64,000 nucleotides of DNA. Origin: Vogesella margarita (GTDB lineage Bacteria; Pseudomonadota; Gammaproteobacteria; Burkholderiales; Chromobacteriaceae). The notes under the pieces were generated by a model. The model saw nothing but the letters and a program-made list of their open reading frames with translations. It made no database searches and had not been told where the DNA came from. The position numbers and the translations under genes were made by a program. Shown one piece after another: positions 1 to 64,000 of the stretch (positions are counted from its first letter, which is position 1; the number at the start of each line of letters is the position of its first letter). Where the stretch lies: assembly GCF_028548475.1 (NCBI RefSeq), contig NZ_JAQQLE010000003.1, positions 124,001 through 188,000 on the forward strand, given 5' to 3'.

Positions 1-767
1 TCGGCAGCCTGCACCTGATGCTGCATCAGGTTGATCCATCGGTTATCGACCTCGGTACGGTCGGCCTGCATGCTGCTGGCCAACAAGTCGCGCAGCGGCT
101 CGATCATCGAGTACGGCAGGCAGACGTGGAAATCGCCGCCGCCGGCCCCCAGCTCGATATGGAAGGTCGCGGCGACCACCACCTCGGTCGGGGTGGCGAT
201 GTTGGCGAACTGGGTATTCATCTCCGAACGCAGGTAGACAAACTCGATCGGGTACACCGGCTCCCACGCCTTCTGGTACTCGGCAAACACCACCTCCAGC
301 ATCTTGCGGATAATGCGCTGCTCGGTCGGGGTAAAGTCGCGACCTTCCACCCGCACGTGAAAGCGGCCATCGCTGCCAAACAGGTTGTCGACCACCAGGA
401 ACACCAGGTCCGGGTCGAAAATCAGCAAGCCAGTGCCACGCAAGGGCTTGACGTGCACCAGGTTGAGGTTGGTCGGCACCACCAGGTTACGGATGAACTC
501 GCTGTACTTCAGCACCCGCACCGGGCCGACCGAAATCTCGGCATTTCGGCGCAGGAAGTTGAAAAAGCCGATACGGAGGTTGCGCGCGAAACGCTCGTTG
601 ATGATCTCGAGCGTCGGCATCCGGCCGCGGACAATGCGTTCCTGGCGGCCGATATCATAGGCTCGCACGCCACCGTTGTCGCTGTCCGCACCGTCGTTGT
701 CCTCTTCCCCGGTCACACCGCGCAATAGCGCGTCGACCTCTTCCTGGGACAGGATCTCGTCAGCCAT
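1..767 (-). CDS. fliM: Flagellar motor switch protein FliM (C-terminus cut by window edge)
   Basis: Switch protein of the flagellar C-ring; it binds phospho-CheY and sets the direction of rotation. Only about the first 255 codons are present, because the gene runs off the left end. The N-terminus carries the conserved CheY-binding segment LSQEEVDALLRG at residues 6-17, followed by the FliM middle domain with the GAGGGDFH stretch near residue 225. The ATG at 767 lies 2 bases after the fliL stop, so the two genes are translationally coupled in the fliE-to-fliM operon. Family members are about 330 residues, so roughly 75 residues are missing. No internal stop was seen. Confidence 0.93.
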   Translation of the reverse strand, partial: MADEILSQEEVDALLRGVTGEEDNDGADSDNGGVRAYDIGRQERIVRGRMPTLEIINERFARNLRIGFFNFLRRNAEISVGPVRVLKYSEFIRNLVVPTNLNLVHVKPLRGTGLLIFDPDLVFLVVDNLFGSDGRFHVRVEGRDFTPTEQRIIRKMLEVVFAEYQKAWEPVYPIEFVYLRSEMNTQFANIATPTEVVVAATFHIELGAGGGDFHVCLPYSMIEPLRDLLASSMQADRTEVDNRWINLMQHQVQAA

Positions 768-769
768 GA

Positions 770-1303
770 TTACTGCAACTGAATGATGAAAGAGGTGAAG
801 AGCACGTTTTCAACCGGTTCTTCTGCCCCGGCATCCATCGACTCGTTGATGATTTTCTTGATCTGCGCCTTCAGCTTGACCTTGCCGTCCGCCGATTGCA
901 GTTCTTCTTCGGTCTTGGCCGACAGCAGCAGGATCAGCGCGCTGCGGACTTTGGGCAGATAGGACTTGAGCGTTTCCTTGGCATGCTCGTCAGCCAGCTC
1001 GGCCTGCAGCTCGATCTGCAGCATCGACGAGCCGCCGCTCAGGTTGACGACAAACGGTTCCAGCTTCTCGAACACCGGCGGACCTTCTTTTTTCTCTTTC
1101 TTTTCCGGCGCATGCTCGGCCGTGGCATGACTGGCATCGGCACCGGCGGCCGACTTGTTGCTCAGGAACACATAGGCGGCCAGACCGCCCACCGCGGCCA
1201 GTACCAGCACCAGCAACACGATGACAACCAAGAGTAGTTTGTTATTGCCCCCTGCCGCGGGTTTGGCTTCTTTAACGTCTTCTTTTTTATCTTTTTCGGC
1301 CAT
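770..1303 (-). CDS. fliL: Flagellar basal body-associated protein FliL
   Basis: Inner-membrane protein that surrounds the stator and supports motor torque. The 177-residue product has a short lysine/glutamate-rich cytoplasmic start, one strong membrane segment at about residues 23-46, a charged linker, and the periplasmic FliL domain (about 75-177) ending in the typical NVLFTSFIIQ segment. It lies between fliK and fliM in the same operon. A gap of about 150 bases separates it from fliK, the widest within this operon, so an internal promoter there is possible. Confidence 0.95.
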   Translation of the reverse strand: MAEKDKKEDVKEAKPAAGGNNKLLLVVIVLLVLVLAAVGGLAAYVFLSNKSAAGADASHATAEHAPEKKEKKEGPPVFEKLEPFVVNLSGGSSMLQIELQAELADEHAKETLKSYLPKVRSALILLLSAKTEEELQSADGKVKLKAQIKKIINESMDAGAEEPVENVLFTSFIIQLQ

Positions 1304-1397
1304 GACAATACCTGCTCTCGTTTAAAAGAAATGCTTAAGCCCTATTTTCTCCATTTCTTGTCGAGTTGAACAGCCATTTAGTAGATTTCCGGGGAAA

Positions 1398-1427
1398 CCG
1401 CAAGCTGCCTCCTGCTTGCGGCCAACC
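1398..1427. repeat. Hairpin with one copy of the GTTGGCCGCA repeat between fliK and fliL
   Basis: CCGCAAGC (1398-1405) pairs with GCTTGCGG (1414-1421) across an 8-base loop. The right arm is part of a repeat copy, TTGCGGCCAACC (1416-1427). The 21 bases from 1411 are identical to those at 21861-21881 inside lpxH. There is no U-run, so it is not an obvious terminator. Confidence 0.6.
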
Positions 1428-1456
1428 CTGGGTCAGACTGCGACACGGCCGGCCAA

Positions 1457-2551
1457 TCAGGCCGTTACACTCAGCCCGGACACTGTCGGCGCGGCGGACT
1501 CCAGCTCAGCCAGCGGCAATATCGCCTCGGGCTGGCTGCGGCCGCGCTGCTGCTGCGCCTGCTGACCATGCTGTTGCTGACCCTGCTGCTGCGAGGAAAC
1601 CTGCGCATCGGCCAGCTGCAGGCCGGCCTGCTCCATCATCCGTGACAGCGCCGGCAGGTGACTCTCGATGATGTCCTTGGCCATCAGGTTGGAGGTGGTC
1701 ACCACGATCTGTGCCTGCTCCTTGTTCATGGAAATCTGGACCTCGATCGGTCCCAGCTTCTCCGGGGTGACATGGAAGCGCGCGGAGTCCAGCTGCCGCT
1801 CGACCGCCTTCACCACCTGCTGACCAAAGGCTTCGCCCCACTGCTTGCTGCGATCCATGGTGCCGCCCAGCAGCACCTCCTTCAGCTCCTTGCCCGCGCC
1901 GGTGGCCGACAGGTCGGTCGGCAATTCCTGCCGCCCGGCGGCAAGCGCCGGCGGCAAGGTTTTCACTTCGGAGCCGGCCTCGGCTTCGCGCATGGCCAGC
2001 CGCACCGCCACCGCGGCGGACAGGCCGTCATCCTTCAACGCGCGCAAAGCCCGCTTGTCGCTGCCGGCGGCGGTCAGCAGACCCGGCAACGGCGGCGCTT
2101 TTTCTTGCGCCGCCTCACCGGTCAAGGATGCCAACTCCGTCAGGGCGCCGGCCGTTTCCACGCCCTTGCCTGCCTTGCCCTTGCTGGCGACCTGTGCGGC
2201 CAACTCTTCCGCCGCCAGCGCTTCGCCGATGGCAGCAGGATCGGACAACGCGGCGAACGACGCATCACCCTTGCCGGTCATGCCGGCGGACGGATTAACC
2301 GCAGCGCCGCCCGGCATGAACAGCCCCCCCAGCAGCGAGGCCGCATCTTGCGTTGCGCGCGGAAGCTGGCCGATGTCGTCCGGCAGCGTTCGGTCGCCAG
2401 CTGGCACCACACCCGGCTGACCGAAGGCAAACGCCTGCAGCTGATTGGCAAAGAACATGGCAAACGGGGAGTCCGGCGTGTTGACATAACCCTGACTCGG
2501 GGTCGCTGTGCTATCGCTCAGGTTTAAAACGGACTGGACGGTAATGGCCAT
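1457..2551 (-). CDS. fliK: Flagellar hook-length control protein FliK
   Basis: Secreted ruler protein that fixes hook length and switches export from hook to filament substrates. The 364 residues have a low-complexity Ala/Gly/Pro-rich N-terminal ruler region. The conserved C-terminal hook-length domain (about residues 235-335) contains RFHVTPEKLGPIEVQISM and the downstream SHLPALSRMM helix. It ends in a glutamine-rich tail (QQQGQQQHGQQ). The ATG at 2551 has an AGGAG 9 bases upstream. It follows fliJ in the operon. Confidence 0.92.
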   Translation of the reverse strand: MAITVQSVLNLSDSTATPSQGYVNTPDSPFAMFFANQLQAFAFGQPGVVPAGDRTLPDDIGQLPRATQDAASLLGGLFMPGGAAVNPSAGMTGKGDASFAALSDPAAIGEALAAEELAAQVASKGKAGKGVETAGALTELASLTGEAAQEKAPPLPGLLTAAGSDKRALRALKDDGLSAAVAVRLAMREAEAGSEVKTLPPALAAGRQELPTDLSATGAGKELKEVLLGGTMDRSKQWGEAFGQQVVKAVERQLDSARFHVTPEKLGPIEVQISMNKEQAQIVVTTSNLMAKDIIESHLPALSRMMEQAGLQLADAQVSSQQQGQQQHGQQAQQQRGRSQPEAILPLAELESAAPTVSGLSVTA

Positions 2552-2615
2552 TTAGACATGCTCCTTGTGGTCGTCGCCTGACAAAAGCATGAATTGTGCC
2601 AATCAGGCGGCCGAG

Positions 2616-3053
2616 CTATTCGTCCTTGCCACGGGCACCGATACGGGCGGCAAATTCGTCCATCTGTTTCTGCTCGGCCTTACGCTGGCGCACGCACAGA
2701 CGCTCCGCCTCGCGCTCCTGCAGCACCTGGTAGGACTTCAACTGCTTGCGCAGGCCAAGCCAGGCCTGCTTCTCCAGCAAGAAACGCTGCACGCAGCGAT
2801 CCAGCTCGTGCTGCTGCTGCTGCCGCGCCTCTTCCAGCTTGAGCAGAAACAGGCGCGCATCACGCCACTGCCCGACGCCGAGGCCACGCTGCGCCATGTG
2901 CAGCACCCGCTGCTGGTAGTCGGCCAGAAAGGTGTCCACCTGCCGCAGCGTCGCCTCCGCCTGCGCTTGTGCCTGCTGTGCCTGTTTCATGCGCTTGGCA
3001 GCCTCGTCCAGCTTGTCTTGGGCCAGCCGGATCAACAGGTCGAATTTGCTCAT
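2616..3053 (-). CDS. fliJ: Flagellar export chaperone FliJ
   Basis: Soluble coiled-coil stalk protein of the flagellar type III export ATPase (FliH-FliI-FliJ); it promotes FliI hexamer rotation and escorts substrates to FlhA. The 145-residue product is almost entirely charged helix rich in Gln, Glu, Ala and Lys, as expected. It starts 9 bases after the fliI stop. Sequence conservation in this family is low, so the call rests on length, coiled-coil composition and position between fliI and fliK. Confidence 0.9.
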   Translation of the reverse strand: MSKFDLLIRLAQDKLDEAAKRMKQAQQAQAQAEATLRQVDTFLADYQQRVLHMAQRGLGVGQWRDARLFLLKLEEARQQQQHELDRCVQRFLLEKQAWLGLRKQLKSYQVLQEREAERLCVRQRKAEQKQMDEFAARIGARGKDE

Positions 3054-3062
3054 GGCCTAGCC

Positions 3063-4457
3063 TTAAGCAGTCAGCACTTGCTCAAGCTGCGTCAGGCAGG
3101 AGGCAAAGTCGTGGTATTCGTTCATCGGCTGGGTCAGGAAACCGACCAGCTGCAGATGGCGGCGCATCGCCTCGTCCAGCAAGGGATCGGAGCCGGGCAC
3201 ATAGGCGCCGACGTTGATCAGGTCGCGGCTGCGCTGGTAACGCGAGAACAGCTGCTTGAAGCGGCGCGCCAGGTTGACGTGATGCGGGGTGGTGACGTCG
3301 ACCATCACCCGCGAAATGGACTGCTCGATGTCGATCGCCGGGTAGTGACCGGACTCGGCCAGCTCGCGGGTCAGCACGAAGTGGCCGTCGAGAATGGCGC
3401 GCGCCGAATCGGCGACCGGATCCTGCTGGTCGTCCCCCTCGGACAGCACCGTATAGAACGCGGTAATGGAGCCGGCGCCGGCTTCGGCATTACCGGCGCG
3501 CTCGATCAGTTGCGGCAGCTTGGCGAACACCGACGGCGGATAGCCCTTGCTGACCGGAGGCTCGCCGATGGCGAGGGCGATTTCACGCTGCGCCATCGCA
3601 TAACGGGTCACCGAGTCCATCAGCAGCAGCACGTCCAGGCCCTGGTCGCGGTAGTACTCGGCCAGCGCGGTCGCGTAGGCGGCGCCGTGCAGGCGCATCA
3701 ATGGCGGTGAATCCGCCGGTGCCGCCACCACCACCGAGCGCGCGAGGCCTTCAGCACCAAGGATGTGCTCGATGAAGTCCTTCACCTCGCGTCCCCGCTC
3801 GCCGATCAGGCCGACCACCACCACATCGGCACGGGTGAAGCGCGCCATCATGCCCAGCAGCACCGACTTGCCGACACCGGAGCCGGCAAACAGGCCCAAA
3901 CGTTGGCCGCGCCCCACCGTCAGCAGGCCGTTGATCGCGCGCACACCGACATCCAGCACATCGCGCACCGGCGAGCGTCGCAGCGGATTCAGCGGCTGAC
4001 TGTATAGCGGATACAGCGCCTCGGCCAGCGGCTCGGCACCGCCGTCCAGCGGCCGGCCCAGCGAATCCACCACCCGCCCCAGCAGCGACATGCCCACCGG
4101 CACCTTGCGCCCCAGCATGCGTACCGTGCCGCCGCTATCGGCCGGCTCGTCATACAGTGGCGGCCGGATCTCGGGCACCGCGCACACGGCAAGCCCCGGC
4201 TGCAGGCCGTGCACATTGCTTAGCGGCATCAGGTACAGGCGGTCACCGGCAAAGCCGACCACTTCCGCCTCAGCCTGATAGTCGTCCGACACCATGATCT
4301 GGCAGGCACTACCGACCGGCAAACGCAGGCCAACCGCCTCCATCACCAGGCCGGTCACCCGCGTCAGGCGCCCTTCCGTCTGCCACGCCGGCAGCGGCCG
4401 CAGCGCCTGCTCGCAACGGCGCAAGAAATCGCGCTGCCGCTCAATCAGCATGCTCAT
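3063..4457 (-). CDS. fliI: Flagellum-specific ATP synthase FliI
   Basis: Hexameric ATPase of the flagellar type III export apparatus, related to the F1 beta subunit. The 464 residues include Walker [14 protein letters not shown] (about 180-195), the [13 protein letters not shown] segment, and the Walker B region [17 protein letters not shown] followed by [14 protein letters not shown]. The length is typical. The start overlaps the end of fliH by 17 bases, indicating translational coupling. Confidence 0.97.
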
Positions 4458-5244
4458 CCGCCAGCCCCAAGCCCTTGCGTAGCAGCTGCAGGCGACTTTC
4501 CAGCGTCAGGTCGATGGACGCAGACGGTGTTTCGATACGGCAACCACCGCGCGTGAGCGAGGCATCGGCCTGCCACTGCATGCGCCACTGCGGATACTGC
4601 TCCCCCAGAAAAGCCTGCAAGGTCGCCAGCTCATCCGGATGCGCCTGCACTTTCACCTGCGCCACGCTATCGGCCAAGGTATCCAGTGCCTCGGTCAGCA
4701 GTGGACGCAACACCGCCGGATCGTGCCGCACCACCTCGCCTATCATTTTTTCAGCAAAGCTGACCGCCAGCGACAATACCTCCTGCGACAGCTGCGCGCC
4801 CAGCAGCGACAGTTCCTGCTCGAACGACTGCTGCAACGCGGCCAACGGTTGCCAGTACTGCTGGAACTGCTGCTGCGCCTCGAGCAGTGCCCGCTCGGCG
4901 CCTTCGGCTCGGCCACGTTCTTCGCCAGCCTGCATGCCTGCCTGTGTCCCCGCCTGCAAGCCGGCATCGTAGCCGGCCTGCCACGCCTCCTGATGAATCG
5001 CCTCCAGCTCGGCTGCGGTCGGGTAAGCGGTCGCGGCCATGGTTTCTAGTGCCGACGTCTCCTCGGACGCCTCCGCCATAATGAGCGAAGCCCCCTCGAC
5101 AGGGGGCTCCTCCGGCTGAGGCGCGGGCTCCGCCCCGGGCGGCGCCGCGATGTCGGGCGCGGTCGCAGCAGTCCCCAACTCGCTCATGGTCCAGCTGCGC
5201 CACTGCCCCAGCGATTCGGCAGGAATGACGTTGTTATTCGACAA
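4441..5244 (-). CDS. fliH: Flagellar assembly protein FliH
   Basis: Regulator of the FliI ATPase that docks the export complex to the C-ring. The protein has the conserved N-terminal [12 protein letters not shown] segment, an acidic Pro/Glu-rich linker, a Gly/Ala/Gln repeat region ([22 protein letters not shown]) resembling the GxxxG helix of FliH, and a C-terminal FliH domain. An in-frame ATG lies at 5271, but a TTG at 5244 has a GGAG 9 bases upstream and reduces the overlap with fliG to 11 bases, so I prefer it. The start remains uncertain; the gene is not. Confidence 0.9.
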
Positions 5245-6232
5245 GGCCTTCGTCTCCACCTTTGCTTGCAATCACGATCTGGCCTTCGTCGGCCAGCTTG
5301 CGCACGATCTTGAGGATTTCCTTCTGCTCGGCCTCGACTTCGGACAGCTTGACCGGGCCTTTCGACTCCAGGTCGTCCCGCAGCATCTCGGCCGCGCGCG
5401 ACGACATATTGCGGAAGATCTTGTCCTTCAGCTCCTGGCTGGTGCCTTTCAGCGCCACGACCAGCGAGTTGGACTGCACTTCGCGCAGGATGGTCTGGAT
5501 CGAACGGTCGTCGATCTCGAGAATATTCTCGAACACGAACATCTTGTCCTGGATGCGCTGCGCCAACTCCGGATCGTACTCGCGGATATAGGACAGCGCC
5601 GAGGCTTCGACGTTGGAGCCGAGGAAGTTGAGGATTTCGGCTGTCATGCCAACACCGCCGGCCGCGCTCTTCTTGACACGATCGGCGCCGGACAGGAGCT
5701 GCGTCAGCACGTCGTTCAGCTCGCGCAATGCCTGCGGCTGCACACCCTCCAGCGTCGCGGTACGGATCAGCACTTCGTTGCGCACCCGCTCCGGGAAGTA
5801 GGCCAGGATGGCACTGGACAGGTCCGGGTCCAGGTGCACCATGATGGTGGCGATGATCTGCGGGTGCTCGTTGCGGATCAGGTCGGCCGCGGAGGACGGA
5901 TCCATCCACTTCAGGCTCTCGATACCGCTGTGGTCGTTGCCCTGCAAGATCTTGTCCAGCAGGTTGGCCGCCTTGTCCGGTCCCAGCGCCTCGACCAGCA
6001 CGTTGCGCAGGTACTCGTCGGTCGCGCCGAAGTTGGCGCGGGCCGCGCATTCCTCCTGGAATTGCGACACCACCTTTTCCACTTCCTCGTGGCTCAGGTT
6101 ATTGAGCCCGGCCATGGCCAGGCTGAGTTTCTGCACTTCCTTGGGGCCGAGATACTTGAAGACCTCGATCGCTTCCGCCTGGCCAAGGCTGAACAGCAGT
6201 ACCGAACTGCGGCGAACACCGACATCACTCAT
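5234..6232 (-). CDS. fliG: Flagellar motor switch protein FliG
   Basis: C-ring protein that contacts the MS ring (FliF) through its N-terminal domain and the stator through its C-terminal domain. The 332-residue length is normal. Visible landmarks include the early SSVLLFSLGQAEAIEVFKYL segment, the EHPQIIATIMVHL helix of the middle domain, and the C-terminal torque helix region with alternating charges (FENILEIDDRSIQTILREVQ). The start overlaps the fliF stop by 8 bases. Confidence 0.97.
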   Translation of the reverse strand: MSDVGVRRSSVLLFSLGQAEAIEVFKYLGPKEVQKLSLAMAGLNNLSHEEVEKVVSQFQEECAARANFGATDEYLRNVLVEALGPDKAANLLDKILQGNDHSGIESLKWMDPSSAADLIRNEHPQIIATIMVHLDPDLSSAILAYFPERVRNEVLIRTATLEGVQPQALRELNDVLTQLLSGADRVKKSAAGGVGMTAEILNFLGSNVEASALSYIREYDPELAQRIQDKMFVFENILEIDDRSIQTILREVQSNSLVVALKGTSQELKDKIFRNMSSRAAEMLRDDLESKGPVKLSEVEAEQKEILKIVRKLADEGQIVIASKGGDEGLVE

Positions 6233-7943
6233 CAGAGCTGATCCATTCCTTGATAATCTGCGCGGCCATGCGAGGGTCAGACTTCACCAGCTCGCGAACA
6301 TTTTGCATATTAGCCTCGAACACACGGCGCTGGAGCTCTTTTGGCGATGGGTTGTCGCTGTCTTCCTCCGACTCGCTCTCCTCACCCTCTTCGCCCGCAA
6401 CCGCCAGCAGACGGCCACTGCCGGCCGCGGCCTCAGGTTCACCCACCGGCTCAGGCGGTGGCGGGTTCACCACGTCGCGCATGATAGGCCGCACCACCCC
6501 GAACAGCAGATACAGGACAGCCAGCAGCAGCAAGCCGTACTTGAGCAAATCGGCGGCATTGTTGCTGGCGAAGTCCAGCACCTTGTCCTGCACCGTCAGC
6601 ACCGGTACCGCATCGGCAAAGCTGGCGTTGACCACGTTGACCGAATCGCCGCGCTCGGCATTGAAGCCGACCGCCTCCTTGACCAGATTGTTGATCTGCC
6701 CGAATTCTTTTTCCGTCAGCGGCGTGGCCTTCAGCACCCCCTGGTTGTCGGGCACCATCTTGTAGTTCACCACCACCGCCGCAGTCAGGCGCTTGATCAC
6801 GCCCTTCTGTGCCTTGGTGTGCTGGATGGTCTTGTCGACTTCGTAGTTGGTGGTGATTTCGCGACTCAAGGAACCGGAGGCGGTCCCCATCGGCAAGCCC
6901 GACAGCGTGGCTGTACCGGGCGCGGCACCGGGAGGTAGCGTCAGCGGCGCCGACGCCGGCGATGGTGGCTGGTTGGTCAACGCCCCGGGCACGCCGGACG
7001 GCAGGTTGGCGTCACGCCCCAGCGTCTCGCTGATCTGCTGACTGCGGGTGGCGGAAGGATTGGGCGTCGAATTGGGACGGAAGCTCTCCGAGGTCTGCTC
7101 CGACTCGGAAAAGTCCACGTTGGCCGTCACCTGTGCACGGGCATTGCCCTTGCCGAAAATCGGTTCGAGTATGGTTTCGACCCGCTTGGTGTAGTCGGCC
7201 TCTATCTGGCGTACATAGTCCAGCTGCCGGCGATCAAGCGAGCCGTTATTCTGGTCCGGCACCGTGGACAGCAAATTACCGTCCTGATCGACGATAGACA
7301 CATTGCGCAGCGGCAGGTTGGGCACCGAGCTGGACACCAGGTGCATGATGCCGGCAATCTGCCCGCCGTCCAGGATCCGCCCCGGTCGCAGGGTCAGCAT
7401 CACCGATGCCGTCGGCTGCTGCTGGTCGCGCACGAATACCGACTGCTTCGGCATCGCCAGATGCACGCGCGCACTCTCCACCACGGCAACCGCCTCGATG
7501 GTGCGCGCCAGTTCGCCCTCGATCGAGCGCTGGTAATTGACCTGCTCGGCAAACTGGCTGATGCCGAACTTCTGCTTGTCCATCAGTTCGAAACCGACGC
7601 CGCCGGCCTTGGGCAAACCTTGCGTCGCCAGCTTCAGGCGGGTTTCGTAAACGCGCTCGCTCGGCACCGAGATCACCCCACCGTCACCCAGCTGGTAGGG
7701 CACATTCATCTGCTGCAGCGCGGCGGTGACCTGGCCACCATCACTATCGGCCAGACCGGTAAACAGTACTTTGTAGGGAGGTTCGCGATTGAACACCAGC
7801 AAGGCAAGCGCGATGGACAACACTGCGGCGATGGCAGTGAAGAACAGGATTTTCTTGTTATTGGGAAGGGCATTGAAACGAGCCAACGCTTCGTTGGCAC
7901 GCCCCTTCCAGGCAGGCGCAGTTTGATCGACCAATTCAGCCAT
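6225..7943 (-). CDS. fliF: Flagellar MS-ring protein FliF
   Basis: Transmembrane base of the flagellar motor on which the switch and export gate assemble. The 572 residues have membrane helices at about 31-50 and 463-482, two YscJ-type ring-building domains with the RRQLDYVRQIEADYTKRVE helix, a Pro/Ser-rich periplasmic linker (about 300-345), and an acidic C-terminal FliG-binding tail ending EWISSDE. It lies 60 bases after fliE, as in most flagellar operons. Confidence 0.97.
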   Translation of the reverse strand: MAELVDQTAPAWKGRANEALARFNALPNNKKILFFTAIAAVLSIALALLVFNREPPYKVLFTGLADSDGGQVTAALQQMNVPYQLGDGGVISVPSERVYETRLKLATQGLPKAGGVGFELMDKQKFGISQFAEQVNYQRSIEGELARTIEAVAVVESARVHLAMPKQSVFVRDQQQPTASVMLTLRPGRILDGGQIAGIMHLVSSSVPNLPLRNVSIVDQDGNLLSTVPDQNNGSLDRRQLDYVRQIEADYTKRVETILEPIFGKGNARAQVTANVDFSESEQTSESFRPNSTPNPSATRSQQISETLGRDANLPSGVPGALTNQPPSPASAPLTLPPGAAPGTATLSGLPMGTASGSLSREITTNYEVDKTIQHTKAQKGVIKRLTAAVVVNYKMVPDNQGVLKATPLTEKEFGQINNLVKEAVGFNAERGDSVNVVNASFADAVPVLTVQDKVLDFASNNAADLLKYGLLLLAVLYLLFGVVRPIMRDVVNPPPPEPVGEPEAAAGSGRLLAVAGEEGEESESEEDSDNPSPKELQRRVFEANMQNVRELVKSDPRMAAQIIKEWISSDE

Positions 7944-8003
7944 ACAGTGGTTATTTCATTATTGATCTTACCGCCGCAGGCCCGAAGCTCGAAACGAACG
8001 GCG

Positions 8004-8324
8004 CTACACTTGCGTATTCATGATTTCCTGATAGGCCGAAACCAGCTTGTTGCGGGCCTGAACCATGGTCTGGAAGCTCAGACTTGCTTTTTGCATCGAC
8101 ACCATGACGTCCTGGATGTTAACGCCGTCCTCACCCAGTTCAAACTGCTTTTGCAGCTCAAGCGAAGTGCTCTGCACCTGGTTGACCTGCTCCAGCGTGC
8201 TCTTGAGTACATCGGAAAAATCGACTTCGGGAGCGGTCTTGTCTACCGCAGGCGCCTGACCCGCGGCCAGCGACGACATGGCGCGCAGTTCACCCAATAG
8301 CTGATTGATACCCTGCGTGGACAT
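8004..8324 (-). CDS. fliE: Flagellar hook-basal body complex protein FliE
   Basis: Small adapter between the MS ring and the proximal rod, and the first axial protein exported. The 106 residues end with the conserved MVSMQKASLSFQTMVQARNKLVSAYQEIM helix typical of FliE; the N-terminal 30 residues are variable. It is first in the fliE-F-G-H-I-J-K-L-M order and begins 30 bases after the sigma54 regulator gene, so it may be read from that gene's promoter or from one inside it. Confidence 0.95.
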   Translation of the reverse strand: MSTQGINQLLGELRAMSSLAAGQAPAVDKTAPEVDFSDVLKSTLEQVNQVQSTSLELQKQFELGEDGVNIQDVMVSMQKASLSFQTMVQARNKLVSAYQEIMNTQV

Positions 8325-8353
8325 AGTAACCTCTTGCAGTGAGGCCGGTGGCG

Positions 8354-9682
8354 TCAGGCCGGACCGGCGTCTTCTTCACGATAACGTTGCAGCTTGTAGC
8401 GCAACGTCCTTTCGCTAATGCCAAGGCGTTCTGCAGCCAGTTTCTTGACGCCGCCGCACGCCTGCAGCGCATCAAGAATGTGACGCTTTTCTACCGCTTT
8501 CATGTCCAGATCGGACGCTTCGGCGACGCTGCCGCTTACCTCTGGCAGCACCACTGTCGATGGCGACAGCATCAGATCGACGGCAGAAACTTCCGGCCCG
8601 GCGGCAAGAATTGCCGCCCGTTGCATCACATTATCCAGCTCGCGGATGTTACCTTCCCAACTATAGGCCGTCAATTCACGCTCCGCGTCCTTGCCCAGGG
8701 TCAGGCGCGACTTGGAAACGGCATTAGCATACTTATCCAGCAATTTTCGCGCCAGCGGCAAGATGTCTTCGGTGCGGTCGCCCAGCGCCGGCACTGCCAG
8801 CGGAAATACGTTGAGGCGGAAAAACAGGTCTTCGCGGAAGCGACCGGCCGCGACTTCCTCCTGCACGTCACGGTTGCTGGTGGCCAGCACGCGGATGTCC
8901 AGCTTGATGGTGCGCGTGCCGCCGACACGCTCCACCTCGCGCTCCTGCAGCACACGCAACAGCTTGGCCTGCAATAACAGCGGCATTTCGGTGATTTCGT
9001 CGAGCAGGATGGTGCCGCCCTGCGCCTGCTCGAACTTGCCAGGCAGCACGTTGGCCGCACCGGTGAAGGCGCCCTTCTCGTGACCGAACAGGGTCGACTC
9101 CAGCAGATTGTCGGGAATCGCCGCGCAATTGACGGCGACAAACGGCGCCCCGCCACGCCGCGAATGGCGGTGAATGAAGCGGGCCAGCACTTCCTTACCG
9201 GCGCCGCTGGGGCCGCTGATCAGCACGCTGGCGTCGCTGGGCGCCACCTGCCGCGCGATGGCCAGCAAGCGCTTCATCGGCGCGGAATAGGCCAGCAGCT
9301 CTTCGTCGCCTTCGGGCTCCGGCAGCAGATATTTTTCCACTTCCGCAATCAGCTGCTGCGGCTCGAACGGTTTCAGCAGGTAGTGGCTGGCGCCGGCGCG
9401 CAGCAGGTCGATCGCGCGCTCGATCACGCCATAGGCGGTCATCAGCACGAAGGGCAAAGCCGGATAGGTGGCCTTGACCTGCTGGAACAGGGTGTAACCG
9501 TCCATCGGCTGCATCTGGGCGTCCGACACCACCAGGCCGACCGCGTTGTCGCGCAACACCTGCAAGGCGGACTGGCCGTCCGCCGCCTCCAGCACCGCGT
9601 AACCGGACAGCACCAGGGTATCGACCAGCGCTTCGCGCAGGTCGGCATCATCTTCCACAACCAGGACAGGCAAATATTTCAT
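8354..9682 (-). CDS. Sigma54-dependent flagellar response regulator, FleR/FlrC-like
   Basis: NtrC-family activator expected to turn on sigma54-dependent flagellar promoters. Domains of the 442-residue protein: receiver (about 1-118; phospho-acceptor Asp in VVSDAQ, TAYG and KPF signatures), AAA+ domain (about 135-370; Walker A GPSGAGKEVLA, sigma54-contact GAFTGA, Walker B GTILLDEI), and a C-terminal Fis-type helix-turn-helix (GISERTLRYKLQRYR). The ATG at 9682 is used because the receiver fold starts there; an earlier in-frame start at 9718 adds 12 unlikely residues. No partner histidine kinase is adjacent, unlike typical fleSR/flrBC pairs. Confidence 0.93.
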   Translation of the reverse strand: MKYLPVLVVEDDADLREALVDTLVLSGYAVLEAADGQSALQVLRDNAVGLVVSDAQMQPMDGYTLFQQVKATYPALPFVLMTAYGVIERAIDLLRAGASHYLLKPFEPQQLIAEVEKYLLPEPEGDEELLAYSAPMKRLLAIARQVAPSDASVLISGPSGAGKEVLARFIHRHSRRGGAPFVAVNCAAIPDNLLESTLFGHEKGAFTGAANVLPGKFEQAQGGTILLDEITEMPLLLQAKLLRVLQEREVERVGGTRTIKLDIRVLATSNRDVQEEVAAGRFREDLFFRLNVFPLAVPALGDRTEDILPLARKLLDKYANAVSKSRLTLGKDAERELTAYSWEGNIRELDNVMQRAAILAAGPEVSAVDLMLSPSTVVLPEVSGSVAEASDLDMKAVEKRHILDALQACGGVKKLAAERLGISERTLRYKLQRYREEDAGPA

Positions 9683-9733
9683 GGGTAACCGAATACTATT
9701 CAAGACAGGAAGGCACAAGGAGCGGATAACGAC

Positions 9734-10429
9734 TCAATCATGATGCTGGCGCTGCCCGCACAGCGCCACCAGGCGCGCGGCAATATTATTGAGCGGCAAT
9801 ACCTCGTGTGCGGCGCCGAGTGCAATCGCCTCCTTGGGCATGCCGAACACCACGCAGGACGCCTCGTCCTGCGCGATATTGTGGGCGCCGGCCTCTTTCA
9901 GCTCGCCCATGCCGGAGGCGCCATCGCGCCCCATGCCGGTCAGGATCACGCCGATGGCATTGCGGCCGACAACGTTGGCCGCAGCACGGAACATCACGTC
10001 TACCGATGGCTTGTGACGGTTGACCGGCGGCCCCTGGTGCAAACCGATCGCGTAGCCGATGGTACCGGCCGGTTTGAGCAGCAGATGGGAGTGCCCCGGC
10101 GCGATATAGACCACGCCCGGCAGCAGGCGCTCGCCGTCTTCCGCCTCCTTGACCCGCAGCTTGCACAGCGAATCCAGCCGTGCGGCGAAGGACTTGGTGA
10201 ACATTTCCGGCATGTGCTGGGTGATGATGATAGGCGGCATCTGCTCCGGCAGCGCGCTCAGCAGCACCCGCAGCGCTTCGGTGCCGCCGGTGGACGATCC
10301 GATGGCGATGACCGCCTGGCGCCCCAGCGCCGCCCGTCCAGGCTGGCGCGGCAAGATGGCGTCGGCACTGTGACTGGGTGCGACTTCCAGCGGTTTGAAA
10401 TCCAGCCCTTCCCTACGCGGCATGACCAT
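9734..10429 (-). CDS. Stand-alone CheB-type protein-glutamate methylesterase domain
   Basis: The catalytic fold of CheB, which removes methyl groups from chemoreceptors. The 231 residues contain the Ser-His-Asp triad in [20 protein letters not shown] and [10 protein letters not shown], plus the PGHSHLLL and [11 protein letters not shown] motifs. The usual N-terminal receiver (about 140 residues) is absent; only about 40 residues precede the catalytic domain. The ATG at 10429 is chosen because AAGGGG lies 5-6 bases upstream; an in-frame ATG at 10453 has none. It lies 51 bases upstream of the FleR-like gene. It could act constitutively or under a separate control. Confidence 0.88.
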
Positions 10430-10472
10430 GTTTTCCCCTTGTGGCGGCGCCAAAGCGCGGCGTCAGGTTTTG

Positions 10473-10961
10473 TTATATTGCAGACAACTGCGCGCTGGCC
10501 TTGTCCAGCCAGCCGCGCGACGCCTGCTCCAGCAGGGCGAATACTGTGTCAAAACCGGCCTCCCCACCATAGTAGGGGTCCGGCACCTCGGCATCCGCCA
10601 GCATCAGCGCCAGCTCGCCCGGCCAGTCCGCCGGCATCAGCCGCCGCAATTGAGCCAAGTGATCGTAACCGGCGACCAGGATCAGATCAAACTGCTGCCA
10701 GTCTTGCAGCTGGAACGGCCGCGCCCGCAAGGCGCGCATGTCGACACCGTGACGCAGCGCCGCCGCCACCGTGCGCGGGTCCGCCGTTTCGCCGGCATGC
10801 CAGGCCGAGGTACCGGCGGAATCAATCTCGATCTGCGCCGCCAGGCCGGCGCGGCCAACGTCACGCGCAAAGATGGCGTGCGCGGTCGGCGAGCGGCAGA
10901 TGTTGCCGGTACAGATGAACAGCACCCGGAAACGGGCGGATGACAGGACTTTGTTTTTCAT
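10473..10961 (-). CDS. Low-molecular-weight protein tyrosine phosphatase
   Basis: Cytosolic cysteine phosphatase of about 162 residues. The P-loop CTGNICRSP (C-x5-R-S) is near the N-terminus, and the general-acid Asp lies in the DPYYGG motif near residue 125; both are required and intact. It starts 2 bases after the uvrB stop, so it may be co-translated with uvrB. No polysaccharide export gene is nearby, so a Wzb role cannot be inferred. A GTG at 10982 inside uvrB is a less likely start. Confidence 0.93.
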   Translation of the reverse strand: MKNKVLSSARFRVLFICTGNICRSPTAHAIFARDVGRAGLAAQIEIDSAGTSAWHAGETADPRTVAAALRHGVDMRALRARPFQLQDWQQFDLILVAGYDHLAQLRRLMPADWPGELALMLADAEVPDPYYGGEAGFDTVFALLEQASRGWLDKASAQLSAI

Positions 10962-10963
10962 GA

Positions 10964-12982
<2,019 letters not shown>

Positions 12983-13075
12983 TCACCCATTCGTCACGCC
13001 AATGATGGCTGGTCCAATTGTTTTTCATGGCATAAACAGAAAATCAATCCGGACAAATCCACTCTGGCGATTTAA

Positions 13076-13093
13076 AATAAAATCTGTTTTATT
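13076..13093. promoter_or_regulatory. AT-rich palindrome in the uvrB/pbpG divergent region
   Basis: AATAAAATCTGTTTTATT forms a 7-base inverted repeat around TCTG in the 144-base gap between divergent uvrB and pbpG. It may be a promoter or operator element; no regulator can be named. Confidence 0.3.
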
Positions 13094-13126
13094 GCGTCAC
13101 TCACCACGCATCGGAGCCACAAAAAG

Positions 13127-13981
13127 ATGCTAAAGAATTTATTTGTTGCTTGCGTGCTGGCGCTTGGCAGCGGTGCTGTCATGGCCGCCCAGCCGACAAG
13201 CTATCATCCGTCGGAAGCCGCACAGCCGCAATTGAGCTCGCACTCGGTCGCCATCGTCGACGGCCGTACCGGGCAGATGGTATTCGAAAAGAATGCCCGG
13301 CAAAAGTTGCCGATCGCCTCCATCACCAAGCTGATGACCGCAATGGTGGTGCTAGACGCCGGCCTGCCGCTGGACACGCCGATGACCATCGGCGAAGAGG
13401 AACTCGACCGCCTGAAGAACACCGGCTCGCGCTTGGCCGTCGGCTCCACGCTGACGCGTCGCGAAATGCTGCTGCTGGCGCTGATGTCGTCAGAAAACCG
13501 TGCCGCGGCCGCGCTGTCGCGCTACTACCCCGGCGGCCGTCCGGCGTTCATCGAACGCATGAACCAGAAAGCGCGCGCCATCGGCATGCAGAACGCCAGC
13601 TTCTACGACTCGACCGGGCTGGACGTGCGCAACAGCGCCACGGCGATGGATCTGGTGCGCATGGTCAAGGCTGCCAATCAGTATCCGCTGATCCGCCAGT
13701 TCACCACCATGACCGAGTACACGGCGCAGCCTACCCCCACTCGCACCCTGCACTACAAGAACAGCAATGCGCTGGTACGTGAAGGGCAGTGGCAGATCGA
13801 TCTGTCCAAGACCGGTTTCATCAACGAAGCCGGCGGTTGCTTGGTGATGGAAGCCGAAGTCGGCAGCCAGAAGCTGGTCTTCGTGCTGCTGGCCGCCAAC
13901 AGCTCGGCGGCGCGGGTGCGCGACGCGCGCTCGATCAAGAACTGGCTGGAATCCAATCCGCAAACCTGGCTCGCGGGCTGA
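13127..13981 (+). CDS. pbpG: D-alanyl-D-alanine endopeptidase, PbpG/PBP7 type
   Basis: Periplasmic class C penicillin-binding protein (peptidase S11) that cleaves peptidoglycan cross-links. The 284 residues start with a signal peptide (about 1-21, ending VMAA). Catalytic motifs are intact: SITK, SEN and KTG (SKTGFINEAGG). The length fits PBP7 without the extra C-terminal domain of PBP5-type carboxypeptidases. GGAG lies 10 bases before the ATG. A strong terminator follows. Confidence 0.93.
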   Translation: MLKNLFVACVLALGSGAVMAAQPTSYHPSEAAQPQLSSHSVAIVDGRTGQMVFEKNARQKLPIASITKLMTAMVVLDAGLPLDTPMTIGEEELDRLKNTGSRLAVGSTLTRREMLLLALMSSENRAAAALSRYYPGGRPAFIERMNQKARAIGMQNASFYDSTGLDVRNSATAMDLVRMVKAANQYPLIRQFTTMTEYTAQPTPTRTLHYKNSNALVREGQWQIDLSKTGFINEAGGCLVMEAEVGSQKLVFVLLAANSSAARVRDARSIKNWLESNPQTWLAG

Positions 13982-13989
13982 ACCGCACC

Positions 13990-14003
13990 AAGGTTGGCCG
14001 CAA
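13990..14003. repeat. Single copy of AAGGTTGGCCGCAA repeat downstream of pbpG
   Basis: Full 14-base consensus copy, 9 bases after the pbpG stop and just before its terminator. Confidence 0.8.
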
Positions 14004-14010
14004 GCAAAAA

Positions 14011-14035
14011 CCCGGTGCCTGGCACCGGGTTTTTT
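14011..14035 (+). terminator. Rho-independent terminator between pbpG and fbpC
   Basis: CCCGGTGCC and GGCACCGGG form a 9-base stem with a single-base loop, followed by six T. On the other strand the A-run before the stem also gives a U-tract, so it may serve both convergent genes. Confidence 0.9.
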
Positions 14036-14044
14036 CATGGCCGT

Positions 14045-15091
14045 TCAGCGCGCAAAGGCAATCAGGTGGTCCAGCTCCAGGCGGATGCCGATCGCCTCGC
14101 CGATGGCGTGGTTGTGATGGCTGGGCACCTGCGCCAGCACCTGCTGCCCGGACGGCAGCTGCAGCGTGTACATGAACTCGGAGCCCATGAACACCTTGCC
14201 CCTGACGGTGGCGGTCAGCGCGCTGTGGTCGTCGTGCACCACGTCGTCCGGACGCAGCAGCACGTCCACCTCTGCGCCGACCTGGTAGGCCAGCGGCGTC
14301 AGGCTGCAATACTCGCCCACCTCCAGCGTCACGCACTGCGGCCCGCTGATCACCGCCGGCACGAAGGCGCCCTGGCCGATGAAATCGGCGACGTAGCGGC
14401 TGACCGGCTCGTGGTACAGCTGGTAGGGCGACGCCCACTGCTGCAGGTGTCCCTCATGCATCACGCCGACCTTGTCGGCCATCGCGAACGCCTCCTGCTG
14501 GTCGTGCGTCACCATGATCGCGGTCATGCCCTGCTCTTTCAGGATGCCGCGCACCTCGTGCGACAGGCGCTGGCGCAGGTCGACGTCGAGGTTGGAAAAC
14601 GGCTCGTCCAGCAGCAAGAGCCGCGGTCGCGGCGCCAGCGCGCGTGCCAGCGCCACCCGCTGCTGCTGACCGCCGGACAGCTCGTGCGGATAGGCACCGG
14701 CCAGTGCAGACAGGCCGACCACCTCCAGCATCAGCCCGACGCGCGCCTTGCGCTCGGTGTCGGCGAGGCCGCGCAGGCCGAAGCCAACGTTGGCCGCAAC
14801 GTCCAGATGCGGAAACAGCGCATAGTCCTGGAACACCATCCCCACCGCGCGCAGATGCGCCGGCTTGCTGTACCCCGGGGCGGCGATACGCTCGCCGTTG
14901 AGGCGGATCTCGCCGCCGCGCAGCGGCTCGAAACCGGCGATGCAGCGCAGCACCGTGGTCTTGCCGCAGCCGGAGCTGCCCAGCAGGCAGGCGATCTCGC
15001 CCTCCGCCAGCTGGAACGACATGTTATCGATCACCGGCTTGCCGGCGTAGGCCTGGCTGACCGCATGCAACTGAAGCAAAGCATCCATCAA
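14045..15091 (-). CDS. fbpC: Iron(III) ABC transporter ATP-binding protein
   Basis: ATPase of the periplasmic ferric iron importer. The 348 residues contain Walker A GSSGCGKTT, signature LSGGQQQRVALARAL, Walker B LLLLDEP and the H-loop VTHDQQEAF, followed by a TOBE-like C-terminal regulatory domain (about 240-348). The start overlaps the fbpB stop by 4 bases. The gene order fbpA-fbpB-fbpC is the usual one for this system. Confidence 0.93.
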   Translation of the reverse strand: MMDALLQLHAVSQAYAGKPVIDNMSFQLAEGEIACLLGSSGCGKTTVLRCIAGFEPLRGGEIRLNGERIAAPGYSKPAHLRAVGMVFQDYALFPHLDVAANVGFGLRGLADTERKARVGLMLEVVGLSALAGAYPHELSGGQQQRVALARALAPRPRLLLLDEPFSNLDVDLRQRLSHEVRGILKEQGMTAIMVTHDQQEAFAMADKVGVMHEGHLQQWASPYQLYHEPVSRYVADFIGQGAFVPAVISGPQCVTLEVGEYCSLTPLAYQVGAEVDVLLRPDDVVHDDHSALTATVRGKVFMGSEFMYTLQLPSGQQVLAQVPSHHNHAIGEAIGIRLELDHLIAFAR

Positions 15092-16698
15092 GCAACATCC
15101 TTTTGACGTGACAACAGCAAGGTGGGAATCAGACCGACCAGCACCAGCACCACCGCCGGCAACGCCGCCTGGTCAAACACCCCTTCCGACGTCAAACCGT
15201 AAATCCTGACCGCCAGCGTGTCCCAGCCGAACGGGCGGGTCATCATGGTGATCGGCATCTCTTTCATCACATCGACAAACACCATCAGCACCCCGGTCAG
15301 CAGGCCGCCCTGCAGCAGCGGCAGGTGCACGTGGCGCAGCAGCGTGAAGCCGGAATAGCCGAGGTTGCGCGCCGCCTCTTCCTGGCTGCGCGTGATGCGG
15401 TTCATCGCCGCGTCCACCGCCGAGTAGCCGACGGCGAGAAAGCGCGACACGTAGGCCAGCAGCATCACCGCCAGCGTGCCCTTGAGCACCGCGGTGACAT
15501 CCTGGCCAGCGAAGAAGTGCTCGATCAGCACATTGTCCAGCCAGGCAATCGGCACGAAGATGCCGACCGCCAGCACGGTGCCCGGTACCGCGTAGCCCAG
15601 CGTCGCCACCCGCGCCAGCAGCCGTACCAGCGCACCACCGTCACGGCGGCGGGCATAGGACAGCAGCAGAGCGATGCCGACGATGATCAGCGCCGCCATC
15701 ATCGACAGCATCACCGAGCGCAGCGCGTAGCCGAACAGCGCCTCGTTCCACTCCTGTTCCAGCGCGCCCCACGACCACACCAGGAGCTGGCCGAAGGGCA
15801 GCACGAAGGCCAGCACCAGCACCAGCAGCGCGTAGCCGCTGGCCAGCCAGGCCCGCGCGCCGGCCAGCCGCAGGCGCGGCAGTGGCGCGGCGCGGCCGGC
15901 CTGCACATAGGCGCGACGGCCGCGCGCATACTGCTCCAGCGCCACCATCACAAAGATCAGCGCCACCAGCAGCGACGCCAGCTGTTTGGCGGTATCCAGC
16001 GAGAACAGCGAGAACCACGCCTTGTAGATGGCGGTGGTGAAGGCATCGAAGTTGAAGATCGACACGGTGCCGAAATCGGCCAGCGTTTCCATCAGCGCCA
16101 GGATCAGGCCGCCCATGATCCACGGCCGCGCCATCGGCAGCGCGATGCGCCAGAAACCGGCGCTGCGCGACAGGCCCAGCGTCTGCCCCACTTCCAGCGC
16201 ACGGCGGCCCATGGTGGAGAAGGCGTTGCGCGCCAGAAGGTAGACGTAGGGATAGAAGGCGAGGCTCATCACCAGCACCAGGCCACCGGTGGAACGGATG
16301 GGCGGAAACCAGCGCGTATTGTCGAAGTGCTCGCGCAGCAGGGTCTGCACCGGGCCGGAAAAATCGAACAGCCCGACCTGGGCGAAGGCCATCACGTAGG
16401 CCGGCATCGCCAGCGGCAGCATCAGCGCCCAGTTGAACTGCTTGCGGCCCGGAAAATCGTACACCGCCACCAGCCAGGCCAGCGGCACGCCGAGCAGCAG
16501 CACGCCGGCGGCCACGCCCAGTACCAGCCACAGCGTGTTGTTCAGCAGTTCCGGCAACGCGTAGTCGAGCAGGTGCTGCCAGATCACCGGATCCGGCGTC
16601 AGCGACGAGAACACGATCACGGCAAGGGGAATCAGCGTCAGCAGGCTGACCAACAGGGCGACAAGCGGCCAGCGCCAGCGTCGGAAAACGGATGGCAT
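15088..16698 (-). CDS. fbpB: Iron(III) ABC transporter permease
   Basis: Inner-membrane permease with two fused permease halves (about 12 helices, 536 residues), each with an EAA-type loop (ALEVGQTLGLSRSAGFWRIALPMARPW; SQEEAARNLGYSGFTLLRHVHLPLL). The ATG at 16698 starts just before the first helix. An alternative ATG at 16764 has a better GAGG Shine-Dalgarno, but its extra 22 residues would be encoded across a hairpin (16719-16741), so I treat that region as untranslated. The start is uncertain. Confidence 0.9.
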   Translation of the reverse strand: MPSVFRRWRWPLVALLVSLLTLIPLAVIVFSSLTPDPVIWQHLLDYALPELLNNTLWLVLGVAAGVLLLGVPLAWLVAVYDFPGRKQFNWALMLPLAMPAYVMAFAQVGLFDFSGPVQTLLREHFDNTRWFPPIRSTGGLVLVMSLAFYPYVYLLARNAFSTMGRRALEVGQTLGLSRSAGFWRIALPMARPWIMGGLILALMETLADFGTVSIFNFDAFTTAIYKAWFSLFSLDTAKQLASLLVALIFVMVALEQYARGRRAYVQAGRAAPLPRLRLAGARAWLASGYALLVLVLAFVLPFGQLLVWSWGALEQEWNEALFGYALRSVMLSMMAALIIVGIALLLSYARRRDGGALVRLLARVATLGYAVPGTVLAVGIFVPIAWLDNVLIEHFFAGQDVTAVLKGTLAVMLLAYVSRFLAVGYSAVDAAMNRITRSQEEAARNLGYSGFTLLRHVHLPLLQGGLLTGVLMVFVDVMKEMPITMMTRPFGWDTLAVRIYGLTSEGVFDQAALPAVVLVLVGLIPTLLLSRQKDVA

Positions 16699-16718
16699 AG
16701 AAAAGGACAGGCGAAAAT

Positions 16719-16741
16719 CAAAAGGCGGATTATCCGCCTTT
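16719..16741 (-). terminator. Second hairpin between fbpA and fbpB
   Basis: AAAGGCGGAT and ATCCGCCTTT form a near-perfect stem followed on the minus strand by a T-rich stretch. Together with 16782-16803 it may reduce read-through into fbpB. Confidence 0.5.
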
Positions 16742-16781
16742 AGCCCCTGTGGCTCAAACGGCATGCACGGACCTCGCAAAG

Positions 16782-16803
16782 AAAAAAGGGCGCCACGGCG
16801 CCC
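16782..16803 (-). terminator. Intercistronic terminator/attenuator after fbpA
   Basis: On the minus strand GGGCGCC and GGCGCCC form a 7-base stem with a 2-base loop followed by six T. Such hairpins after binding-protein genes commonly keep permease expression below that of the binding protein. Confidence 0.8.
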
Positions 16804-16825
16804 CCGGTTTCACCCCGCGACGGGA

Positions 16826-17824
16826 TTACTTGTAGCCGACGCGGTCCATCAGCATCACGGCTTCGGCCTGTTTCGAGCCGGCCACCTTGACGTTGATCAG
16901 GTTGTGCTTGAAGTTGCCCCACGACGCCACCAGTGCATCGGCCTTCACTTTCGGGTTGGCCGGATACTCGTAGTTGACGTCGGCGAACATGTTCTGCGCC
17001 TTGTCGGACGACAGCCACTCCAGCAGTTTCACTGCACCCTTCACGTTCTTGGCATAGCGCACGACACCGGCGCCGGACACGTTGACGTGGGTGCCCTTGC
17101 CAGCCTGGTTGGCCCAGAACGGGCTGACCGGGAAGCCCGGGTTCTTGGCCACGATGCGGCCGTAGTAGTAGGTGTTGGCCAAGCCGACATCACACTGGCC
17201 GGCGGCAATCGCCTCCAGCACCGCGGTGTCGTTGCCGAACGGGGCAGTCGCCAGGTTGTTGACCCAGCCCTTGACCATGCGCTCGGTGGCTACCGGGCCG
17301 ATATCGGCGATCATGGTGGCGATCAGCGACTGGTTGTAGACGTTCTTCGAGCTGCGCAGGCACAGTTTGCCCTTCCATTTCGGGCTGGCCAGGTCTTCGT
17401 AGGACGCCAGCTGCGCCGGCTTGACAGTGTTCTTGTTGTAGAAAATGGTACGGGCACGGACCGACAGGCCGAACCAGTTGTTGTCCGGGTCGCGCAGGTT
17501 GGCCGGAATGTTGGCGCTCAACACCGCCGACTTGACCGGCTGCAGCAGGCGCATGTCGTCGGCTTTCCACAGGTTGCCGGCGTCCGTGGTCATGAAGATG
17601 TCGGCCGGGGAGTTGCTCCCTTCTGCCTTCAGGCGCTCCATCAGCGGGCCTTCCTTGTCGGAAATGACCTTGATCGCAACACCGGTTTCCTTGCTGTACG
17701 CGTCGAACAGCGGCTTGATCAGCTGCTCGGCACGGGAGCTGTACACCACGATTTCTTCCGCGGCGGCGGATCCGGCGAAGACAGCCAGCAGCGAGGCAAG
17801 CAATACCTTTTTGTTCACAGTCAC
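16826..17824 (-). CDS. fbpA: Periplasmic iron(III)-binding protein
   Basis: Ferric-ion binding protein that delivers Fe3+ to FbpBC. The 332 residues include a signal peptide (about 1-22, cut after AAA), the early [20 protein letters not shown] fold start, and the adjacent iron-ligand tyrosines in ANTYYYGR. Length and motifs match FbpA/FutA-type class C binding proteins. A Fur-like box lies about 60 bases upstream, so iron repression is likely. Confidence 0.95.
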
Positions 17825-17881
17825 ACTCCTTTAAAGCCCGTTGTCAGGCATGGCATCGATGACCGGGATTGTAATAAAGAC

Positions 17882-17900
17882 AAGAATCGTTATCAACATC
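17882..17900 (-). promoter_or_regulatory. Candidate Fur box upstream of fbpA
   Basis: On the minus strand GATGTTGATAACGATTCTT matches the 19-base Fur consensus at 13 positions by my count, and lies in the AT-rich promoter region of fbpA. Confidence 0.6.
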
Positions 17901-17960
17901 AATTTGCAACGGGCTTGATTCAGGTCAGGGGGCACAGAGGGCGGGCACCGCCGGGTCAGA

Positions 17961-18001
17961 CCAAGGTTGGCCGCAATGCAGCGGCTTGCGGCCAACCTTG
18001 G
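17961..18001. repeat. Inverted pair of the GTTGGCCGCA repeat between fbpA and flgT
   Basis: CCAAGGTTGGCCGCAA (17961-17976) and TTGCGGCCAACCTTGG (17986-18001) are perfect 16-base inverted arms with a 9-base loop, 16 bases past the flgT stop. There is no U-run. Confidence 0.9.
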
Positions 18002-18017
18002 CGGCATGCGGCGCGGC

Positions 18018-19307
18018 TCAGCGCCGCACCGGGAAGCGCACCCAGTCGCCGGTCTCCACCGTGCCGCGGGCATTGCGCAGCAGCGCCACCGCCAGCCGCG
18101 GCTGCACCTGCAGCAGCTCGATATCGCCGATCACCCGCTCCGGCAGCCCCAGCACCACGCCGTCGCCACGGCGAATCTCGGTCCGCGGCTGCTGCTTGTA
18201 GACGATGAGACGATCGGCACTGGCCAGCCCGTCCAGCGTGCCGGCGCCCAGGTAGACGCGGTCGCCATCCACCCGCACCACCCGCGCCGCAAACGGCAGG
18301 CAGTGCATGGTATTCGCCAGCTTGCCGGCAATCCCGTCCAGCAGCGTCGCCACGCTGCGACCGTAGTCGTTCTGCTGGAAGCGGCTGAGATCGAAGACAC
18401 GCAGCGAGCTGTCGTGCACCGCGCCGTGCGCCGTCGTTTCCGCTGTGGCCGTGGCCAGCACGCCGCCGGTCAGCGCGTCGTACAGCCAGTATTCGACGGC
18501 GAAGCGGCGCTCCACCGGCACCACCCGTGCCGAGGCGCCGAACAGGCCGGCCAGCGGCCCGTTGTAATACACCCCGGCCTCGCTGCCGCTGGCGCCACCA
18601 AACGCGCCCAGCCGCGGCTCCTTGCGGGTGACGGCGGTATCGAGCACCCGCCCGGCCAGCACGAACTGCACCTCCTCGCGACGGCCGATGTCGCGCACGG
18701 CGTCGCTGGCCTGCCACGGCTCCTGCACCTTGCCGCCGGGGAACAGAGACACGTTGCCGGCATCCAGCGCGCGCACGTCGCGCAGCGCATTCAGCCGCCG
18801 CGACAGCTCGGTCGGCAGCCAGGTCGCGAGATTTCCGAGGTCGCCGGCATCCTGCGGCTGCGGCACCTCGAAATAGGTGCTGACCAGCCGCCGGGTCAGG
18901 AAACGCCCGGCCGGTGTCGCCGGACGGGCGCAGGCCTGGCTGGCGGCGGAAGCGGCAGCCGGTTCGGCAACGGACACCGGCTCCGCGGTATCGACCTCCA
19001 CCGTGACAAACAGTAGCCCGTCGCGCTGGCTTTCCTGCAACACGCGCGGCGTGCCCGGCAGCGTCAGCGGGCCGGTCATGCTCGATTCGGTCAGCTCGCC
19101 GTTATCGAGTCGCGACGTAGCCTGCAGCGTGCCGGCGTGGGTCATCGCCATTTGCCGCACCGCGTCCTCGATCGCCTGCTGCCGCGCCACGACGCGGCCG
19201 GACTCCAGCGAGGCGACGCCTTCGGCACGATACACCTCGGCCACCGCCGGCCCCGCCAACAAAAACGCCGCCCACAGGGCGGCGTAACAGAATGGTTTAG
19301 TCTTCAT
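18018..19307 (-). CDS. FlgT-like flagellar assembly protein (H-ring component)
   Basis: Periplasmic protein of about 429 residues with a signal peptide (MKTKPFCYAALWAAFLLAGP...VAE). The N-terminal EGVASLESGRVVARQQAIEDAVRQ pattern is that of FlgT domain 1; the middle and C-terminal parts (VYLGAGTLDGLASADRLIVY) also fit FlgT. In Vibrio, FlgT builds the H-ring around the basal body and supports outer-membrane passage of sheathed or polar flagella. The start at 19307 gives a clean signal peptide and lies 8 bases after the upstream lipoprotein gene. FlgT is the best match, though the family diverges strongly. Confidence 0.75.
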   Translation of the reverse strand: MKTKPFCYAALWAAFLLAGPAVAEVYRAEGVASLESGRVVARQQAIEDAVRQMAMTHAGTLQATSRLDNGELTESSMTGPLTLPGTPRVLQESQRDGLLFVTVEVDTAEPVSVAEPAAASAASQACARPATPAGRFLTRRLVSTYFEVPQPQDAGDLGNLATWLPTELSRRLNALRDVRALDAGNVSLFPGGKVQEPWQASDAVRDIGRREEVQFVLAGRVLDTAVTRKEPRLGAFGGASGSEAGVYYNGPLAGLFGASARVVPVERRFAVEYWLYDALTGGVLATATAETTAHGAVHDSSLRVFDLSRFQQNDYGRSVATLLDGIAGKLANTMHCLPFAARVVRVDGDRVYLGAGTLDGLASADRLIVYKQQPRTEIRRGDGVVLGLPERVIGDIELLQVQPRLAVALLRNARGTVETGDWVRFPVRR

Positions 19308-19315
19308 CTGCGCCG

Positions 19316-20014
19316 TCAATGCGAAACATAGTAGTCGCCACCGTAGACACAACCGCTGTCGGTACAGCCCAGCTTGCTGCCGTCGGCGGCAGGCAGCACC
19401 CGCGCCGCGGTCGCCACGTTGCCGGTGGTCACCAGCGCGCTACGATAAGCCTTGAAGAAGCCTTCGTCCAATACCACCTCGCCGATGGTCTCGCTGCTGC
19501 CGTCGGCCTTGAACTCGGTGGACAGCAGCCGCACGCCGCGCAGGTAGGCATCGACGAACACGCGGTAGCTGTCGTTGGCCGCAATCATGTTGCCGACGGT
19601 ACTGCTACCGGACAGCTTGAAGCCCTGCACCTGCTCTGCCACTGCGCGATAGGCATCCAGCTGCGAGGCGCGCATCGCCAGCAGGCGACGCTGCACCGGC
19701 GACAGGGTACGGCTGGCCGGCGGCGCGCCGTAGCCGACCACGCGGATGCGCAGTGCATTGTACTTTTCCGCCTCCTTGGCGGCCGGCTCGGCCAGCGGGC
19801 CGACATAGCCGCCGCCCATCATCACGCCGCCCTGGGTCATCACCGGCTGCCGGGAGATGCCCGGCTGCTCGTGGCTACCCGCCACCGCAGGCGCATCGGC
19901 AACCACCATCCAGCCTTCGCCGCCCGCCTCCTGCGCCACCGGCGCCGCGGACGAGGCGCAGGCCGTCAGGGACACCAGAGCCAGCAGACTTGTTGCCATA
20001 ACCGTTTTTTTCAT
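19316..20014 (-). CDS. FlgP/LPP20-type flagellar outer-membrane lipoprotein
   Basis: Lipoprotein of 232 residues with a clear lipobox (LTAC, Cys at about 19). The C-terminal region SPVQRRLLAMRASQLDAYRAVAEQVQGFKL is the LPP20/FlgP signature, followed by DAYLRGVRLLSTEFKADGS. FlgP forms the basal disk or outer-membrane ring together with FlgT-like proteins. It precedes flgT in a two-gene operon. Distinction from other LPP20 lipoproteins rests on this neighbour. Confidence 0.75.
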   Translation of the reverse strand: MKKTVMATSLLALVSLTACASSAAPVAQEAGGEGWMVVADAPAVAGSHEQPGISRQPVMTQGGVMMGGGYVGPLAEPAAKEAEKYNALRIRVVGYGAPPASRTLSPVQRRLLAMRASQLDAYRAVAEQVQGFKLSGSSTVGNMIAANDSYRVFVDAYLRGVRLLSTEFKADGSSETIGEVVLDEGFFKAYRSALVTTGNVATAARVLPAADGSKLGCTDSGCVYGGDYYVSH

Positions 20015-20173
20015 TACGTTCTCCGCCTACTGATTACATTGCATGTCGTGTTATTGCGTCATCGGTTTATCGGCCGCTGCCGCACAATCTTTAATGCATG
20101 GCTGCCGTCCGCGCCGGCTGGCACATCGCCGCCGGCCTCATGGTAAACTGCGCGCCTCAACTCTCCGGAAACC

Positions 20174-20743
20174 ATGGCCATGAAGAAGATTGCCGCCCTC
20201 GCCCTGCTGTTGCTGCCGCTGCTGGCCAGCGCCGCGCCGAAAGTGGAGCTGCAGACCAACAAGGGTCTGATCACCGTCGAGCTGGCGCCGCAAAGCGCGC
20301 CCAAGACCGTCGACAACTTCACCCGCTACGTCAAGGCCGGCCATTACGACAACACGGTGTTCCACCGCGTGATCGACGGCTTCATGATCCAGGGTGGCGG
20401 TTTTACCATCGACGGCGGGGCGCTGTCACAAAAACCGACACGCGCACCGATCGCCAACGAGGCGGACAACGGCCTGAAGAACGTGATCGGCAGCATCGCC
20501 ATGGCGCGCACCAACGATCCGCACTCGGCGACCTCGCAATTCTTCATCAACCTGGTCAACAACGACTTCCTGGACTTCCGCAGCAAGACGCCACAAGGCT
20601 GGGGCTACACCGTGTTCGGCAAGGTGACCGCCGGCATGGATGTCGTCAACCGCATTGCCAAGTCGCGTACCGGCTACATCGGCGGCATGCAGGATGTGCC
20701 GATGGAACCCATCGTGATCCAGAAAGCCACTTACAAACCCTGA
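20174..20743 (+). CDS. ppiA: Periplasmic peptidyl-prolyl cis-trans isomerase (cyclophilin A type)
   Basis: Cyclophilin of 189 residues with a signal peptide (about 1-22, [11 protein letters not shown]). Core motifs are present: [33 protein letters not shown] and [15 protein letters not shown]. It assists proline isomerisation of exported proteins. It is followed 16 bases later by a cytoplasmic paralogue. A second in-frame ATG at 20180 is also possible. Confidence 0.93.
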
Positions 20744-20759
20744 TCCCCAAGGACCCATC

Positions 20760-21260
20760 ATGATCAAACTGACTACCAACTTCGGCGACATCACGCTGGA
20801 ACTGTTTGCCGACAAGGCCCCGAAAACCGTCGCCAACTTCGAACAGTACGTACTGGACGGCCACTACGACGGCACCATCTTCCACCGCGTGATCAACGGC
20901 TTCATGATCCAGGGCGGCGGTTTCACTGCCGACATGAAACAGAAAGACACCCGCGACACCATCGAGAACGAGGCCAACAACGGCCTGTCGAACAAGACCT
21001 ACACCGTGGCCATGGCGCGCACCCCGGATCCGCACTCCGCCAGCGCCCAGTTCTTCATCAACGTGTCGGACAACGATTTCCTCGACTTCCGCAGCGAAAC
21101 CATGCAGGGCTGGGGCTACGCCGTATTCGGCCAGGTAGTGGCCGGCCAGGACGTGGTTGACCGCATCAAGGGCGTGAAAACCGGCCGTGCCGGTGGTCAC
21201 CAGGACGTGCCGGTCGAGCCGGTGATCGTCGAAAAAGCCGAGATCGTGGCTGCCGCCTGA
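20760..21260 (+). CDS. ppiB: Cytoplasmic peptidyl-prolyl cis-trans isomerase (cyclophilin B type)
   Basis: Cyclophilin of 166 residues without a signal peptide. It carries [33 protein letters not shown] and [15 protein letters not shown]. It is strongly similar to the preceding gene, so the pair arose by duplication with one copy exported. Both are probably read from one promoter before 20174. Confidence 0.95.
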
Positions 21261-21280
21261 TCCCGTTCACGCAAGACCCG

Positions 21281-21303
21281 GGGCCGCTGCGTGCGGCCCT
21301 TAT
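21281..21303 (+). terminator. Hairpin between ppiB and lpxH
   Basis: GGGCCGC and GCGGCCC form a 7-base stem around TGCGT, followed by a short TTATT. A weak terminator or attenuator. Confidence 0.5.
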
Positions 21304-21318
21304 TCATGGTGCCGCACG

Positions 21319-22041
21319 ATGGCCATACACCTGATCTCCGATCTGCACCTGCACGCCGACGCGCCGTGGCTGGGCGAATTGTTCCGGCGCACGCTGCGGC
21401 AGTGGGCCGGCCATATCGACGCGCTGTACATCCTGGGCGACCTGTTCGAGTACTGGGTCGGCGACGACGATGACGACGCCTTCGCGCTGGACATGGTCGC
21501 GGCGATGCGCGAGTTCAGCCGCCACACACCGCTGTACGTGATGCACGGTAACCGCGACTTCCTGCTCGGCGCCGGCTTTGCCGCGGCCAGCGGCGCCACG
21601 CTGCTGCCCGATCCGCACCCGCTGCAGGCCTGCGGCCATCGCTACCTGCTCAGCCACGGAGACGCACTGTGCGGCGACGACACTGCTTACCAGCAGTTCC
21701 GCGCCATGGTGCGGCAGCCGGCCTGGCAGCAGGCCTTTTTGCACAAGCCGCTGGCGGAGCGCCACGCCATCGCCCGCCACATTCGCGAACAGAGCGAATC
21801 GCTCAAGCAGCAGGATGGCCCGAGCGAAATCAGCGACGTGACCGACGACGCCGTCGTCGCCCTGCTTGCGGCCAACCCTGGCTGCACGCTGATTCACGGC
21901 CACACCCACCGTCCTGCCGTCCACCGCCATGCGCTGCCTGACGGCGAGCGTATGCGCTGGGTAATCCAGGACTGGCACGACGGCCGCGCCGGCTACCTGC
22001 GCCTGGACGAGCACGGCGTCTCCGCCCACCCGCTGTCGTAA
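21319..22041 (+). CDS. lpxH: UDP-2,3-diacylglucosamine hydrolase LpxH
   Basis: Peripheral membrane metallophosphoesterase that cleaves UDP-2,3-diacylglucosamine to lipid X in lipid A synthesis. The 240 residues carry all metal-binding motifs: ISDLHLHAD, GDLFEYWVGDD, GNRD and HGHTHRP. The length is typical. A copy of the GTTGGCCGCA repeat (21866-21877) lies within the coding sequence, giving LLAANPG. Confidence 0.95.
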   Translation: MAIHLISDLHLHADAPWLGELFRRTLRQWAGHIDALYILGDLFEYWVGDDDDDAFALDMVAAMREFSRHTPLYVMHGNRDFLLGAGFAAASGATLLPDPHPLQACGHRYLLSHGDALCGDDTAYQQFRAMVRQPAWQQAFLHKPLAERHAIARHIREQSESLKQQDGPSEISDVTDDAVVALLAANPGCTLIHGHTHRPAVHRHALPDGERMRWVIQDWHDGRAGYLRLDEHGVSAHPLS

Positions 22042-22059
22042 ACCCCGCCTGCCACAAGG

Positions 22060-22098
22060 TTGGCCGCAACGTCTGTCCGGCGTTGCGGCCAATTTTTT
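22060..22098 (+). terminator. Terminator built from an inverted pair of the GTTGGCCGCA repeat
   Basis: TTGGCCGCAACG (22060-22071) and CGTTGCGGCCAA (22081-22092) form a 12-base perfect stem with a 9-base loop, followed directly by six T. It lies 18 bases after lpxH and should terminate it. The rest of the 241-base gap up to lctP holds a TTGACA hexamer at 22123 without a convincing -10. Confidence 0.85.
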
Positions 22099-22282
22099 GT
22101 CTTTCCCTTTGTTTTCAGCGACTTGACAACGTTCTTGAGGGTTAACCCGCAAGGGCAAGCCCCCAATGACACGGCTTGACGGCTGCCGCTAAAGTTCGCG
22201 CACGGCACATAGAGTCTCGCGCAAGCGCCTGCCATCAGGCAGCCGCCTCAGGACCGCGCATCACAATAAGGAGAGTTACAAC

Positions 22283-23950
<1,668 letters not shown>

Positions 23951-24003
23951 ACGCCATGCTGGCGACACGGTAGCGGGCAACACGCCGCTACCCCGCACGA
24001 CAA

Positions 24004-24036
24004 CCACCTGCGCCCTTGCCGCAGGTGGTTTTTTTT
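24004..24036 (+). terminator. Rho-independent terminator after lctP
   Basis: CCACCTGCG (24004-24012) and CGCAGGTGG (24020-24028) form a 9-base stem followed by eight T. Confidence 0.95.
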
Positions 24037-24100
24037 CGCGTATAGCGCATCGGCCACGGCCCCGCCGCGATCGCGCCCTTGCCTCAGCCACACATGGCGG

Positions 24101-24130
24101 TTCAGCCGCGGCAACGGTGCCGTATATACT
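24101..24130 (+). promoter_or_regulatory. Possible promoter of the ydbH operon
   Basis: TATACT at 24125-24130 is a good -10 hexamer; the -35 (TTCAGC at 24101-24106, 18-base spacing) is weak. The remainder of the 300-base gap before ydbH holds nothing else I can name. Confidence 0.35.
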
Positions 24131-24250
24131 CCAGTCATTAATGCTTCACGGCATACGCCCGGTCATGGCCCGGCCAATTGCCGGACCATTCCGCCGCCGC
24201 CCTCCCCGGGGTGGCCGCAACAGCAGACCAGCCCCACCGCCAGCCCGAAC

Positions 24251-26926
24251 ATGACCGACACAGCCACCACGCCGCCCACCGCTCCCGCCACCCACCGCTG
24301 GCGCCGCCGCCTGCTGCTTGCCTTGCTGCTACTGGCAGCACTGATCGCCGCAGCAGTGACCGGCTCCCGCTGGTGGCTGCAGCAACAGGGGATACAGCTG
24401 CAGGGACTGGGCTGGCAAGACGGCGGTGCCACCGTCGTGCAATGGCAATGGCGGCAGCAGGACTGCGTCGCCGTAGAGGGTCGCGGCCTGCGCATCGCGC
24501 GCTGGCAGCCGCTCACCATCAGCCTGCAGCAGCTGAAACTGCGATCCTGCGCCCCACCCGGCCCGCGCCAGCTGCCGACGCCGCCCCCCGCCGGGCTGCC
24601 GCCGTTCACCCTGCGCATCGCCAGCCTGCAGGCCCCGGCCTTGCCGGCGCTGACCATCGCCGTCACCCAGCAAAACGAGCGCTGGCAGGCCCAGCTTCAA
24701 CAGGGCGCCGACAAGCTGGCGCTGGGCTACCGCCGCGACAGCGGCCAGTGGCAGGCACAGGGCACGTTGGCCGCAGCGCGGCTGGCGCCACAGCTGCTGG
24801 GGTACTGGCAGCTACAGGCCCGTGGCCGCTGGCTGCCTGGCCAGCTGCAAGCCCGCGTGCAGGCCGATGGCAAGCAGCTGGGCTATCAGGGCGAGGCCCG
24901 CCGAGGTGACGCCCGGCTGCTGGCCACGCTGCACAACCGCCAGTGGCAGCTGGATGCCACGCTGCCGCAGGCGCTGCCGCTGGCTGCCGGCTGGCTGCTG
25001 CAACCGCGCCGCGCGCTGCGGGCCAGCGGCGATCTGGACGGCGTGCACAGCCTGCAGGCCGACCTGCTGGCCAGCGGGCCGCAGGGCAAGCTGCGGCTGC
25101 AACTCACGCCGCAGGATCACAGCCTGCAACGCGGCAGCGGCCTGCTGCAGCTGGATGGCAAGAACCTGCACGCCCGCATTCCGCTGCAATGGGCCAAGCG
25201 CCAATTGACGCTGGCCGCCGGTGAGGCCCGCCTGCCGCAGGGCGTGCGCCTGAGTTGGCCGCAAGCGTGGCAACTGCCGCTGAGCGCCAGCGGCAGCAGC
25301 CGCCTGCCGTTCCGCCTCGATTACCAGCAGCTGCAACTGGCCAGCAACGACGGCACGCTGCTCTGGGGCGATGGCCGCTGGCAGTGGCAAGGCGGGCTGG
25401 CGCTCTCCGGCCGCCATGCTGGCTTGCGGCTGGCCGGCCAGTGGCGCGGCCAGCTCGATCCACAAGGCGCGCACGGCGCCCCGCTGCAACTGAACGTCAG
25501 CAAACCGCAGCTGACACTGGCGATCAGCCTGCCGGTCAACAGCATCGACCCGCGCCAGCCGCGACTGAACGCGAGCTTCGCCGGCCACTACCAGGACTGG
25601 CCGCTCAAGGGCACCTTGGCCGCACAGCAACAGGGCAATGGCTGGCAAGGCAGCCTCGCCGCCAGCAGCCGCCTGCCGTTCTACAGCAAAGGCGGCGCGC
25701 TGCAACTGGCGGCCAACTGGCGCGGCAGCGACGGCAAGTGGCAGCTGGATGGCGGCAGCAAGCTGGACATCGCCGAGGGTATCGTCGGCAACGTGCTGCT
25801 CAAGCCGCTGAGCCTGCAAACCGCCAGCGCGCTGCTGACTGACGGCAACAGCGCCCACGGCCAGCTGACGCTGAACAGCGGCGGCGCCGTGGCCAGCCGC
25901 TGGACGCTGCCGGCCGCCAGCGGCACCCTGCAGCTGGATGGCGAACGGGCCAGCGCGCAGCTGCAACTGCCGGCCTGGCGCAGCAAGCTGCAGCTGACAG
26001 CAAACCGCCACGGTGCAGGGGGCAGCGGCAGCGTACAGCTGGATACGCCGCTCACTGCCGCCATGAGCCGCGGCCTGGGCGTTACCCTGCAGCAGGGACA
26101 AGTGGCCGGCAAGCTGCAATGGCAGTGGCAGAAACAATGGCAGCTGGACGGCGACGTACAGCTGAACGACGTGGCGCTGGACTGGGGTGGCATTCTCGCC
26201 AACGGCGGCCATGGCCGGCTGACGTTGGCCGCACGCCCGGACCGGTTGCAACTACAGAGCGACGGCCCGCTGCAGCTGGCGCAGCTCGATGTCGGCACCC
26301 TGCTGCAGGAGGTGTCGCTCACCCTGCGCTCTGACCTGAAAGACTGGCAGCTGGGCTCCGTGCACGCCAAGCTGCTGGGCGGCAGCCTGCAGGCCGACAG
26401 CCTGCACTGGCCATCCAGCGCCTTCCAGCCGGTTACCGTGCAGCAGCTGGACCTGGCCGCCGTGGCCGCGCTGCAGAACGATCCGCAGCCCACGGTACAG
26501 CTCACCGGCCGCGTCGGCGGCACCCTGCCAGTACAGCTGCTGCCCAGCGGCATCGCGCTGCAGGATGGCCTGCTGCGCAACGAGGGCGAGCTGACCCTGC
26601 GCGTGCCGGCCAGCGCCGGCGTCAATGCCATGGCACAATCCAACCGTGCCGTGCAGCTGGCACTGGACATGCTCAGCGAGCTGGACGTCAACGACTTCCA
26701 GGCCCGGCTGGCCATGCAGCAAAGCGGACTACTGGATGCCCGGGTGACGCTGAAAGGGGTCAATCCCAAACAAAACCGCCAGCCGGTTGTTCTGAATTAC
26801 AGCCACAGTGAAAATGTGCTGGAACTGTTACGCAGCCTGCGTATCGGAGATGAAATATCCCGCCGTGTACTCAGCCGCAAACAAGCGGCCGCCACGCGCA
26901 ACCCCACACCGGAGACTTCGCCATGA
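24251..26926 (+). CDS. ydbH: YdbH-like AsmA-family intermembrane protein
   Basis: Large 891-residue protein with an N-terminal membrane anchor (about 20-42) and a long periplasmic beta-rich, Gln/Leu-rich body. The C-terminal region (LLRNEGELTLRVPASAGVNAMAQSN ... LLRSLRIGDEISRRV) matches the YdbH dicarboxylate-transport-like domain. In E. coli, YdbH with YnbE bridges inner and outer membranes and moves phospholipids redundantly with TamB and YhdP. The following ynbE and ydbL genes confirm the assignment. The ATG at 24251 lacks a clear Shine-Dalgarno. Confidence 0.85.
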   Translation: MTDTATTPPTAPATHRWRRRLLLALLLLAALIAAAVTGSRWWLQQQGIQLQGLGWQDGGATVVQWQWRQQDCVAVEGRGLRIARWQPLTISLQQLKLRSCAPPGPRQLPTPPPAGLPPFTLRIASLQAPALPALTIAVTQQNERWQAQLQQGADKLALGYRRDSGQWQAQGTLAAARLAPQLLGYWQLQARGRWLPGQLQARVQADGKQLGYQGEARRGDARLLATLHNRQWQLDATLPQALPLAAGWLLQPRRALRASGDLDGVHSLQADLLASGPQGKLRLQLTPQDHSLQRGSGLLQLDGKNLHARIPLQWAKRQLTLAAGEARLPQGVRLSWPQAWQLPLSASGSSRLPFRLDYQQLQLASNDGTLLWGDGRWQWQGGLALSGRHAGLRLAGQWRGQLDPQGAHGAPLQLNVSKPQLTLAISLPVNSIDPRQPRLNASFAGHYQDWPLKGTLAAQQQGNGWQGSLAASSRLPFYSKGGALQLAANWRGSDGKWQLDGGSKLDIAEGIVGNVLLKPLSLQTASALLTDGNSAHGQLTLNSGGAVASRWTLPAASGTLQLDGERASAQLQLPAWRSKLQLTANRHGAGGSGSVQLDTPLTAAMSRGLGVTLQQGQVAGKLQWQWQKQWQLDGDVQLNDVALDWGGILANGGHGRLTLAARPDRLQLQSDGPLQLAQLDVGTLLQEVSLTLRSDLKDWQLGSVHAKLLGGSLQADSLHWPSSAFQPVTVQQLDLAAVAALQNDPQPTVQLTGRVGGTLPVQLLPSGIALQDGLLRNEGELTLRVPASAGVNAMAQSNRAVQLALDMLSELDVNDFQARLAMQQSGLLDARVTLKGVNPKQNRQPVVLNYSHSENVLELLRSLRIGDEISRRVLSRKQAAATRNPTPETSP

Positions 26927-27099
26927 AACCCGTCTGGCTGATACCGCTCCTGGCACTGGCCGCCTGCACCCCGCGGGTAGCGCTGGAAGTGCCCAAGGAG
27001 CCCATTACCATCAACCTCAACGTGAAGATCGATCACGAAATCCGCCTCAAGGTGGAAAAAGACATCGACAACCTCACCACCGACAGCGGACTGTTCTAG
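26923..27099 (+). CDS. ynbE: YnbE-type outer-membrane lipoprotein (58 residues)
   Basis: Small gene with ATG overlapping the ydbH stop by 4 bases (ATGA). The product starts MKPVWLIPLLALAACTPR, a lipoprotein signal with Cys at 15, followed by the conserved PITINLNVKIDHEIRLKVEK segment and a short tail. YnbE multimerises as an outer-membrane beta strand partner of YdbH. It sits between ydbH and ydbL exactly as in E. coli. Confidence 0.9.
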   Translation: MKPVWLIPLLALAACTPRVALEVPKEPITINLNVKIDHEIRLKVEKDIDNLTTDSGLF

Positions 27100-27108
27100 G
27101 AGCACAGC

Positions 27109-27432
27109 ATGAAAACGGCAGCAAGATGGATGGCAATTGGCCTGCTGGTCTGCAGCAGCCTGGCAATGGCACTGGACGTGGGCGGCGCCAAGGCGCAAGG
27201 CCTGGTCGGCGAACAGCCGGATGGTTACCTGGGCGTGGTGAAGGCCACCCCGGAAGCGGTCTCGCTGGCGGCGGACATCAACGCCAAGCGCCGCGAGGCC
27301 TATGACGCCATCGCCAAGAAAAACGGCACCACGCTGGATCAGGTCGCCACCCTGGCCGGCCAGAAAGCCATCGAAAAAACCCCACCCGGCAGCTACGTCA
27401 AGGCGCCCAACGGCCAGTGGGTGAAGAAGTAA
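27109..27432 (+). CDS. ydbL: YdbL family protein (DUF1318)
   Basis: Periplasmic protein of 107 residues with a signal peptide (about 1-22), then the DUF1318 pattern: AKAQGLVGEQPDGYLGVV, NAKRREAYDAIAKKNG, and a C-terminal GSYVKAPNGQWVKK. In E. coli, YdbL modulates YdbH-YnbE. It begins 9 bases after ynbE with an AGGAG upstream. Confidence 0.9.
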   Translation: MKTAARWMAIGLLVCSSLAMALDVGGAKAQGLVGEQPDGYLGVVKATPEAVSLAADINAKRREAYDAIAKKNGTTLDQVATLAGQKAIEKTPPGSYVKAPNGQWVKK

Positions 27433-27481
27433 GCCCCACTCCACCCGGCGGACATCAGGCCGCTCACCCGGATCACTACCA

Positions 27482-27538
27482 TGGCCGCAAGCGCCGGTTC
27501 CCTGCCCTTACGCAGGGTACTGGTATTTGCGGCCAACC
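27482..27538. repeat. Inverted repeat pair between ydbL and the HD-GYP gene
   Basis: TGGCCGCAA (27482-27490) and TTGCGGCCA (27527-27535, continuing into ACC) face each other around an inner CCCTGC/GCAGGG hairpin. This sits in the 223-base gap between convergent genes, which holds nothing else recognisable. Confidence 0.6.
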
Positions 27539-27655
27539 TTTGGGGCTGTTGATCCCCATTGCACGGGGAACGGCCCACACGAATAAGGTGTTGCTACCCG
27601 TACAGCCGCCCGAAAAAACCAAGCGGCACGCCCGCAACGGCGCACCGCGCGTCAC

Positions 27656-28999
27656 TCAGACAGCCCCCTCGGCGCGCAGCACCCGCTCCAGCGCGGCAAA
27701 GCACTCCGCGTCGATGGCGCTGTGCAGGTGCTGGCGCATGATGTCCAGCGTTTTAGCCACCGGCGTGGCCGGGTGGTAGGGGCGCTCGGCGTTGATGGCG
27801 TCGAAGATGTCGGCGGTGGTGATGATGCGGGTTTCCAGCGTGATCTGCTCCGCTCGTAGCCCGCGCGGGTAGCCGCTGCCGTCCAGTTTTTCGTGATGCG
27901 CGCCGGCCACCTGCGCCAGCTCGGCAAACTGCGTGATGCGACGCAGGATATCCTCGGTGTAGCCGGCATGGCGCTGCACCGCCGCCCATTCGTCGCCATC
28001 CAGCCGCCCCGGCTTGTCGAGAATGGTATTGCTCACCCCAAGCTTGCCCACGTCGTGCAGCAGCGCGCCACGCTTCAGCCAGCGCCGGCGCGCGGCATCC
28101 ATGCCCAGCTCGGCGGCAATGCGGTCGGCGTAATGCCCCACGCGCTGGCTGTGGCCAGCGGTGAACGGGCTCTTGGAGTCCACCACCTGGCCAAAGCCTT
28201 CGGCGATTTCGTCCAGATAATCCTCGTCCAGCGGCACCATGCAATGCGCCGGTTCCAGCGCCAGCACCGCCGTATCGATATCGTCGGCCTCCAGCTGCTG
28301 CCAGAACGCCGCGTTGTCGCGCAGGCTATGCACCACGCGCACCAGCGCGGGGTCGAACCAGCCACTCGCGCGCGTCGCCACCTCGGCCAGCGCCGCCTGG
28401 CGGCCGTGGGTGATGTGGAACACATCCAGCACCTGCGCCAGCAGCGCGATGCGGGCATTCAGCGGAATCGCCTCGCCCTGCAGGCCCAGCGGGCGGCCGG
28501 AGCCGTCCCAGTGCTCGTCCAGCGACTGGATGCCGCGCGCCACGTTTTCATTGAAGCGCAGCTGGCGGGCGATATCGGCCCCGCGGTGGCAGCGGGTGTT
28601 GATCAGCTCGTCCGCCATCTCCTTGCCGTGGCGCAGCACATTGAGGATGGATTTCACACGCTGCGGCCAACTGCCGGCATGGGTGCCGGTGTTGCTGAAC
28701 ACGAAGCCCAGCATCTGCGGCAGGCTGGCGCCCACCAGTTTGAAATCCTGCTTGAACTGCCGATCGTCGGTGAGATACAGCTCGCAGATGCGCGACGCAT
28801 TGCTGCTGCAGCCCAGGTCTTTCAGCAGGATGGCGTAGTACAGCTCCCACAGCTGCTGCTCGTTCAGGCCGATGGCGGTGCCGATGTGCATGCCGATCCA
28901 GCAGCTGCGGATGCAATGCCCTTCCGGCTGGCCTTCGGTGATGTCCAGCGCGTAACTGAGCGAGCTGATGAGTTCCGACAGTTTCAGGGTGGTGGCCAT
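27656..28999 (-). CDS. HD-GYP domain protein with a degenerate first HD domain
   Basis: Cytoplasmic protein of 447 residues with two HD-type modules. The second (about 270-440) has intact HD-GYP signatures HSQRVGHY, LLHDVGKLGV, HHEKLDGSGYPRGL and TADIFDAINAERPYHP, so it probably hydrolyses cyclic di-GMP. The first (about 15-200) keeps the fold outline (DEHWDGSGRPLGL) but has LLKDLGCSS where the HD pair should be, so the catalytic histidine is lost and it may act as a sensor or dimer module. There is no receiver or membrane segment. Cyclic di-GMP control of motility is plausible but unproven. Confidence 0.88.
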   Translation of the reverse strand: MATTLKLSELISSLSYALDITEGQPEGHCIRSCWIGMHIGTAIGLNEQQLWELYYAILLKDLGCSSNASRICELYLTDDRQFKQDFKLVGASLPQMLGFVFSNTGTHAGSWPQRVKSILNVLRHGKEMADELINTRCHRGADIARQLRFNENVARGIQSLDEHWDGSGRPLGLQGEAIPLNARIALLAQVLDVFHITHGRQAALAEVATRASGWFDPALVRVVHSLRDNAAFWQQLEADDIDTAVLALEPAHCMVPLDEDYLDEIAEGFGQVVDSKSPFTAGHSQRVGHYADRIAAELGMDAARRRWLKRGALLHDVGKLGVSNTILDKPGRLDGDEWAAVQRHAGYTEDILRRITQFAELAQVAGAHHEKLDGSGYPRGLRAEQITLETRIITTADIFDAINAERPYHPATPVAKTLDIMRQHLHSAIDAECFAALERVLRAEGAV

Positions 29000-29028
29000 G
29001 CGGTTTCCGGATGAAAGGAGTCGGTCGC

Positions 29029-29048
29029 TGCGGCCAACGTTGGCCGCA
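29029..29048. repeat. Head-to-head pair of the repeat (20-base perfect palindrome)
   Basis: TGCGGCCAACGTTGGCCGCA is two repeat cores fused without a spacer, 30 bases upstream of the HD-GYP start. Confidence 0.9.
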
Positions 29049-29191
29049 CGACAATGCCGTGCAGGATGCGATAAAAACGGCAGCGGCGATAGCCATCGGC
29101 AAGCCGGCTTCCATAGAAAACCCGTAATGCATCAAACACAACCGCCATCTGCCGGACATCCGCAACGGCACGACAGACGGTGCCGCGCCGA

Positions 29192-30370
29192 CTAAACACC
29201 CGCCACGCCGGCCTCCCCCGCCAGCGCCAGCCTGGCCAGCTCGGCAAAGTAACGGGCGCCGGTGGTCAGGATGGCATCGTTAAAGTCGTAGCCCGCGTTG
29301 TGCAGCGGCGTCGCGCCCGCCTCGCCGGCGATGCCGTTGCCGATGAAGATGAAATTGCCCGACACCTGCTGCAGGAAGGCACCGAAGTCTTCGGAAATCA
29401 TCATCGGCGTCACGTTGTCGTCCACCTGCCGGCTGACTGTTTTCGCCGCCGCTACCGCCAGCGCCACGTACTCGGGCGAGTTCACGGTCGGGGCAAATTC
29501 GTGGGTGTAGCTGAATTCGCAGAGGGCGCCGTGGGCGCGGCAGATGCCTTCGGCCAGCTCCCGCATGCGTCTGGCGAGCAGCGCCTGGATGTCCGGGCTG
29601 TAGCTGCGCGTGTCGCCGCGAATCACCACCTCGGACGGAATCACATTGCGCAGGCCGTCGGTGACGAACTCGGTGCAGGACACCACCGCCGGCTGGCTGG
29701 GGTCCACGTTGCGCGATACCACCGTCTGCAGTGCCAGCACGATTTCGGCACCGATCACCAGCGGGTCGATGCCCATGTGCGGCCGCGCGGCGTGCGTGCC
29801 GCGGCCGTGGACGCGGATAACGAAATTGTCCTCGCTGGCCATGATGCCACCAGCGCGGGTGGCGAAGCTGCCGGCCGGCATGCCCGGCATATTGTGGGCG
29901 CCGAAGATGGCGTCCACCGGAAAGCGCTCAAACAGCCCGTCCGCCATCATTGCCTTGGCGCCGCGACCGTGCTCCTCAGCCGGCTGGAAGATGAAGCGCA
30001 CGGTGCCGTTGAAGTCGCGCTGCTCGCTCAGCAGCCGCGCCGCGCCCAGCACCATGGCCATGTGGCCGTCGTGGCCGCAGGCGTGCATCTTGCCGGCGGT
30101 GCAGGAGGCATGCGCGCGTTCGGGCACGTTCTCCTGGATGTGCAGCGCGTCCATGTCGGCACGCAGGCCGATCACCGCCGCGCCGTCGCCGGCCCTGAGG
30201 TTGGCGACAATGCCGGTGCCGCCGATGCCGGTGTGCACCTCCAGCCCCATGTCGCGCAGCTGCTGGGCGACAAAGGCGGCGGTGTTCACCTCCTCGAAAC
30301 CGGTTTCCGGGTGCCGGTGCAGATGGTGGCGCCAGGCCACCAGCTGTTGTGACAGTGCTTGTTCGGACAT
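29192..30370 (-). CDS. M20D-family amidohydrolase (hippurate hydrolase-like)
   Basis: Zinc-dependent amidohydrolase of 392 residues related to hippuricase and N-acyl-amino acid deacylases. It has the RHHLHRHPETGFEE start, the metal-binding HACGHDGHMAM motif, and a C-terminal half with GIAGEAGATPLHNAGYDFND. The ATG at 30370 has GGAGGAG 6-7 bases upstream; the open frame upstream to 30526 is not translated. It is last in a three-gene operon after the diaminopropionate ammonia-lyase, suggesting it deacylates a related amino-acid conjugate. The exact substrate is unknown. Confidence 0.88.
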   Translation of the reverse strand: MSEQALSQQLVAWRHHLHRHPETGFEEVNTAAFVAQQLRDMGLEVHTGIGGTGIVANLRAGDGAAVIGLRADMDALHIQENVPERAHASCTAGKMHACGHDGHMAMVLGAARLLSEQRDFNGTVRFIFQPAEEHGRGAKAMMADGLFERFPVDAIFGAHNMPGMPAGSFATRAGGIMASEDNFVIRVHGRGTHAARPHMGIDPLVIGAEIVLALQTVVSRNVDPSQPAVVSCTEFVTDGLRNVIPSEVVIRGDTRSYSPDIQALLARRMRELAEGICRAHGALCEFSYTHEFAPTVNSPEYVALAVAAAKTVSRQVDDNVTPMMISEDFGAFLQQVSGNFIFIGNGIAGEAGATPLHNAGYDFNDAILTTGARYFAELARLALAGEAGVAGV

Positions 30371-30392
30371 GTTGTCTCCTCCGGTAAGCGGC

Positions 30393-31613
30393 TTACTGTG
30401 CATGATCGGCCAGCCAGCGTGCCTGGCGTTTGGCCACACTGCTGGCCGACTCCCCGACCAGCGCCTCGTACACGCCGGGTGCGGTGGCGCCTTCGGTGTT
30501 GACCACCAGCACCCGCGACTGAGCATTCAGCCCGACCGCCGTACGCCGGGCCGGGTCCGCGGCCAGCACCTGCAGTCCGGCCAGACCGGCGGCGCCGGAT
30601 TCGCCGGCGACGACGGGCACGTCGCGCGGCGAGCCTGCGGCCAACGTTTGCATCGCGCGCACCGCGTCGTCGTCATGGATGGTGAGGAAATCGTCGATCG
30701 CCTGCTCCAGCACCCGCCATGCCAGCGGCGAGGTCTCGCCGCAGGCAAGGCCGGCCATCACCGAATCCACCGAGCCGGCGGCGCGGGCGGCGCCCCCCTG
30801 CAGCGCACTCTGGTACAGGCAATCGGCCTGCTCCGGCTCCACCACGATGAAGCGCGGGCGCTGCTCGCCGTAGTGCTGCCACAGGTAGCTGGCCAGCCCC
30901 GCCGCCATGCCGCCGACCCCGCCCTGCAGCAGCACATGGGTGAACGGCTCGGCCTGCTGCACGTCCAGCTGCTCGATGATCTCGGCGGCGATGGTGCCGT
31001 AGCCCTGCATCACGTCGCGCGGGATGGCCTCGTAGCCGTCGTAGGAAGTATCGGACACCACGTGCCAGCCGTGCGCTGCGGCCAACCTCGCCGCCTCGGT
31101 CACCGATTCGTCGTAGTTGCCGCTGATGCGCACGATACGCGCCCCGTAGGCGGCGATGGCGTCTTCGCGCTCCGCGCTGACGTGAGCGTGCAGCACGATC
31201 ACGCACTGGCAGCCCACGGTCTGGGCGGCGGCGGCCAGCGCGCGGCCGTGGTTGCCGTCGGTGGCGCTGATCACGGTGATGCCGCTGACCTGGCCGCGAT
31301 TATTGCCGCTCAACAGCTGCGCCGGGTCCAGCGCCGGATTCAACCGTGCCAGCAGGCGGATCAGCGCGGCCGGCGCGCCCAGCGCCTTGAAGCTGCCAAG
31401 CTCCGAGCGGAAGGATTCGTCCTTGACCGCCAGTTGTGCGATGCCCAGGCGGCCGGCCAGCTCCGGCAGCCGCCACAGCGGCGTGGCCTCGCGGCTCAGA
31501 CGCTGCCACGGCGCCAGCCAGCGGCGGCTCTCATCGGCGGCGCGGATATTGAGGATGGTTTGCAACGAGTCGGGGTAGGCACCGTGATTGGCCTTGGGGT
31601 TGTGGGTCAGCAT
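30393..31613 (-). CDS. Diaminopropionate ammonia-lyase-like PLP enzyme
   Basis: PLP-dependent fold-type II lyase of 406 residues, similar to DpaL/YgeX, which converts 2,3-diaminopropionate to pyruvate and two ammonia. It shows the PLP lysine in ELGSFKALG, the TDGNHGRALA loop, the GGVGGMAAG phosphate-binding glycines, and the NTEGATAPGVYE C-terminal signature. It lies between two M20 hydrolases. Related serine/threonine dehydratases are the main alternative, but the NTEGAT end favours DpaL. Confidence 0.85.
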   Translation of the reverse strand: MLTHNPKANHGAYPDSLQTILNIRAADESRRWLAPWQRLSREATPLWRLPELAGRLGIAQLAVKDESFRSELGSFKALGAPAALIRLLARLNPALDPAQLLSGNNRGQVSGITVISATDGNHGRALAAAAQTVGCQCVIVLHAHVSAEREDAIAAYGARIVRISGNYDESVTEAARLAAAHGWHVVSDTSYDGYEAIPRDVMQGYGTIAAEIIEQLDVQQAEPFTHVLLQGGVGGMAAGLASYLWQHYGEQRPRFIVVEPEQADCLYQSALQGGAARAAGSVDSVMAGLACGETSPLAWRVLEQAIDDFLTIHDDDAVRAMQTLAAGSPRDVPVVAGESGAAGLAGLQVLAADPARRTAVGLNAQSRVLVVNTEGATAPGVYEALVGESASSVAKRQARWLADHAQ

Positions 31614-31658
31614 ATGCAGGGTCTCCGGGGCAATGGTCGGAATGAATGGGATAGCGGG

Positions 31659-32915
31659 TCAGGCAAGCAGGCGCTTGAGCACGACATCGAGCAGCACCTG
31701 CGCCCCCTGCAGCAGCTGGGCGTCGTCGGTGTGTTCGCGCGGGTTGTGGCTGATGCCACCGTGACTGGGGACAAAAATCATCGCGGCGGGCGCGATGCGG
31801 GCGATCATCTGCGCGTCGTGGCCGGCGCCGGAGGTCATGCGCAGGCAGCTCAGGCCACGGGCGGCGGCAGCCTGCTCGACCTCGGCCACCAGCGGCTCGG
31901 CAAACGGCACCGGCTCGAAACGGGCCAGCCGTTCGCTATGGATACGAACCTGTTCCTGCTGCTCCAGCTCCACGAGGTAGTCGCGCAGCGCCTGCTCGGC
32001 CGCCTGCAGCCGGCTTTCGTCCGGGTCGCGCAGGTCTACCGTCAGCTGTGCCTTGCGCGGAATCACGTTGATCAGGTCCGGCTCGAAGTGCAGCGAGCCG
32101 ACGGTGGCCAGCGTGGTACCGGACTGCACCGCCAGCTGGCGCACGAAGGTAACGATGGCAGCAGCGGCGAAGCCCGCATCGTGGCGCAGGTGCATCGGCG
32201 TGGTGCCGGCATGGTTGGCCTTGCCCTGGATGGTCAGCTGCTGCCAGGAGATGCCCTGCAGGTTGGCCACCGCGCCAATCTGCACGCCTTCGGCCTCGAG
32301 CACCGGCCCCTGCTCGATATGCAGCTCCAGGTATTCGTGCGGCACGATGCTGCCCGTGGCCAGCTCGCCGGCGTAGCCGATGCGTAGCAACTCGTCGCCC
32401 AGGCGCGTGCCATCGGTGCCGATGCTGTCCAGCGCCGCCTGCAGCGGCAGGCCACCGGCGTGCACCAGCGAGCCCATCATGTCCGGCTGGTAGCGCACGC
32501 CCTCCTCGTTAGTGAAGGCGGCCACGGTGATCGGACGGGACGGCAGCACGCCCGCCTGGCGGAAGGCGCGCACCACGGCCAGACCGGCCAGCACGCCGTA
32601 GCAGCCGTCCAGCGCACCTGCGCTTTTTACCGTATCGATGTGCGAGCCCAGCATCAGCGGCCGGGCATCCGCACCAACGTTGGCCGCAAGCAGGGTGCCG
32701 AAGATATTGCCGATCTGGTCGATCTGGACGATGAGTTCTAGTTCCTGCATCCAGCGCACCAGCTGGTCGCGGCCGGCTTTTTCGGCATCGGTCAGCGCGA
32801 TACGGGTGCGACCGCCCGATTCCGGCTCGGCACCAATCTCGCCTAGCGCCCGGATCTGGCGCAGCAGGGTGTCGCCATCGAGGGGCAGTGTGTCCATCCG
32901 TGGGGTCAGCAGCAT
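31659..32915 (-). CDS. M20 family N-carbamoyl/allantoate-type amidohydrolase
   Basis: Zinc amidase of 418 residues of the hydantoinase/carbamoylase family (allantoate amidohydrolase, L-carbamoylase, ureidoglycine-type enzymes). Motifs: GSHIDTVKSAGALDGCYGVLAG, FTNEEGVRY, HIEQGPVLE, the substrate-binding GKANHAGTTPMHLRHDA and a C-terminal GAGHDAQ. The ATG at 32915 has a GGAG 7 bases upstream; the reading frame continues open to 33059 but that would overlap the divergent regulator. It is first in the operon beside an Lrp-type regulator. Confidence 0.9.
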   Translation of the reverse strand: MLLTPRMDTLPLDGDTLLRQIRALGEIGAEPESGGRTRIALTDAEKAGRDQLVRWMQELELIVQIDQIGNIFGTLLAANVGADARPLMLGSHIDTVKSAGALDGCYGVLAGLAVVRAFRQAGVLPSRPITVAAFTNEEGVRYQPDMMGSLVHAGGLPLQAALDSIGTDGTRLGDELLRIGYAGELATGSIVPHEYLELHIEQGPVLEAEGVQIGAVANLQGISWQQLTIQGKANHAGTTPMHLRHDAGFAAAAIVTFVRQLAVQSGTTLATVGSLHFEPDLINVIPRKAQLTVDLRDPDESRLQAAEQALRDYLVELEQQEQVRIHSERLARFEPVPFAEPLVAEVEQAAAARGLSCLRMTSGAGHDAQMIARIAPAAMIFVPSHGGISHNPREHTDDAQLLQGAQVLLDVVLKRLLA

Positions 32916-33058
32916 GTTTCGTCTCCAGAGGGCCAGCATAAGGGCGGGCCAGTAGCGAAATAATATTGCTGAACAGCCGTGAATTTTTCTTGATAATTGG
33001 GGATTGATAGCAAAAATATTGCGTTTATGTACAGACAGCTGCAAACGGGAGCAAAGCA

Positions 33059-33532
33059 ATGAACAACCAGCTAGATAGCTATGATCTGAGACTGCTGGCG
33101 GCGATCCAGCAAGACGCGCGCACGCCGCAGAACGAGCTGGGCGAAGCGGTGAACCTTTCCACCGCCGCGGTGAACCGCCGCCTCAAGCGGCTGGGAGAGG
33201 AAGGCGTGATCGAGCGCTACACCGCGGTGATCGCACCGGATGCCGTGGGCTACGGGCTGACCATCATCGCCACGGTGGAAGTGGAAAGCGAGCAGATCGA
33301 CCAGCTGGACGCGACCCGCCGCACTTTCACCGCCTGCCCGCACGTGCAGCAGTGCTACTACACCGCCGGCGAGTGGGACTTCGTGCTGGTTTTCGTGGTG
33401 CAGCACATGGAGCAGTACAACGAGCTAACCCGCAAACTGTTTTTCGGCAACGCCAACGTGAAGCGCTTCAAGACCCTGGTGGCAATGAGCCGCGACAAGG
33501 TGGGCCTGACGCTGCCGCTAGGAGAGGACTGA
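33059..33532 (+). CDS. Lrp/AsnC family transcriptional regulator
   Basis: Regulator of 157 residues with an N-terminal HTH (DLRLLAAIQQDARTPQNELGEAVNLSTAAVNRRLKRL) and a C-terminal RAM ligand-binding domain. It is divergent from the M20-lyase-M20 operon with a 143-base shared upstream region, so it most likely controls that operon in response to an amino-acid-like ligand. No clear operator was picked out. Confidence 0.92.
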   Translation: MNNQLDSYDLRLLAAIQQDARTPQNELGEAVNLSTAAVNRRLKRLGEEGVIERYTAVIAPDAVGYGLTIIATVEVESEQIDQLDATRRTFTACPHVQQCYYTAGEWDFVLVFVVQHMEQYNELTRKLFFGNANVKRFKTLVAMSRDKVGLTLPLGED

Positions 33533-33569
33533 TCGTGGCGGCGGTTCACGCCGGCATTGGACTGCCCCA

Positions 33570-34406
33570 CTACACCGTCACCTCCCCCCACAGCTGCTCG
33601 ACGATCGCTTTCAGCTGCAGCGACTCCTGCCAGCGGTCGGTGATGTCCAGCCCGTCGGCGCCGGTGATGGCATACGGCGCCGGCCCCAGCTCGCAGGTGA
33701 AGCTCAGCGTATCGTCCGCTAGCGCGCGGGCGCGCCAGCTGTGCATGCCGTAGCGCCACCAGTGCTGGAATTGCTGCAGCCACGGCTGGTGCTGGGCAAA
33801 GCGCAGCGGCACCTGCACCTGATGACCGTTGGACACCCGGCCGTGAAACCCCCAGCTGTGATCCAGAATGGTGTGCATCTGTTGCTGGTCTAGCGCCGCC
33901 GGCGGCAGCGGCAGTTCGCGCGCCACCACGTAGTGCGACAGGTCGGCCAGCAGCTTGAGGTTGGGCAGCTGCTGCAGCACGTCCAGCGTGAACAGCAGGT
34001 CGTTGGTCAGCCGGTAGCGGTGGGTTTCCACCAGTACCGGAAAATCCACCTGCTCCGCCAGCCGCTGCCAGCCTTCCAGCACGCGGATCGCCTCGCGCAG
34101 CGTGCGCGGGCGCAGGTCGGCCTGGATGGTGATGTGGTGGCAGCCGAATTCGCTGCCCAGCTCCAGCGCCGGCTGCAGGCCGTCGATGTCGGTCGGGAAC
34201 ACCTGGCCTTCGGCCTGCAGACCCAGCTCTCTGGCAGTCGCCGCCAGCCGCTGTACGTGCGCGCGCTGGTAGTAGTGGTCGGTAAAGCCATCGAAGCCGG
34301 CGGCGGCCAGCTGCTGCAGGTTGTCCTCCACGCTGGCGGTGTGGCCGTGGGGATGGATGCGCTCCATCGCCCACATCGATTGAAAGATCAGCAACTGCTT
34401 AGACAC
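33570..34406 (-). CDS. Sugar phosphate isomerase/epimerase-like TIM barrel, last gene of moc-like operon
   Basis: Protein of 278 residues of the xylose-isomerase-like TIM-barrel superfamily. Metal-site candidates are PVLVETHRYRLTND, LLADLSHYV and ILDHSWGFHGRVSNGHQVQV. It overlaps the reductase gene by 8 bases and ends the operon mocD-mocE-mocF-TIM. In rhizopine catabolism MocC is also a TIM-barrel protein of this class, so a role in converting the demethylated cyclitol is plausible. The reaction is unknown. Confidence 0.75.
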   Translation of the reverse strand: MSKQLLIFQSMWAMERIHPHGHTASVEDNLQQLAAAGFDGFTDHYYQRAHVQRLAATARELGLQAEGQVFPTDIDGLQPALELGSEFGCHHITIQADLRPRTLREAIRVLEGWQRLAEQVDFPVLVETHRYRLTNDLLFTLDVLQQLPNLKLLADLSHYVVARELPLPPAALDQQQMHTILDHSWGFHGRVSNGHQVQVPLRFAQHQPWLQQFQHWWRYGMHSWRARALADDTLSFTCELGPAPYAITGADGLDITDRWQESLQLKAIVEQLWGEVTV

Positions 34407-35646
34407 TGGCCACTCCTTTGAGCAGGGATTTCAGGCTGCTGGCCGGGTCGGCCAGCGCGGCGGCGGGCAGCGGCTTGCCGCTGCGGATCAGCATCTCCGC
34501 CAGCTTGATGTCGCGGGCGATGCTGTTGTCGGCGCCCCAGCCGCAGGCGCCCTGCAGCCGCTCCGCCGCATCGAGGTAGAACAGCAGCAGGCCGTCATCC
34601 GGCAGCGCGCGGGTCACACAGTTGGCCGCAGCCTGCAGCTGGCCGGCCAGTTGCAGGCTGTGGTCGAACTGGTCGGACCAGAACCACGGCAGCGCGGCAT
34701 AGGCGTCGTCGGCGCCCAGCAGGCTGCGCGCCACGTGGCGGCCCTGTTCCTCGGCATTGCGCCAGGTTTCCAGCCGCTGCGGCTGGCCACTGACGGGGCA
34801 GGGAAACTCGCAGGCATCGCCCACCGCGTAGATGTGCGCATCGCTGCTCTGCAGTCGGCTGTCGACGCGGATGCCGTTGCCCACCGCCAGCCCGGCGGCG
34901 GCGGCCAGCTCGGTGTTGGGCTGGATGCCGATGCCCACTACCACCGTGTCGCAGGCCAGCAGCTCGCCATCGGCCAGCTCCACCGCGCTGACGCTGCCAT
35001 CGCCGCGAAAGGCCGCGATCTGGCAGCCAAGGCGCACTTCCACGCCGCGCGCCCGGTGCAGCGCCAGCAGCTTGGCGGAAATCAGCGGTGGCAGCGCGCG
35101 TGCGGCCAACCTGTCGCCGGCTTCCAGCACGGTGACCTGGCAGCCCTGCTGACGCGCACTGGCGGCCACTTCCAGGCCGATGAAACCGCCGCCGACCACC
35201 ACCAGCCGCTGGCCGGCCTGCAGCCGTGGCCGCAGTGCGGCGGCATCGTCCAGCGTGCGCAGCAGCTGCACGCCGGCGAGATCGGCACCCGGCAAGCTGG
35301 CCTGGCGTGCACGACCGCCGGTGGCCAGCAGCAGCTGGTGATAGGGCAGCGTGCGGCCATCGTGCAGGGTGATCTGGCGCTTGGCCGGGGCAATGGCGCT
35401 GACACGGGTGGCGCTCAGCCGCTCGATGGCCAGCGTCTGGTACTGCTCGGCGCTGCCGATGTGGCAGGCGTCCGCCGGCTGGCTGTCCAGCAGCAGTTGC
35501 TTGGACAGCGCCGGACGTTCATACGGCAGGTGCGGCTCGTCGCCGATCAGCAGCAGCTGCCCGGCGTAACCCTGTTCGCGCAGGGCCAGCGCGGCGCGGC
35601 CGCCGGCATGGCCGGCGCCGACGATGATGATGGGGGCGGTATTCAT
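34399..35646 (-). CDS. NAD(P)/FAD ferredoxin reductase, MocF-like
   Basis: Reductase of 415 residues that should pass electrons from NAD(P)H to the adjacent Rieske ferredoxin. It has an N-terminal FAD motif IIIVGAGHAGGRAALALREQG, a second dinucleotide motif VVVGGGFIGLEVAASARQQG, and the HIYAVGDACEFP flavin motif with C-terminal reductase domain, like rubredoxin/Rieske ferredoxin reductases. The ATG at 35646 is chosen because the FAD motif begins 4 residues later. Next to the MocE and MocD homologues it fits MocF. Confidence 0.88.
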   Translation of the reverse strand: MNTAPIIIVGAGHAGGRAALALREQGYAGQLLLIGDEPHLPYERPALSKQLLLDSQPADACHIGSAEQYQTLAIERLSATRVSAIAPAKRQITLHDGRTLPYHQLLLATGGRARQASLPGADLAGVQLLRTLDDAAALRPRLQAGQRLVVVGGGFIGLEVAASARQQGCQVTVLEAGDRLAARALPPLISAKLLALHRARGVEVRLGCQIAAFRGDGSVSAVELADGELLACDTVVVGIGIQPNTELAAAAGLAVGNGIRVDSRLQSSDAHIYAVGDACEFPCPVSGQPQRLETWRNAEEQGRHVARSLLGADDAYAALPWFWSDQFDHSLQLAGQLQAAANCVTRALPDDGLLLFYLDAAERLQGACGWGADNSIARDIKLAEMLIRSGKPLPAAALADPASSLKSLLKGVASV

Positions 35647-35659
35647 GGCGCGGCTCCGT

Positions 35660-35980
35660 TCAGGCGTCGGCCAGCGCAATCCACACCCGGCCGCCTTCCA
35701 GCTTCACCGGGTAGGTCTGCAGGTTCACGCATACCGGCGCGCCCAGCGCCTTGCCGCTGCGGTAGTCGAAGCGGCCGTTGTGCTTGGGGCATTCGATGAT
35801 GTGGTCCATCACCAGGCCGTCGGCCAGATGCACCTTCTCGTGGGTGCAGGTGCCGGCGGTGGCGTAGAACTGGTCGTCCGGCGCGCGGTAGATGGCATAG
35901 GTGCGGCCGGCGTGGTCGAAGCGCAGCACGTCTTCCTGCTCGATGTCGTCGACATCACAGGCGTTGATCCATTGGCTCAT
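35660..35980 (-). CDS. Rieske-type ferredoxin, MocE-like
   Basis: Small [2Fe-2S] ferredoxin of 106 residues. Cluster ligands lie in CTHEKVHLADG and CPKHNGRFDY (CxH...CxxH). The overall sequence closely resembles rhizobial MocE, from the starting MSQWINACDVDDIEQEDVLRF to the AHPVCVNLQTYPVK-like end (here APVCVNLQTYPVKLEGG). GAGGAG lies about 7 bases before the ATG. It lies between oxygenase and reductase genes, so it should be the electron carrier of a three-component oxygenase. Confidence 0.88.
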   Translation of the reverse strand: MSQWINACDVDDIEQEDVLRFDHAGRTYAIYRAPDDQFYATAGTCTHEKVHLADGLVMDHIIECPKHNGRFDYRSGKALGAPVCVNLQTYPVKLEGGRVWIALADA

Positions 35981-36035
35981 GATGGGGCTCCTCTGTGTTG
36001 GCGGCGCCGGCGCTGGCCGGCACGGTTGTCTGGGG

Positions 36036-37121
36036 TCAGGCGTAGCTGCGGACGGCTTCAGGGTTGGCCGCAACGTTGTGGCTGGCCGGCAGTGGCGGCA
36101 GCTGGCGCGGGATGGTGTAGCCGGGGTCGCTGCGCTGGCGCCACAGCGCCGGGATGATCTCGCGGTAGGCGTGCAGCAGGCCGGGGTGGGCCGGCGGGCA
36201 TTGCTCCTGGATCAGCGCGTGCAGCTTGGGCAGGTTGTAGAACGGCACCATCGGGAACATGTGGTGCTCCACGTGGTAGTTCATCTTCATGTACAGGAAG
36301 GCGAACAGCGGGTTGAAGATCACGGTGCGGGTGTTCAGGCGGTGGTCCAGCACGTCCTCGGCGAGGCCAGCGTGCTGGGTGATGTTGAACACCTGGGTCA
36401 GCGGCGAGCCGTAGAAGCGCGGCAGCACCACGAACATGGCCGGCAGGATGCTGCCGCTGTAGATGCAGGCGGCGATGGTGGCGGCAAAGATCAGCGTGTG
36501 CACCTGGCTGGAGCGGATCATGCGGCCGATTTCCGACGCCGGCACGAAGGAGCGGGTGGCGCTGCTCACGCTGCCAAAGGCGTGGCGCACGGTGCGCGCC
36601 AGCTCGATGCTGCCGGACTTGAGGAAGAAGAAATCGGCCAACAGCCCGGCCAGTTTTAACGGGCGCGGAAAGGCGATTTCGCGGTCGTTGCCGACGATGA
36701 TGGTGTCGGTGTGGTGGCGGGCGTGGCTCCAGCGCCAGAACACGGTTTCATGCAGAGCCAGGAAGGAGGTGAGCTGGAAGAAGAAGGTATTCAGCCAGCC
36801 GGTGCGGAACGGCGTGCCGTGCGACAGCTCGTGCGAGCCGTGCTCGCCGGCGGCATACAGCAGGCCGTACAGCAGGAAGGCCGGCACCGCCCACGGCGTG
36901 CCCCAGGCGTGAAAGGCCAGCACGCCGCTGCCGATCAAGAGCGCCAGCCAGCTGCCCAGGTATTTCAGCGCCTGCCAGTCGTCGCGCTGCATCAGCTGTT
37001 TCATGGTCTTGCGGTCTACCTGGCAGGCAAACCACTGTGCCGATACCAGGCCGCGCGCGGCGGCCTGCTGGCCGCAGGGGCCATCGAGACTGTAGTCCCG
37101 GATTTGCTTGTTATCCATCAT
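36036..37121 (-). CDS. MocD-like membrane diiron oxygenase (fatty acid desaturase fold)
   Basis: Integral membrane protein of 361 residues. It has the three histidine clusters of desaturase/hydroxylase diiron enzymes: HGSHELSHGTPF, WSHARHHTDT and YHVEHHMFP, with ITQHAGL between the last two, and several hydrophobic helices. In Rhizobium, MocD with MocE and MocF demethylates the rhizopine 3-O-methyl-scyllo-inosamine. Here it leads a mocD-E-F-TIM operon divergent from a LacI regulator. Two adjacent ATGs (37121, 37118) are possible. A fatty-acid role is the alternative, but the neighbours argue against it. Confidence 0.82.
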   Translation of the reverse strand: MMDNKQIRDYSLDGPCGQQAAARGLVSAQWFACQVDRKTMKQLMQRDDWQALKYLGSWLALLIGSGVLAFHAWGTPWAVPAFLLYGLLYAAGEHGSHELSHGTPFRTGWLNTFFFQLTSFLALHETVFWRWSHARHHTDTIIVGNDREIAFPRPLKLAGLLADFFFLKSGSIELARTVRHAFGSVSSATRSFVPASEIGRMIRSSQVHTLIFAATIAACIYSGSILPAMFVVLPRFYGSPLTQVFNITQHAGLAEDVLDHRLNTRTVIFNPLFAFLYMKMNYHVEHHMFPMVPFYNLPKLHALIQEQCPPAHPGLLHAYREIIPALWRQRSDPGYTIPRQLPPLPASHNVAANPEAVRSYA

Positions 37122-37124
37122 TTT

Positions 37125-37130
37125 CTATCA
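37125..37130. promoter_or_regulatory. Half-operator at the mocD start
   Basis: CTATCA here matches one arm of the palindrome at 37287-37301. The 11 bases AATGATAGAAA are shared between the two sites, each just before a start codon. Confidence 0.35.
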
Positions 37131-37286
37131 TTCTCCGATGTGTGGTGTCGTGATGCACCTGCTGGCGGTTGCTTGTTGGCAATCAAGTGGCTGCAGGGTG
37201 TAATCGAGTATAATCAGCCAGCGCCAGCGTACAATCCTGCCGCTTCACTTGGCATCAATAGCTCTCATTGGCTGCTGGAAAGTGAA

Positions 37287-37301
37287 TGATAGAAACTATC
37301 A
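37287..37301. promoter_or_regulatory. Candidate LacI-family operator before the regulator at 37317
   Basis: TGATAGAAACTATCA is a perfect 6-base inverted repeat with a 3-base centre, 15 bases before the regulator start. It is likely the autoregulatory site and a control site for the divergent mocD operon. Confidence 0.6.
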
Positions 37302-37316
37302 AGATAAGGCAAGAAA

Positions 37317-38342
37317 ATGGGACCGACAATGACGGATGTGGCCCGCGAGGCCGGGGTGGGGGTAGCCACGGTGGACCGGGTGATCAACAAGCGCGCCAGC
37401 GTCAGCCAGGAGACGGCGGAACGTGTACTGGCGGCGGCGGAGAAGCTGGGCTTTCGCCGCACCGGGCTGATCCGCGATCGCATCGACGAGCGCACCGCCG
37501 GCTACCGGCTGGGCTTTATCCTGCAAAAGAGCAGCACCCATTTCTACAGCGAGCTGGGCAGCGTGCTGGAGGTGGCAACCCGGACGCAGATGCAGCCTGC
37601 GGGCAAGGCGTTGGTGGCGTTTCTGGACGAGCTGACGCCGGAGCAGGTGGTGGCCAAGCTGTACGAGCTGAGCAAGAAGGTGGACGCCATCGCGCTGGTG
37701 GCGGCCGATCACCCGCTGGTCAGCCAGGCCATTGACGACATCAGCGCGCGCGGCATCCCGGTGTTCGCGTTGATTTCCGATCTCACCGCCGACAGCTGCA
37801 GCGGCTATGTCGGTATCGACCACCGCAAGGTTGGCCGCACCGCGGCGTGGGCGATTGCCGAGCTGGCGCCGGCGCCGGGCAAGGTGGGGGTGATCGTCGG
37901 CAGCCACCGCTACCTGTGCCAGGAACAGAGCGAGATGAGCTTCCGTTCCTACTTCCGCGAGTTTGCGCCGCAGTTCCAGCTGCTGGACACGCTGATCAGC
38001 CTGGAAGACATCCACCTGGCGCAGTCGGCGACGCTGGAATTGCTGAAGCGGCACCCGGACCTGACCGGTATCTATATCGCCGGCGGCGGTATCGAGGGCG
38101 TGCTGCAGGCGCTGAAGGACGGCAACCCGCCGCCGGGGCTGGTGACGGTGTGCCTGGATCTGACTGCGGTGACGCGGCAGGCGCTGATCGAGCGCCGCGT
38201 CAACATGGTGCTGTCGCATCCGCAGGAGTGGCTGGCCAGCCGGCTGGTGGAGGTGATGGTGGCAGCGATTCAGAGCAAGGCCACCCGTGGCTCGCTGCAG
38301 AGCAGCCTGCCGTTCATCACCTACACCCCGGCCAACGTGTAG
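37317..38342 (+). CDS. LacI-family regulator, divergent from moc-like operon
   Basis: Regulator of 341 residues with an N-terminal LacI HTH (TMTDVAREAGVGVATVDRVINKRASVS) and a periplasmic-binding-like effector domain (YVGIDHRKVGRTAAWAIAELA ... GIYIAGGGIEGVLQAL), probably sensing a cyclitol. It lacks the usual YPAL hinge-helix text but keeps its position. A second ATG at 37329 also precedes the HTH. Probable target: the mocD-E-F-TIM operon. Confidence 0.9.
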   Translation: MGPTMTDVAREAGVGVATVDRVINKRASVSQETAERVLAAAEKLGFRRTGLIRDRIDERTAGYRLGFILQKSSTHFYSELGSVLEVATRTQMQPAGKALVAFLDELTPEQVVAKLYELSKKVDAIALVAADHPLVSQAIDDISARGIPVFALISDLTADSCSGYVGIDHRKVGRTAAWAIAELAPAPGKVGVIVGSHRYLCQEQSEMSFRSYFREFAPQFQLLDTLISLEDIHLAQSATLELLKRHPDLTGIYIAGGGIEGVLQALKDGNPPPGLVTVCLDLTAVTRQALIERRVNMVLSHPQEWLASRLVEVMVAAIQSKATRGSLQSSLPFITYTPANV

Positions 38343-38402
38343 CGGCCCCGTCCGCCGGTCTTGCCCGCGGATGGCCGCCACAGTGCGACGTTCGACAGCC
38401 AC

Positions 38403-38428
38403 AAAAAAGGGCACCCAACGGGGTGCCC
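38403..38428 (-). terminator. Rho-independent terminator for the SBP operon
   Basis: On the minus strand GGGCACCC and GGGTGCCC form an 8-base stem followed by six T, about 105 bases past the binding-protein stop. Confidence 0.85.
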
Positions 38429-38533
38429 AAGCTTACCAAGCGGGAGACAACAACTGCTGACGACCGCGCCACACCCGCCACTACGCAACAATGCGTTGCC
38501 GCATTGCCGCGCGGGCGGTCATGGCGCCGCTCG

Positions 38534-39472
38534 TCAATTACGACTCTGGTAGTTCTTGTAGTTGGCCGCGGTCACCAGCTCGTACGGCACCCAGATCATG
38601 CTGGGCACCTTCTCGCCGGCGGCCAGCCGCAATGCCGCATTCACCGCGCCCTTACCCTGCGCCGCGGCGTCCTGGAACACCGTCACCTTCATCTCGCCGG
38701 CCTTCATCGCACTCAGCGCATCCTGGGTGGCGTCGATGCCGGCCACCACCATCTTGTCCAGCTTGCCGGAAGACTTCAGCGCCTGGATCGCGCCCAGCGC
38801 CATCTCGTCATTGTTGGCCACCACGGCATCGAACTTCAGGCCGGCGGTCATCCAGTTCATCACCAGGTCGCGGCCTTCGGTGCGCGACCACTTGGCGGTC
38901 TGCTTTTCCACCACCTTGATGCCGTTGCACGGCGCCTTGGACATCACTTCTTCCGCATACTTGGTGCGCAGGCGGGCCTCCTGGGTAGCCAGGTCGCCCA
39001 TCATGATCACCACACTGCCCTTGCCGTTCAGCTGGCGGCACACCTCTTTCATCTGGATGGTGCCGGACACCGAATCATCGGAGCCGACAAACGCCACTTT
39101 CGGCGGCAGGGTCTTGTCGGTGGGCATGCGGTTGACGAACACCAGCGGGATGCCGGCCGCCTGCGCCAGCTTGGTGATCTTCGGCGTAGTACTGGTATCC
39201 ACCGCGCTGACCACGATGGCATCCACCTTCTGCGCGATGAAGTTCTGCACCTGGCTGATCTGGCGGCCAACGTCGTTCTGCGCGTCTTCCAGCTGCAGGT
39301 TCACCCCCTTCTGGCTGGCGGCATAACTCTTCATGTTGTTGCGCAGGATGGTGAGAAAATTATTGTCGAAAGTGGCCATGGTCACCCCCAGACGGGCGGC
39401 GGAGGCCGGCATGGCCTGCATGGCGAGGGAAACCAGTACCACCGAACCTGCATGCTTGATGAAACGTTTCAT
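38534..39472 (-). CDS. Orphan periplasmic sugar/cyclitol-binding protein (IbpA/MocB-like)
   Basis: Type I (RbsB-like) binding protein of 312 residues with a signal peptide (about 1-26). It is a close paralogue of the binding protein at 53887-54825, sharing for example [32 protein letters not shown] and [14 protein letters not shown]. No ATPase or permease lies beside it, so it probably loads the inositol ABC transporter at 51-54 kb with a different cyclitol, in the way MocB serves rhizopine uptake. It is last in the operon with a Gfo/Idh dehydrogenase and a Hyi-like isomerase. Confidence 0.87.
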   Translation of the reverse strand: MKRFIKHAGSVVLVSLAMQAMPASAARLGVTMATFDNNFLTILRNNMKSYAASQKGVNLQLEDAQNDVGRQISQVQNFIAQKVDAIVVSAVDTSTTPKITKLAQAAGIPLVFVNRMPTDKTLPPKVAFVGSDDSVSGTIQMKEVCRQLNGKGSVVIMMGDLATQEARLRTKYAEEVMSKAPCNGIKVVEKQTAKWSRTEGRDLVMNWMTAGLKFDAVVANNDEMALGAIQALKSSGKLDKMVVAGIDATQDALSAMKAGEMKVTVFQDAAAQGKGAVNAALRLAAGEKVPSMIWVPYELVTAANYKNYQSRN

Positions 39473-39620
39473 TGGTGTATCTCCTGTGTTTTATTAATAC
39501 CACCGCTACCTGCCGCCTTCCCGCAGGAAGACCGCCGGCAAATGACGCTGTTTCAGACTGCTGTTGCCTTACCCGCCGCGGCACGGCACTTGCTGTACGC
39601 CCGCCACGGCCGGTTGTTCA

Positions 39621-40670
39621 TCACTGCTGGATTGCTGCCGCCTGGCCGCGGATCTCGGCCAGCGCCACCGGACGGCGCTCGGTCACCGAGGCGATGCAGG
39701 CCAACGCAATTTCCAGCGCCGCCTTGGCATCCGTCCCGTCCGGGCCGCTGTTGCGGCCGCTGCGCACCGAGGCAACAAAGGCGTGCAGCTCGGCGGTGTA
39801 GCCGTCGATGAAATGGTCGGTGTCCAGCCGCCAGGTATCGTTGGACACGCCATCCTTGTCGAACAGCGTCATGCTGGAGCGGCGCACGTCGCCCATGCTG
39901 ATCATGCCACCGGAGCCGAACACCTCACCGCGGATGTCGTAGCCGTACGACGCGCAGAAGTTGGCCTCTGCCACCGCCACCGCGCCGTTGTCGAAGCGGA
40001 TGGTGACCACCGCGGTATCCAGAAAGCCCTTGTCCCGGAAGTCCGGACGCACCAGCGCGTCGGCCACCGCGTACACCTCGGTCGCCCGGGCGCCGGCATT
40101 CAGCCACAGCAGGGTGTCGAAGTCGTGGATCAGGGTTTCGAAGAACACGGTCCACGGCGGAATGCGTGCCGGGTCGCCCCCGAACGGGCCCGGGTCGCGG
40201 GTCAGCGAGCGCAGCAGCTGCGGCGTGCCCACCTTGCCGGCCGCGATCGCTGCCTTGCCGTCGGCAAAGGCGCGGTCCCAGCGGCGGTTGAAGCCTACCT
40301 GTAGCGGCACGCCGGCCTCGCGCGCCGCGGCGATGGCCAGCTCGGCATCCGCCAGCGTCAGTGCCATCGGCTTTTCGCAGAACACCGCCTTGCCGGCGCG
40401 GGCGGCGGCCACGGCCAGGTTGGTATGGAAACGTGCCGGCGAAGCGATGATCACCGCCTCGATCTCCGGGTTGGCCAGCAGTTCATCGACATCGGTATAG
40501 GTCAGCGGGCATTCCAGCTGGTCGGCCAGCCTGGCGGCGGCACCCGGTGCCGGGTCGGCAATGGCGGCCAGGGTGGCGTTCTTCAGGCGACGGGCAACGA
40601 TCTCGGCATGCGAGGCGCCGATGCGGCCGGCGCCAATCAGCGCCACGGCTACAGGTTTGGTGGAAGACAT
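39621..40670 (-). CDS. Gfo/Idh/MocA-family dehydrogenase
   Basis: NAD(P)-dependent dehydrogenase of 349 residues. Rossmann motif ALIGAGRIGASHAE, catalytic Lys in CEKPMAL, and active-site HDFDTLLW are all present, with GFNRRWDRAF as in inositol dehydrogenases. It is the second gene of a three-gene operon (Hyi-like isomerase, this, binding protein). It is one of four family members in the island and the least like IolG, so it may oxidise a different cyclitol or its derivative, in the way MocA is proposed to. Confidence 0.88.
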   Translation of the reverse strand: MSSTKPVAVALIGAGRIGASHAEIVARRLKNATLAAIADPAPGAAARLADQLECPLTYTDVDELLANPEIEAVIIASPARFHTNLAVAAARAGKAVFCEKPMALTLADAELAIAAAREAGVPLQVGFNRRWDRAFADGKAAIAAGKVGTPQLLRSLTRDPGPFGGDPARIPPWTVFFETLIHDFDTLLWLNAGARATEVYAVADALVRPDFRDKGFLDTAVVTIRFDNGAVAVAEANFCASYGYDIRGEVFGSGGMISMGDVRRSSMTLFDKDGVSNDTWRLDTDHFIDGYTAELHAFVASVRSGRNSGPDGTDAKAALEIALACIASVTERRPVALAEIRGQAAAIQQ

Positions 40671-40712
40671 GTCTCACTCCTTGTTTTGTGGGGGATGAAT
40701 GCAGCAGCCAGC

Positions 40713-41522
40713 TCAGAGCGGCAGCGTGAAGGCGTCGCGGAAGCGGCGCAGCGCCAGCTCGTCGTCGCCGGAGGCAAACGCTTCCAGGCCGATGCTGCCG
40801 CGGTAACCCAGCGCGTGCAGCGCCCGGGCAATGGCCGGATAGTTGATCTCGCCGGTCCCCGGCTCGCAGCGGCCGGGCACGTCGGCGACCTGGATTTCGC
40901 CGATATGCGGCAGCGCCTTGCCCAGCAGTTCGATCAGGTTGCCCTCGCCGATCTGCGCGTGATACAGGTCCAGCATCAGCTTGAGGCCGGGGCGGTTCAC
41001 CGCCGCCACCAGCGCCAGGCAGTCCTCGGCGCGGGCAAACGGCACCCCCGGGTGATCCACCGCGGTGTTGAGGTTTTCCAGCACGAAGGTCACCCCTTCG
41101 CGCTCGCCCAGCTCGGCCAGTTGCGCCAGGGTGTCGCGCGCCTGCAGCCACATGGCACCGCTGACGTGGTGCGCCGGCTGCACCGGCAGGCCCTTGTTAT
41201 CCAGCCCGGTGCCGTGCAGGTTCAGCCGGGGAATGCCCAGCGCCTTGGCCACCGGGATCGACTCGCGCGCAGTGTGCAGCAGCTGCTCGGCGCCGGCGGC
41301 ATCGGCCAGCGTGCCGCGGATATAGCCGGTCATCGAAGAGAAGGTGGCGCCGGTACGGGCCAGCGCATCGATGTCGTGGCGGGTCCAGTCCCAGATTTCC
41401 ACCTGGAAGCCCAGCTCGTGAATGCGGTGAATACGCTCCACGATAGGCAAATCGCGAAACACCATTTCGGCACATACGGCCAGCGTGAACGGGCTGGCTT
41501 GCTGCTGATCCTGACTGCTCAT
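40713..41522 (-). CDS. Hydroxypyruvate isomerase-like (Hyi family) TIM-barrel protein
   Basis: TIM-barrel isomerase of 269 residues. The C-terminal half has the Hyi signature LMLDLYHAQIGEGNL, HIGEIQVADVPGRCEPGTGEINYPAI and GYRGSIGLE; the substrate Glu lies in FVLENLNT. The ATG at 41522 has GGAG 8 bases upstream. It is first in a leftward operon divergent from a LacI regulator, with three matching operators between them. Given the neighbours it probably acts on a keto-cyclitol or keto-acid rather than glyoxylate metabolism. Confidence 0.82.
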   Translation of the reverse strand: MSSQDQQQASPFTLAVCAEMVFRDLPIVERIHRIHELGFQVEIWDWTRHDIDALARTGATFSSMTGYIRGTLADAAGAEQLLHTARESIPVAKALGIPRLNLHGTGLDNKGLPVQPAHHVSGAMWLQARDTLAQLAELGEREGVTFVLENLNTAVDHPGVPFARAEDCLALVAAVNRPGLKLMLDLYHAQIGEGNLIELLGKALPHIGEIQVADVPGRCEPGTGEINYPAIARALHALGYRGSIGLEAFASGDDELALRRFRDAFTLPL

Positions 41523-41877
41523 CTCTTTTCTCCACTGTGGGTTCGGTTCTGCGGCCAACCTTCTGGCTGCCGCCATACTGCAAGTTGCTACCGGTTGCAA
41601 AAATGACTACACCTGTAACGGCCGCGCTTGCCATCCATTGCGGCAAGCACATGGCTGCACGCCATTACGGCTAACCCGCCAATTTGCAACCGGTTGCAAA
41701 CCTGGACGTAGCAGACGCCATCAGCACTATCCATCTGCCGCCGTCCAGCCAAACACTACGACCAAGCCGCTTTGCTACCGGTTGCAATAGCGTTACATTA
41801 GTAGCCGCTTCGGCACAAAGTCAAGAAATAATTTTCTTTTAAAATTACAATCGGAAAATAAATTTCAAGGAAGCAAC
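41523..41877. promoter_or_regulatory. 355-base divergent control region with three LacI-type operators
   Basis: Three 16-base sites of the CCGG-centred LacI type: TTGCTACCGGTTGCAA at 41585-41600, TTGCAACCGGTTGCAA at 41684-41699 (an 18-base perfect palindrome with flanks) and TTGCTACCGGTTGCAA at 41772-41787. Spacing is 99 and 88 bases, suited to DNA looping. One repeat copy lies at 41550-41559. AT-rich DNA before 41878 probably holds the regulator's promoter. Confidence 0.85.
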
Positions 41878-42879
41878 ATGAGCAAATCCAGCCGCGCCAC
41901 GGCCGCCGATGTGGCCCGTGCCGCCGGGGTGTCGAAATGGACGGTTACCCGTGCCTTTACCCCCGGCGCCTCCATCGCCGAACACAGCCGCGAACGCGTA
42001 CTGCAGGAAGCCGCCAAGCTGGGCTACCGCCCCAACCTGCTGGCACGCAGCCTGGCCACCAAGACCACCAATCTGGTGGCGATCCTGGTGGACGACTTTG
42101 CCAACCCCTACAAGCTGCCGGTGCTGGAAGTGCTGACCCAGGCACTGCAAGCCGAGCAGATGGCCGCGGTGCTGATCAACATCAACCAGCACTTCGATCA
42201 CCTGTCCGCCATTCTGGACGCCGACCAGCGCCAGGTGGACGCGGTGATCCTGGTTGGCACCGACTTCAAGGATGAAGCGTTGAAACTGCCGACCCTGCCG
42301 GCTTCGCGCCCACCGCTGTACGTGCTGGCGCGGGAAAGCACCATCGCGCACATTCCGGCGGTGTCCTGCGATGCCAGCACCTCGATGGCGGCGATCAACC
42401 AGCACCTGTGGCAGCGCGGCTACCGCCGCCCCGGCTTCATGTCCGGGCCGCGCTCGCTGTCCACCGCGCTGGGGCGGCAGCTGCATTTTTCCGCCTTCTG
42501 GCAGCAACAAGCCGGCACCACGGTGCCGGAGCTGGCCGCCGGCAGCTACGACCGCCATGCCGCAGCGCAGGTGTTGCGCGATTACCTGCAGGCTACGCCG
42601 GCAGGTGAACGCATCGACGTGCTGATGTGCGAAAACGACGCGCTGGCCATCGGCGCCATCGAAACCGCACGCCACGAGTTCGGCCTGCGCGTGCCGCAGG
42701 ATCTGGCCATTGTCGGCTACGACGGCGACGAGTTGGCCGCATCGCCATCGTTCAATCTCACCAGCTACCGCCAGCCCCTGCCGGAGATGGTGGCGGCGCT
42801 GATCAACATGCTGAAAGGCCGCAGCGAAGCGCGCTCGATCAACCTCCCCGGCGAGCTGCTCATTCGCGGCTCGACCTAG
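41878..42879 (+). CDS. LacI-family regulator of the Hyi-dehydrogenase-SBP operon
   Basis: Regulator of 333 residues with LacI HTH (TAADVARAAGVSKWTVTRAF), the hinge (RPNLLARSLATKTTN) and an effector-binding domain ending in VGYDGDELAASPSFNLTSYRQP. The classical hinge leucine/alanine text predicts a CCGG-type operator, and three are found in its upstream region. It should repress both itself and the divergent operon at 41522-38534. Confidence 0.93.
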   Translation: MSKSSRATAADVARAAGVSKWTVTRAFTPGASIAEHSRERVLQEAAKLGYRPNLLARSLATKTTNLVAILVDDFANPYKLPVLEVLTQALQAEQMAAVLININQHFDHLSAILDADQRQVDAVILVGTDFKDEALKLPTLPASRPPLYVLARESTIAHIPAVSCDASTSMAAINQHLWQRGYRRPGFMSGPRSLSTALGRQLHFSAFWQQQAGTTVPELAAGSYDRHAAAQVLRDYLQATPAGERIDVLMCENDALAIGAIETARHEFGLRVPQDLAIVGYDGDELAASPSFNLTSYRQPLPEMVAALINMLKGRSEARSINLPGELLIRGST

Positions 42880-42919
42880 CACCCGCGCAAGTGCGGGCGC
42901 ACGCAGACCAGGGCGCAGG

Positions 42920-43657
42920 TTACCAATGCCGGGCCCCGTCGACGATCAGCTTGACCCCGGCCAGCAACAGGCCGGCATACGACACCCGGTAGAACCACTG
43001 CCGTTGCAGGCGGCCCGCCAGATAGACCCCCAGCAGCACCCCCGCGATGCCAACCGGCAGCAGCGCCAGCGCCAGGCGCATGTTGCCGCCGGAGAGCAGG
43101 TTCATCTGGTAGTACAGCGGCCACTTCATCGCATTCACCATGAAAAAGAACACCGCGCTGGTGCCGGCCAGATGGCTAGGCGCCATATTGCGCGCCAGGC
43201 AGTACATCATCATCGGCGGCCCACCCGCATGGCAGATGAAGCTGGCAAAACCCGACAGCACCGACATCAGCCAGGCGAGCGGGCGCCAGCGCCAATCGCC
43301 CCCCCCGGCGGGCAGCAGCCGCTGCAGCAGGAAGCACAAGGTCATGGCGCCGACCAGCACCGACACCACGGCCAGGCTCACCACGCTGAGCAGCAGCCAG
43401 CCCAGCAGCACACCGCACAGCCCCGCCGGCAGGCAGTGCTTCAGTACCGCGCCATCCACCGATTTGCGCAATGAATACACGCTGACCAGGTCCATCACCA
43501 GCAGCAGGGGCAGCATCACCGCCGCCGCCTGCGTGATCGGCATCGCCAGCGCCATCAGCGGCGTGGCAAAGGCGCCGAAGCCATTGGCAAAGCCGCTCTT
43601 GCTCAACCCCATCAGCAGCACGGCGGCAAGGGCGGCCGGTAGCAAGTCAGCGAACAT
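42920..43657 (-). CDS. TauE/SafE-family membrane permease
   Basis: Inner-membrane protein of 245 residues with about 8 hydrophobic helices and the family pattern LSKSGFANGFGAFATPLMAL near the N-terminus. These proteins are mostly anion or sulfonate/organic acid exporters or importers. It lies after the iolA terminator and converges on the LacI gene, so it is probably transcribed separately. Its link to inositol use is unknown. Confidence 0.85.
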   Translation of the reverse strand: MFADLLPAALAAVLLMGLSKSGFANGFGAFATPLMALAMPITQAAAVMLPLLLVMDLVSVYSLRKSVDGAVLKHCLPAGLCGVLLGWLLLSVVSLAVVSVLVGAMTLCFLLQRLLPAGGGDWRWRPLAWLMSVLSGFASFICHAGGPPMMMYCLARNMAPSHLAGTSAVFFFMVNAMKWPLYYQMNLLSGGNMRLALALLPVGIAGVLLGVYLAGRLQRQWFYRVSYAGLLLAGVKLIVDGARHW

Positions 43658-43750
43658 GGCTTCCGCCTTTCATCGTGTCAGGGCATGGCGAGACATTGCC
43701 ACGCACCGTCATGCCGCGTGCCCCGGCCGTTGCCGGCGGGCAGCGCAGTG

Positions 43751-43777
43751 AAAAAAATAGCCACCCCGCAGGGTGGC
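43751..43777 (-). terminator. Terminator of the iolC-E-B-A operon
   Basis: On the minus strand GCCACCC and GGGTGGC form a 7-base stem with a 4-base loop followed by TATTTTTTT, 36 bases after the iolA stop. Confidence 0.9.
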
Positions 43778-43812
43778 AAAAACACAAACGCCTTGGGAGA
43801 GTCGCGTGAGGT

Positions 43813-45309
43813 TTACTTCATCGTGGGCATCGCGAATTCGGCACCGGCGCGGATGCCGGTCGGCCAGCGCGTGGTCACCGCCTTCATGCGGGTATAGAAA
43901 CGCACCCCTTCCGGGCCGTGCATGTGGTGGTCGCCGAACAGCGATGCTTTCCAGCCGCCAAAGCTGTGGAAGGCCATCGGTACCGGCAGCGGCACGTTGA
44001 CGCCAACCATGCCGACCTGGATGCGGTGCACGAACTCGCGCGCCGAATCGCCGTCGCGGGTAAAGATGGCGGTACCGTTGCCGAAGGCGTGGTTGTTGAT
44101 CATGTCCACCGCCTCGGCAAAGCTGTCCACGCGCACCACGCACAGCACCGGCCCGAAGATTTCCTCCTGGTAGATGGTCATGCCGGTGCTGACGTTGTCG
44201 AACAGGCAGCCGCCGAGGAAGAAGCCGTCCTCGCAGCCCGGCACGGAGAGGCCGCGACCGTCCACCACCAGTTTGGCACCCTCTTCCACGCCGCGGGCGA
44301 TATAGCCGCTGACCTTGTCCAGATGGGTACGCGTCACCAGCGGGCCCATTTCCGACTGCGGATCGTTGCCGGGGCCGACTTTCAGTGTCTTGAGGCGGGT
44401 TGCCAGTTTTTCCACCAGCGCGTCGGCGACATTGCCGACCGCCACTGCCACCGAGATCGCCATGCAACGCTCGCCGGCAGAGCCGTAGGCGGCGCCCATC
44501 AGTGCGTCGACGGTCTGTTCCAGATCGGCGTCCGGCATCACCACCATGTGGTTCTTGGCGCCGCCCAGTGCCTGCACGCGCTTGCCGTGGCGGGCACCGG
44601 TTTCGTAGATGTACTGCGCAATCGGGGTGGAGCCCACGAAGCTCACCGCCTGCACGTCCGGGTGGGTCAGCAGGCCGTCCACCGCCAGCTTGTCGCCCTG
44701 CAGCACGCCGAACACGCCATCCGGCAGGCCGGCTTCTTTCAGCAGCTCGGCAATCAGCAGCGCCGCCGACGGGTCACGCTCGGACGGCTTCAGGATGAAG
44801 CAGTTACCGCAGGCCAGCGCCACCGGGAACATCCACATCGGCACCATGGCCGGGAAGTTGAACGGGGTGATGCCGGCGACCACGCCCAGCGGCTGGCGCA
44901 TGCTCCAGGCATCGATGCCGCGGCCAACCTGTTCGGTGTACTCGCCCTTCAGCAGATGCGGAATACCGCAGGCGAATTCCACCACTTCCATGCCGCGGGC
45001 GACTTCGCCCAGCGCATCGGAGTGCACCTTGCCGTGCTCGCTGGAGATGATGGCGGCCAGCTCGTGCTGGCGCGCTTCCAGCAATTCCTTGAACTTGAAC
45101 ATCACGCGGGAGCGGCGCAGCGGCGAGGTATCGGCCCAGGCCGGGAACGCGGCCTTGGCGGCGGCGACGGCTGCGTTGACATCGGCGTTGTCGGCCAGCA
45201 GTACGTCGGCTTGTGCCTGGCCGGTGGCCGGGTTGTACACCGTGCTGGTGCGGCTGCTGTGACCGGCGGTTTGCTGGCCGTTGATGTAGTGGCTGAGGAT
45301 GCGGTTCAT
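43813..45309 (-). CDS. iolA: Methylmalonate-semialdehyde dehydrogenase (acylating), IolA/MmsA
   Basis: CoA-acylating aldehyde dehydrogenase of 498 residues; in the inositol pathway it converts malonate semialdehyde to acetyl-CoA. Conserved features: [36 protein letters not shown], and the catalytic Cys in [12 protein letters not shown]. The C-terminal [25 protein letters not shown] fits. It is last in the iolC-iolE-iolB-iolA operon; a role in valine degradation is less likely here. Confidence 0.95.
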
Positions 45310-45402
45310 GTCGTTTGTCCTGTACTGGCGGGCAATACTCTGCCCCGGCAGCCCGCGTGCGGGTCTGCCTGTGGTCGTGTTCTTAGATCGTGGGGGTTCG
45401 GT

Positions 45403-46200
45403 TTACGGCTTGGCGATGATCCACTCGTGCGCCGGGTCGTTCTTGAAGCACCATTCGCGCTTCGGACCGGCCATCACGTTGAGATAGTAGGACTCGTAGC
45501 CGTAGGGCACGGACACCGGGTGGTAGCCTTCCGGCACCATCACCACGTCGTGGTCTTCCACCGCCATCGACTGGTCGATGCGGCGATCGTCGGTGTACAC
45601 GCGCTGGAAGGCAAAGCCCTGCGCCGGGTTCAGCCGGTGGTAGTAGGTTTCCTCCAGCACGCTTTCTTCCGGCAGTGCGTCGCGATCGTGCTTGTGCGGC
45701 GGGTAGCTGGAGGAATGGCCGGACGGGGTGCGCACCTCCACCACCAAGAGGCAGTCGGCTGGCGCGGTCTGCGGCAGGATGTCGGTCACGTAGCGGGTGT
45801 TGGCTTCCTTGCCGCGCACGCTGCGCTGCATGCTGTCCGGGGTGATCAGCCGTGCCGGATGGTTGCCGGCGGACGGCGCCGAGCAGAACGCCACCTCGGC
45901 ATTGCTCTCGGCGGTGACTTCCACCGCCACGCCCGGCGGCGCGTACACCGCGTACGGCGCCATGTCGTCGAACACGCTCTGGCGCTCGCCCAGGTGCGTC
46001 CACTCCTGCTCGCCCACCTTGACGCTGGCCTTGCCGGCCAGGATCACCACACAGCACTCGCGGCCCGGCTGCTGCCACACTTCGCGTTCCTGTGCGGCCA
46101 ACCTGACGGCGCGAAAACCGACATGGGTCCAGCCCGCCGACGCCGGGGTCACGTCCACCAGCGGTTTGCCCGCCTGGTCCGCCTTAACCAGCAAATTCAT
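45403..46200 (-). CDS. iolB: 5-deoxy-glucuronate isomerase IolB
   Basis: Cupin-fold isomerase converting 5-deoxy-glucuronate to 2-deoxy-5-keto-gluconate. The 265 residues include LLVVEVRTPSGHSSSYPPHKHD (metal histidines), EETYYHRLNPAQGFAFQRVY and the C-terminal HDVVMVPEGYHPV ... YYLNVMAGP. The ATG at 46200 has GAGGAGAG upstream; an open frame extends to 46317 inside iolE but is not needed. It follows iolE by 11 bases. Confidence 0.96.
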   Translation of the reverse strand: MNLLVKADQAGKPLVDVTPASAGWTHVGFRAVRLAAQEREVWQQPGRECCVVILAGKASVKVGEQEWTHLGERQSVFDDMAPYAVYAPPGVAVEVTAESNAEVAFCSAPSAGNHPARLITPDSMQRSVRGKEANTRYVTDILPQTAPADCLLVVEVRTPSGHSSSYPPHKHDRDALPEESVLEETYYHRLNPAQGFAFQRVYTDDRRIDQSMAVEDHDVVMVPEGYHPVSVPYGYESYYLNVMAGPKREWCFKNDPAHEWIIAKP

Positions 46201-46211
46201 GCCATCTCTCC

Positions 46212-47111
46212 TCAGGACAGGCCGGCAACCAGCCCGGACAAGGTTTGGAAGCCCTTCTGCGCGTATTCGTAGCTCGGCGCGATGGTCGGGTCCTGCTCCG
46301 CCTCTACCACCAGCCAACCCTGGTAACCATGCTGCGCCAGACGGGCGAGGATGGGGCCGAACTGGATGTCGCCGTCGCCCGGCACGGTAAAGGCGCCGTT
46401 GAGCACCGACTGCAAAAAGCTCCAGCTGCCGTTGCGGGCGCGGCGCAGCACTTCGGCGCGCACGTCCTTGCAGTGCACGTGCACCACGCGGTCAATGTGC
46501 TTGTTCAGTTCGGTCAGCGGGTCGCCACCGGCAAAATACATGTGGCCGGTATCGAACAGCAGGCCCACGTCCGCGCTGGTCAGTGCCATCAGCTTGTCCA
46601 CGTCGGCCGGGGTTTCAACGAACGCGCCCATGTGGTGGTGGTAGGCCAGCTTGATGCCGCGCGACGCCAGGTGGGCGGCAAAGGTGTTCAGCTTGGCGGC
46701 GTACTGCTGCCAGGCTTCGTCGCTGGTAAAGGTTGGCCGCTTGTACAGCGCGGTGCCGATCTGACCCTGGATGGAGCCGCCCACCTCGCCGTACACCATC
46801 ACCCGGCAGCCGCTTTCCACCAGCAAACGCAGGTGGCCTTCCACCGCAGCGATTTCTTCCTCGGCGGAACGCTCGGCCAGGTAGCCGGAATACCAGCCGG
46901 ATACGCATTCCACGCCGTAGGGCTCCAGCACCGCTTTCAGCTCTGCCGCGGTGCGCGGAAACTTGTTGCCCAGCTCGAAGCCCTGGTAACCGATCTCGCT
47001 GCCTTCTTGCAGGATGGTATCCAGCGTGGTTTCACCGCCCAGCGACGGCAGGTCATCGTTGCACCAGGAAATCGGGTTGATGCCGATCTTTACCTTGAAA
47101 GTGGAAGTCAT
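46212..47111 (-). CDS. iolE: Inosose dehydratase (2-keto-myo-inositol dehydratase) IolE
   Basis: TIM-barrel dehydratase that converts 2-keto-myo-inositol to 3D-(3,5/4)-trihydroxycyclohexane-1,2-dione. The 299 residues contain the start KIGINPISWCNDDLPSLGG, the QEGSEIGYQGFELGNKFP segment, KLAYHHHMGAFVET, VGLLFDTGHMYFAGGDP and a C-terminal GWLVVEAEQDP, all typical. It is second in the iolC-E-B-A operon. Confidence 0.97.
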   Translation of the reverse strand: MTSTFKVKIGINPISWCNDDLPSLGGETTLDTILQEGSEIGYQGFELGNKFPRTAAELKAVLEPYGVECVSGWYSGYLAERSAEEEIAAVEGHLRLLVESGCRVMVYGEVGGSIQGQIGTALYKRPTFTSDEAWQQYAAKLNTFAAHLASRGIKLAYHHHMGAFVETPADVDKLMALTSADVGLLFDTGHMYFAGGDPLTELNKHIDRVVHVHCKDVRAEVLRRARNGSWSFLQSVLNGAFTVPGDGDIQFGPILARLAQHGYQGWLVVEAEQDPTIAPSYEYAQKGFQTLSGLVAGLS

Positions 47112-47164
47112 AGTGTTGTCCGTGTCTTTGCTTGCTGTTGTCGTTGGCTGCCGTGGTGGCGTGC

Positions 47165-49108
47165 TTACTGCTGGGCCTGGCGGCGTTGCGCCTGCCAGAT
47201 ATCGATCAGGGTTTCAAAATTGTGACGGGCGGCGGCGATCAGGCCGGCATCGTCGATCTCGCCGGCCAGCCAGCGCTGCGACGGTTCCTGGAACAGCGTG
47301 CGGCCAACCATGAAGCCGCGGCAGCTTCTGGCATGGCGGGCCTGCTCGAAGCCCTTGCGCAGCTCGCTGACCGGTGCGTTCAGCCCCAGCAGCACCACGC
47401 CGCGGCAGTACGGATCGCGCTGTTCCAGCAGCTGGTCGACCTGCTCCCACTGCTCGGCGCTCATCGATTCCAGCTTCCACCATTCCGGGTAGATGCCCAG
47501 GTTGTAGAAGCGTTTCAGCGCGCGCAGCACGGTGTCCGGCTGTTGCGGCAGCTTCCTGGACGGGATCACCTCCAGCAGCAGCTCGTGGCCGCTGAGCTGC
47601 GCCATCTGGTACACGGCGCGCACCTGCGCCTCCTGCTCCAGACGGTTGCCGACTTCGTCGTCCGGGTGGTACTGCACCAGGCACTTGATGATGTGTTCCT
47701 GTGGCCAGATTTCCAGCCGTGCCGCCAGCGCGCGGCCATGGTCGAATTCCAGCGGATTGGAGCCGGGCAGCTCGATCGGGCGGCCGATCCACCAGCCGCG
47801 GCCGGTGGCGGCGTACATCGCGTCCTCGCCGTAGCGGTCGTCGACCAGGATGCCGGTGCGCCCCTGCAGGCCGCTGGCGGCCTCGGTCTGCGCCACCGCC
47901 TGCACCAGCAGCGTTTTCAGCTGCGAGATACGGCTCTCCGGCACGCCGTTCTGCCGCGCCAGCTCGAAGAACTGGTTACGATGGTCAAAGGCGAACACGC
48001 ACAGGTTGTCCCACTGCTTGCGCTTGACGCTGACGCGGTGCAGGCGTGTGAGCGTGGCATCCTCGCCCGGGCGCAGCGGCGTTACCGGCAGGCCCAGGAA
48101 GTAGTCCAACTCTGCCGGGGTCGGCATCGCCACCGAGCAGCCGTGGCGCGATACCACCAGCGCGCCGCAGGCGTTGGCGGTGCGGCAGGCGTCGCCGTAA
48201 TCGCCACCGCGAAGCCATACCGACAGGAAACCGGACAGGAAGGCGTCGCCGGCGCCCAGCACGTTCATCACTTCCACCTGCGCTCCGCTGATGGTGAAGG
48301 CGTCGTCGATGTCGGTCGGGATGTCGCCGGTAATCACCGCGCAGCCCAGCGGGCCGCGCTTGACCACCAGCACCGCCTGCGGCGCCAGCTCGCGCACCAC
48401 CTGCAGGCAGTCCAGCAGCGCCGGCTTGCCACCGGCGATCAGGAATTCTTCTTCGGTACCGACGATCAGGTCGAACAGCGGCAGTACCGATTGCAGATGC
48501 GCGCTGACGGCATCGTCGGCAATGAAGCGCTGCTCACCGTCGCCGCGGCCGGTCAGGCCCCACAGCACCGGACGGTAGTCGATGTCCAGCACGGTGCGCA
48601 CATTGTGCTGGCGGGCAAAGCCCAGCGCCTTGTGGCTGGCGGCGTTCACCTTCTCGGTGGACAGGTGGGTGCCGGTGATCAGCAGGCTCTTGCTGCTGGC
48701 GATGAAGGCTTCGTCGATGTCGTCTTCGCTCAGCGCCATGTCGGCGCAGTTCTCGCGGTAGAACAAGAGCGGAAAGGTGTCGCGGTCCTTGATGCCCAGC
48801 AGCACCATGCCGGTCAGGCGCTGTGCGTCGACCTTCACCTGGCTGATGTCACAGCCTTCCTTCTCCAGCGTTTCCAGCAGGAAACGCCCCATCTGCTCGT
48901 CGCCGACCCGCGACAGCATCGCCGATTTCAGCCCCAGGCGGGCGGTGCCGAAGGCGATATTGGCAGAGGAACCGCCAAGGTATTTGGCAAAGCTGCTCGC
49001 ATCCTCCAGACGTGCACCCAGCTGGCGGGCGTACAGGTCAACTGCCAGTCGTCCCAGGCAAATCACGTCGAGGTTACGGTCGGGTGCAAAGGATGTCTGG
49101 TTTTGCAT
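47165..49108 (-). CDS. iolC: 5-dehydro-2-deoxygluconokinase IolC fused to DUF2090 (IolJ-like) domain
   Basis: Fusion protein of 647 residues. The N-terminal PfkB kinase (about 1-330) phosphorylates 2-deoxy-5-keto-gluconate: LGGSSANIAFGTARLGL, and the anion-hole GAGDAFLSGFLS. The C-terminal DUF2090 domain (about 340-640), starting near WDNLCVFAFDHRNQF, resembles an aldolase fold and is annotated in other proteobacteria as the 2-deoxy-5-keto-gluconate-6-phosphate aldolase partner. No separate iolJ is in the window, so this domain probably supplies that step. It is first in its operon, divergent from iolR. Confidence 0.95.
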   Translation of the reverse strand: MQNQTSFAPDRNLDVICLGRLAVDLYARQLGARLEDASSFAKYLGGSSANIAFGTARLGLKSAMLSRVGDEQMGRFLLETLEKEGCDISQVKVDAQRLTGMVLLGIKDRDTFPLLFYRENCADMALSEDDIDEAFIASSKSLLITGTHLSTEKVNAASHKALGFARQHNVRTVLDIDYRPVLWGLTGRGDGEQRFIADDAVSAHLQSVLPLFDLIVGTEEEFLIAGGKPALLDCLQVVRELAPQAVLVVKRGPLGCAVITGDIPTDIDDAFTISGAQVEVMNVLGAGDAFLSGFLSVWLRGGDYGDACRTANACGALVVSRHGCSVAMPTPAELDYFLGLPVTPLRPGEDATLTRLHRVSVKRKQWDNLCVFAFDHRNQFFELARQNGVPESRISQLKTLLVQAVAQTEAASGLQGRTGILVDDRYGEDAMYAATGRGWWIGRPIELPGSNPLEFDHGRALAARLEIWPQEHIIKCLVQYHPDDEVGNRLEQEAQVRAVYQMAQLSGHELLLEVIPSRKLPQQPDTVLRALKRFYNLGIYPEWWKLESMSAEQWEQVDQLLEQRDPYCRGVVLLGLNAPVSELRKGFEQARHARSCRGFMVGRTLFQEPSQRWLAGEIDDAGLIAAARHNFETLIDIWQAQRRQAQQ

Positions 49109-49251
49109 GGTGTCGATTCCGTTGGTTTCAGGAGGTCAGTGGCACCGGCTCCGGCGTCTGCGCTGGGGAGTCGCCGTTGGCTACTGTCTTGCAACAAGAT
49201 TAATCCTGCCCCGCCATGAATGCAACTTTTTTTTCGTATTTATTTTCTACT

Positions 49252-49265
49252 AGAAATTAATTTCT
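49252..49265. promoter_or_regulatory. Candidate IolR operator between iolC and iolR
   Basis: AGAAATTAATTTCT is a perfect 14-base palindrome in the very AT-rich 228-base divergent region. Similar sites occur at 54992, 57192 and 61665. Confidence 0.75.
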
Positions 49266-49336
49266 GAAATATTTTTTTCAAAACGCCAGCTTTCGTTTTA
49301 AGATGTAACCATCAACCTACAAGGTAAAAACAGCAT

Positions 49337-50203
49337 ATGAGCAACGGAATCACTGCCGATCAACTCATGCAGCGCATTTCCGAAGAGTACGAAGGCCTCA
49401 GCAAGCAACTAAAAGTCATCGCCAAGTACATCGAGGAACACCGCAACACGCTGGTGCTGGAACGCATCACCGACATCGCCCAGGCCTGCGAAGTGCAGCC
49501 GTCCGCCATCGTGCGCTTTGCGCAACGCTTCGGTTTCAGCGGTTTCAGTGACATGCAGGCGCTGTTCCGCGACTCGTTCGCGCCGGTGCAAAGCAACGTC
49601 AACAACTACCAGAAGCGCATCCGCACCGTGATCGCCAGCCAGAACACGCCGCTGTCCAACACGGAGCTGACGCAGAGCTTCCTCTCCGCCTGTCAGCAGG
49701 GGCTGGAAGAGCTAAGCCAGTCGCTGGATCCGGCGGCGATCGACGCCGCGGTGGAGCTGCTGCACAAGGCGGAAAATATCTACGTGGTCGGCGTGCGCCG
49801 CATGTTTCCGATCGCATCCTATGTCTGCTACGCGCTGCAGCACACGCAGAAGCGGGTGCACCTGATTTCGGGCCTGGGCGGCATGTACCACGACCAGGTG
49901 CGCAGCATCCGCGAGAACGACCTGATGATCGCGATCAGCTTCCAGCCCTACGGCCGCGAGACCCGCTACTGCGCCCGCGTCGCGGCGCAGAACAAGGCCA
50001 AGCTGCTGGTGATCAGCGACAGCAAGATGAGCCCGCTGGCGCGCAACGCCAGCACCGTGCTGACGGTCAAGGAAGGCACCGCCTTCGCCTTCCGCTCGAT
50101 GAGCAGCACCATCAGCCTGTGTCAGGCGCTGTTCATTGCCCTGTCTTACCGGCTGGAACTGGTGATTGAAGAGACGCAGGACGCCGGGGCTTATGACGAC
50201 TGA
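49337..50203 (+). CDS. iolR: RpiR-family transcriptional regulator of inositol genes (IolR)
   Basis: Regulator of 288 residues with an N-terminal RpiR HTH (about 1-80; ERITDIAQACEVQPSAIVRFAQRFGFSGFSDMQALF) and a C-terminal SIS domain (about 130-265; NIYVVGVRRMFPIASYVCYAL) that binds a phosphosugar. It is divergent from iolC. Proteobacterial IolR proteins of this type are released by the kinase product, so it probably represses the palindrome-linked promoters. Its 3' end overlaps the convergent transporter gene by 71 bases. Confidence 0.92.
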   Translation: MSNGITADQLMQRISEEYEGLSKQLKVIAKYIEEHRNTLVLERITDIAQACEVQPSAIVRFAQRFGFSGFSDMQALFRDSFAPVQSNVNNYQKRIRTVIASQNTPLSNTELTQSFLSACQQGLEELSQSLDPAAIDAAVELLHKAENIYVVGVRRMFPIASYVCYALQHTQKRVHLISGLGGMYHDQVRSIRENDLMIAISFQPYGRETRYCARVAAQNKAKLLVISDSKMSPLARNASTVLTVKEGTAFAFRSMSSTISLCQALFIALSYRLELVIEETQDAGAYDD

Positions 50204-51056
50204 CCAGGATGGCGGCCAGGATCAGGCCGGCGCCTAGCCACTGCTGTCCCGTCATCACCGAACCGAACCACCAGCTGGCCAGCAGCGCCGTCCACACCGG
50301 CTCCAGCAGCAGGATGAAGGCGGCACGGGCGATCGGCATCCTGCCCTGCCCCCAGTTCTGCAGCAAAAAGCGCAGGCAGGTCGCCAAGAGGATGCTGGCC
50401 AGCAGCCAGTGCCCGCTGGCCAGCAGCGCCGGCCACGACCACGCCTCGCCCGGCACGCTCCCCACCAGACACATCACCCCCACCATCAAGAGCTGCAGTG
50501 CGGTGGCCGGCAGCGCCGGCACCCGCGCCATGAAGTGGCTATTGAGGCTGAGATAGGCGGCGGAACACAGCGCGAAGGCCAGGAACAGCCAGTCCGACGC
50601 GTGCAGCCCGCCGCCGGCGCACAGCGACATGCAGGCCATGCCCAGCCCAGCCAGCGCCATCGACAGCCACGCCGCCCGGCTCAGCGGCGTCCCCAGCAGC
50701 AGGCGGCTGGCGAATGGCGCCAGCACCACCCCCATGCTGCAGATGAAGGCCGCCACCCCGAGGTTGCTGCTGTGCTGCAAGCCCTTGATCCACAGCATCA
50801 TCGACACCCCGAACAGCAGGCCGCAGCCCAAGGTTGGCCGCAACGCCCGGCGCGGCAGCACGGCGCCGCGCCAACGGCTCAGCAAGAAGAGCAGCAGGCC
50901 GGCCGTGCCGAAGCGCAAGCCCATGAACAGCAGCGGCGGCAGCTGCTGCAATACCTGCTTCGAAAACAGCCAGCCGCTGGCTGCCAGCAACGTTACCAGT
51001 AGCAGCACTGCATCCGCCGCCGCCACCTTGCCCACCCTTGCCTGATCCAAGAACAC
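50133..51056 (-). CDS. DMT-superfamily transporter (EamA domains)
   Basis: Membrane protein of about 307 residues with ten hydrophobic helices in two EamA repeats (LLFMGLRFGTAGLLLF; AAFILLLEPVWTALLASWWFG). It is probably a metabolite exporter, with substrate unknown. The start used is a GTG at 51056; GTG codons a little downstream are possible. The last 23 codons run antisense over the end of iolR. A full repeat copy lies in the coding sequence (50830-50843). Confidence 0.85.
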   Translation of the reverse strand: MFLDQARVGKVAAADAVLLLVTLLAASGWLFSKQVLQQLPPLLFMGLRFGTAGLLLFLLSRWRGAVLPRRALRPTLGCGLLFGVSMMLWIKGLQHSSNLGVAAFICSMGVVLAPFASRLLLGTPLSRAAWLSMALAGLGMACMSLCAGGGLHASDWLFLAFALCSAAYLSLNSHFMARVPALPATALQLLMVGVMCLVGSVPGEAWSWPALLASGHWLLASILLATCLRFLLQNWGQGRMPIARAAFILLLEPVWTALLASWWFGSVMTGQQWLGAGLILAAILVSRHKPRRPASLQSPVPAGKTGQ

Positions 51057-51064
51057 TTACCCGC

Positions 51065-51085
51065 AAAAACCCCGCCGCGGCGGGG
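51065..51085 (-). terminator. Terminator downstream of the inositol permease gene
   Basis: On the minus strand CCCCGCC and GGCGGGG form a 7-base stem followed by five T. A second GC-rich hairpin (GGCCCGGG/CCCGGGCC, 51101-51120) lies just upstream of it. Confidence 0.75.
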
Positions 51086-51125
51086 GGTAGCAATGACAAA
51101 GGCCCGGGGAAACCCGGGCCGCGTA

Positions 51126-51154
51126 CAAGGTTGGCCGCAATGCGGCCAACCTTG
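51126..51154. repeat. Inverted pair of the GTTGGCCGCA repeat after the permease gene
   Basis: CAAGGTTGGCCGCA (51126-51139) and TGCGGCCAACCTTG (51141-51154) are perfect 14-base inverted arms around a single A, 8 bases past the permease stop. Confidence 0.9.
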
Positions 51155-51162
51155 AAAAACGA

Positions 51163-52188
51163 TCAGCTGCGGCGATGACGCTGACGATACTGGTCGGCGA
51201 CCACTGCCACCACGATGATCACACCTTTGACGATTTCCTGATAGTAGGCGTCGATGCGCAGGAAGGTGAAGCCGGAGGTCACCACCCCGAGGATCAGCAC
51301 GCCGATCACGGTGCCGGTGATCTTGCCGAGGCCGCCGTTAAGCGAGGTGCCGCCGATCACTGCCGCCGCAATCGCGTCCAGCTCGTACATCATGCCCATG
51401 CCGGCCTGACCGGACACGGCGCGGGAGGAAGTCACCACCCCGGCCAGACCCGACAGCAGGCCCCCCACCGCGTATACCAGCACCATATGGCGGGCGACGT
51501 TGATGCCGGACACCCGTGCCGCGGCGCGGTTGGCGCCAATGGCGTAGGTGTACTTGCCGTAGCGGGTGTAGCCGAGGATCACGTGGAACAGCGCTGCCAC
51601 CCCGAGGAAGATCAGCACCGGGGTGATGCCGCTACCGATTTCGGCGTAGCTGTCGGACAGCATGCTGATCGGCTCGCCTTCGGTGTACCACTTGGCCAGA
51701 CCGCGTGCGGTCACCATCATCCCCAGCGTCGCGATGAACGGCGGGATCGCGGTCTTGGCGATGACGAAGCCGTTGAGCAGGCCACAAGCCAGGCCCACCA
51801 CCAGGCCGGACAGCAGCGGCACCACCATTGGCAGGTCAGTCAGCGACGGGAACACCGCACGGCCAAATTCCGAAGTCTGCGCCAGACTGGCCGACACCAT
51901 GGCGGTGAGCGCCACCACCGAGCCGGACGACAGGTCGTTACCGCCCATGATGATGATCTGGGTCACGCCAACGGCGATGATGCCGATCACCGACACCTGC
52001 AGGATCATCACCAGCAGGCGATCCTTGTTGGCAAGAAAGCTCTGTCCGACCAGGAACCAGCCCAGGATTTCGAAGATCAGCGCCACACCGAGCAGCACCA
52101 TGAAAATCCGTGCTTCGGCAGGGATCCTGAATTTGCTCAGCGGCCCTTTGTCGAGCTTGTCGATCGTGCCGGTATTCGCGATAGCCAT
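51163..52188 (-). CDS. Inositol ABC transporter permease (RbsC/AraH family)
   Basis: Inner-membrane permease of 341 residues with 8-10 helices and the family signature NAIGGNRAAARVSGI-like text (here AIGANRAAARVSGINV) and AAVIGGTSLNGGLGKITGTVIG. The ATG at 52188 has GGAGG 9 bases upstream. It is the third gene of a binding protein-ATPase-permease operon whose operator matches the IolR box; inositol (IatP-type) is the probable substrate. Confidence 0.9.
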   Translation of the reverse strand: MAIANTGTIDKLDKGPLSKFRIPAEARIFMVLLGVALIFEILGWFLVGQSFLANKDRLLVMILQVSVIGIIAVGVTQIIIMGGNDLSSGSVVALTAMVSASLAQTSEFGRAVFPSLTDLPMVVPLLSGLVVGLACGLLNGFVIAKTAIPPFIATLGMMVTARGLAKWYTEGEPISMLSDSYAEIGSGITPVLIFLGVAALFHVILGYTRYGKYTYAIGANRAAARVSGINVARHMVLVYAVGGLLSGLAGVVTSSRAVSGQAGMGMMYELDAIAAAVIGGTSLNGGLGKITGTVIGVLILGVVTSGFTFLRIDAYYQEIVKGVIIVVAVVADQYRQRHRRS

Positions 52189-52270
52189 CGTTCCATCCTC
52201 CATGTTTGTCTTGTGGCACTGCGTGCAGTGCGTAACTTCTTCAGTTGTCGTTCGCCAGTGCCGGGCTCAC

Positions 52271-53824
52271 TTAACGGGCAGCCAGTTGCATGATGCTGAC
52301 CTGGTCCGCTTCGCTGCGGTCCAGAATGCCGGTCACCCGTCCTTCATGCATCACCATCACGCGGTCGCTCATACCCAGCACTTCCGGCAGCTCCGACGAA
52401 ATCATGATCACGGCCAGACCCTGCCCGGCCAGTCTGGAAACCAGGCGGTGGATCTCGGCCTTGGCGCCCACGTCGATGCCGCGGGTCGGTTCGTCCAGGA
52501 TCAGGATGCGCGGGTTGGTCAGCAGCCAGCGGCCGATCAGCACCTTCTGCTGGTTGCCGCCGGACAGGTTCTCCACCCGCTCGTACAGCCCCGGCGCCTT
52601 CACCCGCAAGGTGGCGGACATGTTCTCGCACAGCTCGTTAATCGCCTTCTGGCGTACAAAGCCGGCGGTCATGTGATCGTCGTTCAGCACCGCGATCTGC
52701 ATGTTTTCCAGGATGCTGAGGTTGAGGAAACAGCCGGTGTCCTTGCGGTCTTCGGTGAGGAAGGCCATGCCCTGTGCCATCGCCACCTGCGGCGAATCGA
52801 CGCGCACCTCCTTGCCGAAGATGGTGATGCTGCCGCTGCTGGCCGGGGTCACGCCGAACAGCGTCTCCGCCACGTTGCTGCGGCCGGAACCGATCAGGCC
52901 GGCGACGCCCAGGATCTCGCCCTGGCGCACCTCGAAACTCACGTCACTGAACACGCCGTCCAGCGTCAGGCCCTGCACTTTCAGCGCCACGTCGCCGATC
53001 TTGGCGGGCTCCTTGGGGAACATGTCGGTAACCTCGCGGCCAACCATCATGCGGATGATCTCGTCGCGCTCCAGCCGTTCGGTCTGCATGCAGCCGATGT
53101 AGCGTCCATCGCGGAACACCGTCACTTCGTCGGCGATCTCCGACAGCTCGTTCATCTTGTGGGTGATGTAGATGATGCCCTTGCCCGCCGCGCGCAGCTC
53201 GCGAATGATGCGGAACAGGTGCGACACCTCGTGCTCGGTCAGCGCCGAGGTCGGCTCGTCCATGATCAGCACGTCGGAGTCGTAGGACACCGCCTTGGCG
53301 ATCTCCACCATCTGGCGTTCGGAAATACTCAGATCAATAATGTTGCTTTCCGGATCGAGATCGATCGAAAGCTGTTGCAGCAGATCGCGCGTCATCTGGT
53401 TCATCCGGCCGTGATCGACCATACCCAGACGGTTCAGCGGCTCGCGGCGAATCCAGATGTTCTCGGCGACGCTCATGTACGACATCAGGTTCAGCTCCTG
53501 ATGGATCATGGCGATACCCTGCTCCAGCGCATCCAGCGGCGACTTCAGCGCGATGTCGCGACCACGCAGGCGGAACACCCCCTTGTCCGGCGGCTGTACG
53601 CCAGCCAGGATTTTCATCAGCGTGGATTTGCCGGCGCCGTTCTCGCCCATCAGCGCATGCACGGTGCCCGGACGCAGGCGGAAGGAGGCATTATCCAGCG
53701 CCACCACACCCGGAAACGTCTTGCGTACACCTTCCACTTCGATCAGCAGGGTCGCTTCCGGCTGTGATGCTGCTGCGGCCTTGACAGCCGCGGCGCCAAC
53801 TTGCTCTGGTGCTAAATTCAACAT
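52271..53824 (-). CDS. Inositol ABC transporter ATP-binding protein (double ATPase)
   Basis: Sugar-type ATPase of 517 residues with two fused ABC domains. First domain: Walker [13 protein letters not shown], signature [14 protein letters not shown], Walker [12 protein letters not shown]. Second domain: degenerate Walker [10 protein letters not shown], signature [15 protein letters not shown], Walker [15 protein letters not shown]. This arrangement is normal for RbsA/MglA/IatA. It energises uptake through the adjacent permease. Confidence 0.93.
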
Positions 53825-53845
53825 GACTCGTGTTCCTTTGCAGCG

Positions 53846-53874
53846 CCGCGGCGGGTCGCCTGCCCCCGCCGCGG
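53846..53874 (-). terminator. Stem-loop between binding-protein and ATPase genes
   Basis: CCGCGGCGGG (53846-53855) and CCCGCCGCGG (53865-53874) form a 10-base perfect stem in the 62-base gap. With no U-run it is more likely an mRNA stabiliser of the binding-protein transcript than a full terminator. Confidence 0.6.
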
Positions 53875-53886
53875 CAACACAGACAA

Positions 53887-54825
53887 TCAGTTACGCGCTT
53901 CGTAGGATTTCAGGTTGGCCGGCGTCACCAGCTCGAACGGGATGTAGTTCATCGGTGGTACCTTCTCGCCGCGGCCGAGCTTCAGCGCGGTGTCGATGGC
54001 GCCACGGCCCTGGCCGGCGGCATTCTGGAACACGGTCACCTTCAACTCGCCCGCCTTCATCGCGGTCAGCGCGTCGCGGGTGGCGTCCACGCCGGCAACG
54101 ATGGTGCCGTTCAGGCGCTTGGCGGATTTCAGTGCCTGGATCGCGCCCAGCGCCATTTCGTCGTTGTTGGACACCACCGCGTCAAATTTCACGCCGGCGC
54201 TGAGCCAGTTCATCATCAGGTCGCGGCCTTCGGTGCGCGACCACTTGGCGGTCTGCTTCTCCACGATCTTGATGCCCTTGCACGCCGGGGAGGCGATCAC
54301 GTCTTCCACGTCCTTGGTGCGCATGCGGGCGGCCTGGTTGGACAGGTCGCCCATCATCACCACGATGTTGCCCTTGCCGTTCATCTGACGGCACACCTCT
54401 TTCATCTGCAGGGTGCCAGATTCCACCTCGTTGGAACCGACGAACGCCACCTTGGCCGGCAGCACACGGTCGGCCGGCAGGCGGTTCACGTACACCAGCG
54501 GGATGCCGGCTGCCGACACCATCTTGGTGATCTTCGGGGTCACTTCGGTATCCACCACGTTCACCACGATGGCGTCCACGCGCTGGGCGATGAAGTTCTG
54601 TACCTGGGAGATCTGACGACCGATGTCGTTCTGCGCATCTTCGAACTGGACGCTGACATCCTTCTGGCTGCCGGCGTGCGACTTCATGCTGTTGCGCAGT
54701 ACGGTCAGGAAGTTGTCGTCGAAGGCCGACATGGTGACGCCGATCTTGGCGGCAGAGGCAGGCATGGCGGCGGTGGCCAGTGCAACGAATACGGCAGAAC
54801 CAGCAAGCTTGGTAATACGTTTCAT
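53887..54825 (-). CDS. Periplasmic inositol-binding protein (IbpA-like)
   Basis: Type I substrate-binding protein of 312 residues with a signal peptide (about 1-26, AMPASAA). The mature part has the RbsB-like fold: [48 protein letters not shown] and GVDATRDAL. It leads the ABC operon behind an IolR-type palindrome. The ATG at 54825 follows AGGAGACACACCG. A close paralogue is at 38534-39472. Confidence 0.92.
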
Positions 54826-54853
54826 CGGTGTGTCTCCTGTGTTTTTTTGATTT

Positions 54854-54901
54854 GCTACCGGGCCGCTGATTGCCGTGCCAGTGGCAGACAAGCCCGGTAG
54901 C
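54854..54901 (-). promoter_or_regulatory. Leader stem-loop of the inositol-binding protein mRNA
   Basis: GCTACCGGGC (54854-54863) and GCCCGGTAGC (54892-54901) are 10-base inverted arms with a 28-base loop, in the 166-base stretch between the IolR-type site and the start codon. Confidence 0.45.
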
Positions 54902-54991
54902 GTCTTCGGCAAATCCGTGTTGCCAAATCCGTATTGCTACGATAAGTGTTGCCGCCGACAATTGCAAATAAAATTTCACATAAAAATTTAA

Positions 54992-55009
54992 GTAGAAATT
55001 TATTTCTAC
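54992..55009. promoter_or_regulatory. Candidate IolR operator upstream of the inositol-binding protein gene
   Basis: GTAGAAATTTATTTCTAC has 8-base inverted arms around TT and matches the site before iolC/iolR. Confidence 0.75.
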
Positions 55010-55096
55010 AAAGCCGCCACACCGTGCTTCGTGCCTCGGACGACCCGCCCACCGGCAGCGACACAAAACAGCCGTCTTCCCCATCGCGACAAGCGC

Positions 55097-55132
55097 TTGC
55101 GGCCAACCTTGACGGGGCAAGGTTGGCCGCAA
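55097..55132. repeat. Inverted pair of the GTTGGCCGCA repeat downstream of iolD
   Basis: TTGCGGCCAACCTTG (55097-55111) and CAAGGTTGGCCGCAA (55118-55132) are 15-base perfect inverted arms with a 6-base loop. Confidence 0.9.
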
Positions 55133-55167
55133 AAAACAAGCGGGCCGCCCATCGCTGGGCGACCCGC
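55131..55167 (-). terminator. Terminator of iolD
   Basis: On the minus strand GCGGGTCGCCCA pairs with TGGGCGGCCCGC (one G-T type mismatch) around GCGA, followed by TTGTTTTTT. The T-run overlaps the neighbouring repeat arm. Confidence 0.75.
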
Positions 55168-55213
55168 CTCGCGGGACAAGACGACCGTCAGTCGCCGACA
55201 CTCAGGCGCCCTC

Positions 55214-57070
55214 TCAGACGCGCTGCTTTCGCACCGCCTCCTCAAAGCGCTCGCGTGCCGCGTTCACCTCGCTGCGCTCCGATACCTCGGGAATGCCCAC
55301 CTGCCACCAGCTGCCGCCTTCCGGCGTGCACTGCGGGCCGTCCACCTGCAGGCTGATCAGATAGCTCTTCTTCGACGCGCGCGCGCGCTGCATCGCCTCG
55401 GCAAACTCGGCGACGGTATGCACCGTCTCCGCCTCCGCCCCCAGCGAGCGGGCGTTCATTTCGAAGTCGATGGTCGGCGCGCCGTCCGGCCCGGTCAGGC
55501 AGTGCTCGTACATATTGTTGAACTGCACCCCGCCGCAGGCCTGCTGCAGGCGGTTGATGCAGGCGTAGCCGGCGTTGTCCAGCAGCACCACGATGATCTT
55601 GTGCCCCAGCATCACCGAAGTGGCCAGCTCGTTGTTGAGCATCATGTAGCTGCCGTCGCCCACCATCACGATCACCTCGCGCTCCGGCTGCGCCATCTTG
55701 GCGCCCAGGCCGCCGGCCACTTCATAACCCATGCAGGAGTAGCCGTACTCCATGTGGTAGCCACCCGGGCGGCTGGTGCGCCACAGCTTGTGCAGCTCGG
55801 CCGGCAGGGTGCCCGCCGCGCACACGACAATATCGTTGGCCGCAGAATCGGCCGCCGACGCCTGCACCGCACCGATGGCCTCGGCATAGGTCGGCAGTGC
55901 CGCGCGCGAGCTGACCACGATCTCGGCCACCTGACGACGCCAGGCGTCGCACAGGCGACGCGCCTGCGTATCCCACGCCGCCTCGCTGTGCCAGTCGCCC
56001 AGCGCGGCGGACAGCGCCGTCAGGCCAGCGGTGGCATCGGCCTGGATGCTGCAGCCGCCCCACTTGATGGCGTCGAAGGTGTTGACGTTGATCGACAGCA
56101 GTTTGGCCTGCGCGTACAGCGTGTGCGAGCCGGTGGTGAAATCCTGCAGCCGGGTGCCGACCGCCAGCACCACGTCGGCGTCCTGCGCCAGCGCGTTGGC
56201 CGCCGGCGAACCGGTGACGCCGATGGAGCCGGCCAGCAGCGGGTGATCCCACGCCAGCGCACCCTTGCCGCCGTGGGTCTCGCCCACCGGAATGCCGTGC
56301 TTGTCGGCAAACCGGCGCAGCGCGGCCACGCCGCCCTGGCTGTACAGCACGCCGCCGCCGGTGACGATCAGCGGCCGCTTGGCGTTTTTCAGGATCTCGG
56401 CCAGCTCCGCCACTTCGGCGGCCTCGGCCGGCGGCTGGCGGAAGCGGATGGTGCGTTCGTTAAAGAACGATTCCGGCCAGTCATGCGCCAGCGCCTGCAC
56501 GTCCTGCGGCAACGCCAGCGTCACCGGGCCACACAGCGCCGGGTCGGTCAGGTAGGCGATGGCGCGCGGCAGCGCGGTCAGCAGTTGCTCCGGCACCACG
56601 ATGCGGTCGAAATAGCGCGAGACCGGGCGCAGGGTGTCGGCGGCGGACACGCCACCGTCGTGGAAGTCTTCCACCTGCTGCAGCACCGGGTCTGGCGCGC
56701 GGGTGATGAAGATGTCGCCCGGCAGCAGCAGCATCGGCAAACGGTTGACGTGCGCGGTGGCCGCGGCGGTCACCAGGTTGTTGCAGCCGGGCCCGATCGA
56801 GGTGGTCACCGCCATCATGCGGCGGCGGAAGTGCGCCTTGGCATAGGCGGCGGCGGCCAGCGCCATGCCCTGCTCGTTGTGGGCGCGGAAAGTCGGCAGC
56901 GCGTCGCGCATCGCGTACAGCGCCTCGCCAAGACCCGCCACGTTACCGTGGCCGAAAATGGCCCACACCCCGCCAAAAAGCTGCTCGCGCGTACCGTCCT
57001 CTGCCTCCACATACTGCGCGGCCAGATAGCGCACCAGCGCCTGGGCCACCGTCAAGCGTACTGTCTTCAC
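55214..57070 (-). CDS. iolD: 3D-(3,5/4)-trihydroxycyclohexane-1,2-dione acylhydrolase IolD
   Basis: Thiamine-diphosphate enzyme that opens the ring of the dione to 5-deoxy-glucuronate. The 618 residues show IFGHGNVAGLGEAL, the GPGCNNLVTAAATAH segment, TGGGVLYSQGGVAAL and the ThDP motif GDGSYMMLNNELATS. A GTG at 57070 with AAGGAG 6 bases upstream gives the family's usual start (M/VKTVRLTVAQALVRYL); an in-frame ATG at 57088 lacks a good site. It is transcribed alone, ending at its own terminator. Confidence 0.96.
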   Translation of the reverse strand: MKTVRLTVAQALVRYLAAQYVEAEDGTREQLFGGVWAIFGHGNVAGLGEALYAMRDALPTFRAHNEQGMALAAAAYAKAHFRRRMMAVTTSIGPGCNNLVTAAATAHVNRLPMLLLPGDIFITRAPDPVLQQVEDFHDGGVSAADTLRPVSRYFDRIVVPEQLLTALPRAIAYLTDPALCGPVTLALPQDVQALAHDWPESFFNERTIRFRQPPAEAAEVAELAEILKNAKRPLIVTGGGVLYSQGGVAALRRFADKHGIPVGETHGGKGALAWDHPLLAGSIGVTGSPAANALAQDADVVLAVGTRLQDFTTGSHTLYAQAKLLSINVNTFDAIKWGGCSIQADATAGLTALSAALGDWHSEAAWDTQARRLCDAWRRQVAEIVVSSRAALPTYAEAIGAVQASAADSAANDIVVCAAGTLPAELHKLWRTSRPGGYHMEYGYSCMGYEVAGGLGAKMAQPEREVIVMVGDGSYMMLNNELATSVMLGHKIIVVLLDNAGYACINRLQQACGGVQFNNMYEHCLTGPDGAPTIDFEMNARSLGAEAETVHTVAEFAEAMQRARASKKSYLISLQVDGPQCTPEGGSWWQVGIPEVSERSEVNAARERFEEAVRKQRV

Positions 57071-57191
57071 CTTTGTCTCCTTGTCCATGCGGCCTGCCGT
57101 GGGCCGTTACGCCGCCGTCAGCGTGCGGCTACCTGCTCACGATATAGGAACGGCGTCATTTTGCAAAATATTTTCTTAAATTTAAATCAAT

Positions 57192-57205
57192 AGAAATTAA
57201 TTTCG
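57192..57205. promoter_or_regulatory. Candidate IolR operator upstream of iolD
   Basis: AGAAATTAATTTCG differs at the last base from the perfect site at 49252 and lies in AT-rich DNA between iolD and the LacI gene. Confidence 0.6.
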
Positions 57206-57232
57206 CAACGCCGCTTGCGCCTGTGCCAGCCA

Positions 57233-58285
57233 TCAGCCCAGATAAGGCTGCTGTCCCATGTTCTCCGGCAGATACAGCCGGAACTCGCCGGCCGCCGACG
57301 CCGCGGCATCCGCCGGCGCCATCTCCAGCGCCGCCAGCACATGCTGCAGCGCGCGGATGGCCTGCGTGTCCGGGTCCTGGTCGATCACCACGTCCAGCAG
57401 CCCCTGCTGCATATACAGCCGGTGGTCGTCGGAAATCTCGTGCGTCACCCAGCACACCTTGTCCAGCGCAAAGCGCCGCAGCGCCGCCTCAATACCGGGC
57501 GAACCGGCCCCGGTATTGTAGATGCCGGCAATCACGTCGCCGCGCTGGAAGGCCTGGCTCACCGCCCAGTAGCACTTGTCCGGATCGTCGTGGGTTTCGC
57601 TGCTGTGCGCATCGCATTCCAGCTCCGGAAACTGCGCCGCCAGCACATCGCGGCAACCGCTGCTGCGCTCGATGTGGCCACGGTAGTCGCGGCGGCTACT
57701 CAGCAGCAGGATGCGGCCAACCTTGCGGCACAGCCGCCCCAGCAGATAGCCGGCAGTGCGGCCGGCGGCGTAGTTGTCGATGCCGACGTAAGCCGCGTCC
57801 GGCACCTCGTCCACCCGCGTCACTACCATGGCGATATGCTCGCCGCGCGCCCGTGCCTGCTGCAGTGCCAGCCGCACCGCGGGCGTGTCCGGTGCCGACA
57901 CGATCAGCGCCTGGCGCTGGTGCCGGCGCTGGGTGATGGCGCGCAGCAGTGCCGCCTCGTCCTGGTCCGGCGTCCAGATGCGGTGCACCACCAGCCGCTT
58001 GTCCAGCATCGCCACCCCGCGCTGCAGCGCCAGATTGAGGCGCTGGAAGAACGGCGAGCGGTTGTCCGGCAACACGATATCGATGTGGATCAGCCCGTGC
58101 CGCGTTTCCGGCAACAGCCGCGGCACGCCCAACTGGCGCGCCGCGGCCACCACCTGCGCCCGCGCCCGTGCCGACACGCTGCCGCGCTCGTTCAGCACCC
58201 GGTCCACGGTGGCAGTGCTGACACCGGCAAGCTCAGCGATTTCGATAAAGCGCGCGCTTTTCTTGCGGCGGGGAGGTGTATCCAT
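57233..58285 (-). CDS. LacI-family regulator beside iolH-iolI-iolG
   Basis: Regulator of 350 residues with LacI HTH (FIEIAELAGVSTATVDRVLNERGSVS) and an effector domain (YVGIDNYAAGRTAGYLLGRLCRKVGRILLL ... GIYNTGAGSPGIEAAL). It resembles the LacI protein at 37317 more than that at 41878. The ATG at 58285 is preceded by AGGGAAG. It is divergent from the iolH operon with a palindrome between them. Confidence 0.9.
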   Translation of the reverse strand: MDTPPRRKKSARFIEIAELAGVSTATVDRVLNERGSVSARARAQVVAAARQLGVPRLLPETRHGLIHIDIVLPDNRSPFFQRLNLALQRGVAMLDKRLVVHRIWTPDQDEAALLRAITQRRHQRQALIVSAPDTPAVRLALQQARARGEHIAMVVTRVDEVPDAAYVGIDNYAAGRTAGYLLGRLCRKVGRILLLSSRRDYRGHIERSSGCRDVLAAQFPELECDAHSSETHDDPDKCYWAVSQAFQRGDVIAGIYNTGAGSPGIEAALRRFALDKVCWVTHEISDDHRLYMQQGLLDVVIDQDPDTQAIRALQHVLAALEMAPADAAASAAGEFRLYLPENMGQQPYLG

Positions 58286-58322
58286 GCGTGCTTCCCTGGT
58301 AATGGTGGTGGCGTCATGCAAC

Positions 58323-58363
58323 GTTGGCCGCATGCCTTCCGGCGCGGGCGGCCAACACTTTTT
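58323..58363. repeat. Imperfect inverted repeat pair upstream of the LacI gene
   Basis: GTTGGCCGC (58323-58331) and GCGGCCAAC (58348-58356) with a 16-base loop, followed on the plus strand by ACTTTTTT. Confidence 0.6.
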
Positions 58364-58424
58364 TCCATGTTACGGACAAACCGGCTCCGGATGCGCCTGC
58401 GGCTTATCCGGGCCACCACCCATT

Positions 58425-58442
58425 TTGACGATTTATCGTCAA
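58425..58442. promoter_or_regulatory. Candidate LacI-family operator before iolH
   Basis: TTGACGATTTATCGTCAA has 8-base inverted arms around TT, about 100 bases before iolH and 140 from the divergent regulator. GTTGACGGC at 58463 may be an extra half-site. Confidence 0.6.
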
Positions 58443-58539
58443 CAACAGTGCTGCCATTTCTGTTGACGGCCTCTAGATTTAGCTAACACCAGCCCCCGAC
58501 ACAGGGTGTGGCCAACACTAAAAACCGGAGGAGACCATC

Positions 58540-59439
58540 ATGAAAATTGCACTCGACCCCTATATGTACCGCCACCTGCCGCTGCCGGAGCTGGTGAAGA
58601 AAACCGCCGAGCTGGGCTACGACCAGATCGAGCTGGCACCGCGCGCCGACTTCCTCGACTGGTGGGTGATGCCGCGCGCCCACAAACAGCGCATCGCCGA
58701 GTTCAAGCGTGCGTTGCGCGACCATGGCGTCGGCCTTTCCACCCTGCAGCCGATGTACCGCTGGGCCAGTCCGTTCGAGGACGAGCGGCAGTGGGCGATG
58801 AAGTGCTGGAAAAAAGCCATCGAAGTGGCGGTGGAAATGGACTGCCGGCTGATGATCTCCGAATTCGGCCGTGGCGCCTCGCCGGAGCGCTCGGTCGGCC
58901 AGGGTGCCGGCGCCAACACCAAGGAAATGTGCGAGGCCGCGTGGTGGCGCTCGATGGAAGAGCTGCTGCCGATCTTCGAGCGCGAAGACATCACCCTGTC
59001 GGTGGAGCCGCACCCGGAGGACTGGGTGGAAACCCTGGCCCCGGCGCTGGACATCGTGCGCGTGCTCGGCTCGGACAAGGTCAAGCTGTCCTACATCGCG
59101 CCGCACACCTTCTACTACGGCGACGACATGGCCGCCATGCTGCGTGACGCCGCGCCGGTGCTGGCGCACGTGCGCGTGGCCGACACCTTCAACCACAAGG
59201 CCAGCTCGCAGCTGCGCTACATCGTCAACCCGCCGGGATCCAGCCACATCCGCGTGCACCAGCACCTGAACATCGGCGAGGGAGAGATCGACTGGGACGT
59301 GTTCTTCGCCACCCTGGCCGAGATCGGCTTCGACGGCGTGCTGTCGTCCTGCGTGTTTGCGTGGGAAGAACGCGCCGACGAGTCCTCGCGCTTCATGCGC
59401 AAAGAGATCCAGCGCTACCTCGACAAGTACCAACGCTAA
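58540..59439 (+). CDS. iolH: IolH-like TIM-barrel protein of inositol catabolism
   Basis: TIM-barrel protein of 299 residues. The start MKIALDPYMYRHLPLPELV and the segments ELAPRADFLDWW and HVRVADTFNHKASSQLRYI match IolH, whose exact reaction in the pathway is not settled. Metal-site candidates lie in SVEPHPEDW and HQHLNIGEGEIDW. GGAGGAG precedes the ATG. It is first in the rightward iolH-iolI-iolG operon. Confidence 0.85.
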   Translation: MKIALDPYMYRHLPLPELVKKTAELGYDQIELAPRADFLDWWVMPRAHKQRIAEFKRALRDHGVGLSTLQPMYRWASPFEDERQWAMKCWKKAIEVAVEMDCRLMISEFGRGASPERSVGQGAGANTKEMCEAAWWRSMEELLPIFEREDITLSVEPHPEDWVETLAPALDIVRVLGSDKVKLSYIAPHTFYYGDDMAAMLRDAAPVLAHVRVADTFNHKASSQLRYIVNPPGSSHIRVHQHLNIGEGEIDWDVFFATLAEIGFDGVLSSCVFAWEERADESSRFMRKEIQRYLDKYQR

Positions 59440-59446
59440 GGCACCA

Positions 59447-59546
59447 CTCACAAAACCCCTGATGCTGCGTTGCGCCGCCTTGTCGTACTAGTTGTACTGC
59501 CTGCGGCGGCGCGCCTTGCCTCAGCCATTGCATTGGGTTTTGTGAG
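59447..59546. repeat. Long imperfect palindrome (REP/MITE-like) between iolH and iolI
   Basis: Outer arms CTCACAAAACCC (59447-59458) and GGGTTTTGTGAG (59535-59546) are a perfect 12-base inverted repeat. Inside, GCGCCGCC (59472-59479) faces GGCGGCGC (59505-59512) around a GTACTAGTTGTAC core. The rest of the 185-base gap before iolI holds only its ribosome site. Confidence 0.7.
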
Positions 59547-59624
59547 CCGTGCTCTGTTTAGACCTCCCCGTGCCGCCACGGGGCTGGCCCCGCTTTGCCC
59601 GAAAACCAGAAGGAGACACCGAAC

Positions 59625-60443
59625 ATGAGCCGCATCGACTTTGCCATCAACCGCATCAGCGCACCGCGCCTGTCGTTCCAGGACTACCTGGCCATGTGCC
59701 AGCGCCTGGGCGTATCCACCATCGAGATCCGCAACGACCTGAACGGCGTGGAAATCAGCGACGGCACCGACCCGGCCGCCATCCGCGACGCCGCGCAGGC
59801 CGCCAACATCCGCATCCGCTCCATCAACGCGCTGTACCCGTTCGATGTATTCGATGCCGACCTGCAGGCGCGCGCGGTGAAGCTGGCCGCCTACGCCCGC
59901 GACTGCGGCGCCGAGGCGCTGGTGATGTGCCCGCTCAACAGCTGGGAAGACAAGCGCAGCGCCAGCGAGCGCTACCGCGACCTGGTCAGCGCGCTGAAGC
60001 AGCTGCGCCCGATCCTGGACGACCACGGCATTACCGGTCTGGTGGAACCGCTGGGCTTCGAGGAATGCTCGCTGCGTCGCAAGTCCGACGCGGTGAAAGC
60101 GATTTTCGATGCCGCCGGCGAGCGCCACTACCAACTGGTGCACGACACCTTCCACCACCACCTGTCCGGCGAAGACATCTTCTATCCGGAGCTGACCGGC
60201 CTGGTGCACATCTCCGGCGTGGAATCGACCGAGCTGGCCGACAACCAGATGCGTGACGGCCACCGCGTGCTGGTCGGTGATGCCGACCGCCTGGGCAACC
60301 TGCGCCAGCTGGCCATCCTGCTGCAGCGCGGCTACGACGGCGTGGTGTCGTTCGAGCCGTTCGCCGCCGAGATCATGGAAGCGGCCGACAGCGAGGCGCT
60401 GCTGCGCAGCAGCATGGACTACATCCGCCACTCGCTGACCTGA
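59625..60443 (+). CDS. iolI: 2-keto-myo-inositol isomerase IolI-like
   Basis: TIM-barrel isomerase of 272 residues similar to IolI, which interconverts inososes (2-keto-myo-inositol and 1-keto-D-chiro-inositol). Metal ligands: GLVEPLGFEECSLRR, QLVHDTFHHHLSGED, HISGV and a C-terminal VVSFEPFA. The ATG at 59625 has AAGGAG 9 bases upstream. It allows D-chiro-inositol, the demethylation product of pinitol, to enter the pathway. Confidence 0.85.
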   Translation: MSRIDFAINRISAPRLSFQDYLAMCQRLGVSTIEIRNDLNGVEISDGTDPAAIRDAAQAANIRIRSINALYPFDVFDADLQARAVKLAAYARDCGAEALVMCPLNSWEDKRSASERYRDLVSALKQLRPILDDHGITGLVEPLGFEECSLRRKSDAVKAIFDAAGERHYQLVHDTFHHHLSGEDIFYPELTGLVHISGVESTELADNQMRDGHRVLVGDADRLGNLRQLAILLQRGYDGVVSFEPFAAEIMEAADSEALLRSSMDYIRHSLT

Positions 60444-60455
60444 GCCGCAACACAA

Positions 60456-60488
60456 CAAGGTTGGCCGCAAGCGCTGCGGCCAACCTTG
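60456..60488. repeat. Inverted pair of the GTTGGCCGCA repeat between iolI and iolG
   Basis: CAAGGTTGGCCGCA (60456-60469) and TGCGGCCAACCTTG (60475-60488) are 14-base perfect inverted arms with a 5-base loop, 13 bases past the iolI stop and without a U-run. Confidence 0.9.
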
Positions 60489-60520
60489 ACCCGACAGCAA
60501 CAACACCAACAACCACATAG

Positions 60521-61546
<1,026 letters not shown>

Positions 61547-61664
61547 GCGATAAAACCGCCGCCGGCTGCCGCGCGATCCCTGTCAGGGTGACGGCGGCCG
61601 GTGCGCTGTTGCGTGACAGGTACAAGAAACAGCCAGTCAAAATTTTCTATTGAATTACTATTTG

Positions 61665-61678
61665 AGAAATTTATTTCT
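61665..61678. promoter_or_regulatory. Candidate IolR operator upstream of the second inositol dehydrogenase
   Basis: AGAAATTTATTTCT lies in AT-rich DNA about 93 bases before the ATG at 61771. The 224-base gap also contains a GC-rich stretch after iolG with no clear terminator. Confidence 0.75.
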
Positions 61679-61770
61679 AAACATATACTGCGCTGACAAC
61701 ACAGGCCCACCCGCAACGGGTGTCAGCGCAGAATGGTCTGCGCGAGGCTGATAATTTCCCGGAGACCACC

Positions 61771-62757
61771 ATGATCGACGTAGCCCTGTTCGGCGCTGGC
61801 CGTATCGGCAAGATTCACGCGGCCAACCTGTTTGCGCACCAAGGCGTGCGCCTGAAATACGTGGTGGATACCCACGCCCCGTCCGCCGCCGCGCTGGCCG
61901 AACAGTACGGCGCCAGCGTGACCGACACCGACACCGCGCTGAACGATAGCAGCGTCGGCGCCGTCATCATCGCCAGCAGCACCGACACCCACGCCGAGCT
62001 GATCCTGCGCGCCGCCGGCGCCGGCAAGGCCATCTTCTGCGAGAAGCCGGTCGATCTGGATCTGGCCCGTGCCCGCGACTGCGCCGCCGCGGTGGCTGCG
62101 GCCAAGGTGCCGTGCCTGATCGGCTTCCAGCGCCGCTACGACCCGACCTTCGCCGCGGTGAAAGCGCGCATCGACGCCGGCGAGATCGGCAGCCCGGAAA
62201 TGCTCATCGTCACCAGCCGCGACCCGGGCGCTCCGCCGGTGGACTACATCAAGCGCTCCGGCGGCATCTTCAAGGACATGCTGATCCACGACTTCGACAT
62301 CTGCCGCTGGATCCTGGCCGATGAGGTGGTAAGCGTGCACGCCAGCGCCAGCGTGCTGACCGACCCGGCCATCGCCGATGCCGGCGATGCCGACTGCACC
62401 GCGGTGACGCTGCGCACCAGGAGCGGCCGCCTGTGCCAGATCAACACCACCCGCCGCGCCGCCTACGGCTACGACCAGCGCTTCGAGGTGCAGGGCAGCC
62501 TCGGCATGCTGCAGGCCGGCAATCACCGCCCGACCGAAGTGACCGCCTTTGGCAACAAGCAGGTCAGCACCGACCTGCCGGAACACTTCTTCCTGGAACG
62601 CTACCAGGCCGCTTACGCCGGCGAGATGGCGCACTTCTTCCGCGTCATCACCCAGGGCGAAACGCCGCGCACCACGGTGCAGGATGGCGTGAAGGCGCTG
62701 GAACTGGCCGACGCCGCCACCCGCTCGTGGCAAGAAGGCCGCGTCATCGCCCTGTAA
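61771..62757 (+). CDS. Inositol 2-dehydrogenase, rhizobial IdhA type
   Basis: Gfo/Idh dehydrogenase of 328 residues. The sequence follows the proteobacterial IolG/IdhA subtype: DVALFGAGRIGKIHAANL, CEKPVDLDLARAR, GFQRRYDPTF, VTSRDPGAPPVDYIKRSGG and IHDFDICRW, with RRAAYGYDQRFEVQGSLGM. The ATG at 61771 follows CGGAGACCACC; an open frame from 61720 adds unlikely residues. It has its own IolR-type operator, so it may be the main myo-inositol dehydrogenase, with the other as D-chiro or secondary enzyme. Confidence 0.93.
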   Translation: MIDVALFGAGRIGKIHAANLFAHQGVRLKYVVDTHAPSAAALAEQYGASVTDTDTALNDSSVGAVIIASSTDTHAELILRAAGAGKAIFCEKPVDLDLARARDCAAAVAAAKVPCLIGFQRRYDPTFAAVKARIDAGEIGSPEMLIVTSRDPGAPPVDYIKRSGGIFKDMLIHDFDICRWILADEVVSVHASASVLTDPAIADAGDADCTAVTLRTRSGRLCQINTTRRAAYGYDQRFEVQGSLGMLQAGNHRPTEVTAFGNKQVSTDLPEHFFLERYQAAYAGEMAHFFRVITQGETPRTTVQDGVKALELADAATRSWQEGRVIAL

Positions 62758-62883
62758 ATCATTGCCATACCTGCTTGCAACCTCAGACAAGCCCGGAACT
62801 GTCGCGTGACAGCGGCCTGCATAGCCGCTCATGGACGATAGGAACGGCAGCGCCGCGCTTGCCGCAAGCAAGGCTGGCACCCA

Positions 62884-63915
62884 ATGCATAAGGACAGACC
62901 CGTGACTACAGTACGTATCGCCATCGTCGGCCTCGGCCGCCTCGGCCGCCGCCATGCGGCCAACCTGCAACAAACCCACGGCGCGCAACTCGTTGCCGCC
63001 TGCAGCCCGGTCGCCGAGGAACGCGACTGGGCCGCCACCGCCCTGCCCGGCATCACCCTGTATCAGGACTACGACGCGGTACTGCAAGACAGCAATGTCG
63101 ATGCAGTATTCCTGGTGACCCCCACCTCGCTGCACGCCGAACAGATCATTGCCGCGCTGAAGGCCGGCAAGCACGTGTTCTGCGAAAAGCCGCTGGCACT
63201 GAACGTGGAAGACTGCCTGGCGGTGGAGGAAGAAGCTGCGCGTCACCCGCAGCTGAAAGTGATGATCGGCTTCGTACGCCGCTTCGATGCCAGCTACCGC
63301 GACGCCGCCGACAAACTGGCCGCCGGCAGCGTCGGCCGCCCCTACCTGTTGCGCTCGCAGACCTGCGACCGTAACGACGAATCCGGCTTCTTCGTGCGCT
63401 TCTCCGCCAGCAGCGGCGGCATCTTCATGGATTGCAGCATCCACGACATCGACCTCGCGCGCTGGCTGCTGGGCAACCCGCAACCGAAACGGGTCTGGGC
63501 CACCGGCACCAATGCGCTGCACCCGGCGCTGGCCGAGCACCAGGACGTGGACAACGGCGTGGCAATGTGCGAGTTCGAAGGCGGCCAGCTGGCCTGCTTC
63601 TACGCCTCGCGCACCCAGGCCCACGGCCACGAGACGCTCACCGAAATCTTCGCCACCGAAGGCCGCCTGACGGTGGGCGCCAACCCGCGCGCCAACCGGG
63701 TGGAAATCAGCGATGCGCACGGCGTGCGCAACGAATGCGTGCAGGACTTCTACCAGCGCTTTGCCGAGGCCTTTGTCACCGAGGCACAGGTTTTCGTGGA
63801 CACCATCCGGGAAAACCGCCCATCGCCGGTCACGCTGGCAGACGCACGCGAAGCCACCCGCATTGGCCTGGCCATCACCCAGGCGTTCCGCAGCGGCGAG
63901 GCGGTCAGCCTGTAA
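62884..63915 (+). CDS. Gfo/Idh-family dehydrogenase, possibly scyllo-inositol dehydrogenase
   Basis: Dehydrogenase of 343 residues with Rossmann motif IAIVGLGRLGRRHAANL, CEKPLALNVEDC, GFVRRFDASYRDA and IHDIDLARWLLG. The start and the GLGRLGRxHA text resemble IolX-type scyllo-inositol dehydrogenases, which would fit cyclitol use, but the substrate cannot be fixed by sequence. A GTG at 62902 (giving MTTVRIAIVGLG) competes with the ATG at 62884. It lies 126 bases after the previous dehydrogenase. Confidence 0.85.
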   Translation: MHKDRPVTTVRIAIVGLGRLGRRHAANLQQTHGAQLVAACSPVAEERDWAATALPGITLYQDYDAVLQDSNVDAVFLVTPTSLHAEQIIAALKAGKHVFCEKPLALNVEDCLAVEEEAARHPQLKVMIGFVRRFDASYRDAADKLAAGSVGRPYLLRSQTCDRNDESGFFVRFSASSGGIFMDCSIHDIDLARWLLGNPQPKRVWATGTNALHPALAEHQDVDNGVAMCEFEGGQLACFYASRTQAHGHETLTEIFATEGRLTVGANPRANRVEISDAHGVRNECVQDFYQRFAEAFVTEAQVFVDTIRENRPSPVTLADAREATRIGLAITQAFRSGEAVSL

Positions 63916-64000
63916 CGGTTTTGTTGCAGCAATTGGGGCTTGTGTACGTCCGGTAGCATGACGGCGTGAGCAAGCCCCTCCCTCTCCCTGGTACGAGACC
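63916..64000. other. Right end of window, no feature seen
   Basis: 85 bases after the last dehydrogenase stop. No start, terminator or repeat copy was recognised before the edge. Confidence 0.6.

Follow-up and report, generated by a model that had tools for sequence, protein, structure and literature searches.

In our reading, a four-gene cluster of Vogesella margarita rather likely serves, under its own regulator, to salvage capped 2,3-diaminopropionate (DAP), yielding pyruvate and ammonia. Within the window (the whole stretch of 64,000 nucleotides analysed), three minus-strand genes coding for an M20-superfamily amidase (CARB), a DpaL-family lyase and an M20D-type amidohydrolase (M20A) form an operon divergent from a gene for an Lrp/AsnC regulator. 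The enzyme families are each already known; we infer the substrates of their combination, as well as the ligand of Lrp and the direction of regulation. CARB would hydrolyse a ureido group, our best guess for the substrate being 3-ureidoalanine (albizziine) or an isomer, to release DAP, CO2 and ammonia, while M20A would take the acyl group off N-acyl-DAP, the two routes being parallel inputs to DAP. The lyase would then convert DAP through 2-aminoacrylate to pyruvate and two ammonia, and Lrp would sense DAP or a precursor and bind an operator resembling GCAATA-N-TATTTC.

Features of the DAP cluster and its surroundings (positions within the window)
Feature	Coordinates	Strand	Length	Assignment or remark
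CARB	31659..32915	-	418 aa	M20-superfamily Zn amidase, hydantoinase/carbamoylase group; proposed ureido-amino-acid (albizziine-type) hydrolase
DpaL-family PLP lyase	30393..31613	-	406 aa	proposed 2,3-diaminopropionate ammonia-lyase
M20A, M20D-type amidohydrolase (aminoacylase)	29192..30370	-	392 aa	proposed N-acyl-diaminopropionate deacylase
Lrp/AsnC-family regulator	33059..33532	+	157 aa	divergent
Divergent promoter region	32916..33058		143 bp	gap between CARB and Lrp genes; two operator-like sites, GCAATATTTTTGC and GCAATATTATTTC
Variable chromosomal slot	29135..33562			basis: blastn breakpoints

The four genes located by a first-pass annotation are all open where it placed them, and profile models leave no ambiguity about their families. 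Gaps of 45 bp and 22 bp separate CARB from the lyase and the lyase from M20A. For CARB we favour the ATG at 32915, which has a purine-rich leader, over the TTG at 33059 with which the ORF list begins. The ATG at 30370 behind the ribosome site GGAGGAG is preferred for M20A, the ORF-list start at 30526 falling inside the lyase gene. No RNA element was found at gathering scores within the window. Scans around the operon returned two plus-strand sites resembling sigma-70 promoters, where shuffles average 0.7, and one resembling a terminator, where they average 2.9; these sites were set aside.

Profile model, fold and motif all predict that the lyase acts as a diaminopropionate ammonia-lyase. It passes the NF006058 model for that enzyme (499.8 bits, cut-off 276) as well as TIGR01747 (286.6 bits, cut-off 274), matches PDB 4d9g at E=1.5e-71, and recovers exclusively diaminopropionate ammonia-lyases at Foldseek ranks 1-14; across model, fold and residues these enzymes match it better than any other lyase listed. 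EcDAPAL (4d9g) and Salmonella DpaL (5ygr) have the same fold, the TDGNHG motif, the Lys, the two Asp and the Cys pair, but are 33-37% identical to it in structural alignments, and the Vogesella lyase scores below the cut-off of the YgeX-type model TIGR03528 (318.7 against 532.25 bits). Residues K76, D119, H122, D188, C265 and C291 are invariant in an 81-row alignment from which the row of one locus (L034) was left out, and TDGNHG is found in 89/89 rows of the lyase tree and in 10/10 distant plasmid rows. We take K77 of EcDAPAL to be the PLP lysine and its D120 to be the Asp of TDGNHG; since D120 is presumably the base for the D isomer, this Asp by itself is no proof of beta-amino group recognition.

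CARB passes TIGR01879 (380.8 bits, cut-off 204) and M20A passes TIGR01891 (350.5 bits, cut-off 153.75), both scores being computed on the longer ORFs. In 38 CARB rows, H92, D103, E138, H199 and H390 are invariant, as are E137, Q202 and R296; the first five presumably have metal roles. Among the 50 structural matches listed for the AlphaFold model of CARB, the top TM-score belongs to the N-carbamoyl-beta-alanine amidohydrolase RrCbetaAA (8c46; TM 0.92/0.94), and E137, Q202, R296 and H390 align with its carbamoyl- and carboxylate-binding residues as named in the available part of PMC10952681. The two enzymes are 39% identical in the structural alignment and differ at the C-terminus, where CARB carries the allantoate-amidohydrolase type of motif: SGAGHDAQ...PS..GISHNP.E.T is common to CARB and the E. 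coli enzyme, with GHDAQ and SHNP.E.T present in 38/38 rows. Because the RrCbetaAA ligand residues are kept together with this E. coli motif, a ureido compound is the likely substrate, as judged from sequence and model. CARB is the only member of its family detected in the genome (E<=0.001), where no allantoinase exceeds the cut-off (25.5 against 357.85 bits) and no D-hydantoinase is matched at E<=0.001; the ureido substrate would therefore be external. Use of allantoate itself was rejected, given this lack of an allantoinase over cut-off and the failure of CARB against the AllC equivalog for allantoate deiminase (TIGR03176, 242.6 bits, cut-off 597.75). Allantoate-like substrates are nonetheless conceivable on sequence, since CARB narrowly misses two allantoate amidohydrolase subfamily models (NF006771, 398.2/399; NF006769, 418.7/452) and one relative clears such a model (406.9/399).

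M20D enzymes are broad aminoacylases, a point against the DAP reading. The nearest solved chain to M20A is YxeP (1ysj, E=2.6e-71), and its nearest solved relatives include N-alpha-acyl-glutamine aminoacylase; we assume N-acyl cysteine or glutamine conjugates to be the substrates of these proteins. M20A falls below the equivalog model of the ectoine deacetylase DoeB2 (NF038260, 312 bits, cut-off 550).

The arrangement is conserved. We picked 80 loci by the lyase alone (the best 80 of 350 relatives) and scored neighbours with a tblastn panel, which was adopted because greedy ORF clustering yielded shadow ORFs in GC-rich DNA and which counts matches over 40% of the query and above set identity thresholds. 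Scored as absent were CARB fragments at L039 and L042, an M20D fragment at L060 and a 42% M20D relative at L047. Among these best 80 of 350, an Lrp of at least 40% identity is found no further than 6 kb from the lyase in 75 loci, and at least one of the hydrolases CARB and M20D in 72: the two together in 20, M20D only in 35 and CARB only in 17, so that CARB is present in 37. The same protein panel found nothing at 28 loci of other PALP enzymes, examined over short flanks (99 kb in total); linkage therefore exceeds chance, the 80 loci being not independent, with many close relatives and two (L056 and L102) sharing one genome. Twelve chosen distant loci, with lyases 45-51% identical, have an adjacent CARB in seven cases, M20D in five and Lrp in seven. 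The architecture first proposed, a DpaL-family lyase flanked by two different M20-superfamily amidases and divergent from Lrp, is supported. RidA is encoded in the genome, unlinked to the operon, and is linked in Azospirillum brasilense.

The regulator scores 60.3 bits against HTH_24 (cut-off 21.9) and 54.3 bits against AsnC_trans_reg (cut-off 25). It has the features of a local Lrp/AsnC regulator, namely HTH and ligand-binding domains and a recurrent divergent target promoter, to which binding is predicted. The operator-like motif GCAATA-N-TATTTC recurs in the divergent promoters of related loci, and with at most two mismatches it occurs in 33/68 promoters against a dinucleotide-shuffle mean of 0.7, a count made in the very promoters from which the motif was derived and among mutually related loci. 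By gene faced, it is found before the lyase in 26/36, CARB in 6/24, M20D in 1/6 and LivK in 0/2.

CARB and M20D probably act in parallel and not in series, because genomes with a single linked hydrolase seldom hold the other elsewhere. An ortholog (>=60%, E<=1e-100) of CARB is lacking in 32/34 M20D-only genomes, two of which (L039, L042) hold a CARB fragment, and one of M20D in 16/17 CARB-only genomes, among them L060 with its M20D fragment; the other hydrolase is found elsewhere in two and one of these genomes, respectively. This argues against the earlier idea of a single conjugate from which the acyl group is removed first and the carbamoyl group second. A sequential pathway on a doubly capped conjugate, or a reductive urate tail via 2,3-diureidopropionate, accordingly seems very unlikely to us, even though E. 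coli removes two ureido groups ahead of YgeX (available text of PMC12507026) and 20 of the best 80 loci contain the two hydrolases, which two Rhizobium plasmids carry in order. The urate variant is further opposed by the Vogesella genome, with SsnA at 174.5/455.5 bits and no D-hydantoinase match. That the two hydrolases are isofunctional replacements cutting the same capped DAP is likewise improbable: they do replace each other across loci, and ureidases occur in different M20 groups (YgeY, in the accessible part of PMC12507026), but 20 of the best 80 loci retain both. An APC permease is confined to both-hydrolase loci (9/9, best 80 of 350), hinting at distinct substrates, a point countered by a Paraburkholderia sabiae plasmid carrying the permease and M20D without CARB. 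In a tree of 89 lyases, with 22/86 inner branches poorly supported, hydrolase labels are clustered yet often switched (29 changes, minimum 8, shuffled mean 44.6).

In a different chemistry the lyase would act as a beta-lyase on alanines with other beta substituents, cysteine S-conjugates above all, and gamma-glutamyltransferase (GGT), dipeptidase, deacetylase and lyase would form a salvage route for glutathione conjugates or mercapturate-like compounds. The neighbours of some relatives, namely GGT, a transporter of Ser/Thr type and a protein annotated as TauE/SafE, would fit a sulfur amino acid as well. Of the best 80 of 350 loci, 4 have GGT, 4 an STP-type transporter and 7 a PRK07079 M20 enzyme no further than 6 kb from the lyase, and a Klebsiella plasmid carries lyase, transporter, GGT and TauE/SafE-annotated protein consecutively. 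The likeness of M20A to YxeP and N-alpha-acyl-glutamine aminoacylase, with the conjugate specificity assumed above, would also suit it. We nonetheless give this cysteine-conjugate or gamma-glutamyl reading little credence, as it leaves CARB unexplained in 37 of the best 80 loci and in 7 of the 12 distant ones, the closest lyase matches are diaminopropionate ammonia-lyases, and the Klebsiella locus itself retains a CARB remnant (63 aa, 84%).

For the proposed DAP salvage operon there is a close precedent. Li et al. 2025 report, in the available part of PMC12507026, that the M20 hydrolase YgeY and YgeX turn albizziin into pyruvate in the lower part of the E. coli reductive urate pathway; as proposed for our cluster, an M20-superfamily hydrolase is paired with a diaminopropionate ammonia-lyase and ureido-DAP is the intermediate. 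The albizziine-type substrate suggested by the first-pass annotation is chemically apt for CARB, and nothing found points to its other suggestion, N-oxalyl-diaminopropionate. The systems differ in that the cluster lyase lies under the YgeX-type cut-off, no YgeY-named model appears among the matches listed for either hydrolase (13/13 and 25/26 rows), and the cluster regulator is Lrp. We also take the hosts of the cluster to be aerobic, in contrast to the E. coli system. Reductive urate degradation was ruled out for the Vogesella genome, where SsnA, its marker, stays under the cut-off and hydantoinase (HyuA) gives no match. Ectoine degradation offers a second likeness, its doe genes joining an N-acetyl diamino acid deacetylase with the AsnC/Lrp-like doeX (available part of PMC7192451), and some relatives of the operon have M24 hydrolases and EhuA/B-like ABC transporters nearby. 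The operon has a lyase in place of the doe transaminase, and DoeB2, DoeA and EutB models all score below cut-off in it and its relatives.

The operon occupies a variable slot, filled in V. alkaliphila by 6.4 kb of unrelated DNA. A link to the neighbouring rhizopine-like genes was rejected: of five cyclitol genes tested, none occurs near the lyase in the best 80 of 350 loci, and the desaturase-like one is ~48 kb distant in V. alkaliphila. Of the first-pass reading, the architecture is supported and the ureido substrate is apt, while sequential double deblocking and the tie to the cyclitol genes next door find no support.

The cluster also occurs on Rhizobium plasmids and on plasmids of two Mimosa isolates, Mimosa-associated Paraburkholderia, one plasmid being named as a symbiosis plasmid. 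A P. caribensis plasmid locus (L158, lyase 58.7%), outside both the 80-locus and the 12-locus samples, has a distant Lrp (48%) and a partial M20D gene without CARB. Term searches within root-exudate transcriptome papers returned no mention of the lyase, the accessible text of a P. phymatum nodule study has no passage on DAP, and that of an S. meliloti competitiveness study gives DAP ammonia-lyase only as a table entry.

More tentatively, CARB could represent an undescribed family of dedicated albizziine (ureido-diaminopropionate) hydrolases, and the cluster an oxygen-tolerant route that opens legume non-protein amino acids to plant-associated bacteria, the deblocking enzymes being interchangeable and supplying a single lyase. 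If the operon does salvage DAP, the many soil and plant bacteria with a lyase annotated as diaminopropionate ammonia-lyase would gain a catabolic function for it, and the hydrolases encoded alongside point to testable DAP precursors. If albizziine is a substrate, genes on plasmids of Mimosa-associated bacteria would be connected with a non-protein amino acid of legumes, and the cluster would be an aerobic counterpart to the final steps of gut urate breakdown.

The four-gene unit is genuine and conserved, and consists of a hydantoinase/carbamoylase-group amidase (CARB), a putative diaminopropionate ammonia-lyase of the DpaL family, an M20D amidohydrolase and a divergent Lrp/AsnC-family regulator. 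Gaps of 45 bp (CARB/lyase) and 22 bp (lyase/M20D) separate the co-directional genes, and a 143-bp divergent gap lies between CARB and the Lrp gene. The end points of the operon proposed in the first-pass annotation stand while the starts of two genes have to be shifted, and the unit proves more coherent than that annotation was able to demonstrate.

Coordinates of the operon, its slot and the bordering genes in the window
Feature	Position	Strand	Remarks
CARB	32915-31659	minus	
Lyase	31613-30393	minus	
M20D amidohydrolase	30370-29192	minus	
Lrp/AsnC gene	33059-33532	plus	opposite to the three-gene run
Slot filled by the operon	29135-33562		window vs V. alkaliphila comparison
MocE-family ferredoxin, ferredoxin reductase, fatty-acid-desaturase-like protein, TIM-barrel protein	33570-37121	minus	
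HD-domain protein, bordering the slot	27656-28999	minus	HD_5 157.9/27.2 bits

The lyase exceeds the cut-offs of NF006058 and TIGR01747, falls below that of the YgeX-type model TIGR03528, and has the E. coli and Salmonella diaminopropionate ammonia-lyases as its top PDB matches. These enzymes also account for all of the first fourteen chains retrieved with its AlphaFold model (mean pLDDT 90.4), after which the E-value rises from 1e-31 to 1e-20 and threonine deaminase follows. Residues K76, D119, H122, D188, C265 and C291 are invariant in an 81-row alignment (L034 left out, L069 entered twice) and correspond, in the PDB-match alignment, to K77, D120, H123, D189 and a cysteine pair of the E. coli enzyme, to which catalytic roles are ascribed.

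Profile models assign CARB, the sole member of its family found by a search of the genome, to the hydantoinase/carbamoylase amidases, just under the cut-offs of two subfamily models named allantoate amidohydrolase. Among the 50 hits listed for its AlphaFold model (mean pLDDT 83.8), the N-carbamoyl-beta-alanine amidohydrolase 8c46, which it resembles in fold, has the top TM-score and ranks only 14th by E-value. The ligand residues Glu131, Gln196, His385 and Arg291 of that enzyme, as given in PMC10952681, map to CARB E137, Q202, H390 and R296 by a hand count along the alignment (numbering offset 6), all invariant in 38 rows. The C-terminal stretch SGAGHDAQ...PS..GISHNP.E.T, kept in 38/38 rows, recurs in E. 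coli allantoate amidohydrolase, and the three other chains compared have neither the Q nor the NP; six distant CARB proteins all retain GHDAQ, and three (L163, L165, L166) the complete SHNP.E.T. Since albizziine is 3-ureidopropionate plus an alpha-amino group, it would be an apt substrate for this family. The M20D enzyme has B. subtilis YxeP as its nearest solved chain and scores below the cut-offs of its nearest specific models, CpsA and DoeB2; our best guess is a deacylase of N-acyl diamino acids.

Conservation was assessed with a tblastn protein panel within 6 kb of the lyase at the best 80 of 350 relatives from one scan of genome contigs. Lrp was found at 75 loci, M20D at 55 and CARB at 37, followed by a LivK-type binding protein (18), an APC permease (9), a PRK07079-type M20 (7), an ABC permease-ATPase (5), an STP-type transporter and GGT (4 each), and an M24 hydrolase and SBP (3 each); none of the 80 had any of five neighbouring window genes tested. 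Both hydrolases occur at 20 loci, M20D only at 35, CARB only at 17 and neither at 8. Whole-genome searches (E<=1e-100), which covered 34 of 35 M20D-only genomes, recovered a CARB ortholog elsewhere in 2 of them (71% identity; one weaker relative, 49%), and an M20D ortholog in 1 of 17 CARB-only genomes (74%; two more with 49-50% relatives). CARB fragments persist in two M20D-only loci (L039, L042) and an M20D fragment in one CARB-only locus (L060); some absences are therefore recent losses or assembly faults. We take the two hydrolases as alternatives of each other. The Paraburkholderia locus L036 (2397-11885) combines Lrp, an ABC transporter, two M24-type hydrolases, lyase, M20D and a PRK07079 M20; its M24-type hydrolases are DoeA-like, below cut-off, and the cluster is reminiscent of an ectoine-type operon.

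The divergent promoters of 67 loci plus that of the window make a set of 68, of which 33 contain GCAATANTATTGC with up to 2 mismatches, against a dinucleotide-shuffle mean of 0.7. Sorted by the gene facing Lrp, such sites are present in 26/36 promoters for the lyase, 6/24 for CARB, 1/6 for M20D and 0/2 for LivK; the window promoter, in which CARB faces Lrp, carries GCAATATTTTTGC (1 mismatch) and GCAATATTATTTC. As the motif was derived from the set in which it was counted and the loci are related, these counts support, and do not prove, GCAATANTATTGC as a candidate Lrp operator. The operon is probably controlled by its own Lrp.

The lyase is present in 2 of 13 Vogesella genomes. In keeping with its origin in a Vogesella genome, the window encodes a lyase 94% identical to that of V. 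alkaliphila; with the 17-kb V. alkaliphila locus L031 it has only the 4.3-kb four-gene unit in common (91% identity). The operon's slot is a variable chromosomal site, because its V. alkaliphila equivalent (L148, 2964-9406) holds 6.4 kb of other genes (by eye from ORF translations, HipA-like, aldehyde dehydrogenase, aminotransferase and LysR); in genome G004 some 90 kb separates the two flanks. The bordering HD-domain protein is presumably of HD-GYP type. The MocE-family ferredoxin (TIGR02377, 178.3/136.15 bits) belongs to a stretch that we take to resemble rhizopine (moc) catabolism genes, and the desaturase-like gene of this stretch was found in 5/13 Vogesella genomes. A palindromic repeat, GCGGCCAACGTTGGCCGC, lies at 29030-29047, and short matches to it are numerous on both strands across Vogesella genomes.

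Related clusters are also plasmid-borne. Sixteen of 133 plasmid records matching the lyase, some unannotated, were examined. In Rhizobium beringeri and Rhizobium sp. Pop5, plasmid-borne genes for lyase, Zn-dependent hydrolase and M20 aminoacylase follow one another with overlapping ends, and upstream lies Lrp, which in R. beringeri is split into two unannotated pieces. The cluster is found on pSYMBR3459 from a Mimosa flocculosa isolate, where the M20D match is split in two overlapping pieces, and on a plasmid from a nodule isolate of Mimosa caesalpiniifolia. According to PMC4417242, a diaminopropionate ammonia-lyase, a hippurate hydrolase and an L-PSP protein of Neorhizobium galegae are specific to symbiovar orientalis and lie at most 30 genes downstream of nodE. 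Twelve distant loci were compared: 10 of the 16 plasmids and 2 of 4 distant genome places, these two having short flanks. CARB adjoins the lyase in 7 of the twelve, as a partial gene in one case, M20D in 5 and Lrp in 7; all three are absent at two Azospirillum loci. The Azospirillum brasilense cluster includes RidA and GGT, and that of Aliiroseovarius an Xaa-Pro (M24-type) peptidase and a racemase. A Klebsiella pneumoniae IncR plasmid (L157, 9753-15285) bears a CARB remnant and a lyase 67% identical to that of the window, together with GGT, an STP-type transporter and a protein annotated as TauE/SafE. Among 369 genomes drawn evenly from the class, the lyase had 5 matches at E<=1e-90, the window's own and four at 41-50% identity.

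No description of a lyase-carbamoylase-M20D-Lrp cluster was found in the titles and abstract openings of the papers listed by literature searches, with subscription journals thinly covered. A precedent exists in E. coli, where YgeY and YgeX turn albizziin into pyruvate (PMC12507026 and PMC12990295); ectoine degradation offers a second analogy (PMC7192451). The first-pass annotation had proposed that two caps are removed sequentially from one 2,3-diaminopropionate (DAP) conjugate. We replace this scheme with one in which CARB and the M20D enzyme are predicted to provide parallel inputs of differently capped DAP to the lyase.
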